A stretch of 54,597 nt of DNA from the NCBI GenBank assembly GCA_903933585.1, contig CAIZKO010000069.1, forward strand, positions 1 to 54,597, read 5' to 3'. A program made the translations under genes and the position numbers. Shown here piece after piece: positions 1 through 54,597 of this stretch. How positions within the stretch are numbered: position 1 is the stretch's first letter; the number at the start of each line of letters is the position of its first letter. This DNA comes from an uncultured Actinomycetes bacterium. Its GTDB lineage: Bacteria; Actinomycetota; Actinomycetes; Nanopelagicales; Nanopelagicaceae. The notes under the pieces were generated by a model, which saw nothing but the letters and a program-made list of their open reading frames with translations, did not search any database and was not told where the DNA came from.

Positions 1-832
1 CAATAACCAATTTCTCTTTTAGAGCTTGTGGGACGAGCGCCCAACCAACACGGAAACCAGGAGCGATTGTCTTTGAGAATGAACCGAGGTAGATAACATT
101 TTCAGAGTCTTGCGCGCGCATCGCATTTGGCGATGGCTTATCGAACCCTAAAAGTCCGTATGGATTATCTTCAACGATAAAGATTTTCTCTGCAGCACAG
201 ATCTCGAGTATCTCGGTGCGCCGTTCCGCAGGAAGAAGTACGCCGGCAGGATTTTGGTAATTTGGAATGAGATAGAGGAATTTAATCTCTTGCCCGGTCT
301 TGCGAACCGATGCAATGGCGGCCCTGAGTGCTTCCGGGATCATTCCATCATCGTCCATAGCTACGTGGACGACATTTGCCTCGTACTGTTTAAAGGTTCC
401 TAGCGCTCCAACGTAAGAAGGAGCTTCAACAAGAACGACATCGCCGGGGTTGATAAAGATGCGAGAGATAAGGTCGAGCGCCTGTTGCGATCCAGTAGTA
501 ACAATGATGTCATCAGGATGTGCACGAATACCCTCTAACGCCATAACGTCACAGATCTGTTCGCGTAGCTTGGGATGACCTTGGCCGCTGCCGTACTGCA
601 GTGCTTCCATACCATTTTCTTTAATGAGTTTTTCGACTACTTCAGCCATCATCTCCATGGGTAGGGCGGAGAGGTTAGGCATTCCACCAGCGAGGGAGAC
701 GATCTCGGGGCGGGAGGCGACGGCAAAGAGGGCGCGGATCTCACTGGCCTGCATCAACTCAGCGCGGTGGGCAAATCGCTGTGTGAGTTGTTGATCTTCA
801 CCGGTACGAAATCGCGTTACCTCATTAGACAT
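1..832 (-). CDS. PLP-dependent aminotransferase, class I/II (C-terminus outside window)
   Basis: About 277 N-terminal codons are visible, read leftward from an ATG at 832; the C-terminus runs off the left edge. The fold-type I signature SFSKTIAPGFRVGW contains the lysine that should hold the PLP cofactor, and LIPNYQNPAG is the usual substrate/cofactor loop. There is no GntR DNA-binding domain in front, so this is a stand-alone enzyme of the 2-aminoadipate/LysN-like group rather than a MocR regulator. A second ATG lies at 825. The substrate cannot be told from sequence. It sits between the cwlM gene and what is probably the parA/parB region to the left. The family is sure; the reaction is not. 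Confidence 0.85.
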   Translation of the reverse strand, partial: MSNEVTRFRTGEDQQLTQRFAHRAELMQASEIRALFAVASRPEIVSLAGGMPNLSALPMEMMAEVVEKLIKENGMEALQYGSGQGHPKLREQICDVMALEGIRAHPDDIIVTTGSQQALDLISRIFINPGDVVLVEAPSYVGALGTFKQYEANVVHVAMDDDGMIPEALRAAIASVRKTGQEIKFLYLIPNYQNPAGVLLPAERRTEILEICAAEKIFIVEDNPYGLLGFDKPSPNAMRAQDSENVIYLGSFSKTIAPGFRVGWALVPQALKEKLVI

Positions 833-873
833 TAGACAATTCTGCCACACCAATCAAAGGACAGGAGTCGCCT

Positions 874-1959
874 TTATTTACGGAGGCCAGCTCTGCGCAG
901 ATCAGAGATCTTCAAGGTGCCAGTCTTTGCATCGTTCTCTGCGCTCAAATAGAGACGTTGGATTGCAACCATAAGGGCTTCTACTACCGTTTCGCGGAAA
1001 GCGGGATCTGCGATCCGTTTGGCATCTCCAGGGTTGCTTTGATACCCCAAATCAATGCGCACTGTTGGAGATTTTGTAAGGCGCAGCAAATCCCAAGTCT
1101 TTGCATGAATTCGACAGTTGAGCAGGTCGGTGCGAGCACAAATTTCACGTTGCGCCAAGGTGGCAAATCGCTCGCCGACTATCGAGTGGACACCATGAGA
1201 ATCGCTCCCATAGTAATAAGTCGCAATCCCATGGGCTTGCTCATTTACGTAGCGATCTTGACGTAGGGAGATAACGAGGTCAGCGTTGGTCGCATTAGCA
1301 AACTCAATACGTTCGGACTCTTGCGGAGCAGAGGCCAGGGTCCGGGTAAGAAAGACATTGACACCCAGAGCAATCAAACGCCCCTCTAATCGCTGTGTAA
1401 GATCGAAGATATCTGGGGAATCTGAAGGATCAATGACAATTACTTTTCCAGAGAGGGCTGGTCCGCGTTCAGCACGTACCGCTGCATCGCGAAGTTGATT
1501 TGGAGCTCCGCCCGAAACAATCTTCTTTAATCGCAACATCGACATGATCGTTGCGGGGCCACACTTACCATCAACCTTGACCCCGACCGATTTCTGAAAT
1601 TCCATAACTGCAATTTCAGTATCTAATCCAAAGATTCCATCGACGCGACCACAATTGAACCCCATCTCACTCAATTGTGATTGCAGAGCAGCAATATCAT
1701 CGCCGCGCATCGGTGGAGAGGTAAGCGAGAGAACTCGGTCTCCAAGTTTCCATCTAGCTTCTTCCAGCGCGCGCAAGGTGATGGCATCGACCGTTCCAGA
1801 AACCGTTAATCCGCGCGATTGTTGAAACTCTTTGACGGCTGCGGCAACAGCGGCATCAAAGTGCGAGGATTCAACCTTCAATAAATTTAAGCGAGTGAGA
1901 TAGTTGGTCACTTGCAAAACAAGATCGCCCGATCCACCAAAGGTCAGATCGGGCGTCAT
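874..1959 (-). CDS. cwlM: CwlM-like pseudo-amidase regulating peptidoglycan precursor synthesis
   Basis: 361 aa. Two peptidoglycan-binding (PG_binding_1) repeats at about 9-68 and 85-145 precede an Amidase_3-like domain at about 172-340. The zinc site looks dead: the usual GHGG start motif is DPSDSP (177-182), the usual SIHAN motif is SLRQDR (231-236), and the catalytic Glu position is Asp in RIDLGYQSNP (301-310). WDLLRLT and the NDxxTGT tail (Thr346, Thr348) match my memory of mycobacterial CwlM, which does not cut peptidoglycan but activates MurA once phosphorylated by PknB. Position next to trxA-trxB-murJ supports orthology. No Shine-Dalgarno; a TAAAGT -10 lies 6 nt before the ATG, so the mRNA is probably leaderless. 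Confidence 0.85.
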   Translation of the reverse strand: MTPDLTFGGSGDLVLQVTNYLTRLNLLKVESSHFDAAVAAAVKEFQQSRGLTVSGTVDAITLRALEEARWKLGDRVLSLTSPPMRGDDIAALQSQLSEMGFNCGRVDGIFGLDTEIAVMEFQKSVGVKVDGKCGPATIMSMLRLKKIVSGGAPNQLRDAAVRAERGPALSGKVIVIDPSDSPDIFDLTQRLEGRLIALGVNVFLTRTLASAPQESERIEFANATNADLVISLRQDRYVNEQAHGIATYYYGSDSHGVHSIVGERFATLAQREICARTDLLNCRIHAKTWDLLRLTKSPTVRIDLGYQSNPGDAKRIADPAFRETVVEALMVAIQRLYLSAENDAKTGTLKISDLRRAGLRK

Positions 1960-1965
1960 GAGAAC

Positions 1966-1971
1966 ACTTTA
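1966..1971 (-). promoter_or_regulatory. Leaderless -10 element for cwlM
   Basis: TAAAGT on the minus strand, six bases before the ATG at 1959. With no ribosome binding site, transcription probably starts at or next to the start codon. Confidence 0.55.
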
Positions 1972-1987
1972 CTTCGATACCTAATAA

Positions 1988-2314
1988 TTATTGAATGTAG
2001 TCCGCTAGATCTTTGAGAAGAGCTGGCTTTGGCTTAGCCCCAACGATGCTTTTAACAACCTGGCCGCCGACAAATACATTCATTGTCGGGATCGAGGTGA
2101 TTCCATACTTCATTGCAATGGAAGCCTCTTCATCCGTATTAAGTTTTACGATCTTAATCTTTCCGGCGTGCTCGCCTGCGATCTCTTCCAAGATTGGGCC
2201 GACAGCGCGGCAGGGGCCACACCACTCTGCCCAGAAATCTACAAGCACGGGTGTCGTGCTCTTAAGAACGACCTCTTCGAATGTGGCAGCTGTTACTGGC
2301 GATGTATTGCTCAT
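1988..2314 (-). CDS. trxA: Thioredoxin
   Basis: 108 aa cytosolic disulfide reductase. The WCGPC redox motif is at residues 31-35, followed by the family's conserved cis-proline region SIPTMNVF. The ATG at 2314 was chosen because AGGGAGAG lies just upstream; an in-frame TTG at 2335 would add seven residues but has no such site. It is paired with trxB immediately upstream on the same strand, its electron donor. The trxB-trxA-cwlM order is conserved in actinobacteria. Confidence 0.95.
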   Translation of the reverse strand: MSNTSPVTAATFEEVVLKSTTPVLVDFWAEWCGPCRAVGPILEEIAGEHAGKIKIVKLNTDEEASIAMKYGITSIPTMNVFVGGQVVKSIVGAKPKPALLKDLADYIQ

Positions 2315-2372
2315 ATCTCTCCCTAGATTATTCAATTTAAACTACCTGGTTTACAAAATCAGAGTACGGATT

Positions 2373-3305
2373 CTAGTGTCCCGCTAAGAATCTTTCAGCG
2401 TCTAACGCGGCTTCACATCCGGTTCCCGCCGCCGTGATTGCCTGGCGGTAGGTGTGATCGACGAGATCCCCACAGGCAAATACCCCCGGGAGATTGGTTC
2501 GAGTAGAGCGGCCTTCAACTTTTACATAACCCTCAGCGTCGAGATCAACTTGCCCAACAAGGAGTTCAGAACGTGGAGTGTGGCCAATTGCTACAAAGAG
2601 TCCAGTAAAGGCGCGCTCACTTTCGCTACCGTCGACAGTGTTACGCAACTTAAGTCCAGTCACATTTTGATCACCGAGAACATCAATGACCTCGGTATTC
2701 CAAACGAACTCAATCTTTGGATTTGCGGTCGCTCTATCAATCATGATCTTGGATGCACGCAAAGAATCACGACGATGAATAACCACAACCTTAGATGCAA
2801 AACGTGTTAAGAAGTTGGCTTCTTCCATCGCCGAGTCACCGCCGCCAACAACGGCTATCTCCTGCTCCCTAAAGAAGAATCCATCACAGGTAGCGCACCA
2901 CGAAACGCCGCGACCAGATAGGCGTTTTTCGTTGACGAGGCCAATCTCTTTGTAAGCCGACCCTGTGGCGAGAATGACCGCCTTGGACCGAAGCACATTC
3001 CCGCTTCCATCGGTGAGAACTTTAATTTCTCCATCGAGTTTCATATCAACTATGTCATCTCGAACCAATTGGGTACCAAACTTTTCACACTGCGCTTTTA
3101 GGTTATCCATTAAATCTGGGCCGATGATCCCATCGGGGAACCCTGGAAAATTTTCAACCTCTGTGGTGTTCATCAGTGCACCGCCAGCGGTTACTGAACC
3201 CTCATACAGCACGGGTGCGAGCTGGGCGCGAGCTGCATAGATGCCTGCGGTATATCCAGCGGGGCCAGAACCTACGATAACTAGGTCATGGATTGTGTCA
3301 GTCAC
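2373..3305 (-). CDS. trxB: Thioredoxin reductase
   Basis: 310 aa, the normal length for the low-molecular-weight flavoenzyme that passes electrons from NADPH to thioredoxin. The FAD-binding GSGPAG is at 12-17, the redox-active CATC at 137-140, the NADPH-binding GGGDSA near 154, and the C-terminal FAD motif FACGDLVD is present. The start is a GTG at 3305 behind a purine-rich GAGAGAGATGG. It is followed by trxA after about 60 bases and preceded by murJ, so murJ-trxB-trxA may be partly co-transcribed. Confidence 0.95.
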   Translation of the reverse strand: MTDTIHDLVIVGSGPAGYTAGIYAARAQLAPVLYEGSVTAGGALMNTTEVENFPGFPDGIIGPDLMDNLKAQCEKFGTQLVRDDIVDMKLDGEIKVLTDGSGNVLRSKAVILATGSAYKEIGLVNEKRLSGRGVSWCATCDGFFFREQEIAVVGGGDSAMEEANFLTRFASKVVVIHRRDSLRASKIMIDRATANPKIEFVWNTEVIDVLGDQNVTGLKLRNTVDGSESERAFTGLFVAIGHTPRSELLVGQVDLDAEGYVKVEGRSTRTNLPGVFACGDLVDHTYRQAITAAGTGCEAALDAERFLAGH

Positions 3306-3345
3306 GTCCGCACCATCTCTCTCTTCAAAATCCGTGGAATTACTT

Positions 3346-4938
3346 TTAGCGCCGAGGTTTAATAAAGAGGGAGAAAGCGGCGCCTACTTCCCCGATCTTA
3401 AAGGTCTTAGCCAAGGCCAGGTAGCCCAACCCGCTAGTGCAGAGAACAACTAATAGCTTCAGGCTATTCCCTCCTGGGATATGCCCCATGATGAGATAGA
3501 GCGGCACGGCGACCACGGCGTAAATCACAGCTAGGCGAAGATATAGACCGGTGATCTCACTCGTCCGAATTACGATGTCATATCTACGCAAGAGTCGTAT
3601 TGAGGTCCACGCGCCGATGTAATAACTCAATGCAAGAGCGGCGGCCAGCCCAACGGTCACCCATTTGGCAGGAAGTGTCATAGCGAACAAAAAGGCGATC
3701 AAACTCGCAACGATATTCATAATTGCGTTACTGAGCACCTGTAACTTCACATTTTCAAAGGCATTGAGACCACGCAGGGCGATCAAATTAACGCTGAGCG
3801 GCAACAGTCCAAGGGCAAAAGCGGAGAGCACTAAGCCTAGGTAGCGCGCATCGGCGTTGGAGATTCCAAAGAACAAAGTTCTTGTTATGAGTGGTCCAAA
3901 GAGCAGGAAGGCGATGGCGCTTGGCACGGTGATGATCCCAACCAGCCGAATAGCTCGCACCAACTCATCATGGATCTCTTTAAACTTCCGATCAATGGCG
4001 TGGCCCGAGAGTAAAGGCAAAATCGCCGTAACAATCGAGATGGTAATTACCGAGTGGGGCAACATGAGGATTAAGAATGCGTTTCCATAGGGTGTGTAAC
4101 CAACACCAGTAGTTATGCCCTCTTTAAGAGCTCTCACCGCAGCGCCGGTCGAGAGATTCACTGTAACGAGGTAGCTCAATTGCGAGAATGCCGCGAAGGC
4201 CAATGTCCACGAAGCCAAGTGGAGCGACTTCTTGATCTCGGGGTCGCGCCAGTCAAAGCGTGGACGGATCTTTATCCCAGTCTGCCTCAGGACCGGAATG
4301 AGACAAGCCAGCTGTACGACAAATCCCGCGGTCGTCCCAATCCCTAACCAAGTTGCTTGGCCTTGAGTGATCGTCGAAACTTTCCACCCTTTTGAAATAT
4401 GTAAGAAGTAACTAAATACCCCAATACCTACAATATTGTTGAAAACTGGAGCCCACATCATGGGACCAAACTTTCCTTTGGCATTGGCAATTTGGCCTAG
4501 AAGCGCGAAGAGACCCATAAAGAATATTTGTGGCAAGCAGTACCGCATAAAGAGAACGGTGAGATTAAATTCCGGTCGACCAATGTAGCTACTAGCAAAG
4601 AGTCGAACTAAGAGCGGGGCCGCAACGGTCGAAACTACGACAAGGACAGCCAAAAGAACCGCGGTCGCGGTCACCAAACGGGAGATGAATGCTGAACCGC
4701 CATCCGGTTCGCGAATTGCTCGCACCAACTGCGGAACGAAGACCGCGGTGAGCGCACCACCAATAATAAGGTTGTACAAAATATTGGGCATCGTGTTAGC
4801 GACGTTATATGTGTCTCCTAAGAGGGTGGTACCGAGTACTGCGACGAGAAGCAGCCCACGAAATAAGCCGGTGATGCGCGAGACAAATGTCCCAGCCGCC
4901 ATAATGGCGGAGGAGCGAACGATGGAGTTATCGCTCAT
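3346..4938 (-). CDS. murJ: Lipid II flippase MurJ (MviN family)
   Basis: 530 aa integral membrane protein of the MOP superfamily, with about 14 hydrophobic segments and the early conserved stretch SRITGLFRG. It moves lipid II across the cytoplasmic membrane for peptidoglycan synthesis. The mycobacterial protein, as I recall, carries a long C-terminal pseudokinase and extracellular part; this one stops right after the membrane core. Its ATG overlaps the stop of the DUF6049 gene by 4 bp, so the two are translationally coupled. The gene lies in the conserved block with trxB and cwlM. Confidence 0.93.
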   Translation of the reverse strand: MSDNSIVRSSAIMAAGTFVSRITGLFRGLLLVAVLGTTLLGDTYNVANTMPNILYNLIIGGALTAVFVPQLVRAIREPDGGSAFISRLVTATAVLLAVLVVVSTVAAPLLVRLFASSYIGRPEFNLTVLFMRYCLPQIFFMGLFALLGQIANAKGKFGPMMWAPVFNNIVGIGVFSYFLHISKGWKVSTITQGQATWLGIGTTAGFVVQLACLIPVLRQTGIKIRPRFDWRDPEIKKSLHLASWTLAFAAFSQLSYLVTVNLSTGAAVRALKEGITTGVGYTPYGNAFLILMLPHSVITISIVTAILPLLSGHAIDRKFKEIHDELVRAIRLVGIITVPSAIAFLLFGPLITRTLFFGISNADARYLGLVLSAFALGLLPLSVNLIALRGLNAFENVKLQVLSNAIMNIVASLIAFLFAMTLPAKWVTVGLAAALALSYYIGAWTSIRLLRRYDIVIRTSEITGLYLRLAVIYAVVAVPLYLIMGHIPGGNSLKLLVVLCTSGLGYLALAKTFKIGEVGAAFSLFIKPRR

Positions 4939-6035
4939 TTCTGCCTTCTTCTAATTCGTCGGATACTCTGAATGGTTGCAGCGATAAAGAGGACGATAGC
5001 CGCTCCAGTTGTGAACCAAGTGGCAACAGGGCTGATAACCGCCAAGGCAACTGGGTAAGTAATCGGATCACCCAATACATCACCGTGGGTATTGGTGATC
5101 TCCATCGTAAGTGCGGTGGATCCAGATGTAAGTACGGTGATCGGAACCATCACTTGAATCTTCGACTTGGCGGGGATTGTGAACTGCGGCAGAGAGCCGA
5201 CCTCTACCTTGAAATTGCTGGGAATTACGCTGAGATTCACCTTAATTTCGTTGGGGAAACCATTGGTGAGCGTAATTGGAAGGCTTTGATGCGTAGAAGT
5301 AACTGTAAATTTTCCGGGGCTCAGATGTGCCAGATGGATCTGGCTGTAGGCGGCGGCGGTGAGATCGCGTATGAGATAGGAGCGTCGATCTCTCGTGAGA
5401 TCTGGATTGAGAATTTTAATGAGCGCCAATCGGTAGGTATCAATTGCTGCAGGATCCACAAAACTGGCCGTTTGTGAAAAGTTAGCAGCAGCATCATTTA
5501 TTGCGGCGATATCCGAACTAGCGATGGAAAACCCACTGTGCGATCTATATTGAGCTGGATCGATTGCTGCGAGAGTCAGCAAAGCTTGCAGTCGGCTGCG
5601 CGATATAGATAGAACATAATTGACTTCGTGGGGTGAGAGTCGATTTACCCAATATGAAGAGGGATTGCCATAAGCCAACGGCAGAACGTTTGCAAATTTA
5701 ATATCGGCAGTTAGCTGCGTCAGCCAAGATTTTGCGAAGAGTTGTCCTGCGCCAGCGACTCCTGAGGTGAGCGTGTACCCCTTGCTCATGGCAATAACTT
5801 CTTCGATAAGAGCAGGATCAATAATCCATGTTCTAGTTCCAAGAGGCGGACTGAAGACTAATTGACCGAGGCGACCTGAGACTCCAAGTGATGTGGCAAG
5901 AGCGTCGTCAATAAATTCTCCGTTAATTTGGCGGTGAGTCGGTTCGGTGAGAAGAACTGAATTGCTCGCCTGGGCGACGGGAGTTGAAAGAAAGGCAATG
6001 ACAAGAGCGGCGATGAGGGATAGTAGGCGCTTCAT
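4935..6035 (-). CDS. DUF6049-like secreted membrane-anchored protein, short form
   Basis: 366 aa with an N-terminal signal peptide (MKRLLSLIAALVIAFLST, cleavage likely after VAQA), a long extracytoplasmic region and one C-terminal transmembrane helix followed by a basic tail (RRIRRRQK). Position between murJ and the Nudix gene matches the DUF6049 protein of other actinobacteria (Rv3909 in M. tuberculosis). That homologue is about twice as long as I remember, so this copy keeps roughly the C-terminal half. The function is unknown; fixed linkage to murJ suggests a cell-envelope role. It overlaps both neighbours by 4 bp. Confidence 0.7.
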   Translation of the reverse strand: MKRLLSLIAALVIAFLSTPVAQASNSVLLTEPTHRQINGEFIDDALATSLGVSGRLGQLVFSPPLGTRTWIIDPALIEEVIAMSKGYTLTSGVAGAGQLFAKSWLTQLTADIKFANVLPLAYGNPSSYWVNRLSPHEVNYVLSISRSRLQALLTLAAIDPAQYRSHSGFSIASSDIAAINDAAANFSQTASFVDPAAIDTYRLALIKILNPDLTRDRRSYLIRDLTAAAYSQIHLAHLSPGKFTVTSTHQSLPITLTNGFPNEIKVNLSVIPSNFKVEVGSLPQFTIPAKSKIQVMVPITVLTSGSTALTMEITNTHGDVLGDPITYPVALAVISPVATWFTTGAAIVLFIAATIQSIRRIRRRQK

Positions 6036-6625
6036 ACTTTTAACTCACCAGATTTTGCAATCAACTTCTTCTCATCGGGGTAGGCCAAGAGAGCGATAAT
6101 TTCATCAAGGGGGAACCAACCAACGTCATCAACTTCGCTTACCTGTGGTGAGAGAGTGCCACCTACTTCACGGAAGAGATAGTGATGAACTGTCTTGTGG
6201 ATTCTCTTTCCACCGGCCATGAACCAGAAATCAATAACACCCAATTCGCGCGAGATCTCGCTTTGGATTCCAGTCTCTTCAGCAACCTCTCGGATGGCGG
6301 CTTGCTCTGGAGTTTCTCCTGCCTCGATATGACCCTTAGGAAGTGACCAGAGTAAACGCTCACGCGTGGCATCTTTAAGGTCGCGGCGTCCTATTAATAG
6401 CCCCTTCGTCCCAGTGCCATCGATAACCAAGCCTCCCGCGCTGACCTCGTCGACCCGCTTGGCATATACCGAGCGCTTGCGAGGTGGAGCTTTTTTGACA
6501 GGCGGAGTACCAGGGTCGGTTTTAGCAGCAGAAGAAGAATTAGTAGGTGTGTGTGGCCCCGCAGGACGCCGTCTCCGACGTTTTTTCCGTTTCGCTTCGC
6601 CACCCGCACCAGGTGCCGGGGTCAT
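6032..6625 (-). CDS. Nudix hydrolase with basic N-terminal tail
   Basis: 197 aa. A complete Nudix box lies at 98-120 (G-x5-E-x7-REVAEETGI), which binds Mg and hydrolyses nucleoside-diphosphate-linked compounds. The first ~55 residues are low-complexity and strongly basic (KRKKRRRRR at 12-20), unusual for the family, and may contact nucleic acid or be disordered. It is the positional counterpart of mutT4 in mycobacteria; the true substrate is not predictable. It is divergent from pcnA, with 32 bp between start codons, and heads a run with DUF6049 and murJ. A TACCCT -10 lies 6 nt before the ATG and there is no Shine-Dalgarno. Confidence 0.88.
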   Translation of the reverse strand: MTPAPGAGGEAKRKKRRRRRPAGPHTPTNSSSAAKTDPGTPPVKKAPPRKRSVYAKRVDEVSAGGLVIDGTGTKGLLIGRRDLKDATRERLLWSLPKGHIEAGETPEQAAIREVAEETGIQSEISRELGVIDFWFMAGGKRIHKTVHHYLFREVGGTLSPQVSEVDDVGWFPLDEIIALLAYPDEKKLIAKSGELKV

Positions 6626-6631
6626 AAGAGA

Positions 6632-6637
6632 AGGGTA
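6632..6637 (-). promoter_or_regulatory. Leaderless -10 element for the Nudix gene
   Basis: TACCCT on the minus strand, six bases before the ATG at 6625. It shares the 32-bp divergent gap with the pcnA promoter. Confidence 0.5.
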
Positions 6638-6643
6638 CTGCTC

Positions 6644-6649
6644 TAGCCT
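6644..6649 (+). promoter_or_regulatory. Leaderless -10 element for pcnA
   Basis: TAGCCT on the plus strand, eight bases before the GTG at 6658. No ribosome binding site is present in the remaining bases. Confidence 0.45.
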
Positions 6650-6657
6650 TACTCATT

Positions 6658-8115
6658 GTGAGTACTCAGAATCCAAACCCCCATGAGATCGCAGCCAAGC
6701 TTGCCCTCGGTGCGCTCCACCTCCATGGCTCCCTGATCACCTCGCTGGCGCAGGCCTTTAAAGAGTCGGGATTTACTCTGGCGTTGGTCGGAGGTCCCGT
6801 TCGCGATGCGATCCTAGGTCGCTTAGGAAATGATTTAGATTTCACAACAAATGCCCGCCCCGCGGATTCCAGCAAGATCCTAAAGAAGTGGGGGGATTCC
6901 ATCTGGGAGACCGGTGCCGCTTTTGGAACTATCGCCGCAAAGAGCGGTGATGTAACTGTTGAAGTAACTACTTATCGTAGTGAAAATTATGACCGCGATT
7001 CGCGGAAGCCTGAGGTCAATTTTGGTGATTCGATTGAGGGGGATCTTTCGCGAAGAGATTTTACCGTCAATGCGATGGCGTTGGAACTAACCAGTGAAGT
7101 TCCGATCTTTATCGATCTCTTCGATGGCGCTGGAGATTTAGCAAAGAAGATTTTAAGAACCCCAGGCAGTGCGCTGACATCATTTACAGATGATCCATTG
7201 CGCATGATGAGAGCTGCGCGCTTTGTAGCACAACTAGATTTCTCTGTCGATCCAGAATTAATTGCAGCAATTCAAGAGTTGTCAGGCCGCTTGTCGATTA
7301 TCTCTGCTGAACGAATTCGTGATGAACTCATCAAGACTCTTATGTCGCAAAACCCTCGTCTAGGTCTGCAACTTCTCGTCGAAACTGGGCTGGCAGCAAT
7401 ATTCCTACCGGAGCTTCCGAAACTTAAACTTGAAATTGATGAGCATCATCACCACAAAGATGTATACGAACATACGCTCACCGTCTTAGAACAAGCTATC
7501 GCGCATGAAGATCGATTAGGCGGGCCGAATTTAGTTATCAGATTGGCAGCGCTACTTCACGATATCGGAAAGCCACGAACTCGAGAATTGATTCCCGGCG
7601 GCGGTGTCTCTTTTCACCACCATGAGGTGGTCGGCGCCAAGATGGCCAAGAAGCGGCTTATCGAGCTGCGTTTCGACAGTAAGACGGTGGATGAAGTTTC
7701 CGATCTGGTATTTCTACATCTGCGTTTTCACGGATATGGTAACGGCGAGTGGACCGACTCTGCGGTTCGGCGTTATATTCGTGATGCTGGAGATCTGCTC
7801 GATCACTTACACGTACTTACTCGCGCTGATTGCACTACTCGTAATCAACGCAAAGCCGATCAGTTAGCGCGGACATACGACTCTCTTGAAAAACGTATTG
7901 AGGAGCTCAAGGCTCAAGAGGAGTTAGATCGCATTCGCCCTGATCTCAATGGCCAGCAGATAATGGAGATTCTAGATATTAAACCTTCGCGATTAGTGGG
8001 AGAAGCGTACGATTATCTCTTAGAACTTCGTATGGAGCGCGGACCATTAGGTGAGGCAGTTGCGACAAAAGAGCTACTCGCTTGGGCGGGCAATAAAGAA
8101 CTTAGAAGGTCGTAG
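6658..8115 (+). CDS. pcnA: CCA tRNA nucleotidyltransferase (polyA polymerase family) with HD domain
   Basis: 485 aa. It adds or repairs the 3' CCA of tRNAs. The nucleotidyltransferase head shows GGPVRD at 45-50 and the metal-binding Asp59-x-Asp61 in GNDLDF; the RRDFTVNAMA motif follows near 132-141. A C-terminal HD phosphohydrolase domain is marked by ALLHDIGKP (His301-Asp302). It starts with GTG at 6658. Its 3' end overlaps the convergent MFS gene by 42 bp. Of the two tRNAs here, tRNA-Ser has an encoded CCA while tRNA-Leu does not, so the enzyme is needed. Confidence 0.95.
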   Translation: MSTQNPNPHEIAAKLALGALHLHGSLITSLAQAFKESGFTLALVGGPVRDAILGRLGNDLDFTTNARPADSSKILKKWGDSIWETGAAFGTIAAKSGDVTVEVTTYRSENYDRDSRKPEVNFGDSIEGDLSRRDFTVNAMALELTSEVPIFIDLFDGAGDLAKKILRTPGSALTSFTDDPLRMMRAARFVAQLDFSVDPELIAAIQELSGRLSIISAERIRDELIKTLMSQNPRLGLQLLVETGLAAIFLPELPKLKLEIDEHHHHKDVYEHTLTVLEQAIAHEDRLGGPNLVIRLAALLHDIGKPRTRELIPGGGVSFHHHEVVGAKMAKKRLIELRFDSKTVDEVSDLVFLHLRFHGYGNGEWTDSAVRRYIRDAGDLLDHLHVLTRADCTTRNQRKADQLARTYDSLEKRIEELKAQEELDRIRPDLNGQQIMEILDIKPSRLVGEAYDYLLELRMERGPLGEAVATKELLAWAGNKELRRS

Positions 8116-9366
8116 TAGCAGCAACGAGGTCATTGCAAAGGCCACCGCTGTAATTAATGGCAAGACTATTGAGTGGCCACTTTTGGGAAGAATCCACGCT
8201 GAAATGAGCGCACCCATAACGATTATCCCGTTCACGGCGACATCGTAGAAGGCGAAGACGCGGCCCCGGTATTCATCGGCGATTTGTGACTGCACTAAGG
8301 CGTCATTTGTAACTTTGACCGCCTGCCCGCAGGCGGCGATAAAGAAGGCGGTCGTTATGAGCAACCACTCTTGTGGGATAAAGGCGAAGAGAATCAAAAA
8401 GGTGGCGGGCGCTACCATCATCAAGCGAATCCAACGATGTCTTCCCATGTATGCAACGAAGTAGGGAGTAACAAATGATCCAACTCCGAATCCAACTCCG
8501 GCAACCCCCAGTGCGAATCCGAATCCGGCTAACCCGGCATCTGGATTGCTGGGAGGATTAAAAGTATTGCGTTCTAGCAGTAGACCCATCAGGGTGAGTG
8601 CAGTGAGGCCGCCTCTTTGAATAGCAGTGGCAAAAATACCGCGGAGCGCATCGGGGTGATTCTTAAGGATGCGCCAGCCCTCTTTCAATTCGCCGAGTCC
8701 ACGAAATTCAGCCGGGGTTTCGTGCGCAGCCGGACCAATCTCCATTCGAGACAATCGCCGAGTGAAGTATGCACTTGCTACATACAAACACATGGCAATT
8801 AATATCACCTTAGCGTCGGCGAGATCGCTCTTTCCATGTGCATCGAATAATTTCTTTACTGCTATGCCTAACCCACCACCAATAACTACGCCAATACTTC
8901 CGCCTGTCACCGCAAGTGCATTCGCTGATATCAGCTCTTTTTTTGTTACTACGAGCGGCAGCCCCGCGGATAACCCCGAAAGAATTAACCTATTTATTCC
9001 AAATGCCACCAAGACGAGAAGAGTTAAAGGAACTCCAGTTGCTCCCGACTTAATTAATAATGTAATAAGTGCTAGGTCGGTAGCGCGCACCAGGTTGGAG
9101 ATCTGCACAATCCGCTGCCTAGAGAATCGATCCAAGAAGACGCCGGCATATGGGCCGACAAGAGAGTATGGGAGGAGGATGACGGCGAAGGCGGACGCGG
9201 CTCCTACAGCATTGGGTTGGCGTTCGGGAGAGAAGAGAACGAAGGATGCGAGAGCTGATTGAAATATTCCGTCTCCCACCTGTCCCAACCACCGGATCGT
9301 CAGAATGTGCGGCAACTTACTTCCGGGATGGAATCTCCAATTTGTGCTCATCCCAACCCTTTTCAT
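8074..9366 (-). CDS. MFS transporter, probable drug/metabolite exporter
   Basis: 430 aa with about 12 hydrophobic helices, resembling the MFS_3/EntS-like exporter group; the loop motif VFLDRFSRQRIV after helix 2 is typical of MFS motif A. The substrate is unknown. The ATG at 9366 is preceded 7 nt upstream by TACGCT and no Shine-Dalgarno, so it is probably leaderless; an ATG five codons later, behind AGGGTTGGG, is an alternative. It is convergent with pcnA with a 42-bp coding overlap and divergent from the DUF5318 gene, with 43 bp between starts. Confidence 0.85.
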   Translation of the reverse strand: MKRVGMSTNWRFHPGSKLPHILTIRWLGQVGDGIFQSALASFVLFSPERQPNAVGAASAFAVILLPYSLVGPYAGVFLDRFSRQRIVQISNLVRATDLALITLLIKSGATGVPLTLLVLVAFGINRLILSGLSAGLPLVVTKKELISANALAVTGGSIGVVIGGGLGIAVKKLFDAHGKSDLADAKVILIAMCLYVASAYFTRRLSRMEIGPAAHETPAEFRGLGELKEGWRILKNHPDALRGIFATAIQRGGLTALTLMGLLLERNTFNPPSNPDAGLAGFGFALGVAGVGFGVGSFVTPYFVAYMGRHRWIRLMMVAPATFLILFAFIPQEWLLITTAFFIAACGQAVKVTNDALVQSQIADEYRGRVFAFYDVAVNGIIVMGALISAWILPKSGHSIVLPLITAVAFAMTSLLLLRPSKFFIARPSE

Positions 9367-9373
9367 AACGCCA

Positions 9374-9379
9374 AGCGTA
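9374..9379 (-). promoter_or_regulatory. Leaderless -10 element for the MFS gene
   Basis: TACGCT on the minus strand, seven bases before the ATG at 9366. Confidence 0.45.
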
Positions 9380-9395
9380 GTTAGTAATAAAGGTT

Positions 9396-9401
9396 TATTC
9401 T
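9396..9401 (+). promoter_or_regulatory. Possible -10 element for the DUF5318 gene
   Basis: TATTCT on the plus strand, eight bases before the ATG at 9410. Weaker than the others because spacing is 8 and the start itself was chosen by homology. Confidence 0.35.
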
Positions 9402-9409
9402 TGGCAACT

Positions 9410-9853
9410 ATGTTGGCCGTCTTATGGAGTCGCCGTGATGCGATCGATTATTCACTTAAACGCAGAGCCACGCTTATTGCGTTATTTAAAGGAACGACCT
9501 CTGGGCTAGATGCATGCGATGCCGATCCGTATCTTAAGAGCGCTGCAAAATATCATGGGGAGCCCGTTGCCAGGCTCTGTCCCGTCTGCCGGAAAGCAGA
9601 GATGGTTGAACTGCGATATACCTTTGGTGATCAACTTGGTCAGTACTCGGGCCGCATTAAAACTTCCGGTGAAATTGCAGAGATGCAGAACGAATACGGG
9701 GAATTTCGCGTCTATATCGTTGAAGTCTGTCGGGGGTGCGGCTGGCACCATCTGATCTACTCATTTAGGTTGGGAGATGGCAAATATCGGAGACCACCTC
9801 GTAAGGTGCGAACCCTCGAAGATGAGGATTACGCCAGCAGCGCAGGGCGGTAA
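9410..9853 (+). CDS. DUF5318 family zinc-ribbon-like protein
   Basis: 147 aa, a small cytosolic protein. Two Cys pairs (CPVC and CRGC) could bind a metal. The segments DACDADPYLKSAAKYHG and VEVCRGCGW match my memory of Rv0049 of M. tuberculosis, which also lies directly upstream of a class A PBP. The function is not known. The open frame continues upstream to 9305, but the homologous region begins near SRRDAIDYSL, so the ATG at 9410 was chosen; the longer start would also run into the MFS gene. The stop codon overlaps the -10 element of the PBP gene. Confidence 0.8.
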   Translation: MLAVLWSRRDAIDYSLKRRATLIALFKGTTSGLDACDADPYLKSAAKYHGEPVARLCPVCRKAEMVELRYTFGDQLGQYSGRIKTSGEIAEMQNEYGEFRVYIVEVCRGCGWHHLIYSFRLGDGKYRRPPRKVRTLEDEDYASSAGR

Positions 9854-9856
9854 CCT
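9851..9856 (+). promoter_or_regulatory. Leaderless -10 element for the class A PBP gene
   Basis: TAACCT whose first three bases are the stop codon of the DUF5318 gene; six bases separate it from the ATG at 9863. Confidence 0.5.
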
Positions 9857-9862
9857 TTCCGC

Positions 9863-11848
9863 ATGGAAAAACCCACCCGCGAGAACCTACGAACCTGGTT
9901 TATTCGGGGTGCAATCTTCACCATCGGTGGCGGATTTGTCATTGGGACCTACCTCTTCTCATACGCGTATTTCACGGTAAAGATCCCGGATCCAAATCAA
10001 TATGTGAATAGTCAGGCAACAATCATCCAATATGCAGATGGCTCGGAAATTGGTCGGGTCGGGGCGCAGGATCGAACCAGCGTCCAGCTCGCCAGTATTC
10101 CAATCAATGTGCGTCACGCCATCATGGCCGCCGAAGATCGAAACTTCTATACAGAACATGCCTTCAGCCCGACCGGAATTCTGCGCGCACTTTGGCATGA
10201 TCTCCGTGGTGGCTCATTACAAGGCGGATCAACAATTACGCAGCAATATGCCAAGACAGCATTTTTATCGCCGCAACAGAGTATTCAGAGAAAGATCAAA
10301 GAGATTGTCATTGCTGTCAAACTCGAACAGCAACTTTCTAAAGATCAGATTCTTGAAGATTATCTCAACACTATTTACTTTGGTCGTGGGGCATACGGGG
10401 TTCAAACCGGATCGCAAGTCTTCTTTGGAAGAACAGTTGATCGGTTGAGCATCTCTCAAGCAGCGGTACTAGCCAGCGTATTAAATGCTCCAGGTTATTA
10501 CGATCCCGCCAACGGTGCCAATTATTTAGCGCGCTTAAAAGCGCGATGGAAATATGTCTTAGATGGAATGGTCAAGGCGAATTGGTTAACTCCTGCGCAA
10601 GAGGCAAAGCAGGTCTTCCCATTTATTCAACCTAGAGTCTCACCTGGTTCACTTGCTGGGCCAAAGGGATATGTTGTCTCTTGGATCGAAAACCAATTGC
10701 AGCAATTTGGATTCACTCAAGATCAATTGATGCAGGGTGGTCTAGTAGTAAAGACCACTCTTGTTAAGAAAGATCAAGAGGCGGCGGTAGACGCTGTATC
10801 GAAGCGCACGCCCAAAGCACCATTTACAAATTTGCGAATCGCCTTGGTATCAATACAGCCCGGTACCGGAGCAGTATTAGCGCTTTATGGCGGGCAAGAT
10901 TATTTAAAGAGCCAGTTCAACAACGCGACACAAGCAACGACGCAGGCCGGTTCCTCCTTTAAACCCTTTGCACTAACCGCGGCGCTGGAAGCGGGAATTA
11001 GTTTGCAGTCGGTGTGGAATGGCCGATCCCCACAAGTCTTCTTTGACCCGGGTTCGCAAGGACCTTATCCGGTATTTAATTATGGCAACGAGCAATTTAA
11101 AAACGTGAATCTCTTAGATGCGATCGCCAATTCAATTAACACCGTATTTGTTCCGCTCGGGATAAAAGTCGGTCCGGATAAGGTTATTGATGTAGCTAGA
11201 CGCGCAGGTATTCCAACATCAGTACAAATGGTTTCGGGTCCTTCGGTAACTCTTGGTGTCGCCAGCCCTCATGTTATTGATGTGGCCTCCGCTTATGCCA
11301 CCTTTGCAGCTCAGGGCATATATGCCAAGCCATATATCGTCTCGCAAGTCCTCGGCAATAATGGGGGAATTTTGTATCAAGCTCAACCCCAATCCAGTCA
11401 GGTCTTTGCCAGCGACGTTATGGCTGATCTCACGACGGCGCTACAAACAGTTACGACATATGGAACCGCTTCTGGTGCGGTCGCAGATTTGGGAAGGCCA
11501 AGTGCCGGTAAGACAGGTACTACTACTGACAATGCCAGTGCCTGGTTCTCGGGCTATGTGCCACAGATGGCGACCAGCGTCGCCTTCTTTCGAGATAACG
11601 CTTCGCAATCTCTTAATGGCATCGGTGGTTTAAACGCTGTCACTGGTGGAACATTTCCAGCGCGAATTTGGGATCTGTATATGAAGGAAGCCCTCGTTCA
11701 TGTTCCAATTATGGATTTCCCACCGGCAGCGAATATCGGCGGAGTTGATCCAGTTCCCATGCAGAGCGCAGTTCCAACAATGGATCCAGCACTTGCCGTC
11801 ACTCCAAAGCCCACTCCAAAGCCAGCGCCATCTCCCAAGAAGAAGTAA
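9863..11848 (+). CDS. Class A penicillin-binding protein (transglycosylase/transpeptidase)
   Basis: 661 aa bifunctional peptidoglycan synthase. A single N-terminal membrane anchor (about 13-37) is followed by a GT51 glycosyltransferase domain (AAEDRNFY with Glu91; GGSTITQQ at 121-128) and a transpeptidase domain with SSFK (Ser364, Lys367), SIN (424-426) and KTG (550-552). The tail is rich in Pro/Lys/Thr (PKPTPKPAPSPKKK) and probably disordered. It is the ponA1-position homologue between DUF5318 and the GT87 gene. No PASTA domains are present. It is probably leaderless from the ATG at 9863. Confidence 0.95.
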   Translation: MEKPTRENLRTWFIRGAIFTIGGGFVIGTYLFSYAYFTVKIPDPNQYVNSQATIIQYADGSEIGRVGAQDRTSVQLASIPINVRHAIMAAEDRNFYTEHAFSPTGILRALWHDLRGGSLQGGSTITQQYAKTAFLSPQQSIQRKIKEIVIAVKLEQQLSKDQILEDYLNTIYFGRGAYGVQTGSQVFFGRTVDRLSISQAAVLASVLNAPGYYDPANGANYLARLKARWKYVLDGMVKANWLTPAQEAKQVFPFIQPRVSPGSLAGPKGYVVSWIENQLQQFGFTQDQLMQGGLVVKTTLVKKDQEAAVDAVSKRTPKAPFTNLRIALVSIQPGTGAVLALYGGQDYLKSQFNNATQATTQAGSSFKPFALTAALEAGISLQSVWNGRSPQVFFDPGSQGPYPVFNYGNEQFKNVNLLDAIANSINTVFVPLGIKVGPDKVIDVARRAGIPTSVQMVSGPSVTLGVASPHVIDVASAYATFAAQGIYAKPYIVSQVLGNNGGILYQAQPQSSQVFASDVMADLTTALQTVTTYGTASGAVADLGRPSAGKTGTTTDNASAWFSGYVPQMATSVAFFRDNASQSLNGIGGLNAVTGGTFPARIWDLYMKEALVHVPIMDFPPAANIGGVDPVPMQSAVPTMDPALAVTPKPTPKPAPSPKKK

Positions 11849-11863
11849 AAAGCAGAGATAATC

Positions 11864-13060
11864 ATGCGGCTCTCCTTCGTAACAAAGGCGGTACTTGCAC
11901 TCTCCCTCTTTGCGGCAATCCTCTCCTTCACCAAATTTGACCACTGTTATAACGCAAATTGGTCAGGCGCAGGAATAAATGCTCATGAATGTTATAGCGA
12001 TCTCCCCGCTCTCTTCGATGCTCGAGGCTTGGTACATCATCTCTGGCCGTATTCGAGTGCAACCAATTCCGTTGAGTATCCTCCACTCACTGCAGTTGTA
12101 ATGTGGGCGACCGCATTAATTACCCCGAGCGGTACTTACTCCGATAAATATTATTTCCTCATCAACGTTGCTCTCCTCGCGCTTCTCTTCATAGCAGTAG
12201 CTTTCGTGGTTTCGAAGATAAATCCTAAGAAGTGGTATTTACTTCCGGTTCTGCCAGCGGTGATCGCATCGCTATATATCAATTGGGATCTCTGGGCAGT
12301 TTTGACCGCTGTAGCCTCGATCTATTGGTTTGATCGCAAGCGATATGAGTTAAGCGCAGTCATCTTGGCTATTTCTATCGCAACCAAATTCTTCCCCATT
12401 GTTTTACTTATCCCGATGGCCTTGATATTTATTCGACAAGGTGAGATCCGGCGCGGAGTTCGTTATATAGCGCTGACGCTTTTCTTATGGATAGTAATCA
12501 ATCTCCCATTTGCAATCTCAACGCCGACTGGGTGGTGGAGATTCTTTAAATTAAATAGTTCCCGTCCGGCAGATCTTGGTTCGCTCTGGCAAGCTTTAAA
12601 TATTTTTAAGATTAATCCCCCAGGAATTAATTTATTGTGGGCCGCGCTCTTTATCCTCACCTCGCTTGCGGCGTTCGCACTTCTGTTACGCCGAGCGGTT
12701 ACCCCGAGCCTGGCCGAGATCGCCTTTATCTTTGTGGCTCTCTTCACCGCCTTTAATAAGGTCTACTCGCCGCAATATGTTCTCTGGTTAGCACCTCTCG
12801 GCGTAATAGCCCTTGTGAATAATCGAGAGCGCCCAGCTTTCTGGGTCTGGCAGGGCAGCGAAGCGATCTATCACTTCGCCATTTGGGAGTACTTGGGGAG
12901 CTACTCGGGGGACAAGTTCTCCCTCCCCGCCCGCTGGTATGCGGCGGCGATCTTCCTCCGCGTCGGGGCCAGCCTCTTTTTCGCCCTCAAACTCCTCTTA
13001 TCCACACCTGAAATAGCCCCCCCAGAGGAGGAATTTCTCCTAACGGGCGCGGAGAGTTAG
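11864..13060 (+). CDS. GT87/DUF2029 polyprenyl-phosphomannose-type membrane mannosyltransferase
   Basis: 398 aa with about 10 hydrophobic helices. An acidic pair near the end of the first loop and the stretch FNKVYSPQYVLWLAPL are typical of GT87 enzymes, which transfer mannose from polyprenyl phosphate on the outer face of the membrane. Position between the PBP and rpsF matches Rv0051. Acceptor and sugar are not predictable. It begins 15 bp after the PBP stop, so it is likely co-transcribed. A perfect TTATCCACA 9-mer (12998-13006) near its 3' end matches the DnaA-box consensus and may be chance. Confidence 0.8.
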   Translation: MRLSFVTKAVLALSLFAAILSFTKFDHCYNANWSGAGINAHECYSDLPALFDARGLVHHLWPYSSATNSVEYPPLTAVVMWATALITPSGTYSDKYYFLINVALLALLFIAVAFVVSKINPKKWYLLPVLPAVIASLYINWDLWAVLTAVASIYWFDRKRYELSAVILAISIATKFFPIVLLIPMALIFIRQGEIRRGVRYIALTLFLWIVINLPFAISTPTGWWRFFKLNSSRPADLGSLWQALNIFKINPPGINLLWAALFILTSLAAFALLLRRAVTPSLAEIAFIFVALFTAFNKVYSPQYVLWLAPLGVIALVNNRERPAFWVWQGSEAIYHFAIWEYLGSYSGDKFSLPARWYAAAIFLRVGASLFFALKLLLSTPEIAPPEEEFLLTGAES

Positions 13061-13103
13061 GCTTACCCTTCCTTCACGTTTAGGGCACCCGTCCTTTCCG
13101 CTT

Positions 13104-13160
13104 GAGGAGCAGTAACCCTCCTGTCGTGGAAATCCCACGGCCGCTTTAGTCCAGAGGAGG
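13104..13160 (+). promoter_or_regulatory. Probable ribosomal protein S6:S18 leader in front of rpsF
   Basis: Two mutually exclusive pairings are visible. CTCCT at 13118-13122 can pair with AGGAG at 13105-13109, or CCTCCT at 13117-13122 can pair with AGGAGG at 13155-13160, the likely rpsF ribosome binding site. Between them a 7-bp hairpin forms (13123-13129 with 13135-13141, loop AAATC), followed by an unpaired CCG at 13141-13143. A hairpin with an exposed CCG is the feature I recall for the S6:S18-binding leader. The operon encodes both proteins, so feedback repression is plausible. Structure read by eye. Confidence 0.55.
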
Positions 13161-13172
13161 TGGGGTTAACGC

Positions 13173-13469
13173 ATGCGTCATTATGAAATCATGGTCATTC
13201 TCGATCCAGACCTAGAAGAACGCACAGTCGCACCAAGTCTTGAGACATATCTCAAGATCATCAAAGACAGTGGTGGAACCGTCGACAAGCTCGATATTTG
13301 GGGCCGCCGCCGCATGACCTTCGAAATCAATAAGAAGGCCGAAGGCATCTACGCTGTTGCTGATCTGCACTGTGGTCCAGATGCGATCAAAGAACTTGAT
13401 CGCCAACTCAATTTGAACGAGGCCGTGCTTCGCACCAAGGTCGTTCGTCCAGATCAACTCAACTCATAA
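13173..13469 (+). CDS. rpsF: 30S ribosomal protein S6
   Basis: 98 aa, usual length. It opens [17 protein letters not shown], the family signature, with [12 protein letters not shown] in the middle. It binds 16S rRNA as a pair with S18, which is encoded two genes downstream. It is the first gene of the rpsF-ssb-rpsR-rplI operon. The start ATG at 13173 follows GAGGAGGTGGGG, which can be masked by the leader hairpin. Confidence 0.97.
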
Positions 13470-13495
13470 TCAGTCAATAGTTAAGCGAGAGAAAA

Positions 13496-13987
13496 ATGGC
13501 AGCTGGAGATACAACAATCACAATGATCGGCAACTTAACAAGCGATCCTGAACTGCGCTTCACACCATCTGGTGCTGCTGTCGCAAAGTTCACCGTTGCA
13601 TCAACTCCTCGTTATCTCGATAAGGCAACGAACGAGTGGAAAGATGGCGACAGCCTCTTTCTTAATTGCCAAATCTGGCGTCAAGCTGCAGAGAATGTTG
13701 CAGAATCATTGACTCGCGGAATGCGCGTCATTGTCTCTGGACGACTCAAGCAACGCTCTTATGAGACTAAAGAAGGCGAAAAGCGCACAGTATTTGAGGT
13801 TGAAGTTGACGAGGTAGGTCCATCACTTCGCAATGCAACCGCAAAGGTCACCAAGACAACTCGCGGTGCTGGTACTGGCGGTTTCACCGCAACAACTGAA
13901 ACTGCATCTGCAGATGATCCTTGGTCAGCCGCGCCGGTAGGTGGCGGTTGGGCAACTGGAGCATCCGACGATCAGCCTCCATTTTAA
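13496..13987 (+). CDS. ssb: Single-stranded DNA-binding protein
   Basis: 163 aa. An OB fold at about 5-110 starts [20 protein letters not shown] and includes [19 protein letters not shown] Gly/Thr-rich linker follows, then the acidic tip DDQPPF, the usual partner-binding tail. It protects ssDNA during replication and repair. It lies between rpsF and rpsR, the standard order in bacteria, and is co-transcribed with them. Confidence 0.97.
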
Positions 13988-14006
13988 TTCATTCAAACCA
14001 ACCATT

Positions 14007-14024
14007 CCTGTTTCAATAAACAGG
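14007..14024 (+). other. Perfect small hairpin between ssb and rpsR
   Basis: CCTGTTT and AAACAGG pair over 7 bp around a CAAT loop, directly before the rpsR ribosome binding site (AAAGGAG). No T-run follows, so it is not a classical terminator; it may tune processing or rpsR translation. Confidence 0.4.
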
Positions 14025-14046
14025 GCCCTCATAAAGGAGCACCACA

Positions 14047-14334
14047 GTGGGAGCAAGAAGTAATAAGACCTTAAAGCCAAAGAAGGTCGCGCCGAAGATG
14101 TCGGCTGCGGCTTTAAAGAAATTTAAGAAGAAGCCATGTTCTTTCTGCCAGCAGAAAGTCTCTTATATTGATTATAAGGACATCGCTACCCTTCGTAAGT
14201 TCATCTCCGATCGCGGCAAGATCCGTGCTCGCCGAGTAACGGGTGCATGCACCCAACATCAACGTGCAATTGCGGCCGCGGTTAAGAACTCCCGCGAGAT
14301 GGCGCTCTTGCCTTACACCTCAACAGCTAGATAA
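14047..14334 (+). CDS. rpsR: 30S ribosomal protein S18, zinc-binding (C+) form
   Basis: 95 aa. Core motifs [19 protein letters not shown] and RARRVTG are diagnostic. CSFC plus a later Cys and His (GACTQHQR) form a zinc ribbon, the C+ type; many actinobacteria also have a Cys-free paralogue for zinc shortage, which is not in this window. The start is GTG at 14047, seven bases after AAAGGAG. The N-terminal extension is basic. S18 pairs with S6 on the ribosome. Confidence 0.96.
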
Positions 14335-14347
14335 GGAGAGGATAAAT

Positions 14348-14791
14348 ATGAAACTCATCCTTACACGCGAAGTTGCAGGACTCGGTCAGGCCGGCGATGT
14401 TGTAACCGTTAAAGATGGTTATGCCCGCAACTCCCTCCTTCCAAATGGCAATGCAATTGCCTGGTCGGTCGGCGGAGAGAAGCAGATCGAGGGAATTCGT
14501 CGTGCGCGTAGCGCTCGCGAGATCCGTGATCTCGACCATGCTCGCGAAATCAAGGCGACGCTAGAAGCAAACCCAATCGTTGTTAAAGCCAAGGTTGGAG
14601 CTACTGGCTCCCTATTCGGTTCAGTAACTGACAAGGATCTCATCGCTGCGATCAAATCATCGGTCGGTATCGATATCGATCGCCATCGCTTGAAGGCTCC
14701 AGTTATGAAGAAGCTCGGCAACTATGCTGCCAAGGTAACCCTGCATGCGCAGGTCGCTGCCAATATCGCAGTTGAGGTTGTCGCTGCTTAA
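14348..14791 (+). CDS. rplI: 50S ribosomal protein L9
   Basis: 147 aa. The N-terminal domain carries the L9 signature G-x2-G-D-VV-VKDGYARNSLLP; a central helix and C-terminal RNA-binding domain (GSLFGSVTDKDL) follow. The ATG at 14348 lies behind AAGGAGAGG and 13 bases after the rpsR stop; the open frame extends upstream into rpsR but without support. It is the last gene of the operon, followed by a strong terminator. Confidence 0.97.
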   Translation: MKLILTREVAGLGQAGDVVTVKDGYARNSLLPNGNAIAWSVGGEKQIEGIRRARSAREIRDLDHAREIKATLEANPIVVKAKVGATGSLFGSVTDKDLIAAIKSSVGIDIDRHRLKAPVMKKLGNYAAKVTLHAQVAANIAVEVVAA

Positions 14792-14809
14792 TTAACGGCA
14801 ATTGAGAGA

Positions 14810-14837
14810 CCCCGCCCGGTGCATCGGGCGGGGTTTT
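14810..14837 (+). terminator. Rho-independent terminator after rplI
   Basis: A perfect 9-bp GC stem (14810-14818 with 14825-14833) around a six-base loop is followed by TTTT. It ends the rpsF-ssb-rpsR-rplI operon and separates it from dnaB. Confidence 0.9.
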
Positions 14838-14866
14838 CTCATCTAGTGAGATTTCTAGATTTATCT

Positions 14867-15003
14867 TTATCCCCAACCTTGCCAGCTGGATTGAGCGTGT
14901 TTTCTCGGTAATTGGCCGCTCTATCCCCAGTATGGGTCGAGTTACCCACAACCCCTCCACAGCAAAACTCAGGTTATCCCCAGTAAATCGCGCCTTTCCC
15001 ACA
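14867..15003 (+). promoter_or_regulatory. Five DnaA-box-like 9-mers upstream of dnaB
   Basis: In one orientation lie TTATCCCCA (14867-14875), CTATCCCCA (14921-14929), TTACCCACA (14942-14950), TTATCCCCA (14974-14982) and TTTCCCACA (14995-15003). Each resembles the DnaA box TTATCCACA with one or two changes. The 275-bp gap between rplI and dnaB holds the rplI terminator and this cluster, and no gene. DnaA control of the replicative helicase, or a DnaA-binding site, is possible but unproven. Confidence 0.4.
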
Positions 15004-15066
15004 CAGAGCGCACATGCTTCCATCGCGAATGTAGGGAATGTCGGTGGCTCATAAGAGGATTACCTC

Positions 15067-16467
15067 ATGAGCATCGCTGAACTTCCTAGCCGTGGAAATA
15101 ACAGCATGCAGGCTCGCCCCGTTGAATTCGAGCGGACCCCTCCTCAAGATTTACTCGCCGAGCAATCCGTCCTCGGCGGAATGCTTCTCTCCAAAGATGC
15201 GATCGCCGATGTCGTCGAGATTATTAAAGAGCGTGACTTTTATCGTCCGGCGCACGAACTTATCTACGATGCAATTCTCGATCTTTATGGACGTGGTGAC
15301 CCTGCCGATCCAGTAACCGTCTCCGCCGAACTCACTAAGCGCGGTGACATCACTCGCGCCGGCGGAGCACCGTATCTCCACACACTTATCTCTTCTGTAC
15401 CAACCGCAGCCAACGCTGGTTATTACGCACGTATTGTGCGCGACCGCGCAATTTTGCGCAGGCTTGTTGAAGCGGGAACCAAGATCGTTCAACTGGGGTA
15501 TTCCGAAGCGGGCGATGTCGATGATGCAGTAGATGCGGCGCAGGCCGAGGTCTATCAAGTTACCGAATCTCGTATGAGCGAAGATTACATTCAACTCTCC
15601 GAACTTCTTCCTGCCGCTCTTGATGAGATTGAAGCGATCTCTTCAGGTATCGCCGATGAGGGAGTGAAGAGTGGCTTCCGAGATCTCGATGCGCTTACGA
15701 ATGGCTTCCACCCAGGAAACATGATCGTTTTGGCAGCGCGCCCCGCCGTTGGTAAATCCACACTGGGGCTAGATATCGCCCGACATGCATCGATTCATAA
15801 TGGTGATACCTCTGTCATCTTCTCACTGGAGATGAGCCGTTCTGAGATCACGATGCGTATGCTCTCTGCTGAAGCAAAAGTTGGTCTCAATAATATTCGC
15901 TCCGGCTCACTCTCCGATGATGAATGGGGACGATTAGCAAAACGTATGGGTGAAATCTCCCAAGCCCCGCTCTTTATTGATGATTCACCGAACCTCTCTC
16001 TCATGGAGATTCGTTCCAAGGCCCGCCGCCTCAAGCAACGCCATAATCTAAAGCTGATCGTCATCGACTACTTGCAGCTGATGACCTCTGGCAAGCGGGT
16101 AGAGAGCCGGCAACAAGAGGTCTCCGAGTTCTCCCGTAATTTAAAGCTCCTCGCTAAAGAGCTCAACGTTCCAATCATCGCGATATCTCAGCTCAACCGC
16201 TCACCCGAACAGCGCGCCGATAAGAAGCCAATGCTCTCTGATCTCCGAGAATCAGGATCGATCGAGCAGGATGCAGATATGGTGATTTTGCTCCACCGTG
16301 ATGATCTTTATGACAATCAGAATCGCTCCGGTGAGGCAGATTTAATCGTCGCCAAACACCGTAACGGTCCAACGCGAACCATCACCGTTGCAGCCCAACT
16401 TCACTTCGCCCGCTTTGCCGATATTGCTCCGGCATTTAGCGGCGGCGAAAGCTTTGTGAAGGATTAA
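15067..16467 (+). CDS. dnaB: Replicative DNA helicase DnaB
   Basis: 466 aa, full length. The N-terminal DnaB domain (about 24-125, beginning PPQDLLAEQSVLGGML) and the RecA-like ATPase are both present; Walker A is AARPAVGKST (Lys230), Walker B is LIVIDYLQL. It unwinds DNA at the fork. No intein is inserted, unlike several mycobacterial dnaB genes. The start ATG at 15067 follows AAGAGGA. Its 3' end overlaps a convergent membrane-protein gene by 4 bp. Confidence 0.97.
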   Translation: MSIAELPSRGNNSMQARPVEFERTPPQDLLAEQSVLGGMLLSKDAIADVVEIIKERDFYRPAHELIYDAILDLYGRGDPADPVTVSAELTKRGDITRAGGAPYLHTLISSVPTAANAGYYARIVRDRAILRRLVEAGTKIVQLGYSEAGDVDDAVDAAQAEVYQVTESRMSEDYIQLSELLPAALDEIEAISSGIADEGVKSGFRDLDALTNGFHPGNMIVLAARPAVGKSTLGLDIARHASIHNGDTSVIFSLEMSRSEITMRMLSAEAKVGLNNIRSGSLSDDEWGRLAKRMGEISQAPLFIDDSPNLSLMEIRSKARRLKQRHNLKLIVIDYLQLMTSGKRVESRQQEVSEFSRNLKLLAKELNVPIIAISQLNRSPEQRADKKPMLSDLRESGSIEQDADMVILLHRDDLYDNQNRSGEADLIVAKHRNGPTRTITVAAQLHFARFADIAPAFSGGESFVKD

Positions 16468-16856
16468 TTACTTTTATCCGAATATCGTGCCACGGTAAAG
16501 CCGAAGTGAATCGGCAGGTTAATCGCGAAGATAACAAGCGTTGCAGTCATAAGCGCTAATACCCCACCACGAGATCCATCCTTAATAAAGATGTACTCCA
16601 GTGCTGCAGCGAAGAGGCCATAGGCCAACAAGGTCCATTTGGCGACGGTCGTAAAAACCTTCCAGTCAAACTCTTTTATCTGCAGCAGCAAGAAGAGATT
16701 GACGAGCACGATCGCACCAGCAACGATCACTGCAACGGTTGTAGGCACCAAAGTGACATGCTTTGGCAGGTGTGTGGCAAGGAATACTCCTCCAGCAACA
16801 ACAACTGCTAGGACAAGAACGGAGAGCTCCGAAATCGGAGGTAGTTTCTTCTTCAT
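16464..16856 (-). CDS. Unknown four-helix membrane protein
   Basis: 130 aa. A short basic N-terminus (MKKKLP) is followed by four hydrophobic helices with short loops; there are no conserved catalytic residues that I recognise. Its ATG overlaps the stop of the preceding gene (4 bp), so the two are translationally coupled and may form one complex. It ends convergently 4 bp inside dnaB. No function can be assigned. Confidence 0.65.
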   Translation of the reverse strand: MKKKLPPISELSVLVLAVVVAGGVFLATHLPKHVTLVPTTVAVIVAGAIVLVNLFLLLQIKEFDWKVFTTVAKWTLLAYGLFAAALEYIFIKDGSRGGVLALMTATLVIFAINLPIHFGFTVARYSDKSN

Positions 16857-17434
16857 AGCGTTGCAATCCTTGTCATGATAATTAGGGTAGCAACTTGCAT
16901 CACCCCGGTAATTCCGGCGGTGTAGAGAAAGCGTTTCATGAGTTTTCCTATCACCTCGCCATTTGGATGCTCCTTCTTCAGTTCAAAGAGCACACCGATA
17001 TTTGCCGGCTCCAGAAAGCCCAAAGCAACGACAGCCAAAACTCCAACCACGATCATGGATGCGACGACCCAAGGATGGTGCTTGTCAGAGGAGAGGATGA
17101 AACCCTCATGTCTAGCTAATTGCCATCCTCCAGCTAGCGTTGCAATAACCAGCGTTGGCATCAAGAGCACCATCTTCGGCATAAATTTCTTGGAAAATTC
17201 CATCCGCGCAGGAATACTCATCTTTCCAATGATGGGTCCGATAACAAACCCTAGGAAGAGGTCGATTGCGGTCCAACACGCACCGCCCACTACATGAAAG
17301 AAGTCCAACGCCCAGAGACGGTTAGTGGCGACTGCCACGATGAGCCCGATATAGACAATCGCAACAAGTGGAATCGCACTAGTTGGTATAATTTTGAAGT
17401 CACCTGGTTTTTGCGTGATTACATCATGCGCCAT
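16853..17434 (-). CDS. Unknown integral membrane protein (DUF2269/CopD-like helices)
   Basis: 193 aa with about five hydrophobic helices. The second contains FFHVVGGACWTAIDLFLGFV, where a membrane His next to small residues recalls heme- or copper-handling helices of the CopD and DUF2269 type; the resemblance is weak. A short soluble loop (SSDKHHPW) holds a His pair. The ATG at 17434 has GAGAGGGA upstream. It is coupled to the four-helix protein that follows. The function is unknown; a membrane redox or metal role is a guess. Confidence 0.6.
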   Translation of the reverse strand: MAHDVITQKPGDFKIIPTSAIPLVAIVYIGLIVAVATNRLWALDFFHVVGGACWTAIDLFLGFVIGPIIGKMSIPARMEFSKKFMPKMVLLMPTLVIATLAGGWQLARHEGFILSSDKHHPWVVASMIVVGVLAVVALGFLEPANIGVLFELKKEHPNGEVIGKLMKRFLYTAGITGVMQVATLIIMTRIATL

Positions 17435-17512
17435 ATGTAAATCCCTCTCGATAGAAAGAGCATGGATTTAAAGGGTAAAGAGGTGCTTGCGACTTCGCAA
17501 TAGGTTGTTGAT

Positions 17513-18007
17513 TTAATTTACTGCGGTGAGCAGGCCACTTTTCACATCATAGATAGCTCCCATTACACGCACTTCATCGTGCAGCAGTGGGTAGCTTTCG
17601 ATCTTCACGATATCTTTTAAGAGCGCGCCGAGTTGGTCGGTAGTGGTCTGGAAATCCAGACTTCGGGTGTCCACGCCGCTCTTTTGAGATATGTCAGCGT
17701 GAATGCCCGCTTCATCAGTACTGGCCATTCGGCAATCGGTATGAGGCATAACCAAGACTCTAGTAACACCGAGTAAATGAGTCGCAAGAACCAAGGTTCG
17801 TAAAACGTCATCTGTTACGCGGGCACCGGCGTTACGGAGAATCTTGGCATCGCCTGCATGCATTCCAACGATACGTAGTGGATCTATTCGAGAGTCCATG
17901 CAAGTGACGATCGCGAGGCCTTTAACTGCAGTACCGGTGAGATCTTCTGAGGTAAAAGTTGAAACAAAGCGTTGATTTGCGCTGAGAATATCTTCAAATC
18001 TATCCAT
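17513..18007 (-). CDS. Beta-class carbonic anhydrase
   Basis: 164 aa. Zinc ligands and the Asp-Arg dyad are all visible: CMDSR (Cys36, Asp38, Arg40) and HTDC (His89, Cys92), which define the beta class; it interconverts CO2 and bicarbonate. It is short for the family, as in the compact Rv1284-like type. The ATG at 18007 lies behind AGGGTGAG, three bases after the EamA stop, so the two are co-transcribed. It may supply bicarbonate for carboxylases. Confidence 0.9.
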   Translation of the reverse strand: MDRFEDILSANQRFVSTFTSEDLTGTAVKGLAIVTCMDSRIDPLRIVGMHAGDAKILRNAGARVTDDVLRTLVLATHLLGVTRVLVMPHTDCRMASTDEAGIHADISQKSGVDTRSLDFQTTTDQLGALLKDIVKIESYPLLHDEVRVMGAIYDVKSGLLTAVN

Positions 18008-18010
18008 TTC

Positions 18011-18943
18011 TCACCCTTCGACAACTCCACCTTCAGGAATCTTCTCATTTGCAATAAAGATTCCAACAAGCACCACCGCGGCACCGATGAGTTGAATAGT
18101 AGTGAAAGTTTCACGCAAGAGTATCCACCCGAAGACACCAGCGAGCACCGGTTCTAACATTCCTATAATGCTCGCGACTTGTGGGGAGAGTGCATTTATC
18201 CCAGCTAAGGTAAAGAGATACGGAAGTACAGTTCCGATCACGATTACAAATGTAAGCAGCAGCCAACCTGGTAAGTGATCTCCTGAGAAATGGCCGTTGA
18301 GATTTACTTGCTCTTTAAAGATATGAAATGGAAAGGACCACCAGGGTTGAACAATTGCGTACAGCACAGTGGTGATTCCAAAACCCCAGACCAACATGGT
18401 GTCAGTACTACGGATCCTTCCGAGCTTACGGCCCAATAAAAAGTAGGCAGCCAGACTCAGTGCATCGAAGAAGGAAGAGATGACTCCTAGGCCGTTGAGC
18501 GTTAAACCGTTCCACACTTCACCAACCAAGATCAGTCCGATAAAGGCAGCAACGAGACCGAGCCACATGGTGTTTGCGATCTTCGTCTTCTTAACAAAGC
18601 GCAGATAGAGGACGATCCAGATCGGAGCAGTGAATTCAATAATTAAAGCGATGGAGACATGCAGCTTTAGGATTGAGAAGAAATAGAAGGATTGAACCGC
18701 CGCTATCCCGATCACCCCGAAGACGATTAAGAGGGGGAGTTCTCCTGGAGCGGGCCGCAAAAGGTGGAGTCTCCCCTTGACACCTAAATAGATAAGTAAG
18801 GCGAGCAAGGAGCCAGTGGTTCTGATTTCAGTAAGCCGCCATGGAGAGAGGCCAGCCTCCATCACCCACTTGGAGACGATTCCGTTGATCGAATAGAGGA
18901 GCGCCGCACTTACGAGGAGGAGATAAGCACGGCGGTTACTCAT
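18011..18943 (-). CDS. EamA/DMT family transporter
   Basis: 310 aa with ten hydrophobic helices arranged as two EamA repeats (about 6-140 and 155-300); the second ends [19 protein letters not shown], the family's conserved helix. It probably exports amino acids or other small metabolites; the substrate is unknown. The ATG at 18943 has TAAGTT six bases upstream and no Shine-Dalgarno. It is the first gene of a two-gene unit with the carbonic anhydrase and is divergent from dcd. Confidence 0.88.
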
Positions 18944-18949
18944 TAGCCA

Positions 18950-18955
18950 AACTTA
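18950..18955 (-). promoter_or_regulatory. Leaderless -10 element for the EamA gene
   Basis: TAAGTT on the minus strand, six bases before the ATG at 18943. Confidence 0.45.
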
Positions 18956-19004
18956 TCGGCTCACCGCCACACCCATCGCCACAGTTGAATATCGGTAGGT
19001 GCGA

Positions 19005-19010
19005 TAGGGT
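19005..19010 (+). promoter_or_regulatory. Leaderless -10 element for dcd
   Basis: TAGGGT on the plus strand, seven bases before the GTG at 19018. Confidence 0.5.
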
Positions 19011-19017
19011 TTTGACC

Positions 19018-19596
19018 GTGCTACTAAGTGATCGCGATATCGCCGCAGAAGTCTCCGCTGGCCGGGTAAGAGTTGAGCCCTTTAGCGAGGGGATGATCCA
19101 ACCATCGAGCGTGGATGTCCGCCTGGACCGCTTCTTTCGGGTCTTCGAGAACCATAAATATTCAGTGATTGACCCCTCGATCGAACAAGCAGAGCTCACC
19201 CGCGAGGTGGCAGTCGCCCCCGATGAGCACTTCATATTGCATCCCGGTGAATTCGTTCTAGCCAGCACCTACGAGGTGATAACCCTTCCCGACGATATCG
19301 CTGGACGGCTCGAAGGAAAATCCTCACTCGGTCGTTTGGGGCTACTCACTCACTCCACCGCCGGCTTTATTGATCCCGGTTTCTCGGGCCATATCACCCT
19401 TGAGCTATCCAACGTGGCGAACCTTCCCGTGAAACTCTTTCCCGGAATGAAGATCGGGCAGCTTTGTCTCATCAAACTCACATCTCCCGCAGAGCATCCC
19501 TACGGTTCAGCACTCTATGGTTCTAGATACCAAGGCCAGCGCGGTCCAACGCCAAGTAAATCGTGGCTAAACTTTCATCAAACTAAGATTCAGTAA
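19018..19596 (+). CDS. dcd: dCTP deaminase, probably bifunctional dCTP deaminase/dUTPase
   Basis: 192 aa trimeric nucleotide enzyme. The GTG at 19018 gives MLLSDRDI, the standard N-terminus; upstream frame has no support. [31 protein letters not shown] and the C-terminal [13 protein letters not shown] are strongly conserved. It deaminates dCTP to make dUTP/dUMP for thymidylate. The close match in my memory to the M. tuberculosis enzyme, which also hydrolyses dUTP, suggests the bifunctional form. It is probably leaderless. A LemA-HtpX operon follows on the same strand. Confidence 0.95.
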
Positions 19597-19630
19597 CGCA
19601 CCAGGTTAATTACACACGAAGGAGTAGTTC

Positions 19631-20185
19631 ATGAAAGTTTTCGTTCTTGTTGTTGCAATTATTCTTATCCTCGCTCTCTATGCGATTATGTCTCGCAACC
19701 GCTTGGTCCGCGCCAACATTTCAGTGGACGAAGCCTTTGCGCAGATCGACACCCAGCTCAAGCGTCGCTCTGACCTCATCCCAAACTTGGTCGAAACCGT
19801 TAAAGGGTACGCATCACATGAGTCCAGTACCTTTGAGGCGGTCGTCGCCGCTCGCGCAAAGGCAACCACGGCTACGACTGTTGCCGATGTTGCTGCCGCA
19901 GATGGTGCGCTAACGCAGGCACTTCGTGGCTTACTTGCTGTTACCGAGAATTACCCAGACCTCAAAGCATCTACCAACTTCCTAGCCCTACAGGAAGAGT
20001 TATCCTCTACCGAGAATAAAGTCTCCTTTGCCCGCCAGTTCTACAACGACAGCGTGCGTACTTTGAACTCTGCTATTAAGACATTTCCTAGCAGCCTCTT
20101 TGTAAAATCGGCTGGCGTAAGTACCCGACCATTTTACGAAGTTGATGATCCGCAAGATCGTAAGGCACCGCAGGTCAAGTTCTAA
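19631..20185 (+). CDS. LemA family membrane protein
   Basis: 184 aa. One N-terminal transmembrane helix (2-20) and a short RNRL segment are followed by a helical coiled domain; RSDLIPNLVETVKGYASHE is the LemA signature. The family is widespread; its role is unclear but it is very often paired with HtpX-type protease, as here, two bases downstream. The ATG at 19631 follows GAAGGAG. It is the first gene of a four-gene operon (lemA, htpX, sco1, copC). Confidence 0.9.
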   Translation: MKVFVLVVAIILILALYAIMSRNRLVRANISVDEAFAQIDTQLKRRSDLIPNLVETVKGYASHESSTFEAVVAARAKATTATTVADVAAADGALTQALRGLLAVTENYPDLKASTNFLALQEELSSTENKVSFARQFYNDSVRTLNSAIKTFPSSLFVKSAGVSTRPFYEVDDPQDRKAPQVKF

Positions 20186-20187
20186 AT

Positions 20188-21090
20188 ATGGATTTTCGAA
20201 AACTTCAGTCCGCTAACAAATTAAAGACGACCGAACTTCTCTTCGGCATGGCTCTGCTCGTCGGAGTAGTGATTTGGGCGTTAATGACTTATTTCGGCAA
20301 GACCGGGGTAGGAGTTGTCCCCTTTGCAGTAGGAATTGCGCTGCTCTCGGTCTGGGGTTCTTATTGGACCTCTGACAAAATTGTTCTCACGATGACCGGG
20401 GCGAAGATCGTTACCGAAGCTGATAACAAGCAACTTTACGACTTGGTTACAGAGGTTTGTATCGCCGCTGGGTTACCCGTACCAAAGATCGCCATCGTTG
20501 AAGATAACGCCCCAAATGCTTTCGCGACTGGTCGCAATCAAGATCATGCGGTGATTGCCTTCACTACTGGAATTTTGCGTGTGATGGACCGCGAAGAGCT
20601 GCAGGGAGTAACAGCGCACGAGATGGCGCATGTAGCCAATCGCGACACCTTGGTTTCCGCAATTGCTGCCACGACGGCGGGAGCGCTCGCTCTGTTAAGT
20701 GACTTCATGCTGCGCATGATGATCTTTGGTGGAGGAAACCGTCGCGACAATAACAACAATGACCAAAATCCACTGGCATTGATTGCCTCACTCGTGGTTC
20801 TCATCCTTGCGCCTCTCGCTGCGCTCTTGTTGCGCTTGGCAATCTCTCGGAAACGCGAAGCGCTAGCTGATGTCACCGCGGTGGCATTTACTCGAAACCC
20901 AACTGGTTTGCGTCGCGCGCTCGAGGTCTTGGCAGCCGATAGCACCGTCGTTCATCAAAAATCTACAGCTGTTGCGCATATCTGGATTGAATCTCCTCTT
21001 GATGACAGCAAGACATCAAAACTTTTCTCTACTCACCCACCATTGGCTACGAGAATTGCAACTCTCAAGGCGATGGAAGGAAATGCCTAG
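20188..21090 (+). CDS. htpX: M48 family zinc metalloprotease HtpX-like
   Basis: 300 aa membrane protease for quality control of membrane proteins. Two N-terminal helices (about 18-60) precede the catalytic domain with HEMAHVAN (HExxH), another helical pair around 165-215 and the third zinc ligand in SRKREALAD. A Asn-rich loop (RRDNNNNDQNP) lies between. It follows lemA by two bases, a conserved pairing, and its stop overlaps the start of the SCO1 gene by one base. Placement before two copper proteins is unusual. Confidence 0.92.
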   Translation: MDFRKLQSANKLKTTELLFGMALLVGVVIWALMTYFGKTGVGVVPFAVGIALLSVWGSYWTSDKIVLTMTGAKIVTEADNKQLYDLVTEVCIAAGLPVPKIAIVEDNAPNAFATGRNQDHAVIAFTTGILRVMDREELQGVTAHEMAHVANRDTLVSAIAATTAGALALLSDFMLRMMIFGGGNRRDNNNNDQNPLALIASLVVLILAPLAALLLRLAISRKREALADVTAVAFTRNPTGLRRALEVLAADSTVVHQKSTAVAHIWIESPLDDSKTSKLFSTHPPLATRIATLKAMEGNA

Positions 21091-21860
21091 TGAAGAAATT
21101 TGTGCCACTTTTGGCGCTCGTTTCGTTGATCCTTGTTGCGACTTCAAGTTATGGAGCGAGCACCCCACCACTGACGGGTTATGCAGCCAAGTTAGGTGGA
21201 ACTGTTCTCAATGTTCCAATTCCAACAGAGTTATTGACCATCCCACTCACCGATTCCAACGGAAAGAACTTTACCTTGGCCTCTCTTAAGGGTAAGACCG
21301 TTGTGATGACCAACTTTCTGACTCTGTGCAATGAGATCTGTCCTATGACGAGCATCAATATGCGCGAAATCGGAGATGCTATCTCGCGAGCCAAGCGCAC
21401 TGGATCAATGATGAGTTTAGAAGTTACGGTCGATCCCAAGCGCGATACGCCCGCGCGTCTTAAGAGCTATCAAGCTCTCTTTAATGATCCAAGTTGGACG
21501 GTCGCGACGGGAACAGTAAAGGGTGTCAGCAACTTATGGTCATGGTTCGGCGCCTATACACAGGTAGTGCCTGCCGAAAAGGGCGTTATTGATTGGATGA
21601 CCGGAAAAGAGATCACCTATGACGTCAATCATGCCGATGTAATCGTCATTATTGGTCCAGACCTACATTGGCGCTGGCTCGATTTGGGGTCACCAGCTGT
21701 GACTAATCCGAAGGCTAAAAATATCGTGCCATCGAAGTTGTATACCTACCTTTCCGGCAATGGAAAGAGCAATTTGGTAAAGCCTGAGCAACCTTTCTGG
21801 ACCACGAGCGCTGTCTACGGCGCCCTTGATGAGATTTTCAAAATTAAGATCGGAAAGTAA
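21090..21860 (+). CDS. SCO1/SenC family copper chaperone, secreted
   Basis: 256 aa with a signal peptide (MKKFVPLLALVSLILVATSS). The thioredoxin-like domain has the copper-binding Cys-x3-Cys in LCNEICPMTS and a downstream His in DVNHADVIVI, the family's third ligand. Such proteins deliver copper to the CuA centre of cytochrome c oxidase or act as thiol reductants. The start is GTG at 21090. It is coupled by 1-bp overlaps to htpX upstream and copC downstream, indicating one operon. Confidence 0.85.
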   Translation: MKKFVPLLALVSLILVATSSYGASTPPLTGYAAKLGGTVLNVPIPTELLTIPLTDSNGKNFTLASLKGKTVVMTNFLTLCNEICPMTSINMREIGDAISRAKRTGSMMSLEVTVDPKRDTPARLKSYQALFNDPSWTVATGTVKGVSNLWSWFGAYTQVVPAEKGVIDWMTGKEITYDVNHADVIVIIGPDLHWRWLDLGSPAVTNPKAKNIVPSKLYTYLSGNGKSNLVKPEQPFWTTSAVYGALDEIFKIKIGK

Positions 21861-22234
21861 TGAAGAGGATAATCATTGGCTTTATAGCAGCCGCTCTCAC
21901 AATCACTGGAATTTCGACTGCTTCCGCTCACACCGTTTTAATATCTGCAAACCCAAGTAAAGGTTCTTCGGTAAAAGCTTTACCTGCCAGCATCATATTA
22001 AAATTTGCCGAGCCACTTCTTACCCTGGGGAAGCGTGCCATAAATAAGGTAGTAGTAACCGACCCAGATAATTTTTTGGTTAGCACCGGGGTGAATTATG
22101 TAAAAGGGGCCACGCTCAGCGCGCCACTTGTTACCGCGACTCCCATAACAGGAACTTATAAAGTCAGTTATCGAGTCTCGGCGCAGGATGGTCACATTGT
22201 GACCGGATCATTTACCTTTAAGCTTCAGAATTAA
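21860..22234 (+). CDS. CopC-domain periplasmic copper-binding protein
   Basis: 124 aa. Signal peptide cleavage after ASA would make His the first mature residue, a copper(II) ligand in CopC proteins, and the C-terminal DGH (in SAQDGHIVTG) supplies the other two. There is no C-terminal membrane helix and no fused CopD. It is the last gene of the lemA-htpX-sco1-copC unit; with the SCO1 protein it suggests copper handling outside the membrane for respiratory oxidases. Its last 17 bp overlap the convergent histidine kinase gene. Confidence 0.85.
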   Translation: MKRIIIGFIAAALTITGISTASAHTVLISANPSKGSSVKALPASIILKFAEPLLTLGKRAINKVVVTDPDNFLVSTGVNYVKGATLSAPLVTATPITGTYKVSYRVSAQDGHIVTGSFTFKLQN

Positions 22235-23696
22235 TTGGGAAGTGCAGGGTAAAGGTTGAACCCTTACCTATCTCTGATGCGACGCTCACAGAGCCGCCAT
22301 GGGCTTTCATAACCGCGTCAACGATCGATAACCCCAGCCCACTACCTTCGCCAGCGTGGCGCGCACGGGATGGATCGACTCGGAAGAATCGTTCAAAGAT
22401 GCGCGCCTGGTCACTCTCGGTGAGTCCAGGTCCAGCATCTTCAACAGCAACGGTAGTTTCAACATCACTCGTCGCGGCTGTTACCCTGATTAATGTGCCG
22501 CTAGGCGTGTGAGTACGAGCATTAGCCAGCAGATTACCTAGCGCTTGATGGATTCTCTTGTTATCACCCAACACATAAAGGTCAGTCGGAACATCAACAG
22601 CGATTGGGTGCTCTGGCCCCGCAGCCAGCGCCGATGCAACACTCTCTTTAATGAGGTGGGAAAGGTCAACTGGTTCAAGAGTGTGTGGTCTCGCCTCATC
22701 CATGCGCGCCAATAAGAGTAGGTCTTCCACCAGCGAACCCATGCGAATCGACTCTTTCTCGATTCTTCCTACTAACTCTTTGGTTTTCTCTTCACCAGTT
22801 ACCGCACCTTGGCGATGGAGTTCTGCGAATCCACGGATTGCAGTGAGAGGCGTGCGAAGTTCGTGAGAAGCATCTGCAACGAAGCGACGCAACTTGGATT
22901 CGGAGGCATTCTTCTGGGCGAAAGATTCTTCGATCCTGCCCAACATGGTGTTCAGCGATTTAGTAAGGCGCCCGATTTCGGTTGCAGGATGTATCTCTGG
23001 TAGACGAGCAGAGAGATCACCCCCTGCGATTGCTGCAGCAATTACCTCGACTTCAAGGAGTGGTTTAAGACTTAGAGTGATCAACCAACGAGAGATCAAA
23101 CCAATCAATATTAAAACCGCGAGGCTTATTAAGAAAAAGAAGAAACTCAACTCGTGCAGCGTTCTATCGACACTTGTCAACGAAACTGCAATTACTACAG
23201 AACCCAGATTGGATGGCAGAACGTAGGCCACGGCGCGGGTTGACGTGTGTGGATTTTCAGTGTGAACGGTAAATGCCTTGCCCTTTGTGGCGGCGACCTG
23301 CGCCAGCGTCATTCCGGTAAAGGTCGCTTGAGAACCTCCAGCGGATATGTCCCCACCGACTTGACCCAAGATAACCCCGCTTGGATCTAAGAGCGTTAAT
23401 GAGGTTGCTGTTGGAACTCCACTGAGCGGACTCACTGCACGGAAAGGAGTTGCGCCAGCGGTGCTATTCGTGCCGTCGTCACTGTTGGGTGCGATACCAG
23501 CTCGAACCAATCGGGTTAAGGTTGAATCGGCCACACTGGCAAGTTGGGTATCCACCTGGCGGATAAGAAATCCCCGCAGTTCAGTGTGTGCTGCGAAATC
23601 GGAGGCGATGATTCCGATCGTAGCAACGACAACGGTCGCCAGCAATAAGCGATTGCGCAGGCTCCATTGTTTAAAGCCCGGGACTCTCCGATTCAT
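22218..23696 (-). CDS. Sensor histidine kinase, HAMP type (PhoR/PrrB-like)
   Basis: 492 aa. N-terminal helix (about 15-35), an extracytoplasmic sensor region (about 36-180), a second helix, HAMP (about 205-260), then HisKA with the phospho-accepting His in DASHELRTPLTAIRG, and HATPase with NLLANARTH (N box), DAGPGL (G1) and GSGLGLSIV (G2). It pairs with the response regulator just upstream, 12 bases away. The sensor ligand is unknown. The gene is convergent with copC, overlapping by 17 bp. Confidence 0.92.
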   Translation of the reverse strand: MNRRVPGFKQWSLRNRLLLATVVVATIGIIASDFAAHTELRGFLIRQVDTQLASVADSTLTRLVRAGIAPNSDDGTNSTAGATPFRAVSPLSGVPTATSLTLLDPSGVILGQVGGDISAGGSQATFTGMTLAQVAATKGKAFTVHTENPHTSTRAVAYVLPSNLGSVVIAVSLTSVDRTLHELSFFFFLISLAVLILIGLISRWLITLSLKPLLEVEVIAAAIAGGDLSARLPEIHPATEIGRLTKSLNTMLGRIEESFAQKNASESKLRRFVADASHELRTPLTAIRGFAELHRQGAVTGEEKTKELVGRIEKESIRMGSLVEDLLLLARMDEARPHTLEPVDLSHLIKESVASALAAGPEHPIAVDVPTDLYVLGDNKRIHQALGNLLANARTHTPSGTLIRVTAATSDVETTVAVEDAGPGLTESDQARIFERFFRVDPSRARHAGEGSGLGLSIVDAVMKAHGGSVSVASEIGKGSTFTLHFPINSEA

Positions 23697-23708
23697 TGAA
23701 GAATTATC

Positions 23709-24452
23709 TTAGTTTCCTGCTGGAATACGCATTCGGTAGCCAACGCCACGCACGGTATGAATGAGGGCAGGCTCATAAATGTCGATCTTCTTGCGGAGGT
23801 AAGAGACATATGTTTCAACGATTCCAGCATCACCACGGAAGTCATATTGCCAAACGTGATCGAGGATCTGTGACTTGCTAACAACGCGGTCAGCGTTGAT
23901 CATCAAATAGCGCAAGAGCAGAAACTCGGTGGGAGAGAGGTCAATCAGGTGCCCAGCGCGACGAACCTCGTGAGTTGCCTCATCGAGCTCGAGATCTGCG
24001 AAGCGAACTTTCTCTTCATCAACGGTAGCTTCAACAGCTCCAATTCGGCGAAGCAGAGCGCGCAGGCGAGCAACTAATTCTTCGAGTGAGAAGGGTTTGG
24101 TTACATAGTCATCGCCACCAATGGTGAGGCCAGCGATCTTGTCATCCACGGTATCTTTGGCGGTAAGGAAGAGTACGCCGACGCTATGACCTTCGGAGCG
24201 GAGTTGACGGCAGACTTCGAAACCATCTTGGTCTGGCAACATCACATCGAGGATAAGCGCGTGAGGCTTAAATTCCTCAGCGATAGTCAAGGCCTGAGAT
24301 CCGGTAGCTGCGGTGCGGACATCGAATCCCACAAAGCGAAGGCTGGTCGCAATAAGTTCGCTGATGGAACTCTCATCATCAACAACGAGAATTCTCTGCA
24401 AATTGTTGTTCTGGGTATCTGCCACGGTAACTCTCTCTTTTAGTGCGGTCAT
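23709..24452 (-). CDS. OmpR/PhoP-family response regulator
   Basis: 247 aa. The receiver domain has the acidic pair VVDDE, the phospho-Asp in LILDVMLPDQDG and the Lys of YVTKPFSLEE; a winged-helix domain follows (LSPTEFLLLRYLMIN, VSYLRKKID). Overall it reads like M. tuberculosis PhoP from memory. The ATG at 24452 was chosen because GGAGGA lies 8 bases upstream; an in-frame GTG at 24467 is less likely. It is transcribed with its kinase; the upstream gap has palindromes and DnaA-box-like sites. Confidence 0.92.
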   Translation of the reverse strand: MTALKERVTVADTQNNNLQRILVVDDESSISELIATSLRFVGFDVRTAATGSQALTIAEEFKPHALILDVMLPDQDGFEVCRQLRSEGHSVGVLFLTAKDTVDDKIAGLTIGGDDYVTKPFSLEELVARLRALLRRIGAVEATVDEEKVRFADLELDEATHEVRRAGHLIDLSPTEFLLLRYLMINADRVVSKSQILDHVWQYDFRGDAGIVETYVSYLRKKIDIYEPALIHTVRGVGYRMRIPAGN

Positions 24453-24479
24453 TTCTTGATCCTCCACGGGTGCGCTTCT

Positions 24480-24582
24480 CTATCCCCAATGAGGGGCCTA
24501 GAAGAGAGGATTCTCTCATTCGCTGGGGATTTCCTGAGAAATAGCCGAAGTTTTCCACAGGGTTTATCCACGGTGTGGAGAA
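24480..24582. promoter_or_regulatory. DnaA-box-like cluster between the response regulator and crgA
   Basis: The 158-bp gap holds CTATCCCCA (24480-24488), TTTTCCACA (24551-24559), TTATCCACG (24564-24572) and, on the minus strand, TTCTCCACA (24574-24582). The last two face each other around TCCAC-GGT-GTGGA, a perfect short inverted repeat. The TATCCCCA core also occurs in the dnaB upstream region. This could be a DnaA site or the operator of another regulator acting on the two-component genes. Confidence 0.4.
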
Positions 24583-24598
24583 TTACAGCGGTGTAATT
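24581..24598. promoter_or_regulatory. Perfect palindrome near the crgA 3' end
   Basis: AATTACA and TGTAATT form a perfect 7-bp inverted repeat around GCGG. There is no T-run after it in the crgA reading direction, so an operator for the downstream response regulator is more likely than a terminator. Confidence 0.4.
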
Positions 24599-24610
24599 AA
24601 AAGGGGTAAA

Positions 24611-24868
24611 TCAGCGCCACTTTGTCGCCAGGGTGAAGCCCCCAGCGATAAAACCGAAGCCAATAACCATATTCCAGGCTCCAATATGCGGAATTGGGTA
24701 GGTGGTGTTGCTGACGTAGTAAATCACGATCCATACCAGACCAGCGAGAAATCCAGCGAGCATCAAAGGAGCGAGCCATTTTGGGCTCTCGGTTGGAAGT
24801 GGAGCCTTCTGGGCTACCTCATCCGGAATGTAGACCGGATCCTTCTTGCGACTACGCGATTTAGGCAT
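24611..24868 (-). CDS. crgA: Cell division protein CrgA
   Basis: 85 aa, exact family size. It begins MPKSRSRKKDPVYIP, then has two transmembrane helices (about 31-51 and 63-81) and ends ATKWR. CrgA is an actinobacterial divisome protein that links FtsZ/FtsQ and wall enzymes. The ATG at 24868 has TACCTT six bases upstream and no Shine-Dalgarno; frame continues upstream but into the divergent trpG promoter. The crgA-trpG-pknB order is conserved in actinobacteria. Confidence 0.95.
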   Translation of the reverse strand: MPKSRSRKKDPVYIPDEVAQKAPLPTESPKWLAPLMLAGFLAGLVWIVIYYVSNTTYPIPHIGAWNMVIGFGFIAGGFTLATKWR

Positions 24869-24874
24869 GAGTAA

Positions 24875-24880
24875 AAGGTA
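24875..24880 (-). promoter_or_regulatory. Leaderless -10 element for crgA
   Basis: TACCTT on the minus strand, six bases before the ATG at 24868. Confidence 0.5.
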
Positions 24881-24916
24881 CACCAATATTAAAAATGTCA
24901 CCGTCATTCCACTCGG

Positions 24917-24922
24917 TAGCCT
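24917..24922 (+). promoter_or_regulatory. Leaderless -10 element for trpG
   Basis: TAGCCT on the plus strand, six bases before the ATG at 24929. Confidence 0.5.
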
Positions 24923-24928
24923 TACCCC

Positions 24929-25555
24929 ATGACCAGAATCCTCGTCGTCGATAATTACGACTCCTTCGTCTACAACTTGGTCCAATATTTAGGCCAATTA
25001 GGCGCAGATGTAACCGTGCGTCGGAACGATGAGGTCGATTTCGCAACCCTGGAAAGCTTCGATGGAATCCTGATCTCTCCAGGTCCCGGAACTCCAGAGG
25101 CAGCGGGGCAGAGCATCGAGCTCGTTAAGTTCGCCACCGCCAAGAGCATTCCACTTTTGGGAGTCTGTTTAGGGCATCAGGCTATCGCCGTCGCATTTGG
25201 GGCCACAGTTTCCCGAGCTCCTGAACTCCTGCACGGAAAAACTTCAATCGTGCACCATACAAATAAAGGTTTACTAGTAGATCTGCCATCACCCTTTATC
25301 GCTACGCGTTACCACTCACTAGCTATTGAACCCGCAACACTTCCTGATGAATTGGAAGTGACCGGGAAGACGGATTCTGGCGTTGTGATGGCGATCGAAC
25401 ATACGACTCTTCCAATATCTGGCGTGCAATTCCATCCCGAATCGGTACTAACGGAACATGGTCACCAAATGCTTGGCAATTGGTTGGAACGTTGCGGAGA
25501 TGCTGGTGCACGTGCCCGTTCTGAAGGACTCTCACCAGTCGTAAATAGAGTTTGA
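24929..25555 (+). CDS. trpG: Anthranilate/aminodeoxychorismate synthase glutamine amidotransferase subunit
   Basis: 208 aa class I glutamine amidotransferase. The nucleophile elbow is GVCLGHQAIA (Cys), and the His-Glu pair is in FHPESVLTEHG. It releases ammonia from glutamine for anthranilate (tryptophan) or aminodeoxychorismate (folate) synthesis; the two cannot be separated here because no TrpE/PabB is nearby. Position between crgA and pknB is the classical actinobacterial one. It is probably leaderless and ends 11 bp before the convergent pknB stop. Confidence 0.92.
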   Translation: MTRILVVDNYDSFVYNLVQYLGQLGADVTVRRNDEVDFATLESFDGILISPGPGTPEAAGQSIELVKFATAKSIPLLGVCLGHQAIAVAFGATVSRAPELLHGKTSIVHHTNKGLLVDLPSPFIATRYHSLAIEPATLPDELEVTGKTDSGVVMAIEHTTLPISGVQFHPESVLTEHGHQMLGNWLERCGDAGARARSEGLSPVVNRV

Positions 25556-25566
25556 ACTAACTCGCA

Positions 25567-27120
25567 TTAATTAGTTGGTTGTGTGTTTACAGTAATCGTT
25601 ACCGAAGAACCAATATTTTGCGTAGTGCCAGCTACGGGTGCTTGAGCTAAAACAATTTGAGCAGCCTGGGTTGCATCATATGCAGTTGCGGTGCGCACTA
25701 AGAATCCCGCTTGGGTAAGAGTTGTAATTGCCTGTACTTCACTTAATCCAACCAAGTTTGGTACTTGCAAACTTCCACTGGCGATTTGCAGTACAACCCC
25801 CGCGCCTGCAGGCAAGATACTTCCAGGAGATGGATTCACTGCGAGCACAGTTCCGGGAGCTTGATTTGAATCAGTTGGGATCGTTTGGGCGACGAGTAAA
25901 CCAACAGCTGTAAGGGCGCTTCTCGCATCTGCAAGTGATAATCCCACTAAGTTAATTGGGATCGCGGTATTTCCAGCCCCAGTGGATTCGGTCAAGGTAA
26001 TGCTGCTCCCCGGGATAACCTTCGCATCGGCGAGCGGAAGTTGACTTGAGATGCGACCCTTGGGAATCGACGATGATGGTCCATCTTGAATATTGATCGT
26101 AAAGTTAGGAAGTAACGCTCGAGCCTGCGCCTCGGTGAGGCCAACGACATTTGGAACCTGCAAGGTAGGAGCGCTCGGATTCTTTACCTGGGTATACAGA
26201 GTGGATCCTGCAATGAGTGCAATGGCCACTGCCACTCCACCGAAGAGGAATAAGCGACGTTTTGATTTCGTGCGCCGGATCTTTGTTGTTACTTGCTCTC
26301 CGCGCATCGCCCGCTGTAAATCTTCTAACATCGCTCCAGCATCTTGGTAACGATCATTGGGATCTTTATGAAGGGCGACCTGAATAATTGTCTCGAGATT
26401 GGGGTCTATGTCGGGGTTGATATCAGATGGCGCCGGGAGGGGAGCCGATACATGTTGGAAGGCGATTGATACCGGAGTATCACCGATATAAGGCGGTCTT
26501 CCAACTAACAATTCATACATCAAGCATCCAACTGAGTAAATATCACTCCTGGCATCTGCATATTCACCTGTTGCTTGTTCGGGCGATAAATACTGTGCTG
26601 TACCGACAACATTCCAGGTATTTGTCATGGTGGCGCCGATATCATCCAACGCGCGAGCAATCCCAAAGTCCATCACCTTTACCTTGCCAGAGTCGGTGAT
26701 CATAATATTTCCCGGTTTAATATCGCGGTGAATAATTCCCTGCGCGTGTGAATACTCGAGCGCCTCGAGAATTTCGGCGACGATCTCCACTGCTTCATCT
26801 TGTGAGATTTCTGCATCCGATTGCAGAACTTGACGCAAGGTGTGTCCCTTGACAAGCTCCATCACAATATAGGAATTCGAACCGTCTTCTCCGGAATCAA
26901 ATACTGCAACGATGCCAGGATTGTTCAAACCTCCCGCAGCAAGCGCCTCCTTTTTAAAACGAGCAACAAATGCGGGATCGCGTGCTAAATCGCTGCGCAG
27001 GATCTTGACTGCTACCTTGCGGTGTAGGCGTAGATCTTCCGCAATGTAAACATCTGCCATACCGCCAGTTCCAATCATCGCTCCGATTTCGTAGCGACTA
27101 TTGAATATTTTCTTGTTCAT
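25567..27120 (-). CDS. pknB: Serine/threonine protein kinase with PASTA domains (PknB-like)
   Basis: 517 aa. An intracellular kinase domain (9-270) shows GTGGMADVY, Lys39, HRD (132-134), DFG (152-154) and an activation loop with several Thr (TMTNTWNVVGT). A transmembrane helix at about 291-312 leads to three PASTA repeats outside (VPNVVGLTEAQARALL, INLVGLSLADARSAL, VPNLVGLSEVQAITTL), one fewer than in mycobacterial PknB. It senses muropeptides/lipid II and controls wall growth; CwlM, encoded at 874-1959, is a likely target. It overlaps the PP2C gene by 4 bp. Confidence 0.95.
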   Translation of the reverse strand: MNKKIFNSRYEIGAMIGTGGMADVYIAEDLRLHRKVAVKILRSDLARDPAFVARFKKEALAAGGLNNPGIVAVFDSGEDGSNSYIVMELVKGHTLRQVLQSDAEISQDEAVEIVAEILEALEYSHAQGIIHRDIKPGNIMITDSGKVKVMDFGIARALDDIGATMTNTWNVVGTAQYLSPEQATGEYADARSDIYSVGCLMYELLVGRPPYIGDTPVSIAFQHVSAPLPAPSDINPDIDPNLETIIQVALHKDPNDRYQDAGAMLEDLQRAMRGEQVTTKIRRTKSKRRLFLFGGVAVAIALIAGSTLYTQVKNPSAPTLQVPNVVGLTEAQARALLPNFTINIQDGPSSSIPKGRISSQLPLADAKVIPGSSITLTESTGAGNTAIPINLVGLSLADARSALTAVGLLVAQTIPTDSNQAPGTVLAVNPSPGSILPAGAGVVLQIASGSLQVPNLVGLSEVQAITTLTQAGFLVRTATAYDATQAAQIVLAQAPVAGTTQNIGSSVTITVNTQPTN

Positions 27121-27893
27121 ACGCGGGCCGCCCCTAGTAATTCAATGGCAGGCTCTACTTCAGTTTCAATAATCTCAGCCCAGAGAATCGTCACATTATC
27201 TGGTGCGCCTTTTTCGAGAACCACAGCGATTAATTGATTAACTACCTCAGCAGGGTCGGAGTTCTTAATGACATTAACAATTTCAAGATCAGAGAGGACT
27301 GAACTGAGGCCATCGCTGCACAGTAGAAAGTGGTCTCCCAATTTCGCCTCAAAGAGGTTGAGTATTGGGTCGATCCCAGAGTCGCCAATCAACGCTTGGG
27401 TGAGCAGCGATCTTTGGGGATGGTTAATAACTTCATCAGCGGTCAGGCGGCCTTGGTCTAACAACTCTTGCATCACCGTGTGGTCGTAGCTCAGTTGAAT
27501 TAATTTCTTCCCGTTCCACTGGTAGCAACGAGAATCACCAATATGAAGGAGTTCAACACGATCGCCGTTGAGGTGGAGCGCGGTGAGGGTTGTGCCCATC
27601 CCTTGCAAGCTGCGATCGCTACTGGCCACCTCTGCGATCTCATGATCAATTGAGAAGGAGATATTGAGGAGCAGATCTTCGCGTGATTCAGAATCCAACT
27701 CCGCGTTATTGAGAACTTCACTCAATTCTTTAACGGAGGTAATCGCAATTTTGGAGGCAACCTCTCCTCCAGCGTGGCCGCCCATCCCATCAGCGACTGC
27801 TACCAGCCTCGCGGAGACTAGGGCCGAATCCTCATTGCCATCTCTTACAAGGCCGAGCTCGCTACGAGCTATAACCTTGAATGAGCGATTCAT
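27117..27893 (-). CDS. pstP: PP2C-type Ser/Thr phosphatase (PstP-like, soluble form)
   Basis: 258 aa. PP2C metal motifs are present in order: DGNEDS, VADGMGGHAGGE, LLHIGDSRCY, LLCSDGLSS and DNVTI. It reverses phosphorylation by the PASTA kinase, with which it is translationally coupled. Mycobacterial PstP has a membrane helix and outer domain; this protein stops after the catalytic domain, so it is cytosolic. pknA, pbpA, rodA and the FHA genes that normally stand here are missing. It is probably leaderless (TAGGCT six bases before the ATG). Confidence 0.93.
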   Translation of the reverse strand: MNRSFKVIARSELGLVRDGNEDSALVSARLVAVADGMGGHAGGEVASKIAITSVKELSEVLNNAELDSESREDLLLNISFSIDHEIAEVASSDRSLQGMGTTLTALHLNGDRVELLHIGDSRCYQWNGKKLIQLSYDHTVMQELLDQGRLTADEVINHPQRSLLTQALIGDSGIDPILNLFEAKLGDHFLLCSDGLSSVLSDLEIVNVIKNSDPAEVVNQLIAVVLEKGAPDNVTILWAEIIETEVEPAIELLGAARV

Positions 27894-27899
27894 AGATTT

Positions 27900-27905
27900 A
27901 GCCTA
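27900..27905 (-). promoter_or_regulatory. Leaderless -10 element for the PP2C-pknB operon
   Basis: TAGGCT on the minus strand, six bases before the ATG at 27893. Confidence 0.5.
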
Positions 27906-27929
27906 ACGGTGCTAACCTCTTATAAGTAA

Positions 27930-28012
27930 GCCCGAGTGGCGGAACGGCAGACGCGCACGATTCAGGTTCGTGTACTCGTAAGGGTGTAGGGGTTCAAATC
28001 CCCTCTCGGGCA
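27930..28012 (+). tRNA. tRNA-Leu (anticodon CAG)
   Basis: 83 nt, class II with a long variable arm. Acceptor GCCCGAG pairs with CTCGGGC, discriminator is A, the anticodon stem CACGA/TCGTG encloses TTCAGGT (anticodon CAG), and the T arm is AGGGG-TTCAAAT-CCCCT. The 3' CCA is not encoded. TAACCT at 27913-27918 may be its -10. A tRNA-Leu follows the pknB-pstP locus in mycobacteria as well. Confidence 0.95.
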
Positions 28013-28080
28013 CTCCTATCTAGGCGGATACCCTAAATTAGGCAGATTTCCCTAAAAGGATCGGTAGAAGGGATTAATGC

Positions 28081-28827
28081 ATGAGACGTTCAATCGCTGC
28101 TCAATTAATCACCTCACTCTTGATCACATGGGCAATGGTCACTCCCGCTAGTAGTTTTGCTGCTACAGAAAAGTCGACCGCGGTTATCAAAGTGGAGCAC
28201 GTTGGTGGATTTGTTGGGCCAAATTTTAAAAGTGCTCGACTTCCTGATGTGGTCCTCTATTCAGATGGTCGAATTCTCACCCCTCGCAATCTCTCCGATT
28301 CAGTGCGGCAAATGTTTCAGGGCTCGGTGAGTAAGCCCCTCCTGCAGTCGGAAATAACTGCCTTTTTAAAAGCGATGAAAACACCCATTGGAGGTTGGGG
28401 ATTGCCTGGGGTTGCCGACGTCCCATCAACCAGGGTCTCTCTCATGCAAAATGGTAAAGAGAGGATTGTTGAGGTGTATGCCCTGGGTTTTGCTTTGAAT
28501 AGCTCACTTAAAGATGCCAGCGTCGCTCGAAAAAAACTTTCACTCGCAATCGAACATTTGATTGCGCTAGGGGGTAAGAAGTCGATTTACAGTCCGACCA
28601 AGTATGAAGTTTGGCCGCAGGGAAATATTTCTAACGGAACGGCAACGGGAATTCTTTGGCCCAACGACATTGCGCCACCGACCACAAATTGTGTTGGCGT
28701 TACAGCACAACCCTTCCAAGCACTGCTCCGAAATGCCGGGAGCAAGCCGTGGATATTGCCAAACGGCGACATAATCAATTTAACCTGGCGGCCAGTGCTT
28801 CCAGGTGAGATCGCCTGCAAAAGGTAG
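28081..28827 (+). CDS. Unknown secreted protein
   Basis: 248 aa with a signal peptide (MRRSIAAQLITSLLITWAM, cleavage probably after SFA). The mature part has no membrane helix. It has strands typical of a small beta domain (VVLYSDGRILTPRN, RVSLMQNGKERIVEVYALG) and two Cys (TNCVGV and IACKR), which could form a disulfide linking the last 40 residues. The ATG at 28081 has AAGGGA upstream. I recognise no family. It stands alone between tRNA-Leu and pheA. Confidence 0.7.
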   Translation: MRRSIAAQLITSLLITWAMVTPASSFAATEKSTAVIKVEHVGGFVGPNFKSARLPDVVLYSDGRILTPRNLSDSVRQMFQGSVSKPLLQSEITAFLKAMKTPIGGWGLPGVADVPSTRVSLMQNGKERIVEVYALGFALNSSLKDASVARKKLSLAIEHLIALGGKKSIYSPTKYEVWPQGNISNGTATGILWPNDIAPPTTNCVGVTAQPFQALLRNAGSKPWILPNGDIINLTWRPVLPGEIACKR

Positions 28828-28869
28828 CCCGTGCATCAAATCGACACCCGAGCACTCATCAGCTTTAGA

Positions 28870-28875
28870 TAGAGT
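28870..28875 (+). promoter_or_regulatory. Leaderless -10 element for pheA
   Basis: TAGAGT on the plus strand, six bases before the GTG at 28882. Confidence 0.5.
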
Positions 28876-28881
28876 TAACCA

Positions 28882-29715
28882 GTGAGTACATATGCCTACC
28901 TAGGACCCTCCGGAACATTTACTGAGGCAGCCCTGATAGGCATCACCTCAGATTCAGATCAACTTATTCCTTACTCCAATGTAACTGCCGCTTTGGATGC
29001 CGTCCGCCAGGATCGAGCAGAGTTCGCACTTGTTCCCATTGAAAACTCGGTTGAAGGTGTCGTTGCCCGCACTCTCGATGAATTGGCTACCGGCCTCGCA
29101 TTGGAGATTGTCGCCGAGACGACTATTCCAGTCAGTTTTGCACTTATGGTGCTGCCTTCAAATTCAACCAAGTCGATTACTCGAATTGCAACCCACCCGC
29201 ATGCCGAATCGCAATGCCGTATTTTTATTGCGCGGGAATATCCGGGTGCAGAAGTGATAACCACTCCTTCTACAGCAGCAGCCGCCGAAGGATTGAAAGA
29301 TGGCACTTGGGATGGGGCAATTGCGGCGAAGATAGCCGCCGACAAGTATGGCCTCACGGTCATTGCAGAGAATATCGGCGATAACGATGCAGCGGTGACG
29401 CGATTTGTTCTCGCCCGTAAACCTGGCGCAATTCCAACTCCGAGCGGTAACGATCGAACCTCACTCGTTGCTTATATAGGCATCGATCATGCCGGAGCCC
29501 TCTTAGAGATATTGACCGAGTTCGCTAAGAATGATGTCAACCTTTCATTTATTCAAAGTCGCCCGACCGGGCGCGAACTGGGGCACTATCACTTCATCAT
29601 CGATGTGGAGGGCCACCAGAGTGACGCAGCAGTTGCTCGCTCAATCAGCGGGTTACGCTCAATCTGCGAAGATATTCGCGTTCTAGGTTCATACCCTCGT
29701 GCGGCGAGTAGATAG
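28882..29715 (+). CDS. pheA: Prephenate dehydratase
   Basis: 277 aa. It converts prephenate to phenylpyruvate for phenylalanine synthesis. YLGPSGTFTEAAL opens the catalytic domain, NSVEGVV and the hallmark Thr-Arg-Phe (DAAVTRFVLA) complete it. An ACT domain at about 195-275 with FIQSRP-like ESRP motif (LSFIQSRPTGRELG) gives phenylalanine feedback. No chorismate mutase part is fused. The start is GTG at 28882, probably leaderless. serS follows after 9 bp. Confidence 0.95.
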   Translation: MSTYAYLGPSGTFTEAALIGITSDSDQLIPYSNVTAALDAVRQDRAEFALVPIENSVEGVVARTLDELATGLALEIVAETTIPVSFALMVLPSNSTKSITRIATHPHAESQCRIFIAREYPGAEVITTPSTAAAAEGLKDGTWDGAIAAKIAADKYGLTVIAENIGDNDAAVTRFVLARKPGAIPTPSGNDRTSLVAYIGIDHAGALLEILTEFAKNDVNLSFIQSRPTGRELGHYHFIIDVEGHQSDAAVARSISGLRSICEDIRVLGSYPRAASR

Positions 29716-29718
29716 GCT
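29713..29718 (+). promoter_or_regulatory. Leaderless -10 element for serS
   Basis: TAGGCT on the plus strand, six bases before the GTG at 29725; its first three bases are the pheA stop codon. Confidence 0.5.
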
Positions 29719-29724
29719 AGCCCT

Positions 29725-30987
29725 GTGATTGATCTAAAGATACTTCGTGAGGATCCCGAACGCATTCGCCAATCGCAGAAGGTGCGCGGCGAGAGCGTTG
29801 AGATCGTTGACCAACTCTTAGCTTTGGATGAAGCGCGTCGTACCGCGATCACGACCTTTGAAACGCTGCGGGCAGAGCAGAATGTGCTCTCCAAATCTGT
29901 CGGCGCGGCTAAGGGCGATGAGAAGAGTGCGCTATTGGAGAATGCGAAAGCGTTATCTGCAAAGGTGAAAGAAGCAGATTCTGCCCGCGCTATTGCGGAG
30001 GCAGCAGCCGATGCAGCCTTACTTCAGATTCACAATGTGATTAGCCCAGATGCGCCCGTGGGCGGCGAGGCCGACTTCGTAGTTCTCGAACACGTTGGCA
30101 CACCACGCGATTTTTCTGCTGCAGGATTTGAACCAAAGGACCATGTAGAACTCGGGAAAATTCTTAAAGCTATTGATACCGAACGCGGGGCTAAGGTCGC
30201 AGGCTCTCGCTCCTATTACCTCACTGGCGTAGGTGCGCTCTTGGAATTTGCACTCGTCAATTACGCAATTTCATCGGCAACTAAAGCCGGATTTACCCCC
30301 GTTATTCCGCCGGTCTTAGTAAATCCGCCAGCCATGGAAGGCACGGGATTTTTAGGTCAAGCGGCAGAGAATGTCTACCACCTTGAAGAAGATGATGTGT
30401 ATCTCGTCGGTACTAGCGAAGTACCTCTAGCTGCGTATCACATGGATGAAGTCATCGATGGTTTGCCATTGCGCTACGCCGGATATTCAACGTGTTTCCG
30501 TCGTGAGGCCGGAACATATGGAAAAGATACGCGCGGCATCATCCGAGTTCACCAATTCGATAAAGTCGAAATGTTCATCTTCTGTGAACCAAAAGATGCG
30601 CTCGCCGAACACCAGAAGTTATTGCGCTGGGAGAAAGATTTCCTAGATGCGATGGAGATCCCTTACCGTGTTATCGATGTTGCTTCTGGCGATCTGGGGG
30701 CAAGCGCGATTCGCAAATTCGATATTGAGGCCTGGATTCCTACACAGAACGCGTATCGCGAAGTTACCAGCACATCCAACTGCACGGAGTTCCAGGCTCG
30801 TCGTTTGAATATTCGATACCGCGAAGGCGATGTAACGAAACCGGTCGCAACCCTTAATGGAACCTTGGTCGCCATTCCCCGCATGATCGTCGCAATCTTA
30901 GAAAATCATCAACTAGCAGATGGTTCGGTTATCGTTCCCGCCGCACTTCGCCCCTTCTTAGGAGTCGACCGATTACTTCCGGCATAA
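29725..30987 (+). CDS. serS: Seryl-tRNA synthetase
   Basis: 420 aa class II enzyme. The N-terminal coiled-coil arm that grips the long variable arm of tRNA-Ser spans about 30-100. Class II motif 2 is [13 protein letters not shown] and motif 3 lies in the segment ending [19 protein letters not shown]. It charges tRNA-Ser, one copy of which is encoded at 31847. The start is GTG at 29725. No T-box precedes it. Its last 16 bp appear to overlap the start of the HAD phosphatase gene and also carry that gene's ribosome binding site. Confidence 0.97.
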
Positions 30988-31799
30988 CTGGCAATAGACC
31001 TAAGGTTATTGCAACCGATTTAGATGGCACGATCGTCTCCTCGTATGAGCGGATTACTTCACGTACCGTTGCAGCCTTTACCGCTGCTCGTGACGCAGGT
31101 GTAGAGATCTTCTTTGTCACTGGGCGACCACCTCGGTGGATGCGCGAGATCAAAGATACCTTTGGATTCGGTAACGCAATTTGCGCTAATGGAGCGATGC
31201 ACTATGACTTGATGAAAGAGGAAGTAATTGAAGAGTGGTTGATTCCACTCGACAATCAATTCGAATTTGTTAAGAGAATGCGCGCCGCCGTCCCATCCAT
31301 CTCATTCGCCACCGAATACGGCGATGATTTTCATCATGAAAGTGCCTATGTTCCTCGCTGGGATGTTGGAGTCGATATGGCCCCTGTGCTGCGAATCGAA
31401 GAGAAGTTACTGAAACCCGCATTTAAAATGCTAGCGCGCTGTTCCGATTATGAATTCACATCAGATGAGCTCTTAGAGATTGCCCTGCGTGAAGTCGGGG
31501 ATCTTGTCACTATTACCCATTCCAATGCCAACGAAGCGCTCTTAGAGATTTCTGCTCTTGGAGTCAGTAAAGGGGAAACCCTCGCGAAACTTACGGCGCG
31601 CCTAGGGTTCACATCGAAGGATGTTGTGACATTTGGAGATAATCCCAATGATTTTTCGATGCTCAAATGGGCAGATCGATCATGGGCGATGGCTGATGGT
31701 CATGTTGATGGCCCCAAGAACGCGAAGTTCGTCGCTGATCCTCATCACCTAGATGGAGTCGCGATTGTCATTGAAGGATTGCTCGCCTTACCTGAGTAA
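30972..31799 (+). CDS. HAD-superfamily Cof-type phosphatase with probable ATT start
   Basis: About 275 aa if it starts at the ATT at 30972. Motif I is [11 protein letters not shown], motif II FVTGRP, and motifs III/IV lie in the segment ending [14 protein letters not shown]; a C2 cap sits between, so this is the Cof/sugar-phosphate phosphatase group. The first in-frame ATG/GTG/TTG is the ATG at 31140, which would remove motif I. The ATT is preceded by AGGAG at 30960-30964 with a 7-base spacer, inside serS, giving a 16-bp overlap. A sequence error is the alternative. The substrate is unknown. Confidence 0.75.
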
Positions 31800-31810
31800 A
31801 AGTGGCGATT

Positions 31811-31838
31811 TTGCCTCTCCCTAGATGTGCCAGTAAGT
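31811..31838 (+). promoter_or_regulatory. Promoter for tRNA-Ser
   Basis: TTGCCT (31811-31816) and TAAGTT (31833-31838) are 16 bp apart and end 8 bp before the tRNA, a reasonable sigma-70-type layout. Confidence 0.5.
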
Positions 31839-31846
31839 TTGCCCAC

Positions 31847-31932
31847 GGAGGGCTCGCATAGCGGCCGAGTGCACCGGTCTTGAAAACCGGCAAGGGAAAC
31901 CTTCGTGGGTTCAAATCCCACGCCCTCCGCCA
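31847..31932 (+). tRNA. tRNA-Ser (anticodon TGA), CCA encoded
   Basis: 86 nt, class II. Acceptor GGAGGGC pairs with GCCCTCC, discriminator is G, and CCA is encoded (31930-31932). The anticodon stem CCGGT/ACCGG encloses CTTGAAA (anticodon TGA). The variable arm is CAAGGGAAACCTT and the T arm CGTGGG-TTCAAAT-CCCACG. It lies close to serS. Confidence 0.96.
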
Positions 31933-32027
31933 GATTTACTAGACCTTCTTGGGCTTGTGTGCGATTTCACCCCTGGAAGGTAGTCCCCTACCTAGCGTTA
32001 ACGGGGCTCTGGCACGAAACTTCTCCC

Positions 32028-32849
32028 ATGGCAATTGATACCCCAGGCAATGGCGTCTTCTCCGAAGGTCGAGCAAAATTATCGGCTCGCACGCTACGCA
32101 CGGATAAGTGGTGGCTCACTCCCTTTGTCACCTTCGTTGTGCTCTTCTCTTTCATTGTCTACGCGACTTTTCGCGCTTTTGAAAATGGAAAGTACTTTGC
32201 GCAACCCTTGATCTCTCCTTTCTACTCACCATGCCTCTCTACTGATTGCGTAAAAGATTCACCATCCTTTGTCGGAACAATCTTCGGCACGTACCACATC
32301 TTCGGAATGACAGTTTCACCATCTCTCTTCATCTTGATCTTCCCGCTCGCTTTTCGACTTACTTGCTATTACTACCGGAAGGCCTACTACCGTTCATTTT
32401 GGATGTCACCACCTGCATGTGCAGTTGCAGAACCTCATGCCAAGTACACCGGCGAGACGCGCGCTCCGCTCATTTTGCAGAATGGGCATCGCTACGCCTT
32501 TTACGCCGGCCTAGTTCTCAATGTCTTCCTGAGCATTGACGCCATCGGAGCATTTAGAAATGAGAAGGGCCAATGGGGACATATGTCTATTGGCACACTC
32601 GTTCTCCTTGCCAATGCAACTTTCCTCTGGCTTTACTCTCTCTCTTGCCATACCTGCCGCCACACCATCGGTGGTCGCCTACGTAACTTCTCGAAGCACC
32701 CAGTTCGCTACAAGTTGTGGACCTGGGTCTCCGTCCTGAATCACAAGCATCAGAATTTCGCGTGGATTTCACTCTTCGGTGTCGCCCTCGCAGATCTTTA
32801 TGTCCGCCAGGTTTCTGGTCACTCCATTCGCAATCTCTACTTCTTCTAA
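32028..32849 (+). CDS. sdhC: Succinate dehydrogenase membrane subunit, Sdh1 type
   Basis: 273 aa, equal to my memory of Rv0249c, with about five transmembrane helices and directly ahead of sdhA-sdhB. It anchors the complex and passes electrons to menaquinone. Near helix 4-5 lies SLSCHTCRHTIGG, two Cys and two His close together; as I recall, mycobacterial Sdh1 has a membrane-embedded Rieske-type [2Fe-2S] cluster, and this motif could hold it. The ATG at 32028 was chosen because it lies after the tRNA; the open frame runs back into tRNA-Ser. No clear ribosome binding site. Confidence 0.85.
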   Translation: MAIDTPGNGVFSEGRAKLSARTLRTDKWWLTPFVTFVVLFSFIVYATFRAFENGKYFAQPLISPFYSPCLSTDCVKDSPSFVGTIFGTYHIFGMTVSPSLFILIFPLAFRLTCYYYRKAYYRSFWMSPPACAVAEPHAKYTGETRAPLILQNGHRYAFYAGLVLNVFLSIDAIGAFRNEKGQWGHMSIGTLVLLANATFLWLYSLSCHTCRHTIGGRLRNFSKHPVRYKLWTWVSVLNHKHQNFAWISLFGVALADLYVRQVSGHSIRNLYFF

Positions 32850-32860
32850 GGGCGCTGACC

Positions 32861-34747
32861 ATGACTGCAAATATTGAACGTCATAAGTACGACATCGTCG
32901 TTATTGGTGCCGGTGGCGCTGGCCTGCGCGCAGCTGTCGAAGCACGCGAAGCTGGACTCACGGTAGCGATCGTTTGTAAATCACTATTTGGTAAGGCACA
33001 CACCGTTATGGCCGAAGGTGGCGCTGCTGCTTCTATGGGTAATGTGAATGATAAAGATAACTGGATGGTGCACTTCCGTGACACCATGCGCGGCGGTAAG
33101 TTTCTCAATCATTATCGGATGGCTGAATTACATGCCAAAGAGGCGCCCGATCGCATCTGGGAGCTAGAAACTTGGGGCGCGCTCTTTGATCGCACTAAAG
33201 AGGGCAAAATTTCACAGCGTAACTTCGGTGGGCACGAATATCCACGTCTGGCTCACGTTGGTGACCGCACTGGACTGGAATTAATCCGAACTATGCAACA
33301 ACGCATCGTTGCCTTGCAACAGATAGATGCGCGTGAAACCGGCAGCCCTGAAACCAATATAAGAGTATTTGCCGAAGTAACCATCACGGAAATTCTCAAT
33401 GAGAATGGCAAGGTTGCGGGTGCCTACGGATACCGCCGTGAAAATGGTGCAGAAGTGCTCTTTGAAGCACCAGCAGTCGTTATTGCAACGGGCGGCGTTG
33501 GTAAGACATTTAAAATTACCTCTAACTCTTGGGAGGGCACGGGCGATGGTCATGCGCTCGCGCTCAAGGCGGGAGCCAACCTGGTCGATATGGAATTCTT
33601 GCAATTCCACCCGACAGGTATGGTCTGGCCGCTCTCGGTAAAAGGAATTCTTGTCACTGAGTCGGTACGCGGTGAAGGTGGAATCTTGACCAATAGTCTG
33701 GGCGAACGCTTTATGTTCAAGTACATTCCCGATGTATTTAAGAATCAATATGCAGATAATGAAGCGGAAGCGGATCGCTGGTATATCGATCAAGATAACA
33801 ATCGCCGTCCCCCAGAACTTCTACCGCGCGATGAGGTCGCGCGCGCAATTAATTCCGAAGTTAAAGCTGGACGCGGAACCGAGCACGGTGGAGTATTCCT
33901 CGACGTTTCAAAGCGCCTTTCTGCTGAAATTATTAAGAAGCGTCTACCATCTATGTGGCACCAGTTCTATGAACTTGCTGGAGTAGATATCACCAAAGAG
34001 GCGATGGAAGTTGGACCAACCTGTCACTATGTTATGGGCGGTGTAGAGGTCAATCCAGATACCGCTGCAGCGGTTGGAGTCGAAGGTCTCTTCGCCGCTG
34101 GTGAAGTTGCTGGTGGAATGCATGGTTCAAATCGCCTCGGTGGAAACTCGCTGACGGATCTGTTGGTCTTTGGTCGTCGCGCCGGAATGGGTGCTGTTGC
34201 TTATGTGAAGTCACACGGAGTTAATCCAGTGAGTGATTCCACCATTGAGAAGGCGGCTACAAGAATTGCCGCTCCTTTCACACGAGAAGGCGGCGAAAAT
34301 GCCTATTCGCTTCATCAAGAGCTGCAGGAGATCACACACAACTTGGTGGGAATTATTCGTACCAGAGTAGAACTCATGGAAGCGATCGAAAAGATCGCTG
34401 ACATTCGCCAGCGCAGCGCCAATATCTCTGTGACTGGAGATCGGATGTTCAATCCGGGCTTCCACTTAGCTTTCGATCTCGACAATATGTTGCTTGTTGC
34501 GGAAAGTACTGCAAAGTCCGCCCTGCTCCGTGAAGAGTCACGCGGTGGGCATACCCGCGATGACTTCCCTGGAATGAACCCCACCTGGCGTCAGGTCAAT
34601 CACATCTCCAGTTTTGATGGCGCAAATGTCAATATCAAGGTCCAAGCGTTGCCAGCGCTACCGAAAGAGCTCTTCGATCTCTTTGATGTTCACGAATTAG
34701 AGAAGTACATGACCCCGCAGGAAATTGCGAAAGGCGGATCAAACTAA
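32861..34747 (+). CDS. sdhA: Succinate dehydrogenase flavoprotein subunit
   Basis: 628 aa. The FAD motif DIVVIGAGGAGLRAAVEA is at the start; the covalent-flavin His region HTVMAEGGAAASMG (His in KAHTVMAEGG) and the substrate-site stretches HPTG and LGGNSLTDLLVFG follow. It oxidises succinate to fumarate. The ATG at 32861 has AAGGGCG upstream and follows the sdhC stop by 11 bases; the frame extends upstream but overlaps sdhC. It shares one base with sdhB. Confidence 0.96.
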   Translation: MTANIERHKYDIVVIGAGGAGLRAAVEAREAGLTVAIVCKSLFGKAHTVMAEGGAAASMGNVNDKDNWMVHFRDTMRGGKFLNHYRMAELHAKEAPDRIWELETWGALFDRTKEGKISQRNFGGHEYPRLAHVGDRTGLELIRTMQQRIVALQQIDARETGSPETNIRVFAEVTITEILNENGKVAGAYGYRRENGAEVLFEAPAVVIATGGVGKTFKITSNSWEGTGDGHALALKAGANLVDMEFLQFHPTGMVWPLSVKGILVTESVRGEGGILTNSLGERFMFKYIPDVFKNQYADNEAEADRWYIDQDNNRRPPELLPRDEVARAINSEVKAGRGTEHGGVFLDVSKRLSAEIIKKRLPSMWHQFYELAGVDITKEAMEVGPTCHYVMGGVEVNPDTAAAVGVEGLFAAGEVAGGMHGSNRLGGNSLTDLLVFGRRAGMGAVAYVKSHGVNPVSDSTIEKAATRIAAPFTREGGENAYSLHQELQEITHNLVGIIRTRVELMEAIEKIADIRQRSANISVTGDRMFNPGFHLAFDLDNMLLVAESTAKSALLREESRGGHTRDDFPGMNPTWRQVNHISSFDGANVNIKVQALPALPKELFDLFDVHELEKYMTPQEIAKGGSN

Positions 34748-35508
34748 TGGCGCGCACACTCAAACTTCGCATCTGGCGTGGTAACGATGAAGATGGGGCC
34801 CTACAAGATGTCACCGTGGAAGGAAATAACGGCGAGGTAGTTCTCGACATCATTCACCGCGTACAAGCGACTCAGATGGGTGACCTGGCGGTTCGCTGGA
34901 ATTGCAAAGCGGGTAAATGTGGTTCATGTTCTATGGAGATCAACGGAAAGCCACGCTTGGCATGTATGACGCAAATTTCTGCCTATGGCGATGATGAAGT
35001 AATCACGATTACTCCATTGCGAGCATTTCCCGTCATTAAAGATCTGGTCACCGACGTCTCATTTAATTATAAGAAGGCGCTAGAAGTTCGCGCTTACGAG
35101 CACCCGGTGGATCTCAAGCCCGGTGAGGCCCGCATGGAGCAGGTTGATGTCGAACGCTCGCAGGAATTTCGTAAGTGCATCGAATGCTTCTTATGCCAAG
35201 ATACCTGCCACGTTATCCGCGACCACGAAGAGAATAAGAAGTCCTTCGCTGGCCCTAGATTTTTTATCCGTATCGCCGAACTCGATATGCATCCGCTAGA
35301 CACCCTGCGTAATCGCAAGCAGACCGCGCAATCTGAACATGGCCTTGGGATGTGCAACATCACCAAGTGCTGCACCGAGGTATGCCCCGAGCACATCCGA
35401 ATCACTGACAATGCGATTATCCCCATGAAAGAGCGCGTCGTAGACGTCAAGTACGACCCACTTCGCTGGTTAGGCTCGGTTATCAGAAAGAGAGACGGTA
35501 TTCTTTAA
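34747..35508 (+). CDS. sdhB: Succinate dehydrogenase iron-sulfur subunit
   Basis: 253 aa. An N-terminal [2Fe-2S] ferredoxin domain is shown by CKAGKCGSC plus a later Cys (RLACM), and a C-terminal domain carries two further clusters (CIECFLCQDTC and CNITKCCTEVCPEH). It carries electrons from the flavoprotein to the membrane subunit. The start overlaps the sdhA stop by one base, so the stoichiometry is set by coupling. The last gene of sdhC-A-B. Confidence 0.96.
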   Translation: MARTLKLRIWRGNDEDGALQDVTVEGNNGEVVLDIIHRVQATQMGDLAVRWNCKAGKCGSCSMEINGKPRLACMTQISAYGDDEVITITPLRAFPVIKDLVTDVSFNYKKALEVRAYEHPVDLKPGEARMEQVDVERSQEFRKCIECFLCQDTCHVIRDHEENKKSFAGPRFFIRIAELDMHPLDTLRNRKQTAQSEHGLGMCNITKCCTEVCPEHIRITDNAIIPMKERVVDVKYDPLRWLGSVIRKRDGIL

Positions 35509-35510
35509 CC

Positions 35511-35864
35511 ATGAGGATATTTGTTCGTTGGGGAGTATTAGCCCTCGCAGTATGGGCGGCTACAGGTTTAGTTCCAGGGATCAAGGTCCACGGGGGAGCA
35601 TGGTCGTATCTCTTGGTTGCCTTGATTTTCTCGTTGATTAATACCTTTCTGGGTTCATTCCTTAAGCTGATGACTCTTCCCGCAGTCATTCTGAGCGCGG
35701 GACTCTTCTTGATCGTCATCAATGCCGCGATGCTCGAAGTGACAACGCATATCACTAAGAGACTCACCATCACTTCTTTCTGGTCGGCAGTATTCGCCTC
35801 GGTCATTATTAGTTTGGTTTCGGGTGCGGGTTCTCGCCTAACTTCGAAACGCAATTGGAACTAA
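35511..35864 (+). CDS. Small membrane protein of the phage_holin_4_2 family
   Basis: 117 aa with four hydrophobic helices; LINTFLGSFLKLMTLPAVILS is the family's conserved core. Despite the name, these are ordinary chromosomal proteins of unknown role. No phage gene is nearby. It starts 3 bp after the sdhB stop and overlaps the first crcB by 10 bp, so it may be read with the succinate dehydrogenase operon. Confidence 0.8.
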   Translation: MRIFVRWGVLALAVWAATGLVPGIKVHGGAWSYLLVALIFSLINTFLGSFLKLMTLPAVILSAGLFLIVINAAMLEVTTHITKRLTITSFWSAVFASVIISLVSGAGSRLTSKRNWN

Positions 35865-36238
35865 AGCAACTCTCTGTCGTATCACTAGGCGGAATTGTCG
35901 GCTCCCTGGCCAGGTGGGTCGCCTCACTCCTCATCGTTGACCCGGGTTTTCCTTGGGCCACACTCACCGTTAACTATTTGGGTGCCGTTTTACTAACCGT
36001 CATCGTGATCTATACCCGCCATCACGAGAACCCACAATGGTGGTGGCGCCCCGCGCTAGGAACTGGATTCTGTGGTGGCTTCACGACCTATTCTGCCTTT
36101 GCTGTGACCCTTGATCATGACCTCAACGCTCATAACTATCATGGTCTTATAGCTTATGTGCTGGCATCTCTTATCGGAACTTTTATCTTGGTATTTGCGA
36201 CAAATGAATTTCTCGATAAGCGCTGGGCTAAAAAGTGA
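35855..36238 (+). CDS. crcB: Fluoride channel subunit CrcB (first copy)
   Basis: 127 aa with four helices. GGIVGSLARW near the N-terminus and GTGFCGGFTTYSAFA in the third helix are the Fluc signatures that line the fluoride pores. It lowers cytoplasmic fluoride. Actinobacteria often have two different subunits forming a heterodimer, and the second is encoded next with a 4-bp overlap. The start appears to be TTG at 35855, inside the preceding gene. No fluoride riboswitch was seen upstream. Confidence 0.9.
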   Translation: MELKQLSVVSLGGIVGSLARWVASLLIVDPGFPWATLTVNYLGAVLLTVIVIYTRHHENPQWWWRPALGTGFCGGFTTYSAFAVTLDHDLNAHNYHGLIAYVLASLIGTFILVFATNEFLDKRWAKK

Positions 36239-36573
36239 GAGTGCTATTGATCTCTCTTGGAGCCGGGATTGGCGCGCCTCTGCGCTATCTCATAGATAAA
36301 AATATGCGCAAGACGCGCATCAACTCGATCCCCCTTGAAACCCTATTAATCAATGTACTCGGTTCTTTTGTACTTGGAATAACCGTCCACCGCGACGCAA
36401 ATATTGGATTTCTCTTTGGAACCGGATTTGCAGGTGCGTTTACTACCTGGTCGGCCTTTGCTCTGGAAACTCACGACCTGTTCAAGTCGAGAAAGCACTT
36501 TGATGCTTGGGGTTATCTCGCCTTGACGCTCGTCCTTGGAGTCGCGGCCGCAGCCGCAGGTGATGCGATCTAA
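36235..36573 (+). CDS. crcB: Fluoride channel subunit CrcB (second copy)
   Basis: 112 aa. GAGIGAPLRYLID near the start and GTGFAGAFTTWSAFA in helix 3 match the Fluc family. Slightly shorter than the first copy and probably its heterodimer partner. The start is GTG at 36235, overlapping the first crcB stop by 4 bp. Its end overlaps the stop of the convergent aminopeptidase gene by 4 bp. Confidence 0.9.
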   Translation: MRVLLISLGAGIGAPLRYLIDKNMRKTRINSIPLETLLINVLGSFVLGITVHRDANIGFLFGTGFAGAFTTWSAFALETHDLFKSRKHFDAWGYLALTLVLGVAAAAAGDAI

Positions 36574-38015
36574 CGCAGTAAGTTCGCGACCCAGACCTCT
36601 ACTTCATCAGGATGGCTAGGAAGAGCTCGGCTCAAAACTTGCACACCCGTCTTGGTAACTAACACATCATCCTCAATGCGAACTCCAATACCGCGATACT
36701 CGGCCGGGAAGAGTAAATCATCGGGCTGAATATAAAGTCCGGGCTCCACGGTAAGCACCATTCCTACTTCTAGAACTCCCTCGCGGTAATCCTCTTTGCG
36801 GGCTTGCGCGCAGTCGTGAACATCGAGCCCCAGCATATGCCCAGTGCTGTGAACCGTCCATCTACGGTGGAAACCGGCATATTCTTGTAGTGATTCTTCT
36901 GCGCTAACAGGAAGCACGCCTAACTCTTCCAATCCCTTTGCCAAGACGGCGCTTGCAGCATCGTGAAAAGCGCTCCACGGCGCTCCTGGCTTTACAGCGT
37001 CAATACCAGCACGCTGTGCAGCGTAAACGAGAGAGTAGATCTTGCGCTGCGCTGGAGAGAACTTTCCATTGATCGGGATAGTTCTTGTAATGTCTGCCGT
37101 ATACATGGAATCAACTTCAACCCCGGCATCGATCAAGATTAAATCTCCGGGGAGGACATCTCCGTCATTTTGCATCCAATGTAGTACGCAGGCATGCGCA
37201 CCGGCAGCCGCGATCGTGTCATATCCGAGGTCATTGCCCTCAAGGCGTGCTCTTCCATAAAAAGCCGACTCAATGATGCGCTCACCGCGTTTAACAGATA
37301 CCGCGGCGGGAAGCGCTTGCACCATGTCGCTAAATCCGCGGATGGTGACATCGATCGCCTTCTGGATCTCTGCAATTTCATAGCGATCTTTTATTAATCG
37401 CAGCGCAGAGATTTGGGCTAGCAACTTGGCCTCGCGCTTCTTACGGTGCTCGACTAAGGCATCGACAACTGGATCTTCACCATGGATAGCCAAGGTGTCC
37501 ACATCATCTTCAAGCATTTGCGGCAGATCATCGATATGGATCACGGAAATTCCGTAGCGTTGCTCGGTTTCTAAAGCAGAGAGTCTGCGTCCAACCCAGA
37601 ACTCACCATGTCTGCGATCAGAGTGGAATTCATCGGTATCGCGTGGGGAACGAGGGTGAATCAAGAGTAGAGCTTCATGCCCTTGTGCGGCTGGCTCAAG
37701 TATCAATACTGAATCTGGGACGCAATCAGTGGCGGAAATACCAGTGAAGTATGCATAAGCGCTGTGCGCGCGGAATTTATAGTCGGTGTCATTGCTGCGA
37801 ACCTTGAATGTTCCCGCTGGGATAACCAGTCGCACTCCGGGATAAAGAGCAGAGATCTTGGCGCGTCGAACGGCGGCAAACTTCACAACTTCGGCGGGTT
37901 TAACTCCCTGTAGCGTGGTATCTGACCACCCCAAGGACATAAATTCCGCTAGCGCTTCACCTTTGGGAATGTCATGTGATTGGGTACCAGGTGCCCGATC
38001 GGGAATCTTATTCAC
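36570..38015 (-). CDS. pepP: Xaa-Pro aminopeptidase (aminopeptidase P, M24B)
   Basis: 481 aa from a GTG at 38015. An AMP_N domain (about 45-180) precedes the creatinase-like catalytic domain with all five metal ligands: Asp in LILIDAGVEVDSMYTADITR (two Asp), His in HSTGHMLGLDVHD, Glu in LTVEPGLY and Glu in VRIEDDVLV. It cuts the bond after an N-terminal residue followed by proline. It is divergent from the 2-oxoglutarate semialdehyde dehydrogenase gene with only 26 bp between starts, so peptide cleavage and hydroxyproline use may be linked. It is probably leaderless; the longer frame would overlap the neighbour. Confidence 0.9.
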   Translation of the reverse strand: MNKIPDRAPGTQSHDIPKGEALAEFMSLGWSDTTLQGVKPAEVVKFAAVRRAKISALYPGVRLVIPAGTFKVRSNDTDYKFRAHSAYAYFTGISATDCVPDSVLILEPAAQGHEALLLIHPRSPRDTDEFHSDRRHGEFWVGRRLSALETEQRYGISVIHIDDLPQMLEDDVDTLAIHGEDPVVDALVEHRKKREAKLLAQISALRLIKDRYEIAEIQKAIDVTIRGFSDMVQALPAAVSVKRGERIIESAFYGRARLEGNDLGYDTIAAAGAHACVLHWMQNDGDVLPGDLILIDAGVEVDSMYTADITRTIPINGKFSPAQRKIYSLVYAAQRAGIDAVKPGAPWSAFHDAASAVLAKGLEELGVLPVSAEESLQEYAGFHRRWTVHSTGHMLGLDVHDCAQARKEDYREGVLEVGMVLTVEPGLYIQPDDLLFPAEYRGIGVRIEDDVLVTKTGVQVLSRALPSHPDEVEVWVANLLR

Positions 38016-38022
38016 ATTGGTA

Positions 38023-38028
38023 AGGGTA
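38023..38028 (-). promoter_or_regulatory. Leaderless -10 element for aminopeptidase P
   Basis: TACCCT on the minus strand, seven bases before the GTG at 38015 and one base away from the opposing -10 of the next gene. Confidence 0.5.
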
Positions 38029-38029
38029 C

Positions 38030-38035
38030 TAGGCT
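38030..38035 (+). promoter_or_regulatory. Leaderless -10 element for 2-oxoglutarate semialdehyde dehydrogenase
   Basis: TAGGCT on the plus strand, six bases before the ATG at 38042, within a 26-bp divergent gap. Confidence 0.5.
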
Positions 38036-38041
38036 TCGCGT

Positions 38042-39556
38042 ATGTCCTTACAGCCCTTTCAAGCAGTGAATCCTGCAGATGGTCTCGCCTTCGGAGCCGA
38101 ATATCCAGAGCAGAGCCATGCAGAGGTAACCGCTGCAATAACCCGCGCTGCCAGTGCGCGCGAACCATTCGCTGCATTAACGCTTGCAAAGCGCGCCAGC
38201 CTGCTCGAGGCCATCGCCGTTGAAGTTGAAAATCTGCGCTCCCAATTGGTGGCGATTGCCAATTTAGAGACGGGATTGCCAGAAGCGCGGATAAATGGCG
38301 AGATATCCCGCACCATAGTGCAACTCCAACTCTTTGCCGCCATGGTCCGTACAGGTGTTCATCTAGGCGCCACCATCGATTTAGCTGATCCTGACTACAA
38401 ACCCGTAGCGCGCCCCGATATGCGAAAGGTTAATCTTCCCATCGGAGTAGTGGCAGTCTTCGGAGCATCCAACTTTCCATTTGCATACTCCGTTATTGGC
38501 GGTGATAGCGCTGCTGCACTCGCTGCTGGTTGTCCTGTTGTAGTAAAGGCTCACCCTTCGCACCCGGGTACTTCACTCTTGACCTTCCAGGCAGTGCAAA
38601 GTGCACTTCTGTCGCAAGGGCTTTCGCCTGATATCTTTACGATGGTTCAAGGACGCAGTCCAGAAATAACCCACTGGATCGCACTCGCCGCAGATATTGC
38701 AGCGATTGGATTCACGGGCTCGGCACTTGTGGGGCAACTGCTCGTTGATTTGAGTCATTCACGCGCCGTACCGATTCCAGTCTTTGCTGAGATGGGGAGT
38801 TTGAATCCCATCTTTATAACCGCCGCTGCTCTCAAGGAACGTGCGACCACTATGGGTGAGAGCCTCTTCGATTCCGCAACACTGGGATCTGGGCAGTTCT
38901 GCACCAAACCTGGCTTAATTTTTCTCGGCGGCGAGAGCGCGGAATTTATCGCGGCGCTGCGTAACAAGATGGGCTCTGTCGGATCCCAACCCTTACTCAA
39001 TAAGGGTATTAGCGAGCGATATAACAGCGTTGTCTCTGCACTCGCAAAACATCCTGGAGTCGAAACAATTGTCGGAGATGTTCCTGACCAGGGATTTATC
39101 GTGCAACCCGCAATCTTTATACTTGATTATCAGATGTACAAAGCAAACCCCGAATTTAGTCACGAACACTTTGGGCCAACGACCGTGGTCGTTAAATGTG
39201 AGGAATCAGAGTTCGCAGAAATTATCGCTCATTCCGAAGGACAATTGACAGCAACTTTGCATTTAGCAAGCGGAGAAAGCCGTCCCGAGTTAGTAAGAGC
39301 GCTCAGCGCTATTGCCGGTCGTTTAATTCTTAATGGCGCACCAACTGGCGTATCGGTCTCTGCGGCACAGAATCATGGTGGGCCTTGGCCATCATCTTCC
39401 ACTCACACAACATCGGTTGGCACTGATGCGATCTATCGCTTTATGCGCCCTGTCACATTCCAGGGATTTTCCGATGAGCTGTTGCCCCCAGCTTTAGCGA
39501 GCAGCAATCCAGAGAAGATTGAAAGATTGGTAAATGGAGTTCGCGGTTTAAAGTAA
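38042..39556 (+). CDS. 2-oxoglutarate semialdehyde dehydrogenase (aldehyde dehydrogenase)
   Basis: 504 aa. It fits the KGSADH type used in hydroxyproline breakdown, which oxidises 2,5-dioxopentanoate to 2-oxoglutarate. NADP-binding VFGASNFPFAYSV, the catalytic Glu in VFAEMGSLNP and the catalytic Cys in GSGQFCTKPG are visible. All the other enzymes of the pathway lie next to it on the opposite strand. Its end overlaps the convergent epimerase gene by 9 bp. It is probably leaderless. Family certain; the substrate rests on context and on the characteristic SNFP-type N-half. Confidence 0.9.
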   Translation: MSLQPFQAVNPADGLAFGAEYPEQSHAEVTAAITRAASAREPFAALTLAKRASLLEAIAVEVENLRSQLVAIANLETGLPEARINGEISRTIVQLQLFAAMVRTGVHLGATIDLADPDYKPVARPDMRKVNLPIGVVAVFGASNFPFAYSVIGGDSAAALAAGCPVVVKAHPSHPGTSLLTFQAVQSALLSQGLSPDIFTMVQGRSPEITHWIALAADIAAIGFTGSALVGQLLVDLSHSRAVPIPVFAEMGSLNPIFITAAALKERATTMGESLFDSATLGSGQFCTKPGLIFLGGESAEFIAALRNKMGSVGSQPLLNKGISERYNSVVSALAKHPGVETIVGDVPDQGFIVQPAIFILDYQMYKANPEFSHEHFGPTTVVVKCEESEFAEIIAHSEGQLTATLHLASGESRPELVRALSAIAGRLILNGAPTGVSVSAAQNHGGPWPSSSTHTTSVGTDAIYRFMRPVTFQGFSDELLPPALASSNPEKIERLVNGVRGLK

Positions 39557-40549
39557 GAAACCATTGGGGAATGGATCGGTCGAATCCAAAATCCAAGTCG
39601 CTTCGCCCATCACCCACGCTCGGCCAGTAATTGTTGGGATGATTGCGGGAATACCAGCGACTGTGGTGTGTTCTTTAACGCGACCCTCAAAGTGCGAACC
39701 AATCCAGGATTCATTGATGAGGACATCATCATCAGCGAACTCGCCACGGGCAACCATCTGTGCCAACCGCGCGCTTGTACCTGTACCGCAAGGAGATCGA
39801 TCAAACCAGCCTGGATAGATAGCCATCGCATTCTTCCAATGCAGCCGATGATCCCCCGGCGTTATAAAGTCGATGTGGTGACAGATCGCAATTTCCGGAT
39901 TCTCGGGATGCACGGGGCGATTTTGTTCATTGATCGCATCAGAGATCGCCAGCCCAGCTTCTAGAAATTTGGCACCGTTCTTCCGTTCAAAAGCTATCCC
40001 CACGCGCTCTATTGGCACGATCGCATAGAAGTTGCCACCGTAGGCCATGTCGTAGGTGATTTCACCGAAGCCGGGGACGGAAACAACCTGATCACGTTGG
40101 AAGAGGAATGAGGGAACGTTGGTGATTGTCACGCTAAGGGCTCTGCCCTCCTTGACCGCCACATCAACAACCACAAGCCCCGCCGGGGTATCTAGGCGCA
40201 CTGTAGTGACTGGTTCTATAACGGGTACCAATTTCTTTTCAATAAGAACTGTTGCTAAACCAATTGTGCCGTGGCCACACATGGGTAAACAGCCCGATAC
40301 TTCGATGTAAACAACACCAATATCAGCATCGGCACGCGTACTTTTTTGAATAATCGCTCCACTCATCGCCCCGTGTCCGCGTGGTTCAAACATCAACCAT
40401 TGGCGGAGATGATCCATGTGCTCCATGAAGTAGGCACGTTTTTCAAAAGCGGAGTTACCTGGAATCTCACCGATTCCTTCTAGGACAATACGGGTTGGCA
40501 TTCCCTCGGTATGTGATTCAACGGTCTTGACCGAGCGGATGGTCGTCAT
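39548..40549 (-). CDS. 4-hydroxyproline 2-epimerase (proline racemase family)
   Basis: 333 aa. It converts trans-4-hydroxy-L-proline to cis-4-hydroxy-D-proline, the first step of the pathway. Two catalytic Cys are present: MCGHGTIG and RSPCGTGTSA. A Thr at the second position would have meant trans-3-hydroxyproline dehydratase, so that reading is excluded. It begins two bases after the deaminase stop and is the last gene of the long minus-strand run. It overlaps the convergent KGSADH gene by 9 bp. Confidence 0.92.
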   Translation of the reverse strand: MTTIRSVKTVESHTEGMPTRIVLEGIGEIPGNSAFEKRAYFMEHMDHLRQWLMFEPRGHGAMSGAIIQKSTRADADIGVVYIEVSGCLPMCGHGTIGLATVLIEKKLVPVIEPVTTVRLDTPAGLVVVDVAVKEGRALSVTITNVPSFLFQRDQVVSVPGFGEITYDMAYGGNFYAIVPIERVGIAFERKNGAKFLEAGLAISDAINEQNRPVHPENPEIAICHHIDFITPGDHRLHWKNAMAIYPGWFDRSPCGTGTSARLAQMVARGEFADDDVLINESWIGSHFEGRVKEHTTVAGIPAIIPTITGRAWVMGEATWILDSTDPFPNGFLL

Positions 40550-40551
40550 TC

Positions 40552-41445
40552 TTAGCGATTCTTGAAGAAGGAGACTGCTCGAGCGGTATCAGCCCGCAAC
40601 TTTGCGTCATCAACCGCCGGAAGCGGAAGGCGAGGTAGCCGGGTTGGTCCACCATATCTTCCTAGAATATCCATGGAAAGCTTGATGGCCTGAATAAACT
40701 CCTTGCGCGAATCCCAGTTGAAGAGATCGTGAACCGCTGCATACATAGGTGCAGCTTCCGCATATCGTCCTGTTGTCACAAGGTTGTAGAGCTCGGCGGA
40801 TTGCGCCGGCATGGCATTGGGAAAACCTGCAATCCAACCTACAACTCCAGCGGTGGAAAGTTCCAGAAGTACATCATCGGCACCGACGAGAACTTCGATG
40901 CGTGGTGCACGTTGGTGGATCTGCCAAACTCGCTTCACATCACCAGAAAACTCTTTTATTGCAACGACGTTGGGAACTTCGTCGGCGATGCGGGCGACGA
41001 GATCCGCCACCAAGTCAACTTTGGTATCAAAAGGGTTGTTGTAAGCAACAATTGGAATCCCCACCTTGCCAACTTCCTTGTAATGCGCGACAACTTCATC
41101 ATCGTTAGCTCGGTATGCATTTGGCGGCAAGAGCATCACTGCATGAGCTCCAGCCTCGGCGGCGTGCTCGGCCCACTTGCGGGATTCAGCGGCACCATAA
41201 GCACCAACTCCAGCTACTACGTGAAAACCTGCTGGAGCTGCACTTATTGCGGTCTCTAGAATCTTGGCGCGCTCCGCGTCACTCAACACTTGATACTCAC
41301 CGAGAGAACCATTCGGGACTACACCATGAGTTCCATTTGCGGCGAGCCACTGCACATGCTCCGCATATTTATCGAAATCTACTTCGAGATTTTTATCGAA
41401 GGGAGTCGCAGTCGCGGTGATGATTCCATGCCATGGCTTTGTCAT
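40552..41445 (-). CDS. DapA-family aldolase/deaminase, probable pyrroline-4-hydroxy-2-carboxylate deaminase
   Basis: 297 aa. It is a (beta/alpha)8 enzyme of the dihydrodipicolinate synthase family: NGSLGEYQVLS near the start and the Schiff-base Lys in NVVAIKEFSGD. In this neighbourhood it should turn 1-pyrroline-4-hydroxy-2-carboxylate into 2-oxoglutarate semialdehyde with loss of ammonia. DapA itself is unlikely because no lysine gene is near. The ATG at 41445 (MTKPWHGI) lies 4 bases after the dehydrogenase stop; the upstream in-frame start lacks homology. Confidence 0.87.
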   Translation of the reverse strand: MTKPWHGIITATATPFDKNLEVDFDKYAEHVQWLAANGTHGVVPNGSLGEYQVLSDAERAKILETAISAAPAGFHVVAGVGAYGAAESRKWAEHAAEAGAHAVMLLPPNAYRANDDEVVAHYKEVGKVGIPIVAYNNPFDTKVDLVADLVARIADEVPNVVAIKEFSGDVKRVWQIHQRAPRIEVLVGADDVLLELSTAGVVGWIAGFPNAMPAQSAELYNLVTTGRYAEAAPMYAAVHDLFNWDSRKEFIQAIKLSMDILGRYGGPTRLPRLPLPAVDDAKLRADTARAVSFFKNR

Positions 41446-41449
41446 AGCG

Positions 41450-42817
41450 TCACAATAATCCGTCCTGCGCGAGTTCACCAAGTGTTATCGGAGAGATTAT
41501 CGGCCGGTATACACCTTTTATTCGATCTGCATCTGGGCTATCGAGTAAATCCGCTACGTTGCGTGAACAGATGCGTCCCTGACACATTCCCATTCCACAC
41601 CGCGTCATCAGTTTTGCGCTGCGGGCATCATCTGCGTCCAACTCTGTAAAGGCGCTTTGAATCGCCGCATGGGTTACCTCTTCACATCTACAGATTATGG
41701 TCTCTGGAGTGAGCCAACTCTTCCAGCCCAATGCGATCGGATAAACGCGCTGTAAAGTCAGGGCAAAGCGTCTGGCCTTGCGCCTAATTTTCTTTAAATC
41801 GCGCAGGTTTGTCCGAGAATCGGCAGCAGCCAGCCCAGCTATTGCACCTTCCGCTAAGGAGAGTGCGGAGCCACCGATTCCAGTGATCTCACCTGCGGCA
41901 AATATGTGAAGTTCTGAGTGTGCGGAACTGGCACGCTGATTTTCATCCACCGCCACGACTACCGAGCCATCTGCTGCAACCTCTTCCTTTAAGCCCAACG
42001 CGCCTGCCATTGAGGTATCAGGAGTAAAGCCCCATCCGATGGCGGCAACATCACAGTTGATTGAGTATGTTGATGTGATATGAAATTCTGCATCTATGTT
42101 GGCTACGGTAATCGATTCCAGGAGACCATCACTGTCCGCATGCGCGGAGATAACGGCCTGCTTAAAACGCATCTCTACCTTGGCTTTACGTAATGTGAGA
42201 AGGTAACCCAGCCCCTCGCTGATCTTCGCTGGATTTTGTAGCAAGGAGAGAATTTCTGGGAGCCAGGCAAATTTTCCGGCGGCCTCTATCAGCCCAACAA
42301 CTTTCCCGCCGTGAGAACTTAACCCTGCTGCAACGGGTAGTAGGAAGGGACCGCTGCCAGCCACGACAATCCGTTTGCCAGCAATTACTCCACTGCCTTT
42401 TAGAAGAGATTGCGCCGCACCTGCAGTCATCACGCCTGGAATATCCCATCCCGGAAATGGAAGAGACCGGTCGTAAGCCCCAGTAGCAAGAATCAATCGG
42501 CTGGTAATAAAAGCGCCATCCTTGTAGCGCAAAACGACCTCTCCGTTAATAACTGAAGCGCTCCAGATAGTTGTGTTGGGGTAGATCGTGATTCTGGGAT
42601 TAGCAATTATGGCATCCATCAGAAGTGAGCCCTGATCGAAGTTGTGGTGACGAGATTGATCATCGCTTTCGATCCCAGTGTGTCGCCAATACTGTCCACC
42701 GAGACGGGGCGCTGAATCTAGGAGCGCAACGTTGCAGCCGGCGTTGGCCGCGTACTTGGCGGCGTTGAGTCCAGCCGGGCCACCACCGATCACAATGACT
42801 TGATGTCTAAGCTCCAT
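41450..42817 (-). CDS. D-hydroxyproline dehydrogenase alpha subunit (FAD/NAD, BFD-like)
   Basis: 455 aa. An N-terminal FAD motif (VIVIGGGPAGLNAAKYA), a NAD-type second Rossmann fold (VVAGSGPFLLPVA) and a C-terminal [2Fe-2S] BFD-like domain with CRCEEVTH and RCGMGMCQGRIC are present. It resembles HcnB/SoxA-type subunits and the alpha subunit of heteromeric proline/hydroxyproline dehydrogenases. The ATG at 42817 is inside the end of the ferredoxin-like gene (11-bp overlap); a TTG at 42832 is possible. It forms one complex with the next two genes upstream. Confidence 0.87.
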   Translation of the reverse strand: MELRHQVIVIGGGPAGLNAAKYAANAGCNVALLDSAPRLGGQYWRHTGIESDDQSRHHNFDQGSLLMDAIIANPRITIYPNTTIWSASVINGEVVLRYKDGAFITSRLILATGAYDRSLPFPGWDIPGVMTAGAAQSLLKGSGVIAGKRIVVAGSGPFLLPVAAGLSSHGGKVVGLIEAAGKFAWLPEILSLLQNPAKISEGLGYLLTLRKAKVEMRFKQAVISAHADSDGLLESITVANIDAEFHITSTYSINCDVAAIGWGFTPDTSMAGALGLKEEVAADGSVVVAVDENQRASSAHSELHIFAAGEITGIGGSALSLAEGAIAGLAAADSRTNLRDLKKIRRKARRFALTLQRVYPIALGWKSWLTPETIICRCEEVTHAAIQSAFTELDADDARSAKLMTRCGMGMCQGRICSRNVADLLDSPDADRIKGVYRPIISPITLGELAQDGLL

Positions 42818-43055
42818 CTTGCACCGCCACAACCATTCCCGCTTTGACTTCTGTTATGCAACTCCGTTGGTTGGGTTGACCGTCAATAATGATTAAACAA
42901 TCAAAGCAAACGCCTATACCGCAGAATATTCCGCGCGGCTTACCTGCAGCGCGCGTGAGCCGCGTAATTCTCTCATTATGTGCAATAAGAGCAGCAGCCA
43001 CTGACTGTCCTTCGCGCGCAGTGAGTTCAACTCCATTAAAAGTAAAGGTGATCAC
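42807..43055 (-). CDS. D-hydroxyproline dehydrogenase [2Fe-2S] small subunit
   Basis: 82 aa ferredoxin-like protein (Fer2_4/HcnA type). CGIGVCFDC plus a later Cys (RSCITEV) make the plant-type [2Fe-2S] centre. It bridges electrons between the two flavin subunits. It starts with GTG at 43055, overlapping the beta-subunit stop by 4 bp, and ends inside the alpha subunit start. The gene is small enough to be missed by automatic annotation. Confidence 0.9.
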   Translation of the reverse strand: MITFTFNGVELTAREGQSVAAALIAHNERITRLTRAAGKPRGIFCGIGVCFDCLIIIDGQPNQRSCITEVKAGMVVAVQDGA

Positions 43056-44206
43056 GAGGCTGCTGCCTTTGCGAATCGAGCCGGAGCAAATGGGGTGGGA
43101 TTCATAAATGAGGGACGGTCAAATATTCCATCACAGATTAATTGGGCGCTAGCTGGAGCCAGCCCAATACCCGCTCCTTCATGGCCCGCATTGTGCCAAA
43201 ACCCTTTAAAGATGGGGTCTTCGCCGATGACCGGCAGGTGGTCGGGAGCATAGGGCCGGAAGCCCCGGTATGCGCGCAATAGTTGAATATCAGCCAAGAT
43301 CGGAAAGAGCGCTATCGCTTGGCGCGCCAAGATTCGTAAGATCTCGAAATCAATTCCATCTTGGAAGCCCACTCTCTCGCGCGAAGCACCAATCAGAATT
43401 GTTCCGCTCTGCGTTCCTTCAACTACTGCGCTCGATTGTAGGTCAGCATCACCGCTGGATACATTGGCAACATATTCCGCGTCATAAACCTTATGAAAGA
43501 TGATTTTGCGGGTTGGCGCGGAGACGAGAATGAATCCGCGGCGAGGTGCAATGGGAAGCGCTGACCCGGCGAGTTGGGCGATCTGCCCCGCCCAGGTTCC
43601 GGTTGCATTGACGATCACTGGTGCGTTAAATGTTCCTTGACTAGTGACAACACCAGTTACAGCACCATCGTTCGTTGTAATTGCAGTGACGTTCGCTCCA
43701 GATACAAATTTCCCACCACGTGCCTTCGTTGCACGCAGGATATGTGCCGCGGCAAGCATCGGCTGGCATTGCGCATCCTGCGGATAGAAAGCGCCATCTG
43801 TAATCGAATGAGATAAGTGTGGTTCTAGCGCCCGCAACTCTGTTATCGATATATCTTGCGCATCAATACCAGCAATACGTTGTGCAGCAGTCAGCGTGCG
43901 TAACGACCTCAGACCATCTTCGCTGCGTGCTACAACCAATCCACCTTTGGCTTCTAGCTCAAAGCCGCCGCCAATATCTTCCTGAATCTCAAACCAGGCA
44001 TCGCGCGATCGCAGCGCTAAATCCAGTTCGGGGCCGGGGGCTTTATCGCTGACCAAGATATTTCCCTCACCGGCACTTGTTGTACCAGTGGCCACATTTC
44101 CACGATCAATAACAAGCACCTTCATCCCCGCGTTTGTAAGGGAGAGGGCTGTGGTCGCTCCTACAATCCCCGCACCAATAATGATGGCATCAGGGTTGCT
44201 ATTCAC
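43052..44206 (-). CDS. D-hydroxyproline dehydrogenase beta subunit (DAO-type FAD oxidoreductase)
   Basis: 384 aa of the glycine/D-amino-acid oxidase family: AIIIGAGIVGATTALSL binds FAD, and the C-terminal GHEGAGIGLAPASA holds the flavin. It carries the catalytic site that oxidises cis-4-hydroxy-D-proline. The start is GTG at 44206; TAGTCT lies seven bases upstream, overlapping the stop codon of the aldolase gene, so a separate leaderless transcript may begin here. It is the first gene of the hydroxyproline part proper. Confidence 0.87.
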   Translation of the reverse strand: MNSNPDAIIIGAGIVGATTALSLTNAGMKVLVIDRGNVATGTTSAGEGNILVSDKAPGPELDLALRSRDAWFEIQEDIGGGFELEAKGGLVVARSEDGLRSLRTLTAAQRIAGIDAQDISITELRALEPHLSHSITDGAFYPQDAQCQPMLAAAHILRATKARGGKFVSGANVTAITTNDGAVTGVVTSQGTFNAPVIVNATGTWAGQIAQLAGSALPIAPRRGFILVSAPTRKIIFHKVYDAEYVANVSSGDADLQSSAVVEGTQSGTILIGASRERVGFQDGIDFEILRILARQAIALFPILADIQLLRAYRGFRPYAPDHLPVIGEDPIFKGFWHNAGHEGAGIGLAPASAQLICDGIFDRPSFMNPTPFAPARFAKAAAS

Positions 44207-44213
44207 ATTGATA

Positions 44214-44219
44214 AGACTA
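44214..44219 (-). promoter_or_regulatory. Leaderless -10 element for the hydroxyproline genes
   Basis: TAGTCT on the minus strand, seven bases before the GTG at 44206. Its first three bases are the stop codon of the class II aldolase gene. Confidence 0.45.
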
Positions 44220-45053
44220 TTCCAAATTGAGAAGTTTCAGCAGGCGAGTTATCTCCGAGGTAACTTCAGCGCGAGCAGAGCTGATGTATTTTCGCGGATC
44301 TACCAACTTTTCATTGCTAGCCAAGGTTGCTCTCACCGCATCGGTGAAGATGTGGTTGAGGTGGGTGGCGATATTAATCTTTCGCATTCCGGCGCGCACC
44401 GCGCTCTGCAAGTCGGGGTCATTAACCCCAGACGAGCCATGTAAAACAAGAGGTATGGGTACCGCTCGGTGAATTTCAGCGATTAAGTCAAAATCTAATT
44501 GTGCGTCCCGACTTGTCATTGCATGGGAGGAGCCCACCGCTACAGCTAGAAGATCAACCCCGGTTTCGGCCACAAATGACTTTGCATCGGCTGGTTTGGT
44601 GCGGATTCCAGGAGCATGCACCCCATCTTTACCACCAATCTCGCCTAGTTCTACCTCAATCGTTGCTCCGTACGAGTGTGCCAGGGCAGCCATCTCTTTG
44701 GAGGTCTTTACATTCTCTGCAAAATCTAACTTTGACCCGTCGTACATGATGCTGTCATAACCTAGATCGAGGGCTCGGCGAATTAACTCGGTATCTTCTG
44801 CATGATCTAAGTGAACTGATGTCGGTACCGTTGCGGCGGTCGCGCACGCCAGCGTTGCTAGTGAGATTGGTTCCAGAGCACCATGATATGTGACAGCGTT
44901 CTGGCTAATTTGCAAAATAACAGGAAGTTGAGCAATCTGCGCACCCGCGATAATCGCTTCTGCATGTTCAAGGAGAATTACATTAAAGGCACCGACGGCT
45001 GTCCCTGCACGATCGGCCTCGCGAACGATTTCAAGCGATGACAATTTTGACAC
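44217..45053 (-). CDS. Class II fructose/tagatose-bisphosphate aldolase family protein
   Basis: 278 aa, the short GatY/KbaY-type length. Zinc ligands are His in VHLDHAED, Glu in VELGEIGG and His in LVLHGSSGVND; NIATHLNH follows near the C-terminus. It splits ketose-1,6-bisphosphate into DHAP and glyceraldehyde-3-phosphate. With the SIS, ROK and NagA-like genes it fits a galactosamine-type (tagatose) or related route. The GTG at 45053 overlaps the regulator gene by 23 bp; the TTG at 45044 is an alternative. Confidence 0.88.
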   Translation of the reverse strand: MSKLSSLEIVREADRAGTAVGAFNVILLEHAEAIIAGAQIAQLPVILQISQNAVTYHGALEPISLATLACATAATVPTSVHLDHAEDTELIRRALDLGYDSIMYDGSKLDFAENVKTSKEMAALAHSYGATIEVELGEIGGKDGVHAPGIRTKPADAKSFVAETGVDLLAVAVGSSHAMTSRDAQLDFDLIAEIHRAVPIPLVLHGSSGVNDPDLQSAVRAGMRKINIATHLNHIFTDAVRATLASNEKLVDPRKYISSARAEVTSEITRLLKLLNLE

Positions 45054-45822
45054 CAGCCCCTTCTAGAATCGCGGTAGCCTTATCAGAGATACCCTCATCG
45101 GTAATAATCGTGTCAATCTGTTCCCGAGTGCGAATCATGGCAAAAGCGCTACGTTCAAATTTAGAGGAGTCGGTCACGATAATGACTTGGGCGGCTCGGG
45201 CGGCAATTTGTTGGTTCACTCTCGCTTCATCTTCATGACGCGCAGTTGCACCCACATTTGGGTCCAGTCCTTCAACCCCTACAAAGGCAATATCAATAGC
45301 TACATCATTGAGAACTTGCTCTGCGTAAGGTCCAGTCAGCTCATAGGACTGCGGGCGCGCCACTCCACCAGTAACAACAATCTTGATGTGGTGGCGCACC
45401 GTTAATTCTGTGGCAATGTTGAGTGCGTTGGTGACGATGGTGAGTGCAGGAGGGTCGCCAAAGGCGCCGGGACCAAAAGTTGGGGACTTGGCGAGAACTC
45501 GCGCGATCTCAGTGGTAGTTGTGCCGCCGTTTAGTCCGACTACTTGATGGCGCTGGACCATCTGCGCGGCAACAATAGCTATCCGTTTCTTGGCATCTTC
45601 CTGGCGCGCAATTTTGTAGGTGAGTGGCAATTTAAAGGAACCGCCTGTAGCGACAGCGCCTCCATGTGTTCTATTAAGGAGTTGTTGCTCTGCTAAAACA
45701 TCGAAATCTCTGCGGATTGTCGCGGAGGAGACATGTAGCGAGAGCGCCGCTTCATCAACTTCTAGGCTGCCCTGTCGTATCAACAGTTCTAGGATCGCGT
45801 TGAGCCTAGATTGACGGCTCAC
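45031..45822 (-). CDS. DeoR/GlpR-family transcriptional regulator
   Basis: 263 aa. An N-terminal winged helix-turn-helix (RLNAILELLIRQGSLEVDE ... SSATIRRDFDVL) and a C-terminal phosphosugar-sensing domain (VGLNGGTTTTEIAR, NALNIATEL, FVGVEGLD, VIIVTDSSKF) are present. Such proteins repress sugar-use genes and are released by a sugar phosphate. It is inside the operon between the permeases and the aldolase, so it probably regulates itself too. The divergent AT-rich region at 49030-49082 is a candidate target. Confidence 0.92.
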   Translation of the reverse strand: MSRQSRLNAILELLIRQGSLEVDEAALSLHVSSATIRRDFDVLAEQQLLNRTHGGAVATGGSFKLPLTYKIARQEDAKKRIAIVAAQMVQRHQVVGLNGGTTTTEIARVLAKSPTFGPGAFGDPPALTIVTNALNIATELTVRHHIKIVVTGGVARPQSYELTGPYAEQVLNDVAIDIAFVGVEGLDPNVGATARHEDEARVNQQIAARAAQVIIVTDSSKFERSAFAMIRTREQIDTIITDEGISDKATAILEGAGVKIVIA

Positions 45823-46673
45823 TTCACGCTACCAGCCGTAAGGCCACTCACCAGGTACTTTTCAATCATTGCGAAGAGAATTACCACTGGCACGATAGCA
45901 ATGAGTGATCCGGCAAAGAGGTACTGCCATTGCACCTGGTATTGACCTATAAGCGATTCCAACCCCACAGTAAGAGGCTGATGCGCCGGCGAGCTCTCAA
46001 TCGTCAACGCAATAACGAACTCGTTCCAGGCGGAGATGAAGGTAAAGATAAAGGCGGTAACCAGTCCTGGCAGCGCTATTGGCAGAATTATTTGGCGCAA
46101 AGCCTGCATGCGCGTGGCGCCATCGATCCAGGCTGCCTCTTCAATTTCAACAGGGATACTGGCGAAGAAGCTGGAGAGAATCCAGATCGAGAAGGCCATA
46201 TTAAATGCGGCATATACCAAGATGAGCGCCATCCAAGTGTTAACCAGATGGAATCTAATGATTTCGCGAAAGATTCCGATGATAAGCGAGGTAGGCGAGA
46301 ACATCTGGGTGACTAACACTAAGAGCAAAAATGCATTACGCCCTTTAAATCTATTACGGCCAACATAGTAAGCCGCCGGAATTGCCAAGAGCAATACCAA
46401 GACTGTCGCTGAGAGCGAGACCACGATGCTGGTGCGTAGGTATTGCGCTAAAGGCAGTTGTTTCCAGATAGTGATGTAGTTAGACCAGGTCCAATGTTGG
46501 GGAAGATAAGTCGTAGGGATCGTGAGAATTTCAGCTTTTGATTTAACTGAAGTAATCATCATCTCTATATATGGAGCTAGAAAGATGAGTGCGATAGTCC
46601 ATCCCGAGATCGTTAGGGTGACTTTGCGCCCTGTGATCTTTTTCCGTGACTTCTTAGTTAACAACGTAGTCAT
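45819..46673 (-). CDS. Carbohydrate ABC transporter permease (MalG type)
   Basis: 284 aa with six helices. The EAA loop that contacts the ATPase reads EEAAWIDGATRMQALRQIIL. The final segment SGLTAGSVK is typical of MalG-like subunits. It pairs with the permease upstream (1-bp overlap) and the binding protein. The operon has no ATP-binding subunit, so a shared MsiK-like ATPase encoded elsewhere is likely, as is common in actinobacteria. Confidence 0.93.
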   Translation of the reverse strand: MTTLLTKKSRKKITGRKVTLTISGWTIALIFLAPYIEMMITSVKSKAEILTIPTTYLPQHWTWSNYITIWKQLPLAQYLRTSIVVSLSATVLVLLLAIPAAYYVGRNRFKGRNAFLLLVLVTQMFSPTSLIIGIFREIIRFHLVNTWMALILVYAAFNMAFSIWILSSFFASIPVEIEEAAWIDGATRMQALRQIILPIALPGLVTAFIFTFISAWNEFVIALTIESSPAHQPLTVGLESLIGQYQVQWQYLFAGSLIAIVPVVILFAMIEKYLVSGLTAGSVK

Positions 46674-47557
46674 TAGGAGTCATCCCTCCAGCGTGAAACC
46701 TTCAGGAATAAGACAATGAAGAGCAAGATAATTCCAAAGTTGATAGTGGCCATCGAAGCAGATTGCGCGATATCTGCATTGCGGAAGGAAATTTTATATG
46801 CCAGCGTGGTTGTGGTATCTGTCGAATAACCAGGCCCGCCAGTAGTCATCACCCAAATGATCGGAAATGAGTTGAAGACATTGATGAGGTTGATCACCAT
46901 AGAGATGAGGAGCGCTGGCCGTAGTAATGGGAAGATGATGTTCTTATAGCGTTGCCATCCAGAAGCTCCGTCAACCGTTGAAGCCTCCAAGATATCTTCA
47001 CCAATTGTTGTGAGACCTGCAAGAACAACATAAGTGGTAAAAGGTACCGAAACGAAGATTGCAACAACAATGAGCCAAGTAAACGATTGAGTTTGCGATC
47101 CTAAGAATTGTTTCTGGTCTTGAATTAAACCCAACGACAAAAGTATGCGATTGAGAACTCCGTAGTAGCCATTGAGGATCCAGAGCCATGAAGTGGATGT
47201 CATAACCACTGAGGCCGCCCATGGAACAATAAGCGCGTAACGAACAAAGCGTCGTCCTGGGAACTTGGCGTGCAAGATTTGCGCCACAGGTAGCGAAATG
47301 AGCACCGTCAAAACAACGATAGAGATAGTCCAGATAACAGTACGTTCAAGTACTGCCGTGAGATTGGGATTGCGAAAGAGGGTCCGGTAATTGCTTAAAC
47401 CAGCAAAGCCGTGGGATGTACCGGTTGGATCAATGCTCATAAATGAGGTTTTAATCATCTCGAAAGCAGGATAAAGAACCATCAAGAAGATCACCGCCAT
47501 CGCGGGACCGATCCAAGGGAGCGCTCCTACGCGGTAACGCTTGCGAACGGTGGTCAA
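46673..47557 (-). CDS. Carbohydrate ABC transporter permease (MalF type)
   Basis: About 294 aa with six helices; the EAA loop is ILEASTVDGASGWQRYKNII. Two TTG starts are possible. That at 47596 begins only 4 bases after a strong hairpin and has no free ribosome site; that at 47557 lies behind AGTAGGGA, so it is preferred with modest confidence. It is the partner of the MalG-type permease and follows the binding-protein gene. Confidence 0.88.
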   Translation of the reverse strand: MTTVRKRYRVGALPWIGPAMAVIFLMVLYPAFEMIKTSFMSIDPTGTSHGFAGLSNYRTLFRNPNLTAVLERTVIWTISIVVLTVLISLPVAQILHAKFPGRRFVRYALIVPWAASVVMTSTSWLWILNGYYGVLNRILLSLGLIQDQKQFLGSQTQSFTWLIVVAIFVSVPFTTYVVLAGLTTIGEDILEASTVDGASGWQRYKNIIFPLLRPALLISMVINLINVFNSFPIIWVMTTGGPGYSTDTTTTLAYKISFRNADIAQSASMATINFGIILLFIVLFLKVSRWRDDS

Positions 47558-47600
47558 CTGATCCCTACTTCCCTTAAATTGCGAGTATTTCGCCAATAAT

Positions 47601-47633
47601 ATTGGGGGCCCGCATTAACTGCGAGCCCCCAAT
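47601..47633 (-). other. Strong intercistronic hairpin between binding protein and permease genes
   Basis: A 14-bp stem (47601-47614 with 47620-47633, one G-U pair on the minus-strand RNA) around a five-base loop. No T-run follows. Hairpins after binding-protein genes usually protect the upstream mRNA, so the binding protein is made in excess over the permeases. Confidence 0.7.
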
Positions 47634-47645
47634 CTCTTCTATTTA

Positions 47646-48896
47646 CTACTTAGCAGCAGCTGCTGCTGTTTGTAGCTGACCGAGAACCTTTGCAGGATCT
47701 CCGGTAACTGCTTGACCGATTCCTTGTTGGATCTGGCCCTTTACGGAGTTCCAAGAAGCGATATCTCCTGGGTAGAAGACTGCATTTGGAAGCAACTTAA
47801 TGAATGGAGCAAGAGCTGGATCTGATGCAGCCTTTGCGCCAGCAGACTTGGTTGCTGGAATAAACCCGCCAGCAGCTACCAAGAACTTAGCGTAGTTAGC
47901 AGGCTCGTAAATGAAGTCCATCCACTTTTGAATTGCAGCCTGGTTACCGTTCTTGCTATATGCGGTGAAGTAATCCTGAACACCCAGCGTTACTGGCTTA
48001 TGGCCCGTGTTAGAAACGAATGAACCGGTTCCAACATTGAGCTTTGCGCCGCCGTTTGCCTTGAGCCAGCTTCCGAGGAAGACGGAACCGTTGATGAATA
48101 CAGCCTTGCCAGCTGCAAACAGTGCTTGGGCACATGCTGTGCGGTCACACTTATCTGGATTTGGCTCGGTGTATCCCTTAGTGGTCAATGACTTCAAGAA
48201 GGTTGCTGTTGCAACGTTCGCAGGTGAATTAAGTACCCATGCCTTGGTTGCATAGTTGTAGTAGGAACCGCCGTTGCCGCCAGCCCAGATATTAAACTCT
48301 GCTTGTGCTTCCTCTGGTCCGAGTGGAATTGCGTATCCGTAGATACCCTTCAACTTACGATGGATGATTCCAAGATCAGTTGTCAATGACAGCCATGATG
48401 TTGGAAGCTTGGTGATTCCAGCCTTTGTCAAGAGATCCTTGTTGTAGAACAAGGCACGTGCTGAAGCCAGATCAGGTAGCGCGTAGACAACTCCGTTGTA
48501 CTTAGAGTTATTTAAGAATGCTGGAAGGATGTCAGCCAAAGTTGCTGGCGAGACAATCTTTGAAGCAGGGTAGAGAAGGCCGGCAGCAGCGGGAGCTGAG
48601 TAGTCACCCTTGTTAACAACATCTGGTGTCTGTCCGCTGGCAATCTGAGTTGCTACATATTGATCAATGTCGTTCCAGCTCTTCACGATTACATTAACCG
48701 TGATATCTGGATTGGCGGCATGGAAGCGGGTAGCGAAGTCGGTCCATTGATCTTGCTGGGTATGTCCGTCGCCAGGGTAATCGGCGGCGATCATGGTGAG
48801 GGTCGTTGCGGCATGTGAGGGCGTAATCCCCACAGCCATCGTTACAGCCAGAGCTATGGCAGATGTAACTGCCGCTCCGCGCGTCATTCTCTTCAT
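47646..48896 (-). CDS. Sugar ABC transporter substrate-binding protein
   Basis: 416 aa with a signal peptide (cleavage after SHA, residues about 1-29) and no lipobox Cys, so it may be freely secreted or held by the membrane complex. It belongs to the extracellular solute-binding family 1: FNNSKYNGVVYALPDLASA, ALFYNKDLLTKAGI. Two Cys (DKCDRTACAQ) could form a disulfide. The bound sugar is unknown; neighbouring kinase and deacetylase suggest an N-acetyl amino sugar. The ATG lies behind AAAGGAAG. Confidence 0.93.
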   Translation of the reverse strand: MKRMTRGAAVTSAIALAVTMAVGITPSHAATTLTMIAADYPGDGHTQQDQWTDFATRFHAANPDITVNVIVKSWNDIDQYVATQIASGQTPDVVNKGDYSAPAAAGLLYPASKIVSPATLADILPAFLNNSKYNGVVYALPDLASARALFYNKDLLTKAGITKLPTSWLSLTTDLGIIHRKLKGIYGYAIPLGPEEAQAEFNIWAGGNGGSYYNYATKAWVLNSPANVATATFLKSLTTKGYTEPNPDKCDRTACAQALFAAGKAVFINGSVFLGSWLKANGGAKLNVGTGSFVSNTGHKPVTLGVQDYFTAYSKNGNQAAIQKWMDFIYEPANYAKFLVAAGGFIPATKSAGAKAASDPALAPFIKLLPNAVFYPGDIASWNSVKGQIQQGIGQAVTGDPAKVLGQLQTAAAAAK

Positions 48897-49029
48897 CTAG
48901 TACTTCCTTTGCCTATAGGCCCGGCGGTATCCGGGGTTATGGTCAGGTTGGAGAGACGGTTTCATCCGTGGAGAGCTCCGACCTAACGGTGAGCACACTT
49001 CACTACCTTCCGGGGTCGAAGTCAAGCAC

Positions 49030-49082
49030 TTTTGCATAAATTTGTTGTTATAAAGCGAAAATTGGCAAAATCGAGCAAATTT
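49030..49082. promoter_or_regulatory. AT-rich repeated operator candidate in the divergent sugar-gene region
   Basis: The 224-bp gap between the binding protein (minus) and the SIS gene (plus) holds TTTTGC (49030-49035) and AAATTTG (49038-49044), matched in inverse by GCAAAA (49065-49070) and CAAATTT (49076-49082). AAAGCGAAAAT lies between. The block ends just before the -35 of the SIS promoter. Repeated half-sites of this kind fit a DeoR-family regulator. The rest of the gap shows no gene. Confidence 0.45.
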
Positions 49083-49084
49083 TC

Positions 49085-49114
49085 TTGACTTGATGGGTTC
49101 GCAACCCTTACCGT
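49085..49114 (+). promoter_or_regulatory. Leaderless promoter of the SIS-ROK-nagA operon
   Basis: TTGACT (49085-49090) and TACCGT (49109-49114) are 18 bp apart; the ATG at 49121 comes six bases after the -10. This is the clearest full leaderless promoter in the window. Confidence 0.65.
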
Positions 49115-49120
49115 GCGGAC

Positions 49121-50011
49121 ATGAAGAGTGATATTCAGTTCCACGCCGAGAGAGAGATCGATAGCCAACCCCAGATTTGGCGTGAAACCGCCCTCTTTGC
49201 CCCCACCGTCGCCCACCTCCTTCCTCAGCCAGGCGAGCGCGTGGCAGTCGTCGGTTGTGGCAGTTCTTGGTTTATGTCCCAGGCCTATGCCAGTCTCCGC
49301 GAAGCCGCCGGCCAGGGCGAATCGCACTACTTCACCGCCTCCGAGTACATCTATTCCCGCAGCTTTGACCGCGTCGTAGCCATTACTCGCAGCGGAACAA
49401 CAACTGAGACCGTTGAATTACTGCGCAATCTCAAAGGCAAGGTCCCCACAGTTGTCTTGACCGCCGTACCTGGATCGCCGGTAACCGAGTTTGCATCGGA
49501 CTCCATCATTATGGATTTCGCTGACGAGCAGTCGGTCGTACAGACCCGCTGGGCTACTGCAGCGCTTGGATTACTTCGCGCCTCACTTGGTACCGATCTC
49601 GATGCGCTGGCGCTCCAAGCAGAGATCGCACTCAATGAAGATCTTGGTGATCTCCCCATGATGGATGAAATTACCTTCATTGGAACTGGCTGGACCATTG
49701 GTCTTGCATCAGAGGCTGCTTTAAAAACTCGCGAAGCGGCACAATTTTGGGCCGAGGCCTATCCCGCCATGGATTATCGCCATGGACCCTTATCTATTTC
49801 GCAGCCCGGTAGGGCTGTCTGGGCATTCGGCGAGATTGAACCCGCATTGATTGCAGATATTGCGCAGACGGGCGCCACACTTGAATTGAGCACGCTCGAT
49901 CCCATGGCTCACCTCGTCAAGGCACAGCGACTCGCTATCGCGCTCGCCCGTGTTAAAGGTTTGAACCCGGACTTTCCTCGTAATCTCTCTCGATCGATTA
50001 TCTTGAATTAA
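49121..50011 (+). CDS. SIS-domain sugar-phosphate isomerase/deaminase
   Basis: 296 aa with two SIS domains. VAVVGCGSSWFMSQAYASL and VVAITRSGTTTETVELL form the first phosphosugar site; FIGTGWTIGLASEAALKTRE and AEAYPAMDYRHGP the second, as in the isomerase half of GlmS. No glutaminase domain is present, so it probably deaminates/isomerises a hexosamine 6-phosphate (AgaS-like) rather than making one. It starts the operon SIS-ROK-nagA-Gfo/Idh. Exact sugar is unknown. Confidence 0.85.
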   Translation: MKSDIQFHAEREIDSQPQIWRETALFAPTVAHLLPQPGERVAVVGCGSSWFMSQAYASLREAAGQGESHYFTASEYIYSRSFDRVVAITRSGTTTETVELLRNLKGKVPTVVLTAVPGSPVTEFASDSIIMDFADEQSVVQTRWATAALGLLRASLGTDLDALALQAEIALNEDLGDLPMMDEITFIGTGWTIGLASEAALKTREAAQFWAEAYPAMDYRHGPLSISQPGRAVWAFGEIEPALIADIAQTGATLELSTLDPMAHLVKAQRLAIALARVKGLNPDFPRNLSRSIILN

Positions 50012-50033
50012 TCAGATTAAACACAATCTCAAC

Positions 50034-50039
50034 TAAAGT
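50034..50039 (+). promoter_or_regulatory. Leaderless -10 element for the ROK kinase gene
   Basis: TAAAGT on the plus strand, six bases before the ATG at 50046. Confidence 0.45.
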
Positions 50040-50045
50040 GTGCAG

Positions 50046-50945
50046 ATGAAATATGTCGCTGCAATTGATGTGGGCGGCACTTCAATTAAAGCCGCTCTCG
50101 TCTCCGAGGCGCTTGGGGTCATAACGACTTCGACGGCTCCGACCCCTCAAAATGATCCAAGCGGTCTCATGACGGCACGAGCACTGGCCGCCATTCTAAG
50201 TGAACTTGAATTAGTTCATCATGTTAGTGCTATTGGCTTTGCTGTACCAGGCGCCTTAGATGAAGAGCATGGCATTAGCCGCTGGACCGGGAATCTGGGG
50301 TGGAGAGAACTTCCCATTAAAGAGTTGGTATCTCGAGAGGTCAATCTTCCCGTTGCCTTTGGCCACGATGTGCGCAGCGGCGCTCTGGCTGAATTACGCA
50401 GCGGCGCTGCTAAAGATTTCCAACAGTCAATCTTTATCCCAATAGGAACTGGAATTGCAGCTGCACTTATTATTGATGGAAAGATCCGCAGTAGCGATGG
50501 TTACGCCGGAGAGATCGGTCACCTCAATGTGGGCCATGACATTCCGTGCGTTTGTGGGTTATCTGGCTGTTTAGAAACGATTTCCTCTGCCTCGGCTATC
50601 TCTCGCGAATACGAAAAACGAACTGGCTTCGCGATTTCAACGAAGGAAATTCTGGGGCGCATAAGAAGTGATGATCACGCCTGGCAGGTCTGGGAGCAAG
50701 CAATTGCCTATCTGGCGGTGGCTTTGGAAGACCTGATCACAATATTGGCGCCAGAAGCAATCATTTTCGGGGGCGGATTATCACAAGCGGGAGCCGCTCT
50801 CATTGAACCACTGCAAGCCATCCTGAGCGAGAGACTGACCTTTCAACGGATGCCGCAATTACTAATCGCCCATTACGGGGTTAATGCTGGGACAATCGGG
50901 TGCGCCATAATGGCGCTGGACCTTCTAGCGAAAGAGACGGCATGA
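50046..50945 (+). CDS. ROK-family sugar kinase
   Basis: 299 aa. The phosphate loop AAIDVGGTSIKAALV, the glycine-rich ROK stretch (IPIGTGIAAALIIDG) and the zinc motif CVCGLSGCLETISS are visible; EIGHLNVGH carries the catalytic residues. It probably phosphorylates an imported N-acetylhexosamine or similar sugar. The ATG at 50046 has TAAAGT six bases upstream; a GTG at 50040 is also open. It overlaps the NagA-like gene by 4 bp. Confidence 0.9.
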   Translation: MKYVAAIDVGGTSIKAALVSEALGVITTSTAPTPQNDPSGLMTARALAAILSELELVHHVSAIGFAVPGALDEEHGISRWTGNLGWRELPIKELVSREVNLPVAFGHDVRSGALAELRSGAAKDFQQSIFIPIGTGIAAALIIDGKIRSSDGYAGEIGHLNVGHDIPCVCGLSGCLETISSASAISREYEKRTGFAISTKEILGRIRSDDHAWQVWEQAIAYLAVALEDLITILAPEAIIFGGGLSQAGAALIEPLQAILSERLTFQRMPQLLIAHYGVNAGTIGCAIMALDLLAKETA

Positions 50946-51820
50946 CAACCGGCTTCACGGATATTCACTCTCATGGTGGCGGCGGATTTAGCTTTAGCGA
51001 CCCAAACCCGGATCACATTGCGAAAGCGTTAGCAACGCACCGAGCGCATGGAACCACCACTCAAATTGCCAGCCTTGTCACCGAACCGTTGGATGTACTT
51101 AAAGCGCAGATCAAGAACTTACTCCCCTTTGCTCTCGATGGAAGCATCGCGGGGATTCATCTAGAAGGGCCATACCTTTCAAGCGCAAAATGCGGCGCGC
51201 ATGATCCCAAATTACTTCGCGAACCCAAGTTGGATGAGATCAAGGAGTTAATTGACGCCGGCCAGGGTCATATCCGAATGGTGACAATCGCGCCTGAATT
51301 GCCTGGCGCTCTCGCTGCCATCGAACTTCTCAGAGATCTTGGAGTGACAGTTGCTATCGGTCACAGTAACGCCACCGAGGCCGAAGCAAAATCGGCCATC
51401 TCCGCTGGAGCTACAGTCGTTACGCACATGTTTAATGCACTTCCAGAGCTAGATCATCGCACTGGAACTATCACGAATGCGCTGCTCATCGATCCAGATA
51501 TCTACTTTGAGATAATTCTAGATGGCGTGCACGTCAATCACTCGGCGGTGGAACTCTTGCTTCAATTAGCCCCCGGTCGAATCATTCTTGTTACCGATGC
51601 GATGTCCGCAGCTGGCGGCATTGATGGTGATTACACAATTGGAGATTTAGCGGTCAAGGTTAAGAAGGGTATTGCGACCCTCGCCTCGAACGGCTCTTTG
51701 GCGGGTAGTACTCTGACGATGGATGCGGCATACAATCGTTTTGTAAATGAATTTAAGGTTTCACCAGAAGCTGCCCAATCCGCAGCAATTGACCTAGGAA
51801 AGAAGGCACTTGGAATATGA
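50942..51820 (+). CDS. nagA: N-acetylglucosamine-6-phosphate deacetylase-like protein, barrel domain only
   Basis: 292 aa. Metal/catalytic residues are in place: TDIHSHGGGG, Glu in IHLEGPYLS, His in VAIGHSNAT and VVTHMFNALPEL, Asp in LVTDAMSAAGG, and NGSLAGSTLTMD. NagA is usually about 380 aa; both the first ~50 residues and the last ~40, which together form its small beta-sandwich, are absent. The start cannot be moved up because the ROK gene overlaps by 4 bp. It should deacetylate GlcNAc-6-P or GalNAc-6-P. Confidence 0.85.
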   Translation: MTTGFTDIHSHGGGGFSFSDPNPDHIAKALATHRAHGTTTQIASLVTEPLDVLKAQIKNLLPFALDGSIAGIHLEGPYLSSAKCGAHDPKLLREPKLDEIKELIDAGQGHIRMVTIAPELPGALAAIELLRDLGVTVAIGHSNATEAEAKSAISAGATVVTHMFNALPELDHRTGTITNALLIDPDIYFEIILDGVHVNHSAVELLLQLAPGRIILVTDAMSAAGGIDGDYTIGDLAVKVKKGIATLASNGSLAGSTLTMDAAYNRFVNEFKVSPEAAQSAAIDLGKKALGI

Positions 51821-52791
51821 GCGCGCTACGTTGGGGTTTTTTGAGTGCAGGCGGAATTGCTACTGCAGTGGCCGATGATTTTCGAATCGCCGGAATTAAT
51901 ATTCAAGCGGTCGGTGCGCGAGATCTAGCAAAGGCCAATGAGTTTGCCGACAAGTTCGGAATTCCTAACCGTCACCAGGGCTACGAGGCGCTCGTAAACG
52001 ATCCTGAAGTAGATGCGGTCTACATTTCTACGCCACACCCTTGGCATCACCAACATGCACTTTTAGCTCTTAACGCAGGTAAGCATGTGCTGCTCGAAAA
52101 ACCTTTCACCATCAACGCTCGCGAAGCCCAAGAGATCAAAGAACTAGCCGCCACGAAGAAGCTATTTGTTCTAGAAGCCATGTGGACCCGCTTCTTACCT
52201 TCGATGGATGCCATCTTTGCTGTGATTAATTCTGGGATCCTCGGTGACATTAGGTTGGTCACTGCCGATCACAGCCAATATTTGCCGCATGTAGCACGAC
52301 TCTGGGAGCCAGAGTTAGGCGGCGGCGCGCTCTTAGATCTGGGGATTTATCCCGTCTCCTTCGCAGTCCGAGTCCTCGGTCTTCCAAAGCAGGTCATCGC
52401 AAAGACGACACTCACCGGTCAACATGTGGACGAGACGACATCTCTTATCTTTGAGTACGAGAGTGGAGCTCAAGCCTCGCTAACAACCTGCATGTCTGCC
52501 GCGGGTCCAGTGACAGCTACGGTTGTGGGAACTTTCGGCCGCATTGAAATTGACACACCTTTTTATAACCAGACTTCCTTCAAAGTCTTCAATCAAGGCG
52601 GAGAAGTTATTCAAAGCTATGACCAGAAGATAAAAGGCGTTGGACGGCAATACCAGGGGCTGCACCTAGAGAAATGCGTCGCAGATGGATTACTCGAAAG
52701 CCCGGTTTTGAGCGTCACTGAGAGCGTCGAAATCATGAAGGTGATGGATGCGCTCCGGGCTCAGATGGGCGTTAAATACCCTACCGAGTGA
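51817..52791 (+). CDS. Gfo/Idh/MocA family NAD(P)-dependent oxidoreductase
   Basis: 324 aa. The N-terminal Rossmann domain starts WGFLSAGGIATAVADDF and shows EKPFTINAREAQE with the conserved Lys (LLEKPF); a C-terminal dimer/substrate domain follows (WEPELGGGALLDLGIYPV). It probably oxidises or reduces a sugar or inositol derivative. The start overlaps the nagA stop by 4 bp, so it belongs to the amino-sugar operon. It ends 1 bp from the convergent aldo-keto reductase. Confidence 0.9.
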   Translation: MSALRWGFLSAGGIATAVADDFRIAGINIQAVGARDLAKANEFADKFGIPNRHQGYEALVNDPEVDAVYISTPHPWHHQHALLALNAGKHVLLEKPFTINAREAQEIKELAATKKLFVLEAMWTRFLPSMDAIFAVINSGILGDIRLVTADHSQYLPHVARLWEPELGGGALLDLGIYPVSFAVRVLGLPKQVIAKTTLTGQHVDETTSLIFEYESGAQASLTTCMSAAGPVTATVVGTFGRIEIDTPFYNQTSFKVFNQGGEVIQSYDQKIKGVGRQYQGLHLEKCVADGLLESPVLSVTESVEIMKVMDALRAQMGVKYPTE

Positions 52792-52792
52792 T

Positions 52793-53767
52793 CTACTCGC
52801 GGAAAGCGGGTTGATCAACTAACTCCGATTCAATCGGTCCATCAGGGGGGCAACTGGCGTTGAGTTCAGTGATCTGCGCAGCGCTTAGTTGAATACTCGC
52901 CCCGGTAAGTGAATCCAAAATTGAAGTGGCTTTTGATGCCCCGGGAATCGGTATAGATGTTGGGAACTGCGAGAGATGCCATGCAACTGTTAGCGCATAA
53001 ACAGAGATGCTTTTTTCTTGCGCAATTCGATCAAATGCTCCGAATTCTCCGGTCGCAAGTCTTTCAAAGTTAGAGCCGCCTCCGAGTGGGGACCAAGGCA
53101 AGAAAGCAATCCCATACTCCGTACAGATATCAATGACATCGGTGGACAATCGATAGCGCGGGCTGTATTCATTTTGCACCGAGACGATTCCACCTTGCGA
53201 TGGAGTTCCCCCAATTGTGATTGCACGACGCAGTTGTTCTGCGTTTACATTGCTTAAGCCAATAGCTCCAACGTATCCATGGTCCTTCAGGGATAACACA
53301 TTCTCGAACTGCTCTTCAAAGGTGATCGCGGTATCAAGGCGGTGATGCTGCCAGAGTGGAATCTTGGAAAGTCCCATCTTTGCCGCCGAGGCCTCAACGG
53401 CTCGGTACAAATAATGCTTTGTAGCGTTACGTCCAGGCTCACCCCACCAGTTATCGCCCCTGCCTCTTGTGATTCCACCTTTTGTAGCGATGACTACCTT
53501 CGCTTTCGCTTCGGCAGGCGCATTCCAGGTTCTAAAAGCATCGCCGACCAGGATCTCGTTATGACCCATTGAGTTCCAAGTTGGAGCGTAAATATCAGCG
53601 GTATCCAGCAATTGCACTCCGGCGTCGAGCGCGGCATGAATAACGCTGATTGCATAGTCGCGATCATCAAGAATCCATTTATTGCGATCACTGGCCATGG
53701 ATAAGGGCATGCACCCCATCCCTACCGCGGTTACTTCATACGGGCCAAGTGTGCGCGTCATCATCAT
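52793..53767 (-). CDS. Aldo-keto reductase
   Basis: 324 aa TIM barrel. The catalytic tetrad can be placed: Asp in LLDTADIYAP, Tyr a few residues on, Lys in VVIATKGGI and His in IPLWQHHRLD. VSVQNEYSPRYR and GLSNVNAEQL are family motifs. The substrate is unknown. The gene faces the Gfo/Idh gene and has its own leaderless promoter (TAAAGT six bases before the ATG at 53767). Its link to the sugar cluster is only positional. Confidence 0.9.
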   Translation of the reverse strand: MMMTRTLGPYEVTAVGMGCMPLSMASDRNKWILDDRDYAISVIHAALDAGVQLLDTADIYAPTWNSMGHNEILVGDAFRTWNAPAEAKAKVVIATKGGITRGRGDNWWGEPGRNATKHYLYRAVEASAAKMGLSKIPLWQHHRLDTAITFEEQFENVLSLKDHGYVGAIGLSNVNAEQLRRAITIGGTPSQGGIVSVQNEYSPRYRLSTDVIDICTEYGIAFLPWSPLGGGSNFERLATGEFGAFDRIAQEKSISVYALTVAWHLSQFPTSIPIPGASKATSILDSLTGASIQLSAAQITELNASCPPDGPIESELVDQPAFRE

Positions 53768-53773
53768 GGGGGA

Positions 53774-53779
53774 ACTTTA
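53774..53779 (-). promoter_or_regulatory. Leaderless -10 element for the aldo-keto reductase gene
   Basis: TAAAGT on the minus strand, six bases before the first of three ATG codons at 53767. Confidence 0.5.
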
Positions 53780-53783
53780 GTGG

Positions 53784-54597
53784 CTAGGTAAGCGAGATGG
53801 AGATCGACCTGATCGCAAGGGGAAGATGGGAAACGAGGATGACTAGGCGGTCGGAAAGTCTCTCGGCCACCCGCTCGGAAATTCGCGCCACCATGTGCGC
53901 GTCTAGGAATTCGTAGGGCTCATCCAAAATATAGATCGAAGTATCTCGTAGCAGAAGACGAGCCAGCTTTAAGCGTTGCTTCTCTCCGCCCGAGAAGTTG
54001 TAGCCCATAGATCCAATCATGGTGTCGAGTTGTTCCGGCAGAGCAGCGATGAAATCATGAAGTTCTACTAGTTCGAGTACCTCAAGAAGTTGCGCGTCAG
54101 AAGCCGATGGATTGCCAATCTTTAGATTCTCTCGGATGGAAGTCCCGAACAGGTAATCATCTTGCAGCAGCGTTGAAAATAGATGTAGATCTCCGGGCTG
54201 TAACTGCTCGCCATTTAAGAGTATCTGGCCAGAGTACGGAACAAAACCAAGCAAGGAGTTGATAATTGATGACTTTCCCGATCCTGATCGCCCCGTGATG
54301 AACAGAGTCTCGCCGCTTTTAACTAAGGAGGTGATCTCTTTGGTACTGGCATCAGCAATCAGTGGTTTCAAAGCTTTCAGTTCCAAGGTTACAGCGGGCG
54401 GAACCAAAGAATCTTCTACATCAGGGGTCGATATCGCCACCAACATTGGTTCAATATTTCTTATAGCACCGAGCACCTGTCGTAACTGTGAGAAGGCGCT
54501 GGGAAGCGAACTCAATCCGTCGAATATTGCGAGCGGCACCAAGGCAATCACAGCAACATTGATTCCTGCGATCTGATGGGTGAGCGCGCCGCGAGCA
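53784..54597 (-). CDS. ABC exporter permease/ATPase, CydC-like (N-terminus outside window)
   Basis: About 270 C-terminal codons; the frame stays open to the right edge. The end of the membrane domain (IALVPLAIFDGLSSLPSAF) leads into an ATPase with Walker A GRSGSGKSS, Q-loop LLQDDYLFG, signature FSGGEKQRL, Walker B YILDEP and switch His in VSHLP. This layout and the ALVPLAIFDG helix fit CydC, which with CydD exports cysteine/glutathione for cytochrome bd assembly. The identification as CydC is moderate, as CydD and cydAB would be outside. Confidence 0.75.
   Translation of the reverse strand, partial: ARGALTHQIAGINVAVIALVPLAIFDGLSSLPSAFSQLRQVLGAIRNIEPMLVAISTPDVEDSLVPPAVTLELKALKPLIADASTKEITSLVKSGETLFITGRSGSGKSSIINSLLGFVPYSGQILLNGEQLQPGDLHLFSTLLQDDYLFGTSIRENLKIGNPSASDAQLLEVLELVELHDFIAALPEQLDTMIGSMGYNFSGGEKQRLKLARLLLRDTSIYILDEPYEFLDAHMVARISERVAERLSDRLVILVSHLPLAIRSISISLT

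Follow-up and report, generated by a model that had tools for sequence, protein, structure and literature searches.

CwlM with a degenerate zinc site and a conserved tail, and its association with Asp-type MurA, in Nanopelagicaceae

CwlM in mycobacteria and at the Nanopelagicaceae locus

Mycobacterial CwlM (Rv3915/MSMEG_6935), a PknB substrate and MurA activator, is the closest described counterpart of the protein considered here. PknB phosphorylates the CwlM tail and phospho-CwlM activates MurA (Boutte et al. 2016, PMC4946905), in agreement with the role that a sequence-only reading of this DNA had named. In the same study, key zinc ligands were not conserved in mycobacterial CwlM, the Asp at its fourth position was counted among the remaining ligands, an allele stripped of all four ligands still complemented, and, in a survey of 97 homologues, potential phosphorylation motifs (PTG/TGT) were conserved across most clades of actinobacteria irrespective of zinc-ligand conservation. 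In M. tuberculosis, T382 of CwlM is a PknB phosphorylation target and the T382A change is growth-critical; the phosphorylated protein binds FhaA and the non-phosphorylated protein binds the MurJ linker (Turapov et al. 2018, PMC6180346). Salt bridges have been predicted from CwlM E178/E179, within the REEEL site, to MurA R346/R355, along with hydrogen bonds from MurA D348 and H350, and conservative mutants of the charged interface had only mild in vivo effects in M. smegmatis (Hunt-Serracin et al. 2025, PMC12723410).

The window, meaning the whole stretch of 54,597 nucleotides that was analysed, comes from a small-genome freshwater actinobacterium of the Nanopelagicaceae, whose genome (1.53 Mb, 135 contigs, 92.6% complete) contains a single Amidase_3 match, the product of cwlM. 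Its relatives within the order belong to a single family (13 genera, genome sizes of roughly 1-2 Mb), and CwlM is retained in 120 of 121 reduced genomes. In the window, cwlM is an exact open reading frame of 361 amino acids (874..1959, minus strand). A domain search of its product recovers two stretches of PG_binding_1 (E 2.9e-28), the second at residues 85-140 (1540..1707, minus) following the first, N-terminal repeat, and then Amidase_3 (E 2.8e-23), placed by Pfam at residues 186-334 (958..1404, minus) and here a pseudo-enzyme. Its syntenic neighbours are trxA (1988..2335, minus) and trxB (2373..3305, minus), and the order nudix-DUF6049-murJ-trxB-trxA-cwlM is common to the window and to genome G204, whose CwlM (L059/L239) is 42% identical to that of the window across 340 amino acids. 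The G204 protein has a tail of mycobacterial type, NDRPTGTFTFAELLA, from which we infer that family f4 is Mycobacteriaceae, a peptide for comparison being given in PMC6180346. The adjacency of cwlM to trxA, trxB and murJ is the same in this mycobacterial-type genome and in other families.

Because of these domains and of orthology in a conserved gene order, the comparison of sequences confirms the gene as CwlM, orthologous to that of mycobacteria, and the earlier identification is borne out by domain order, gene order and TGT tail. The likeness to Rv3915/MSMEG_6935 extends to the murJ-trxB-trxA-cwlM neighbourhood, a degenerate zinc site, a TGT tail with the critical Thr, and an Asp-type MurA in the genome. 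No secretion signal is apparent by eye at the N-terminus. NCBIfam has no fitting CwlM-specific model, every match falling below its cut-off, and a search for CwlM on viral contigs was set aside after yielding a single match, which was partial and covered the PG-binding repeat. Several observations on neighbouring and related sequences are recorded here. The DUF6049 protein of the window (4935-6035) is short (366 amino acids) and matches only the end of its profile (551-703 of 708). CwlM of genus g2 (e.g. L039, L050, L047) is apparently shorter at the N-terminus by some 40 residues, which takes away part of its first PG-binding repeat. CwlM of Nanopelagicaceae type also occurs in public records that bear the names Bifidobacterium breve or Streptomyces griseus (L098, L103, L118, L159, L160), which are probably mislabelled MAGs.

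The zinc site and the C-terminal tail

Zinc and catalytic columns were located by alignment to sister sequences with an intact site. In that alignment, D180 (1420..1422, minus) replaces the first zinc His, the next loop, which carries the zinc Glu, is deleted, R233 (1261..1263, minus) replaces the second zinc His, and D303 (1051..1053, minus) replaces the catalytic Glu, a position also occupied by Asp in mycobacteria. DPSDSP, SLRQDR and RIDLGYQ, the motifs that the sequence-only reading had singled out, are all correct, with the correction that the Asp at the fourth position is the mycobacterial residue too, and its impression of a site more degraded than in mycobacteria holds: the window pattern, D-(deleted)-R-D, has none of the four canonical residues of active Amidase_3 (His-Glu-His plus Glu), whereas Mycobacteriaceae have R-E-R-D or similar, keeping E2 and sharing the final Asp with the window. 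Zinc-intact CwlM, found in most other sampled actinomycete families and in genus g8, has the same architecture, in many cases with an xTG tail, but its ligands (HEHE or HEHD) are those destroyed in the window protein.

Within crown Nanopelagicaceae, the two His columns vary widely, ranking 316th and 281st of 361 in conservation, and g8, the sister of the crown within the family, retains H-E-H-E. On a tree of 124 CwlM rows, computed without the zinc-ligand columns, the distribution of intact and degenerate sites takes six changes, at least five of them forced by well supported branches. Since g8 keeps HEHE and the tree needs six changes, the loss of all canonical ligands in the window lineage, loop deletion included, is on phylogenetic grounds independent of the mycobacterial loss. 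Other independent losses of the CwlM zinc site were seen in families f8, f85 and f87 (L229, L230, L221, L222, L225); CwlM of f85 and f87 is also without a clear TG tail.

An amidase fold is retained in the predicted structure (mean pLDDT 76.7), whose nearest amidases include LytH, Rv3717 and CwlV, with TM-scores by target of 0.82 for 4m6i_A and 0.80 for 1jwq. Rv3717/Ami1 and CwlV are Amidase_3 enzymes of the same fold but possess a catalytic zinc site, which the window protein lacks. Its tail, DAKTGTL (residues 343-349; 913..933, minus), is predicted to be disordered, with pLDDT below 50, and carries T346 and T348, equivalent to T382 and T384 of M. tuberculosis, within the NDAKTGT motif as claimed earlier; K350 stands at the position of T386, a further difference from mycobacterial CwlM. 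The C-terminal TGT tail is shown by alignment to be under strong constraint: across 53 crown Nanopelagicaceae, T346 and G347 never vary and T348 hardly does, and the tail is thus conserved in close relatives. CwlM in this lineage is a dead amidase whose constrained tail is probably phosphorylated. Zinc loss with a retained tail is a further, more extreme case of the pattern described by Boutte et al. (2016) and is not new in principle; a pseudo-amidase with a phospho-tail had already been described, and the finding as first given is near ordinary.

CwlM and Asp-type MurA

The new element is the joint inheritance of CwlM and one form of MurA, the Asp-type clade. The genome of the window encodes a single Asp-type MurA, with Asp at the catalytic Cys position (G000:C20:9282-10550). 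In the class sample, genomes with and without CwlM were separated by a gap in best scores, about 1e-67 versus about 1e-17. All CwlM-positive genomes in two sets (41 and 10) have a MurA at 55-64% identity to that of the window genome, a few of the matches being in pieces at contig ends, and 38 of 38 genomes lacking CwlM have only MurA that is at most 42% identical to it. Every MurA orthologue read from CwlM-positive genomes was Asp-type (49/49 genomes outside Nanopelagicaceae and 59/59 within), counts that refer to genomes chosen by hand rather than to independent events on the species tree, and from which some genomes with divergent CwlM, in families f83, f86 and f91, were left out. Cys-type residues were found throughout 18 MurA rows from 17 CwlM-lacking genomes and throughout eight second MurA copies from CwlM-positive genomes, and the distribution of Asp and Cys on the MurA tree corresponds to a single change. 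The CwlM-bearing genus of family f6 (g19) and that of family f8 (g256) have Asp-type MurA, and the tested sister genera are without both. No report of this co-occurrence was found in the open-access papers on CwlM that were checked, nor was any mention of CwlM together with Nanopelagic* found in the open-access papers searched. Through this association, a genome sequence by itself predicts whether an actinobacterium is likely to have its MurA under CwlM control. The association also suggests a tie between that control and the Asp-type MurA lineage, and it lends evolutionary support to the MurA surface proposed as the CwlM contact.

That surface differs here on both proteins. RDAAV (residues 157-161; 1477..1491, minus) is the equivalent of the mycobacterial REEEL site, with Ala at the acidic 178/179 positions, and MurA of the window genome has T and S at the positions of R346 and R355, so that the mycobacterial-type pairing of REEEL with R346/R355 is absent; acids at CwlM 178/179 are mostly replaced in the crown. 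From a first MurA set of 25 genomes, with three g5 and g10 sequences, which are intermediate, set aside, 15 positions emerged as basic in 11/11 non-crown sequences, and 13 of them stay basic in 11/11 crown sequences, the two lost being 346 and 355. A larger set contains 207 columns with one residue at 85% or more outside Nanopelagicaceae, in 10 of which that residue accounts for no more than 25% of the crown; these include both 346 and 355, with a chance probability, by our own arithmetic, of about 0.002. D348 and H350 are kept in every Nanopelagicaceae MurA read. Genus g10 still has both arginines; at 355, a basic residue also remains in g5 and in part of g3.

Within Nanopelagicaceae, the CwlM acids and MurA R346/R355 have a raw Spearman correlation of 0.47, but phylogenetically independent pairs, which are far too few, gave no significant covariation between CwlM and MurA residues. 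Co-evolution of these residues is therefore not claimed, and the erosion of the salt bridge is best read as relaxation in one lineage. With the predicted contacts replaced on MurA and CwlM, the MurA arm may therefore be weakened or replaced. The proposal that this arm has been kept draws strength from the Asp-type MurA of every CwlM-positive genome read, the window's included, and is qualified by the eroded salt-bridge residues of both partners; judged from sequence, the arm is probably kept but remodelled.

A proposed reduced circuit and alternative readings

The other arm of the mycobacterial circuit is missing. Adjoining trxB, murJ (3346..4938, minus) encodes 530 amino acids in which a domain search finds the MurJ domain only, without linker or pseudokinase extension, as had been noted earlier. 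In 63 loci from Nanopelagicaceae, murJ and trxB are never more than 219 nt apart, and every murJ frame has 590 codons or fewer. FhaA_N was matched in 259 of 296 class genomes, a sample that includes 33 Nanopelagicaceae, none of them among the matches listed, which therefore gives 259/263 for the rest of the class sample. It was also absent from 19/19 Nanopelagicaceae searched directly (the window's own genome and 18 others), zinc-intact g8 included, and the reported absence of the MurJ-FhaA arm is upheld by a missing FhaA in all Nanopelagicaceae tested and by the short MurJ. Four other families have a stand-alone gene beside murJ (L242:5088-6698, L244:5129-6820, L245:5071-6543, L246:4654-6288) that shares homology with the C-terminal region of mycobacterial MurJ and, because its Pkinase match is weak, is read as probably a pseudokinase. 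Given FhaA_N in 259/263 other class genomes and this gene beside murJ in four families, the state in Nanopelagicaceae is most simply a secondary loss of the MurJ/FhaA arm rather than its late arrival, and the suggestion that the CwlM-MurA arm is the older one is thus not supported. The statement that no FHA gene is present is right for the window itself, but one lies on another contig of the genome (L197:7312-7809, minus, contig C76), encoding its single FHA protein, with a possible N-terminal TST motif. Its gcvH-like and MerR-like neighbours presumably identify it as GarA/OdhI-type. Exactly one FHA match per genome was found in 61/61 Nanopelagicaceae genomes.

The PASTA kinase and PP2C phosphatase reported for the window were both found, in adjoining genes: the candidate CwlM kinase, a PASTA Ser/Thr kinase, at 25567..27120 (minus) and the candidate CwlM phosphatase at 27117..27893 (minus). 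A second PASTA Ser/Thr kinase of 607 amino acids is encoded on contig C100 of the same genome (L248:403-2226, plus), and the CwlM kinase is therefore not assignable from the window alone. The pknB region of the window (24611-27893) contains only crgA, a glutamine amidotransferase gene, the PASTA kinase and the PP2C gene, without pknA, pbpA, rodA, fhaB or fhaA. All five of these are included in the order of the pknB region in Mycobacterium.

We consider it rather probable that CwlM of this lineage is a pseudo-amidase acting as a signalling protein, in a kinase-phosphatase switch on Asp-type MurA from which the FhaA and MurJ-pseudokinase parts have been lost. By analogy with mycobacteria, CwlM would be cytoplasmic, one of the two PASTA kinases would phosphorylate T346 during growth, phospho-CwlM would stimulate the single Asp-type MurA, and with it the first committed step of peptidoglycan synthesis, and the PP2C phosphatase would reset CwlM. 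Contact with MurA probably persists through the conserved D348/H350, with the surrounding salt bridges decayed. The switch could instead have left MurA, at least at the mycobacterial site, with another wall or membrane protein, such as the short MurJ or a divisome component, as the essential partner; this we regard as unlikely. A salt bridge eroded on both crown proteins beside a constant tail would fit such a change, as would the binding of MurJ by non-phosphorylated mycobacterial CwlM (PMC6180346), yet the MurJ linker that CwlM binds is absent from the 530-amino-acid protein, CwlM still occurs together with an Asp-type MurA in which D348 and H350 are conserved, and independent pairs show no significant residue covariation.

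Doubt about the switch itself would arise if the tail were conserved for a reason independent of phosphorylation, for example as a docking peptide, and CwlM were a constitutive scaffold. In its favour, D343, A344, D353 and L354 equal T346 in invariance, but the matching Thr382 of M. tuberculosis is phosphorylated by PknB and growth-critical (PMC6180346), and the PASTA kinase and PP2C pair has been retained despite genome reduction, so that we hold a scaffold to be improbable. With FhaA lost and one FHA match in each of 61 genomes, GarA-type by neighbourhood, GarA might read phospho-CwlM in place of FhaA and so couple nitrogen/TCA metabolism with the building of the wall; GarA is already known for a role of its own elsewhere among actinobacteria, however, and this link is very improbable. 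Hardly credible is an amidase that persists with relocated metal ligands. The fold is retained and several His, Asp and Glu residues are invariant, but the loop between H1 and E2 is missing, the columns of H1 and H3 are highly variable in the crown, and the invariant H285/W289 region also occurs in zinc-intact and mycobacterial CwlM and is therefore no pointer to a new zinc site; no candidate for a relocated site was seen.

Across Actinomycetes, there is about an even chance that CwlM and Asp-type MurA are inherited as a single regulatory module whose members are lost or replaced jointly, and that in Nanopelagicaceae this module has been stripped to a core of dead amidase, tail and Asp-type MurA with D348/H350, with decay of FhaA, of the MurJ pseudokinase and of the rim of salt bridges. 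If the proposed circuit is correct, Nanopelagicaceae would represent a natural minimal form of it, one that can do without the salt bridges, FhaA and the MurJ pseudokinase.
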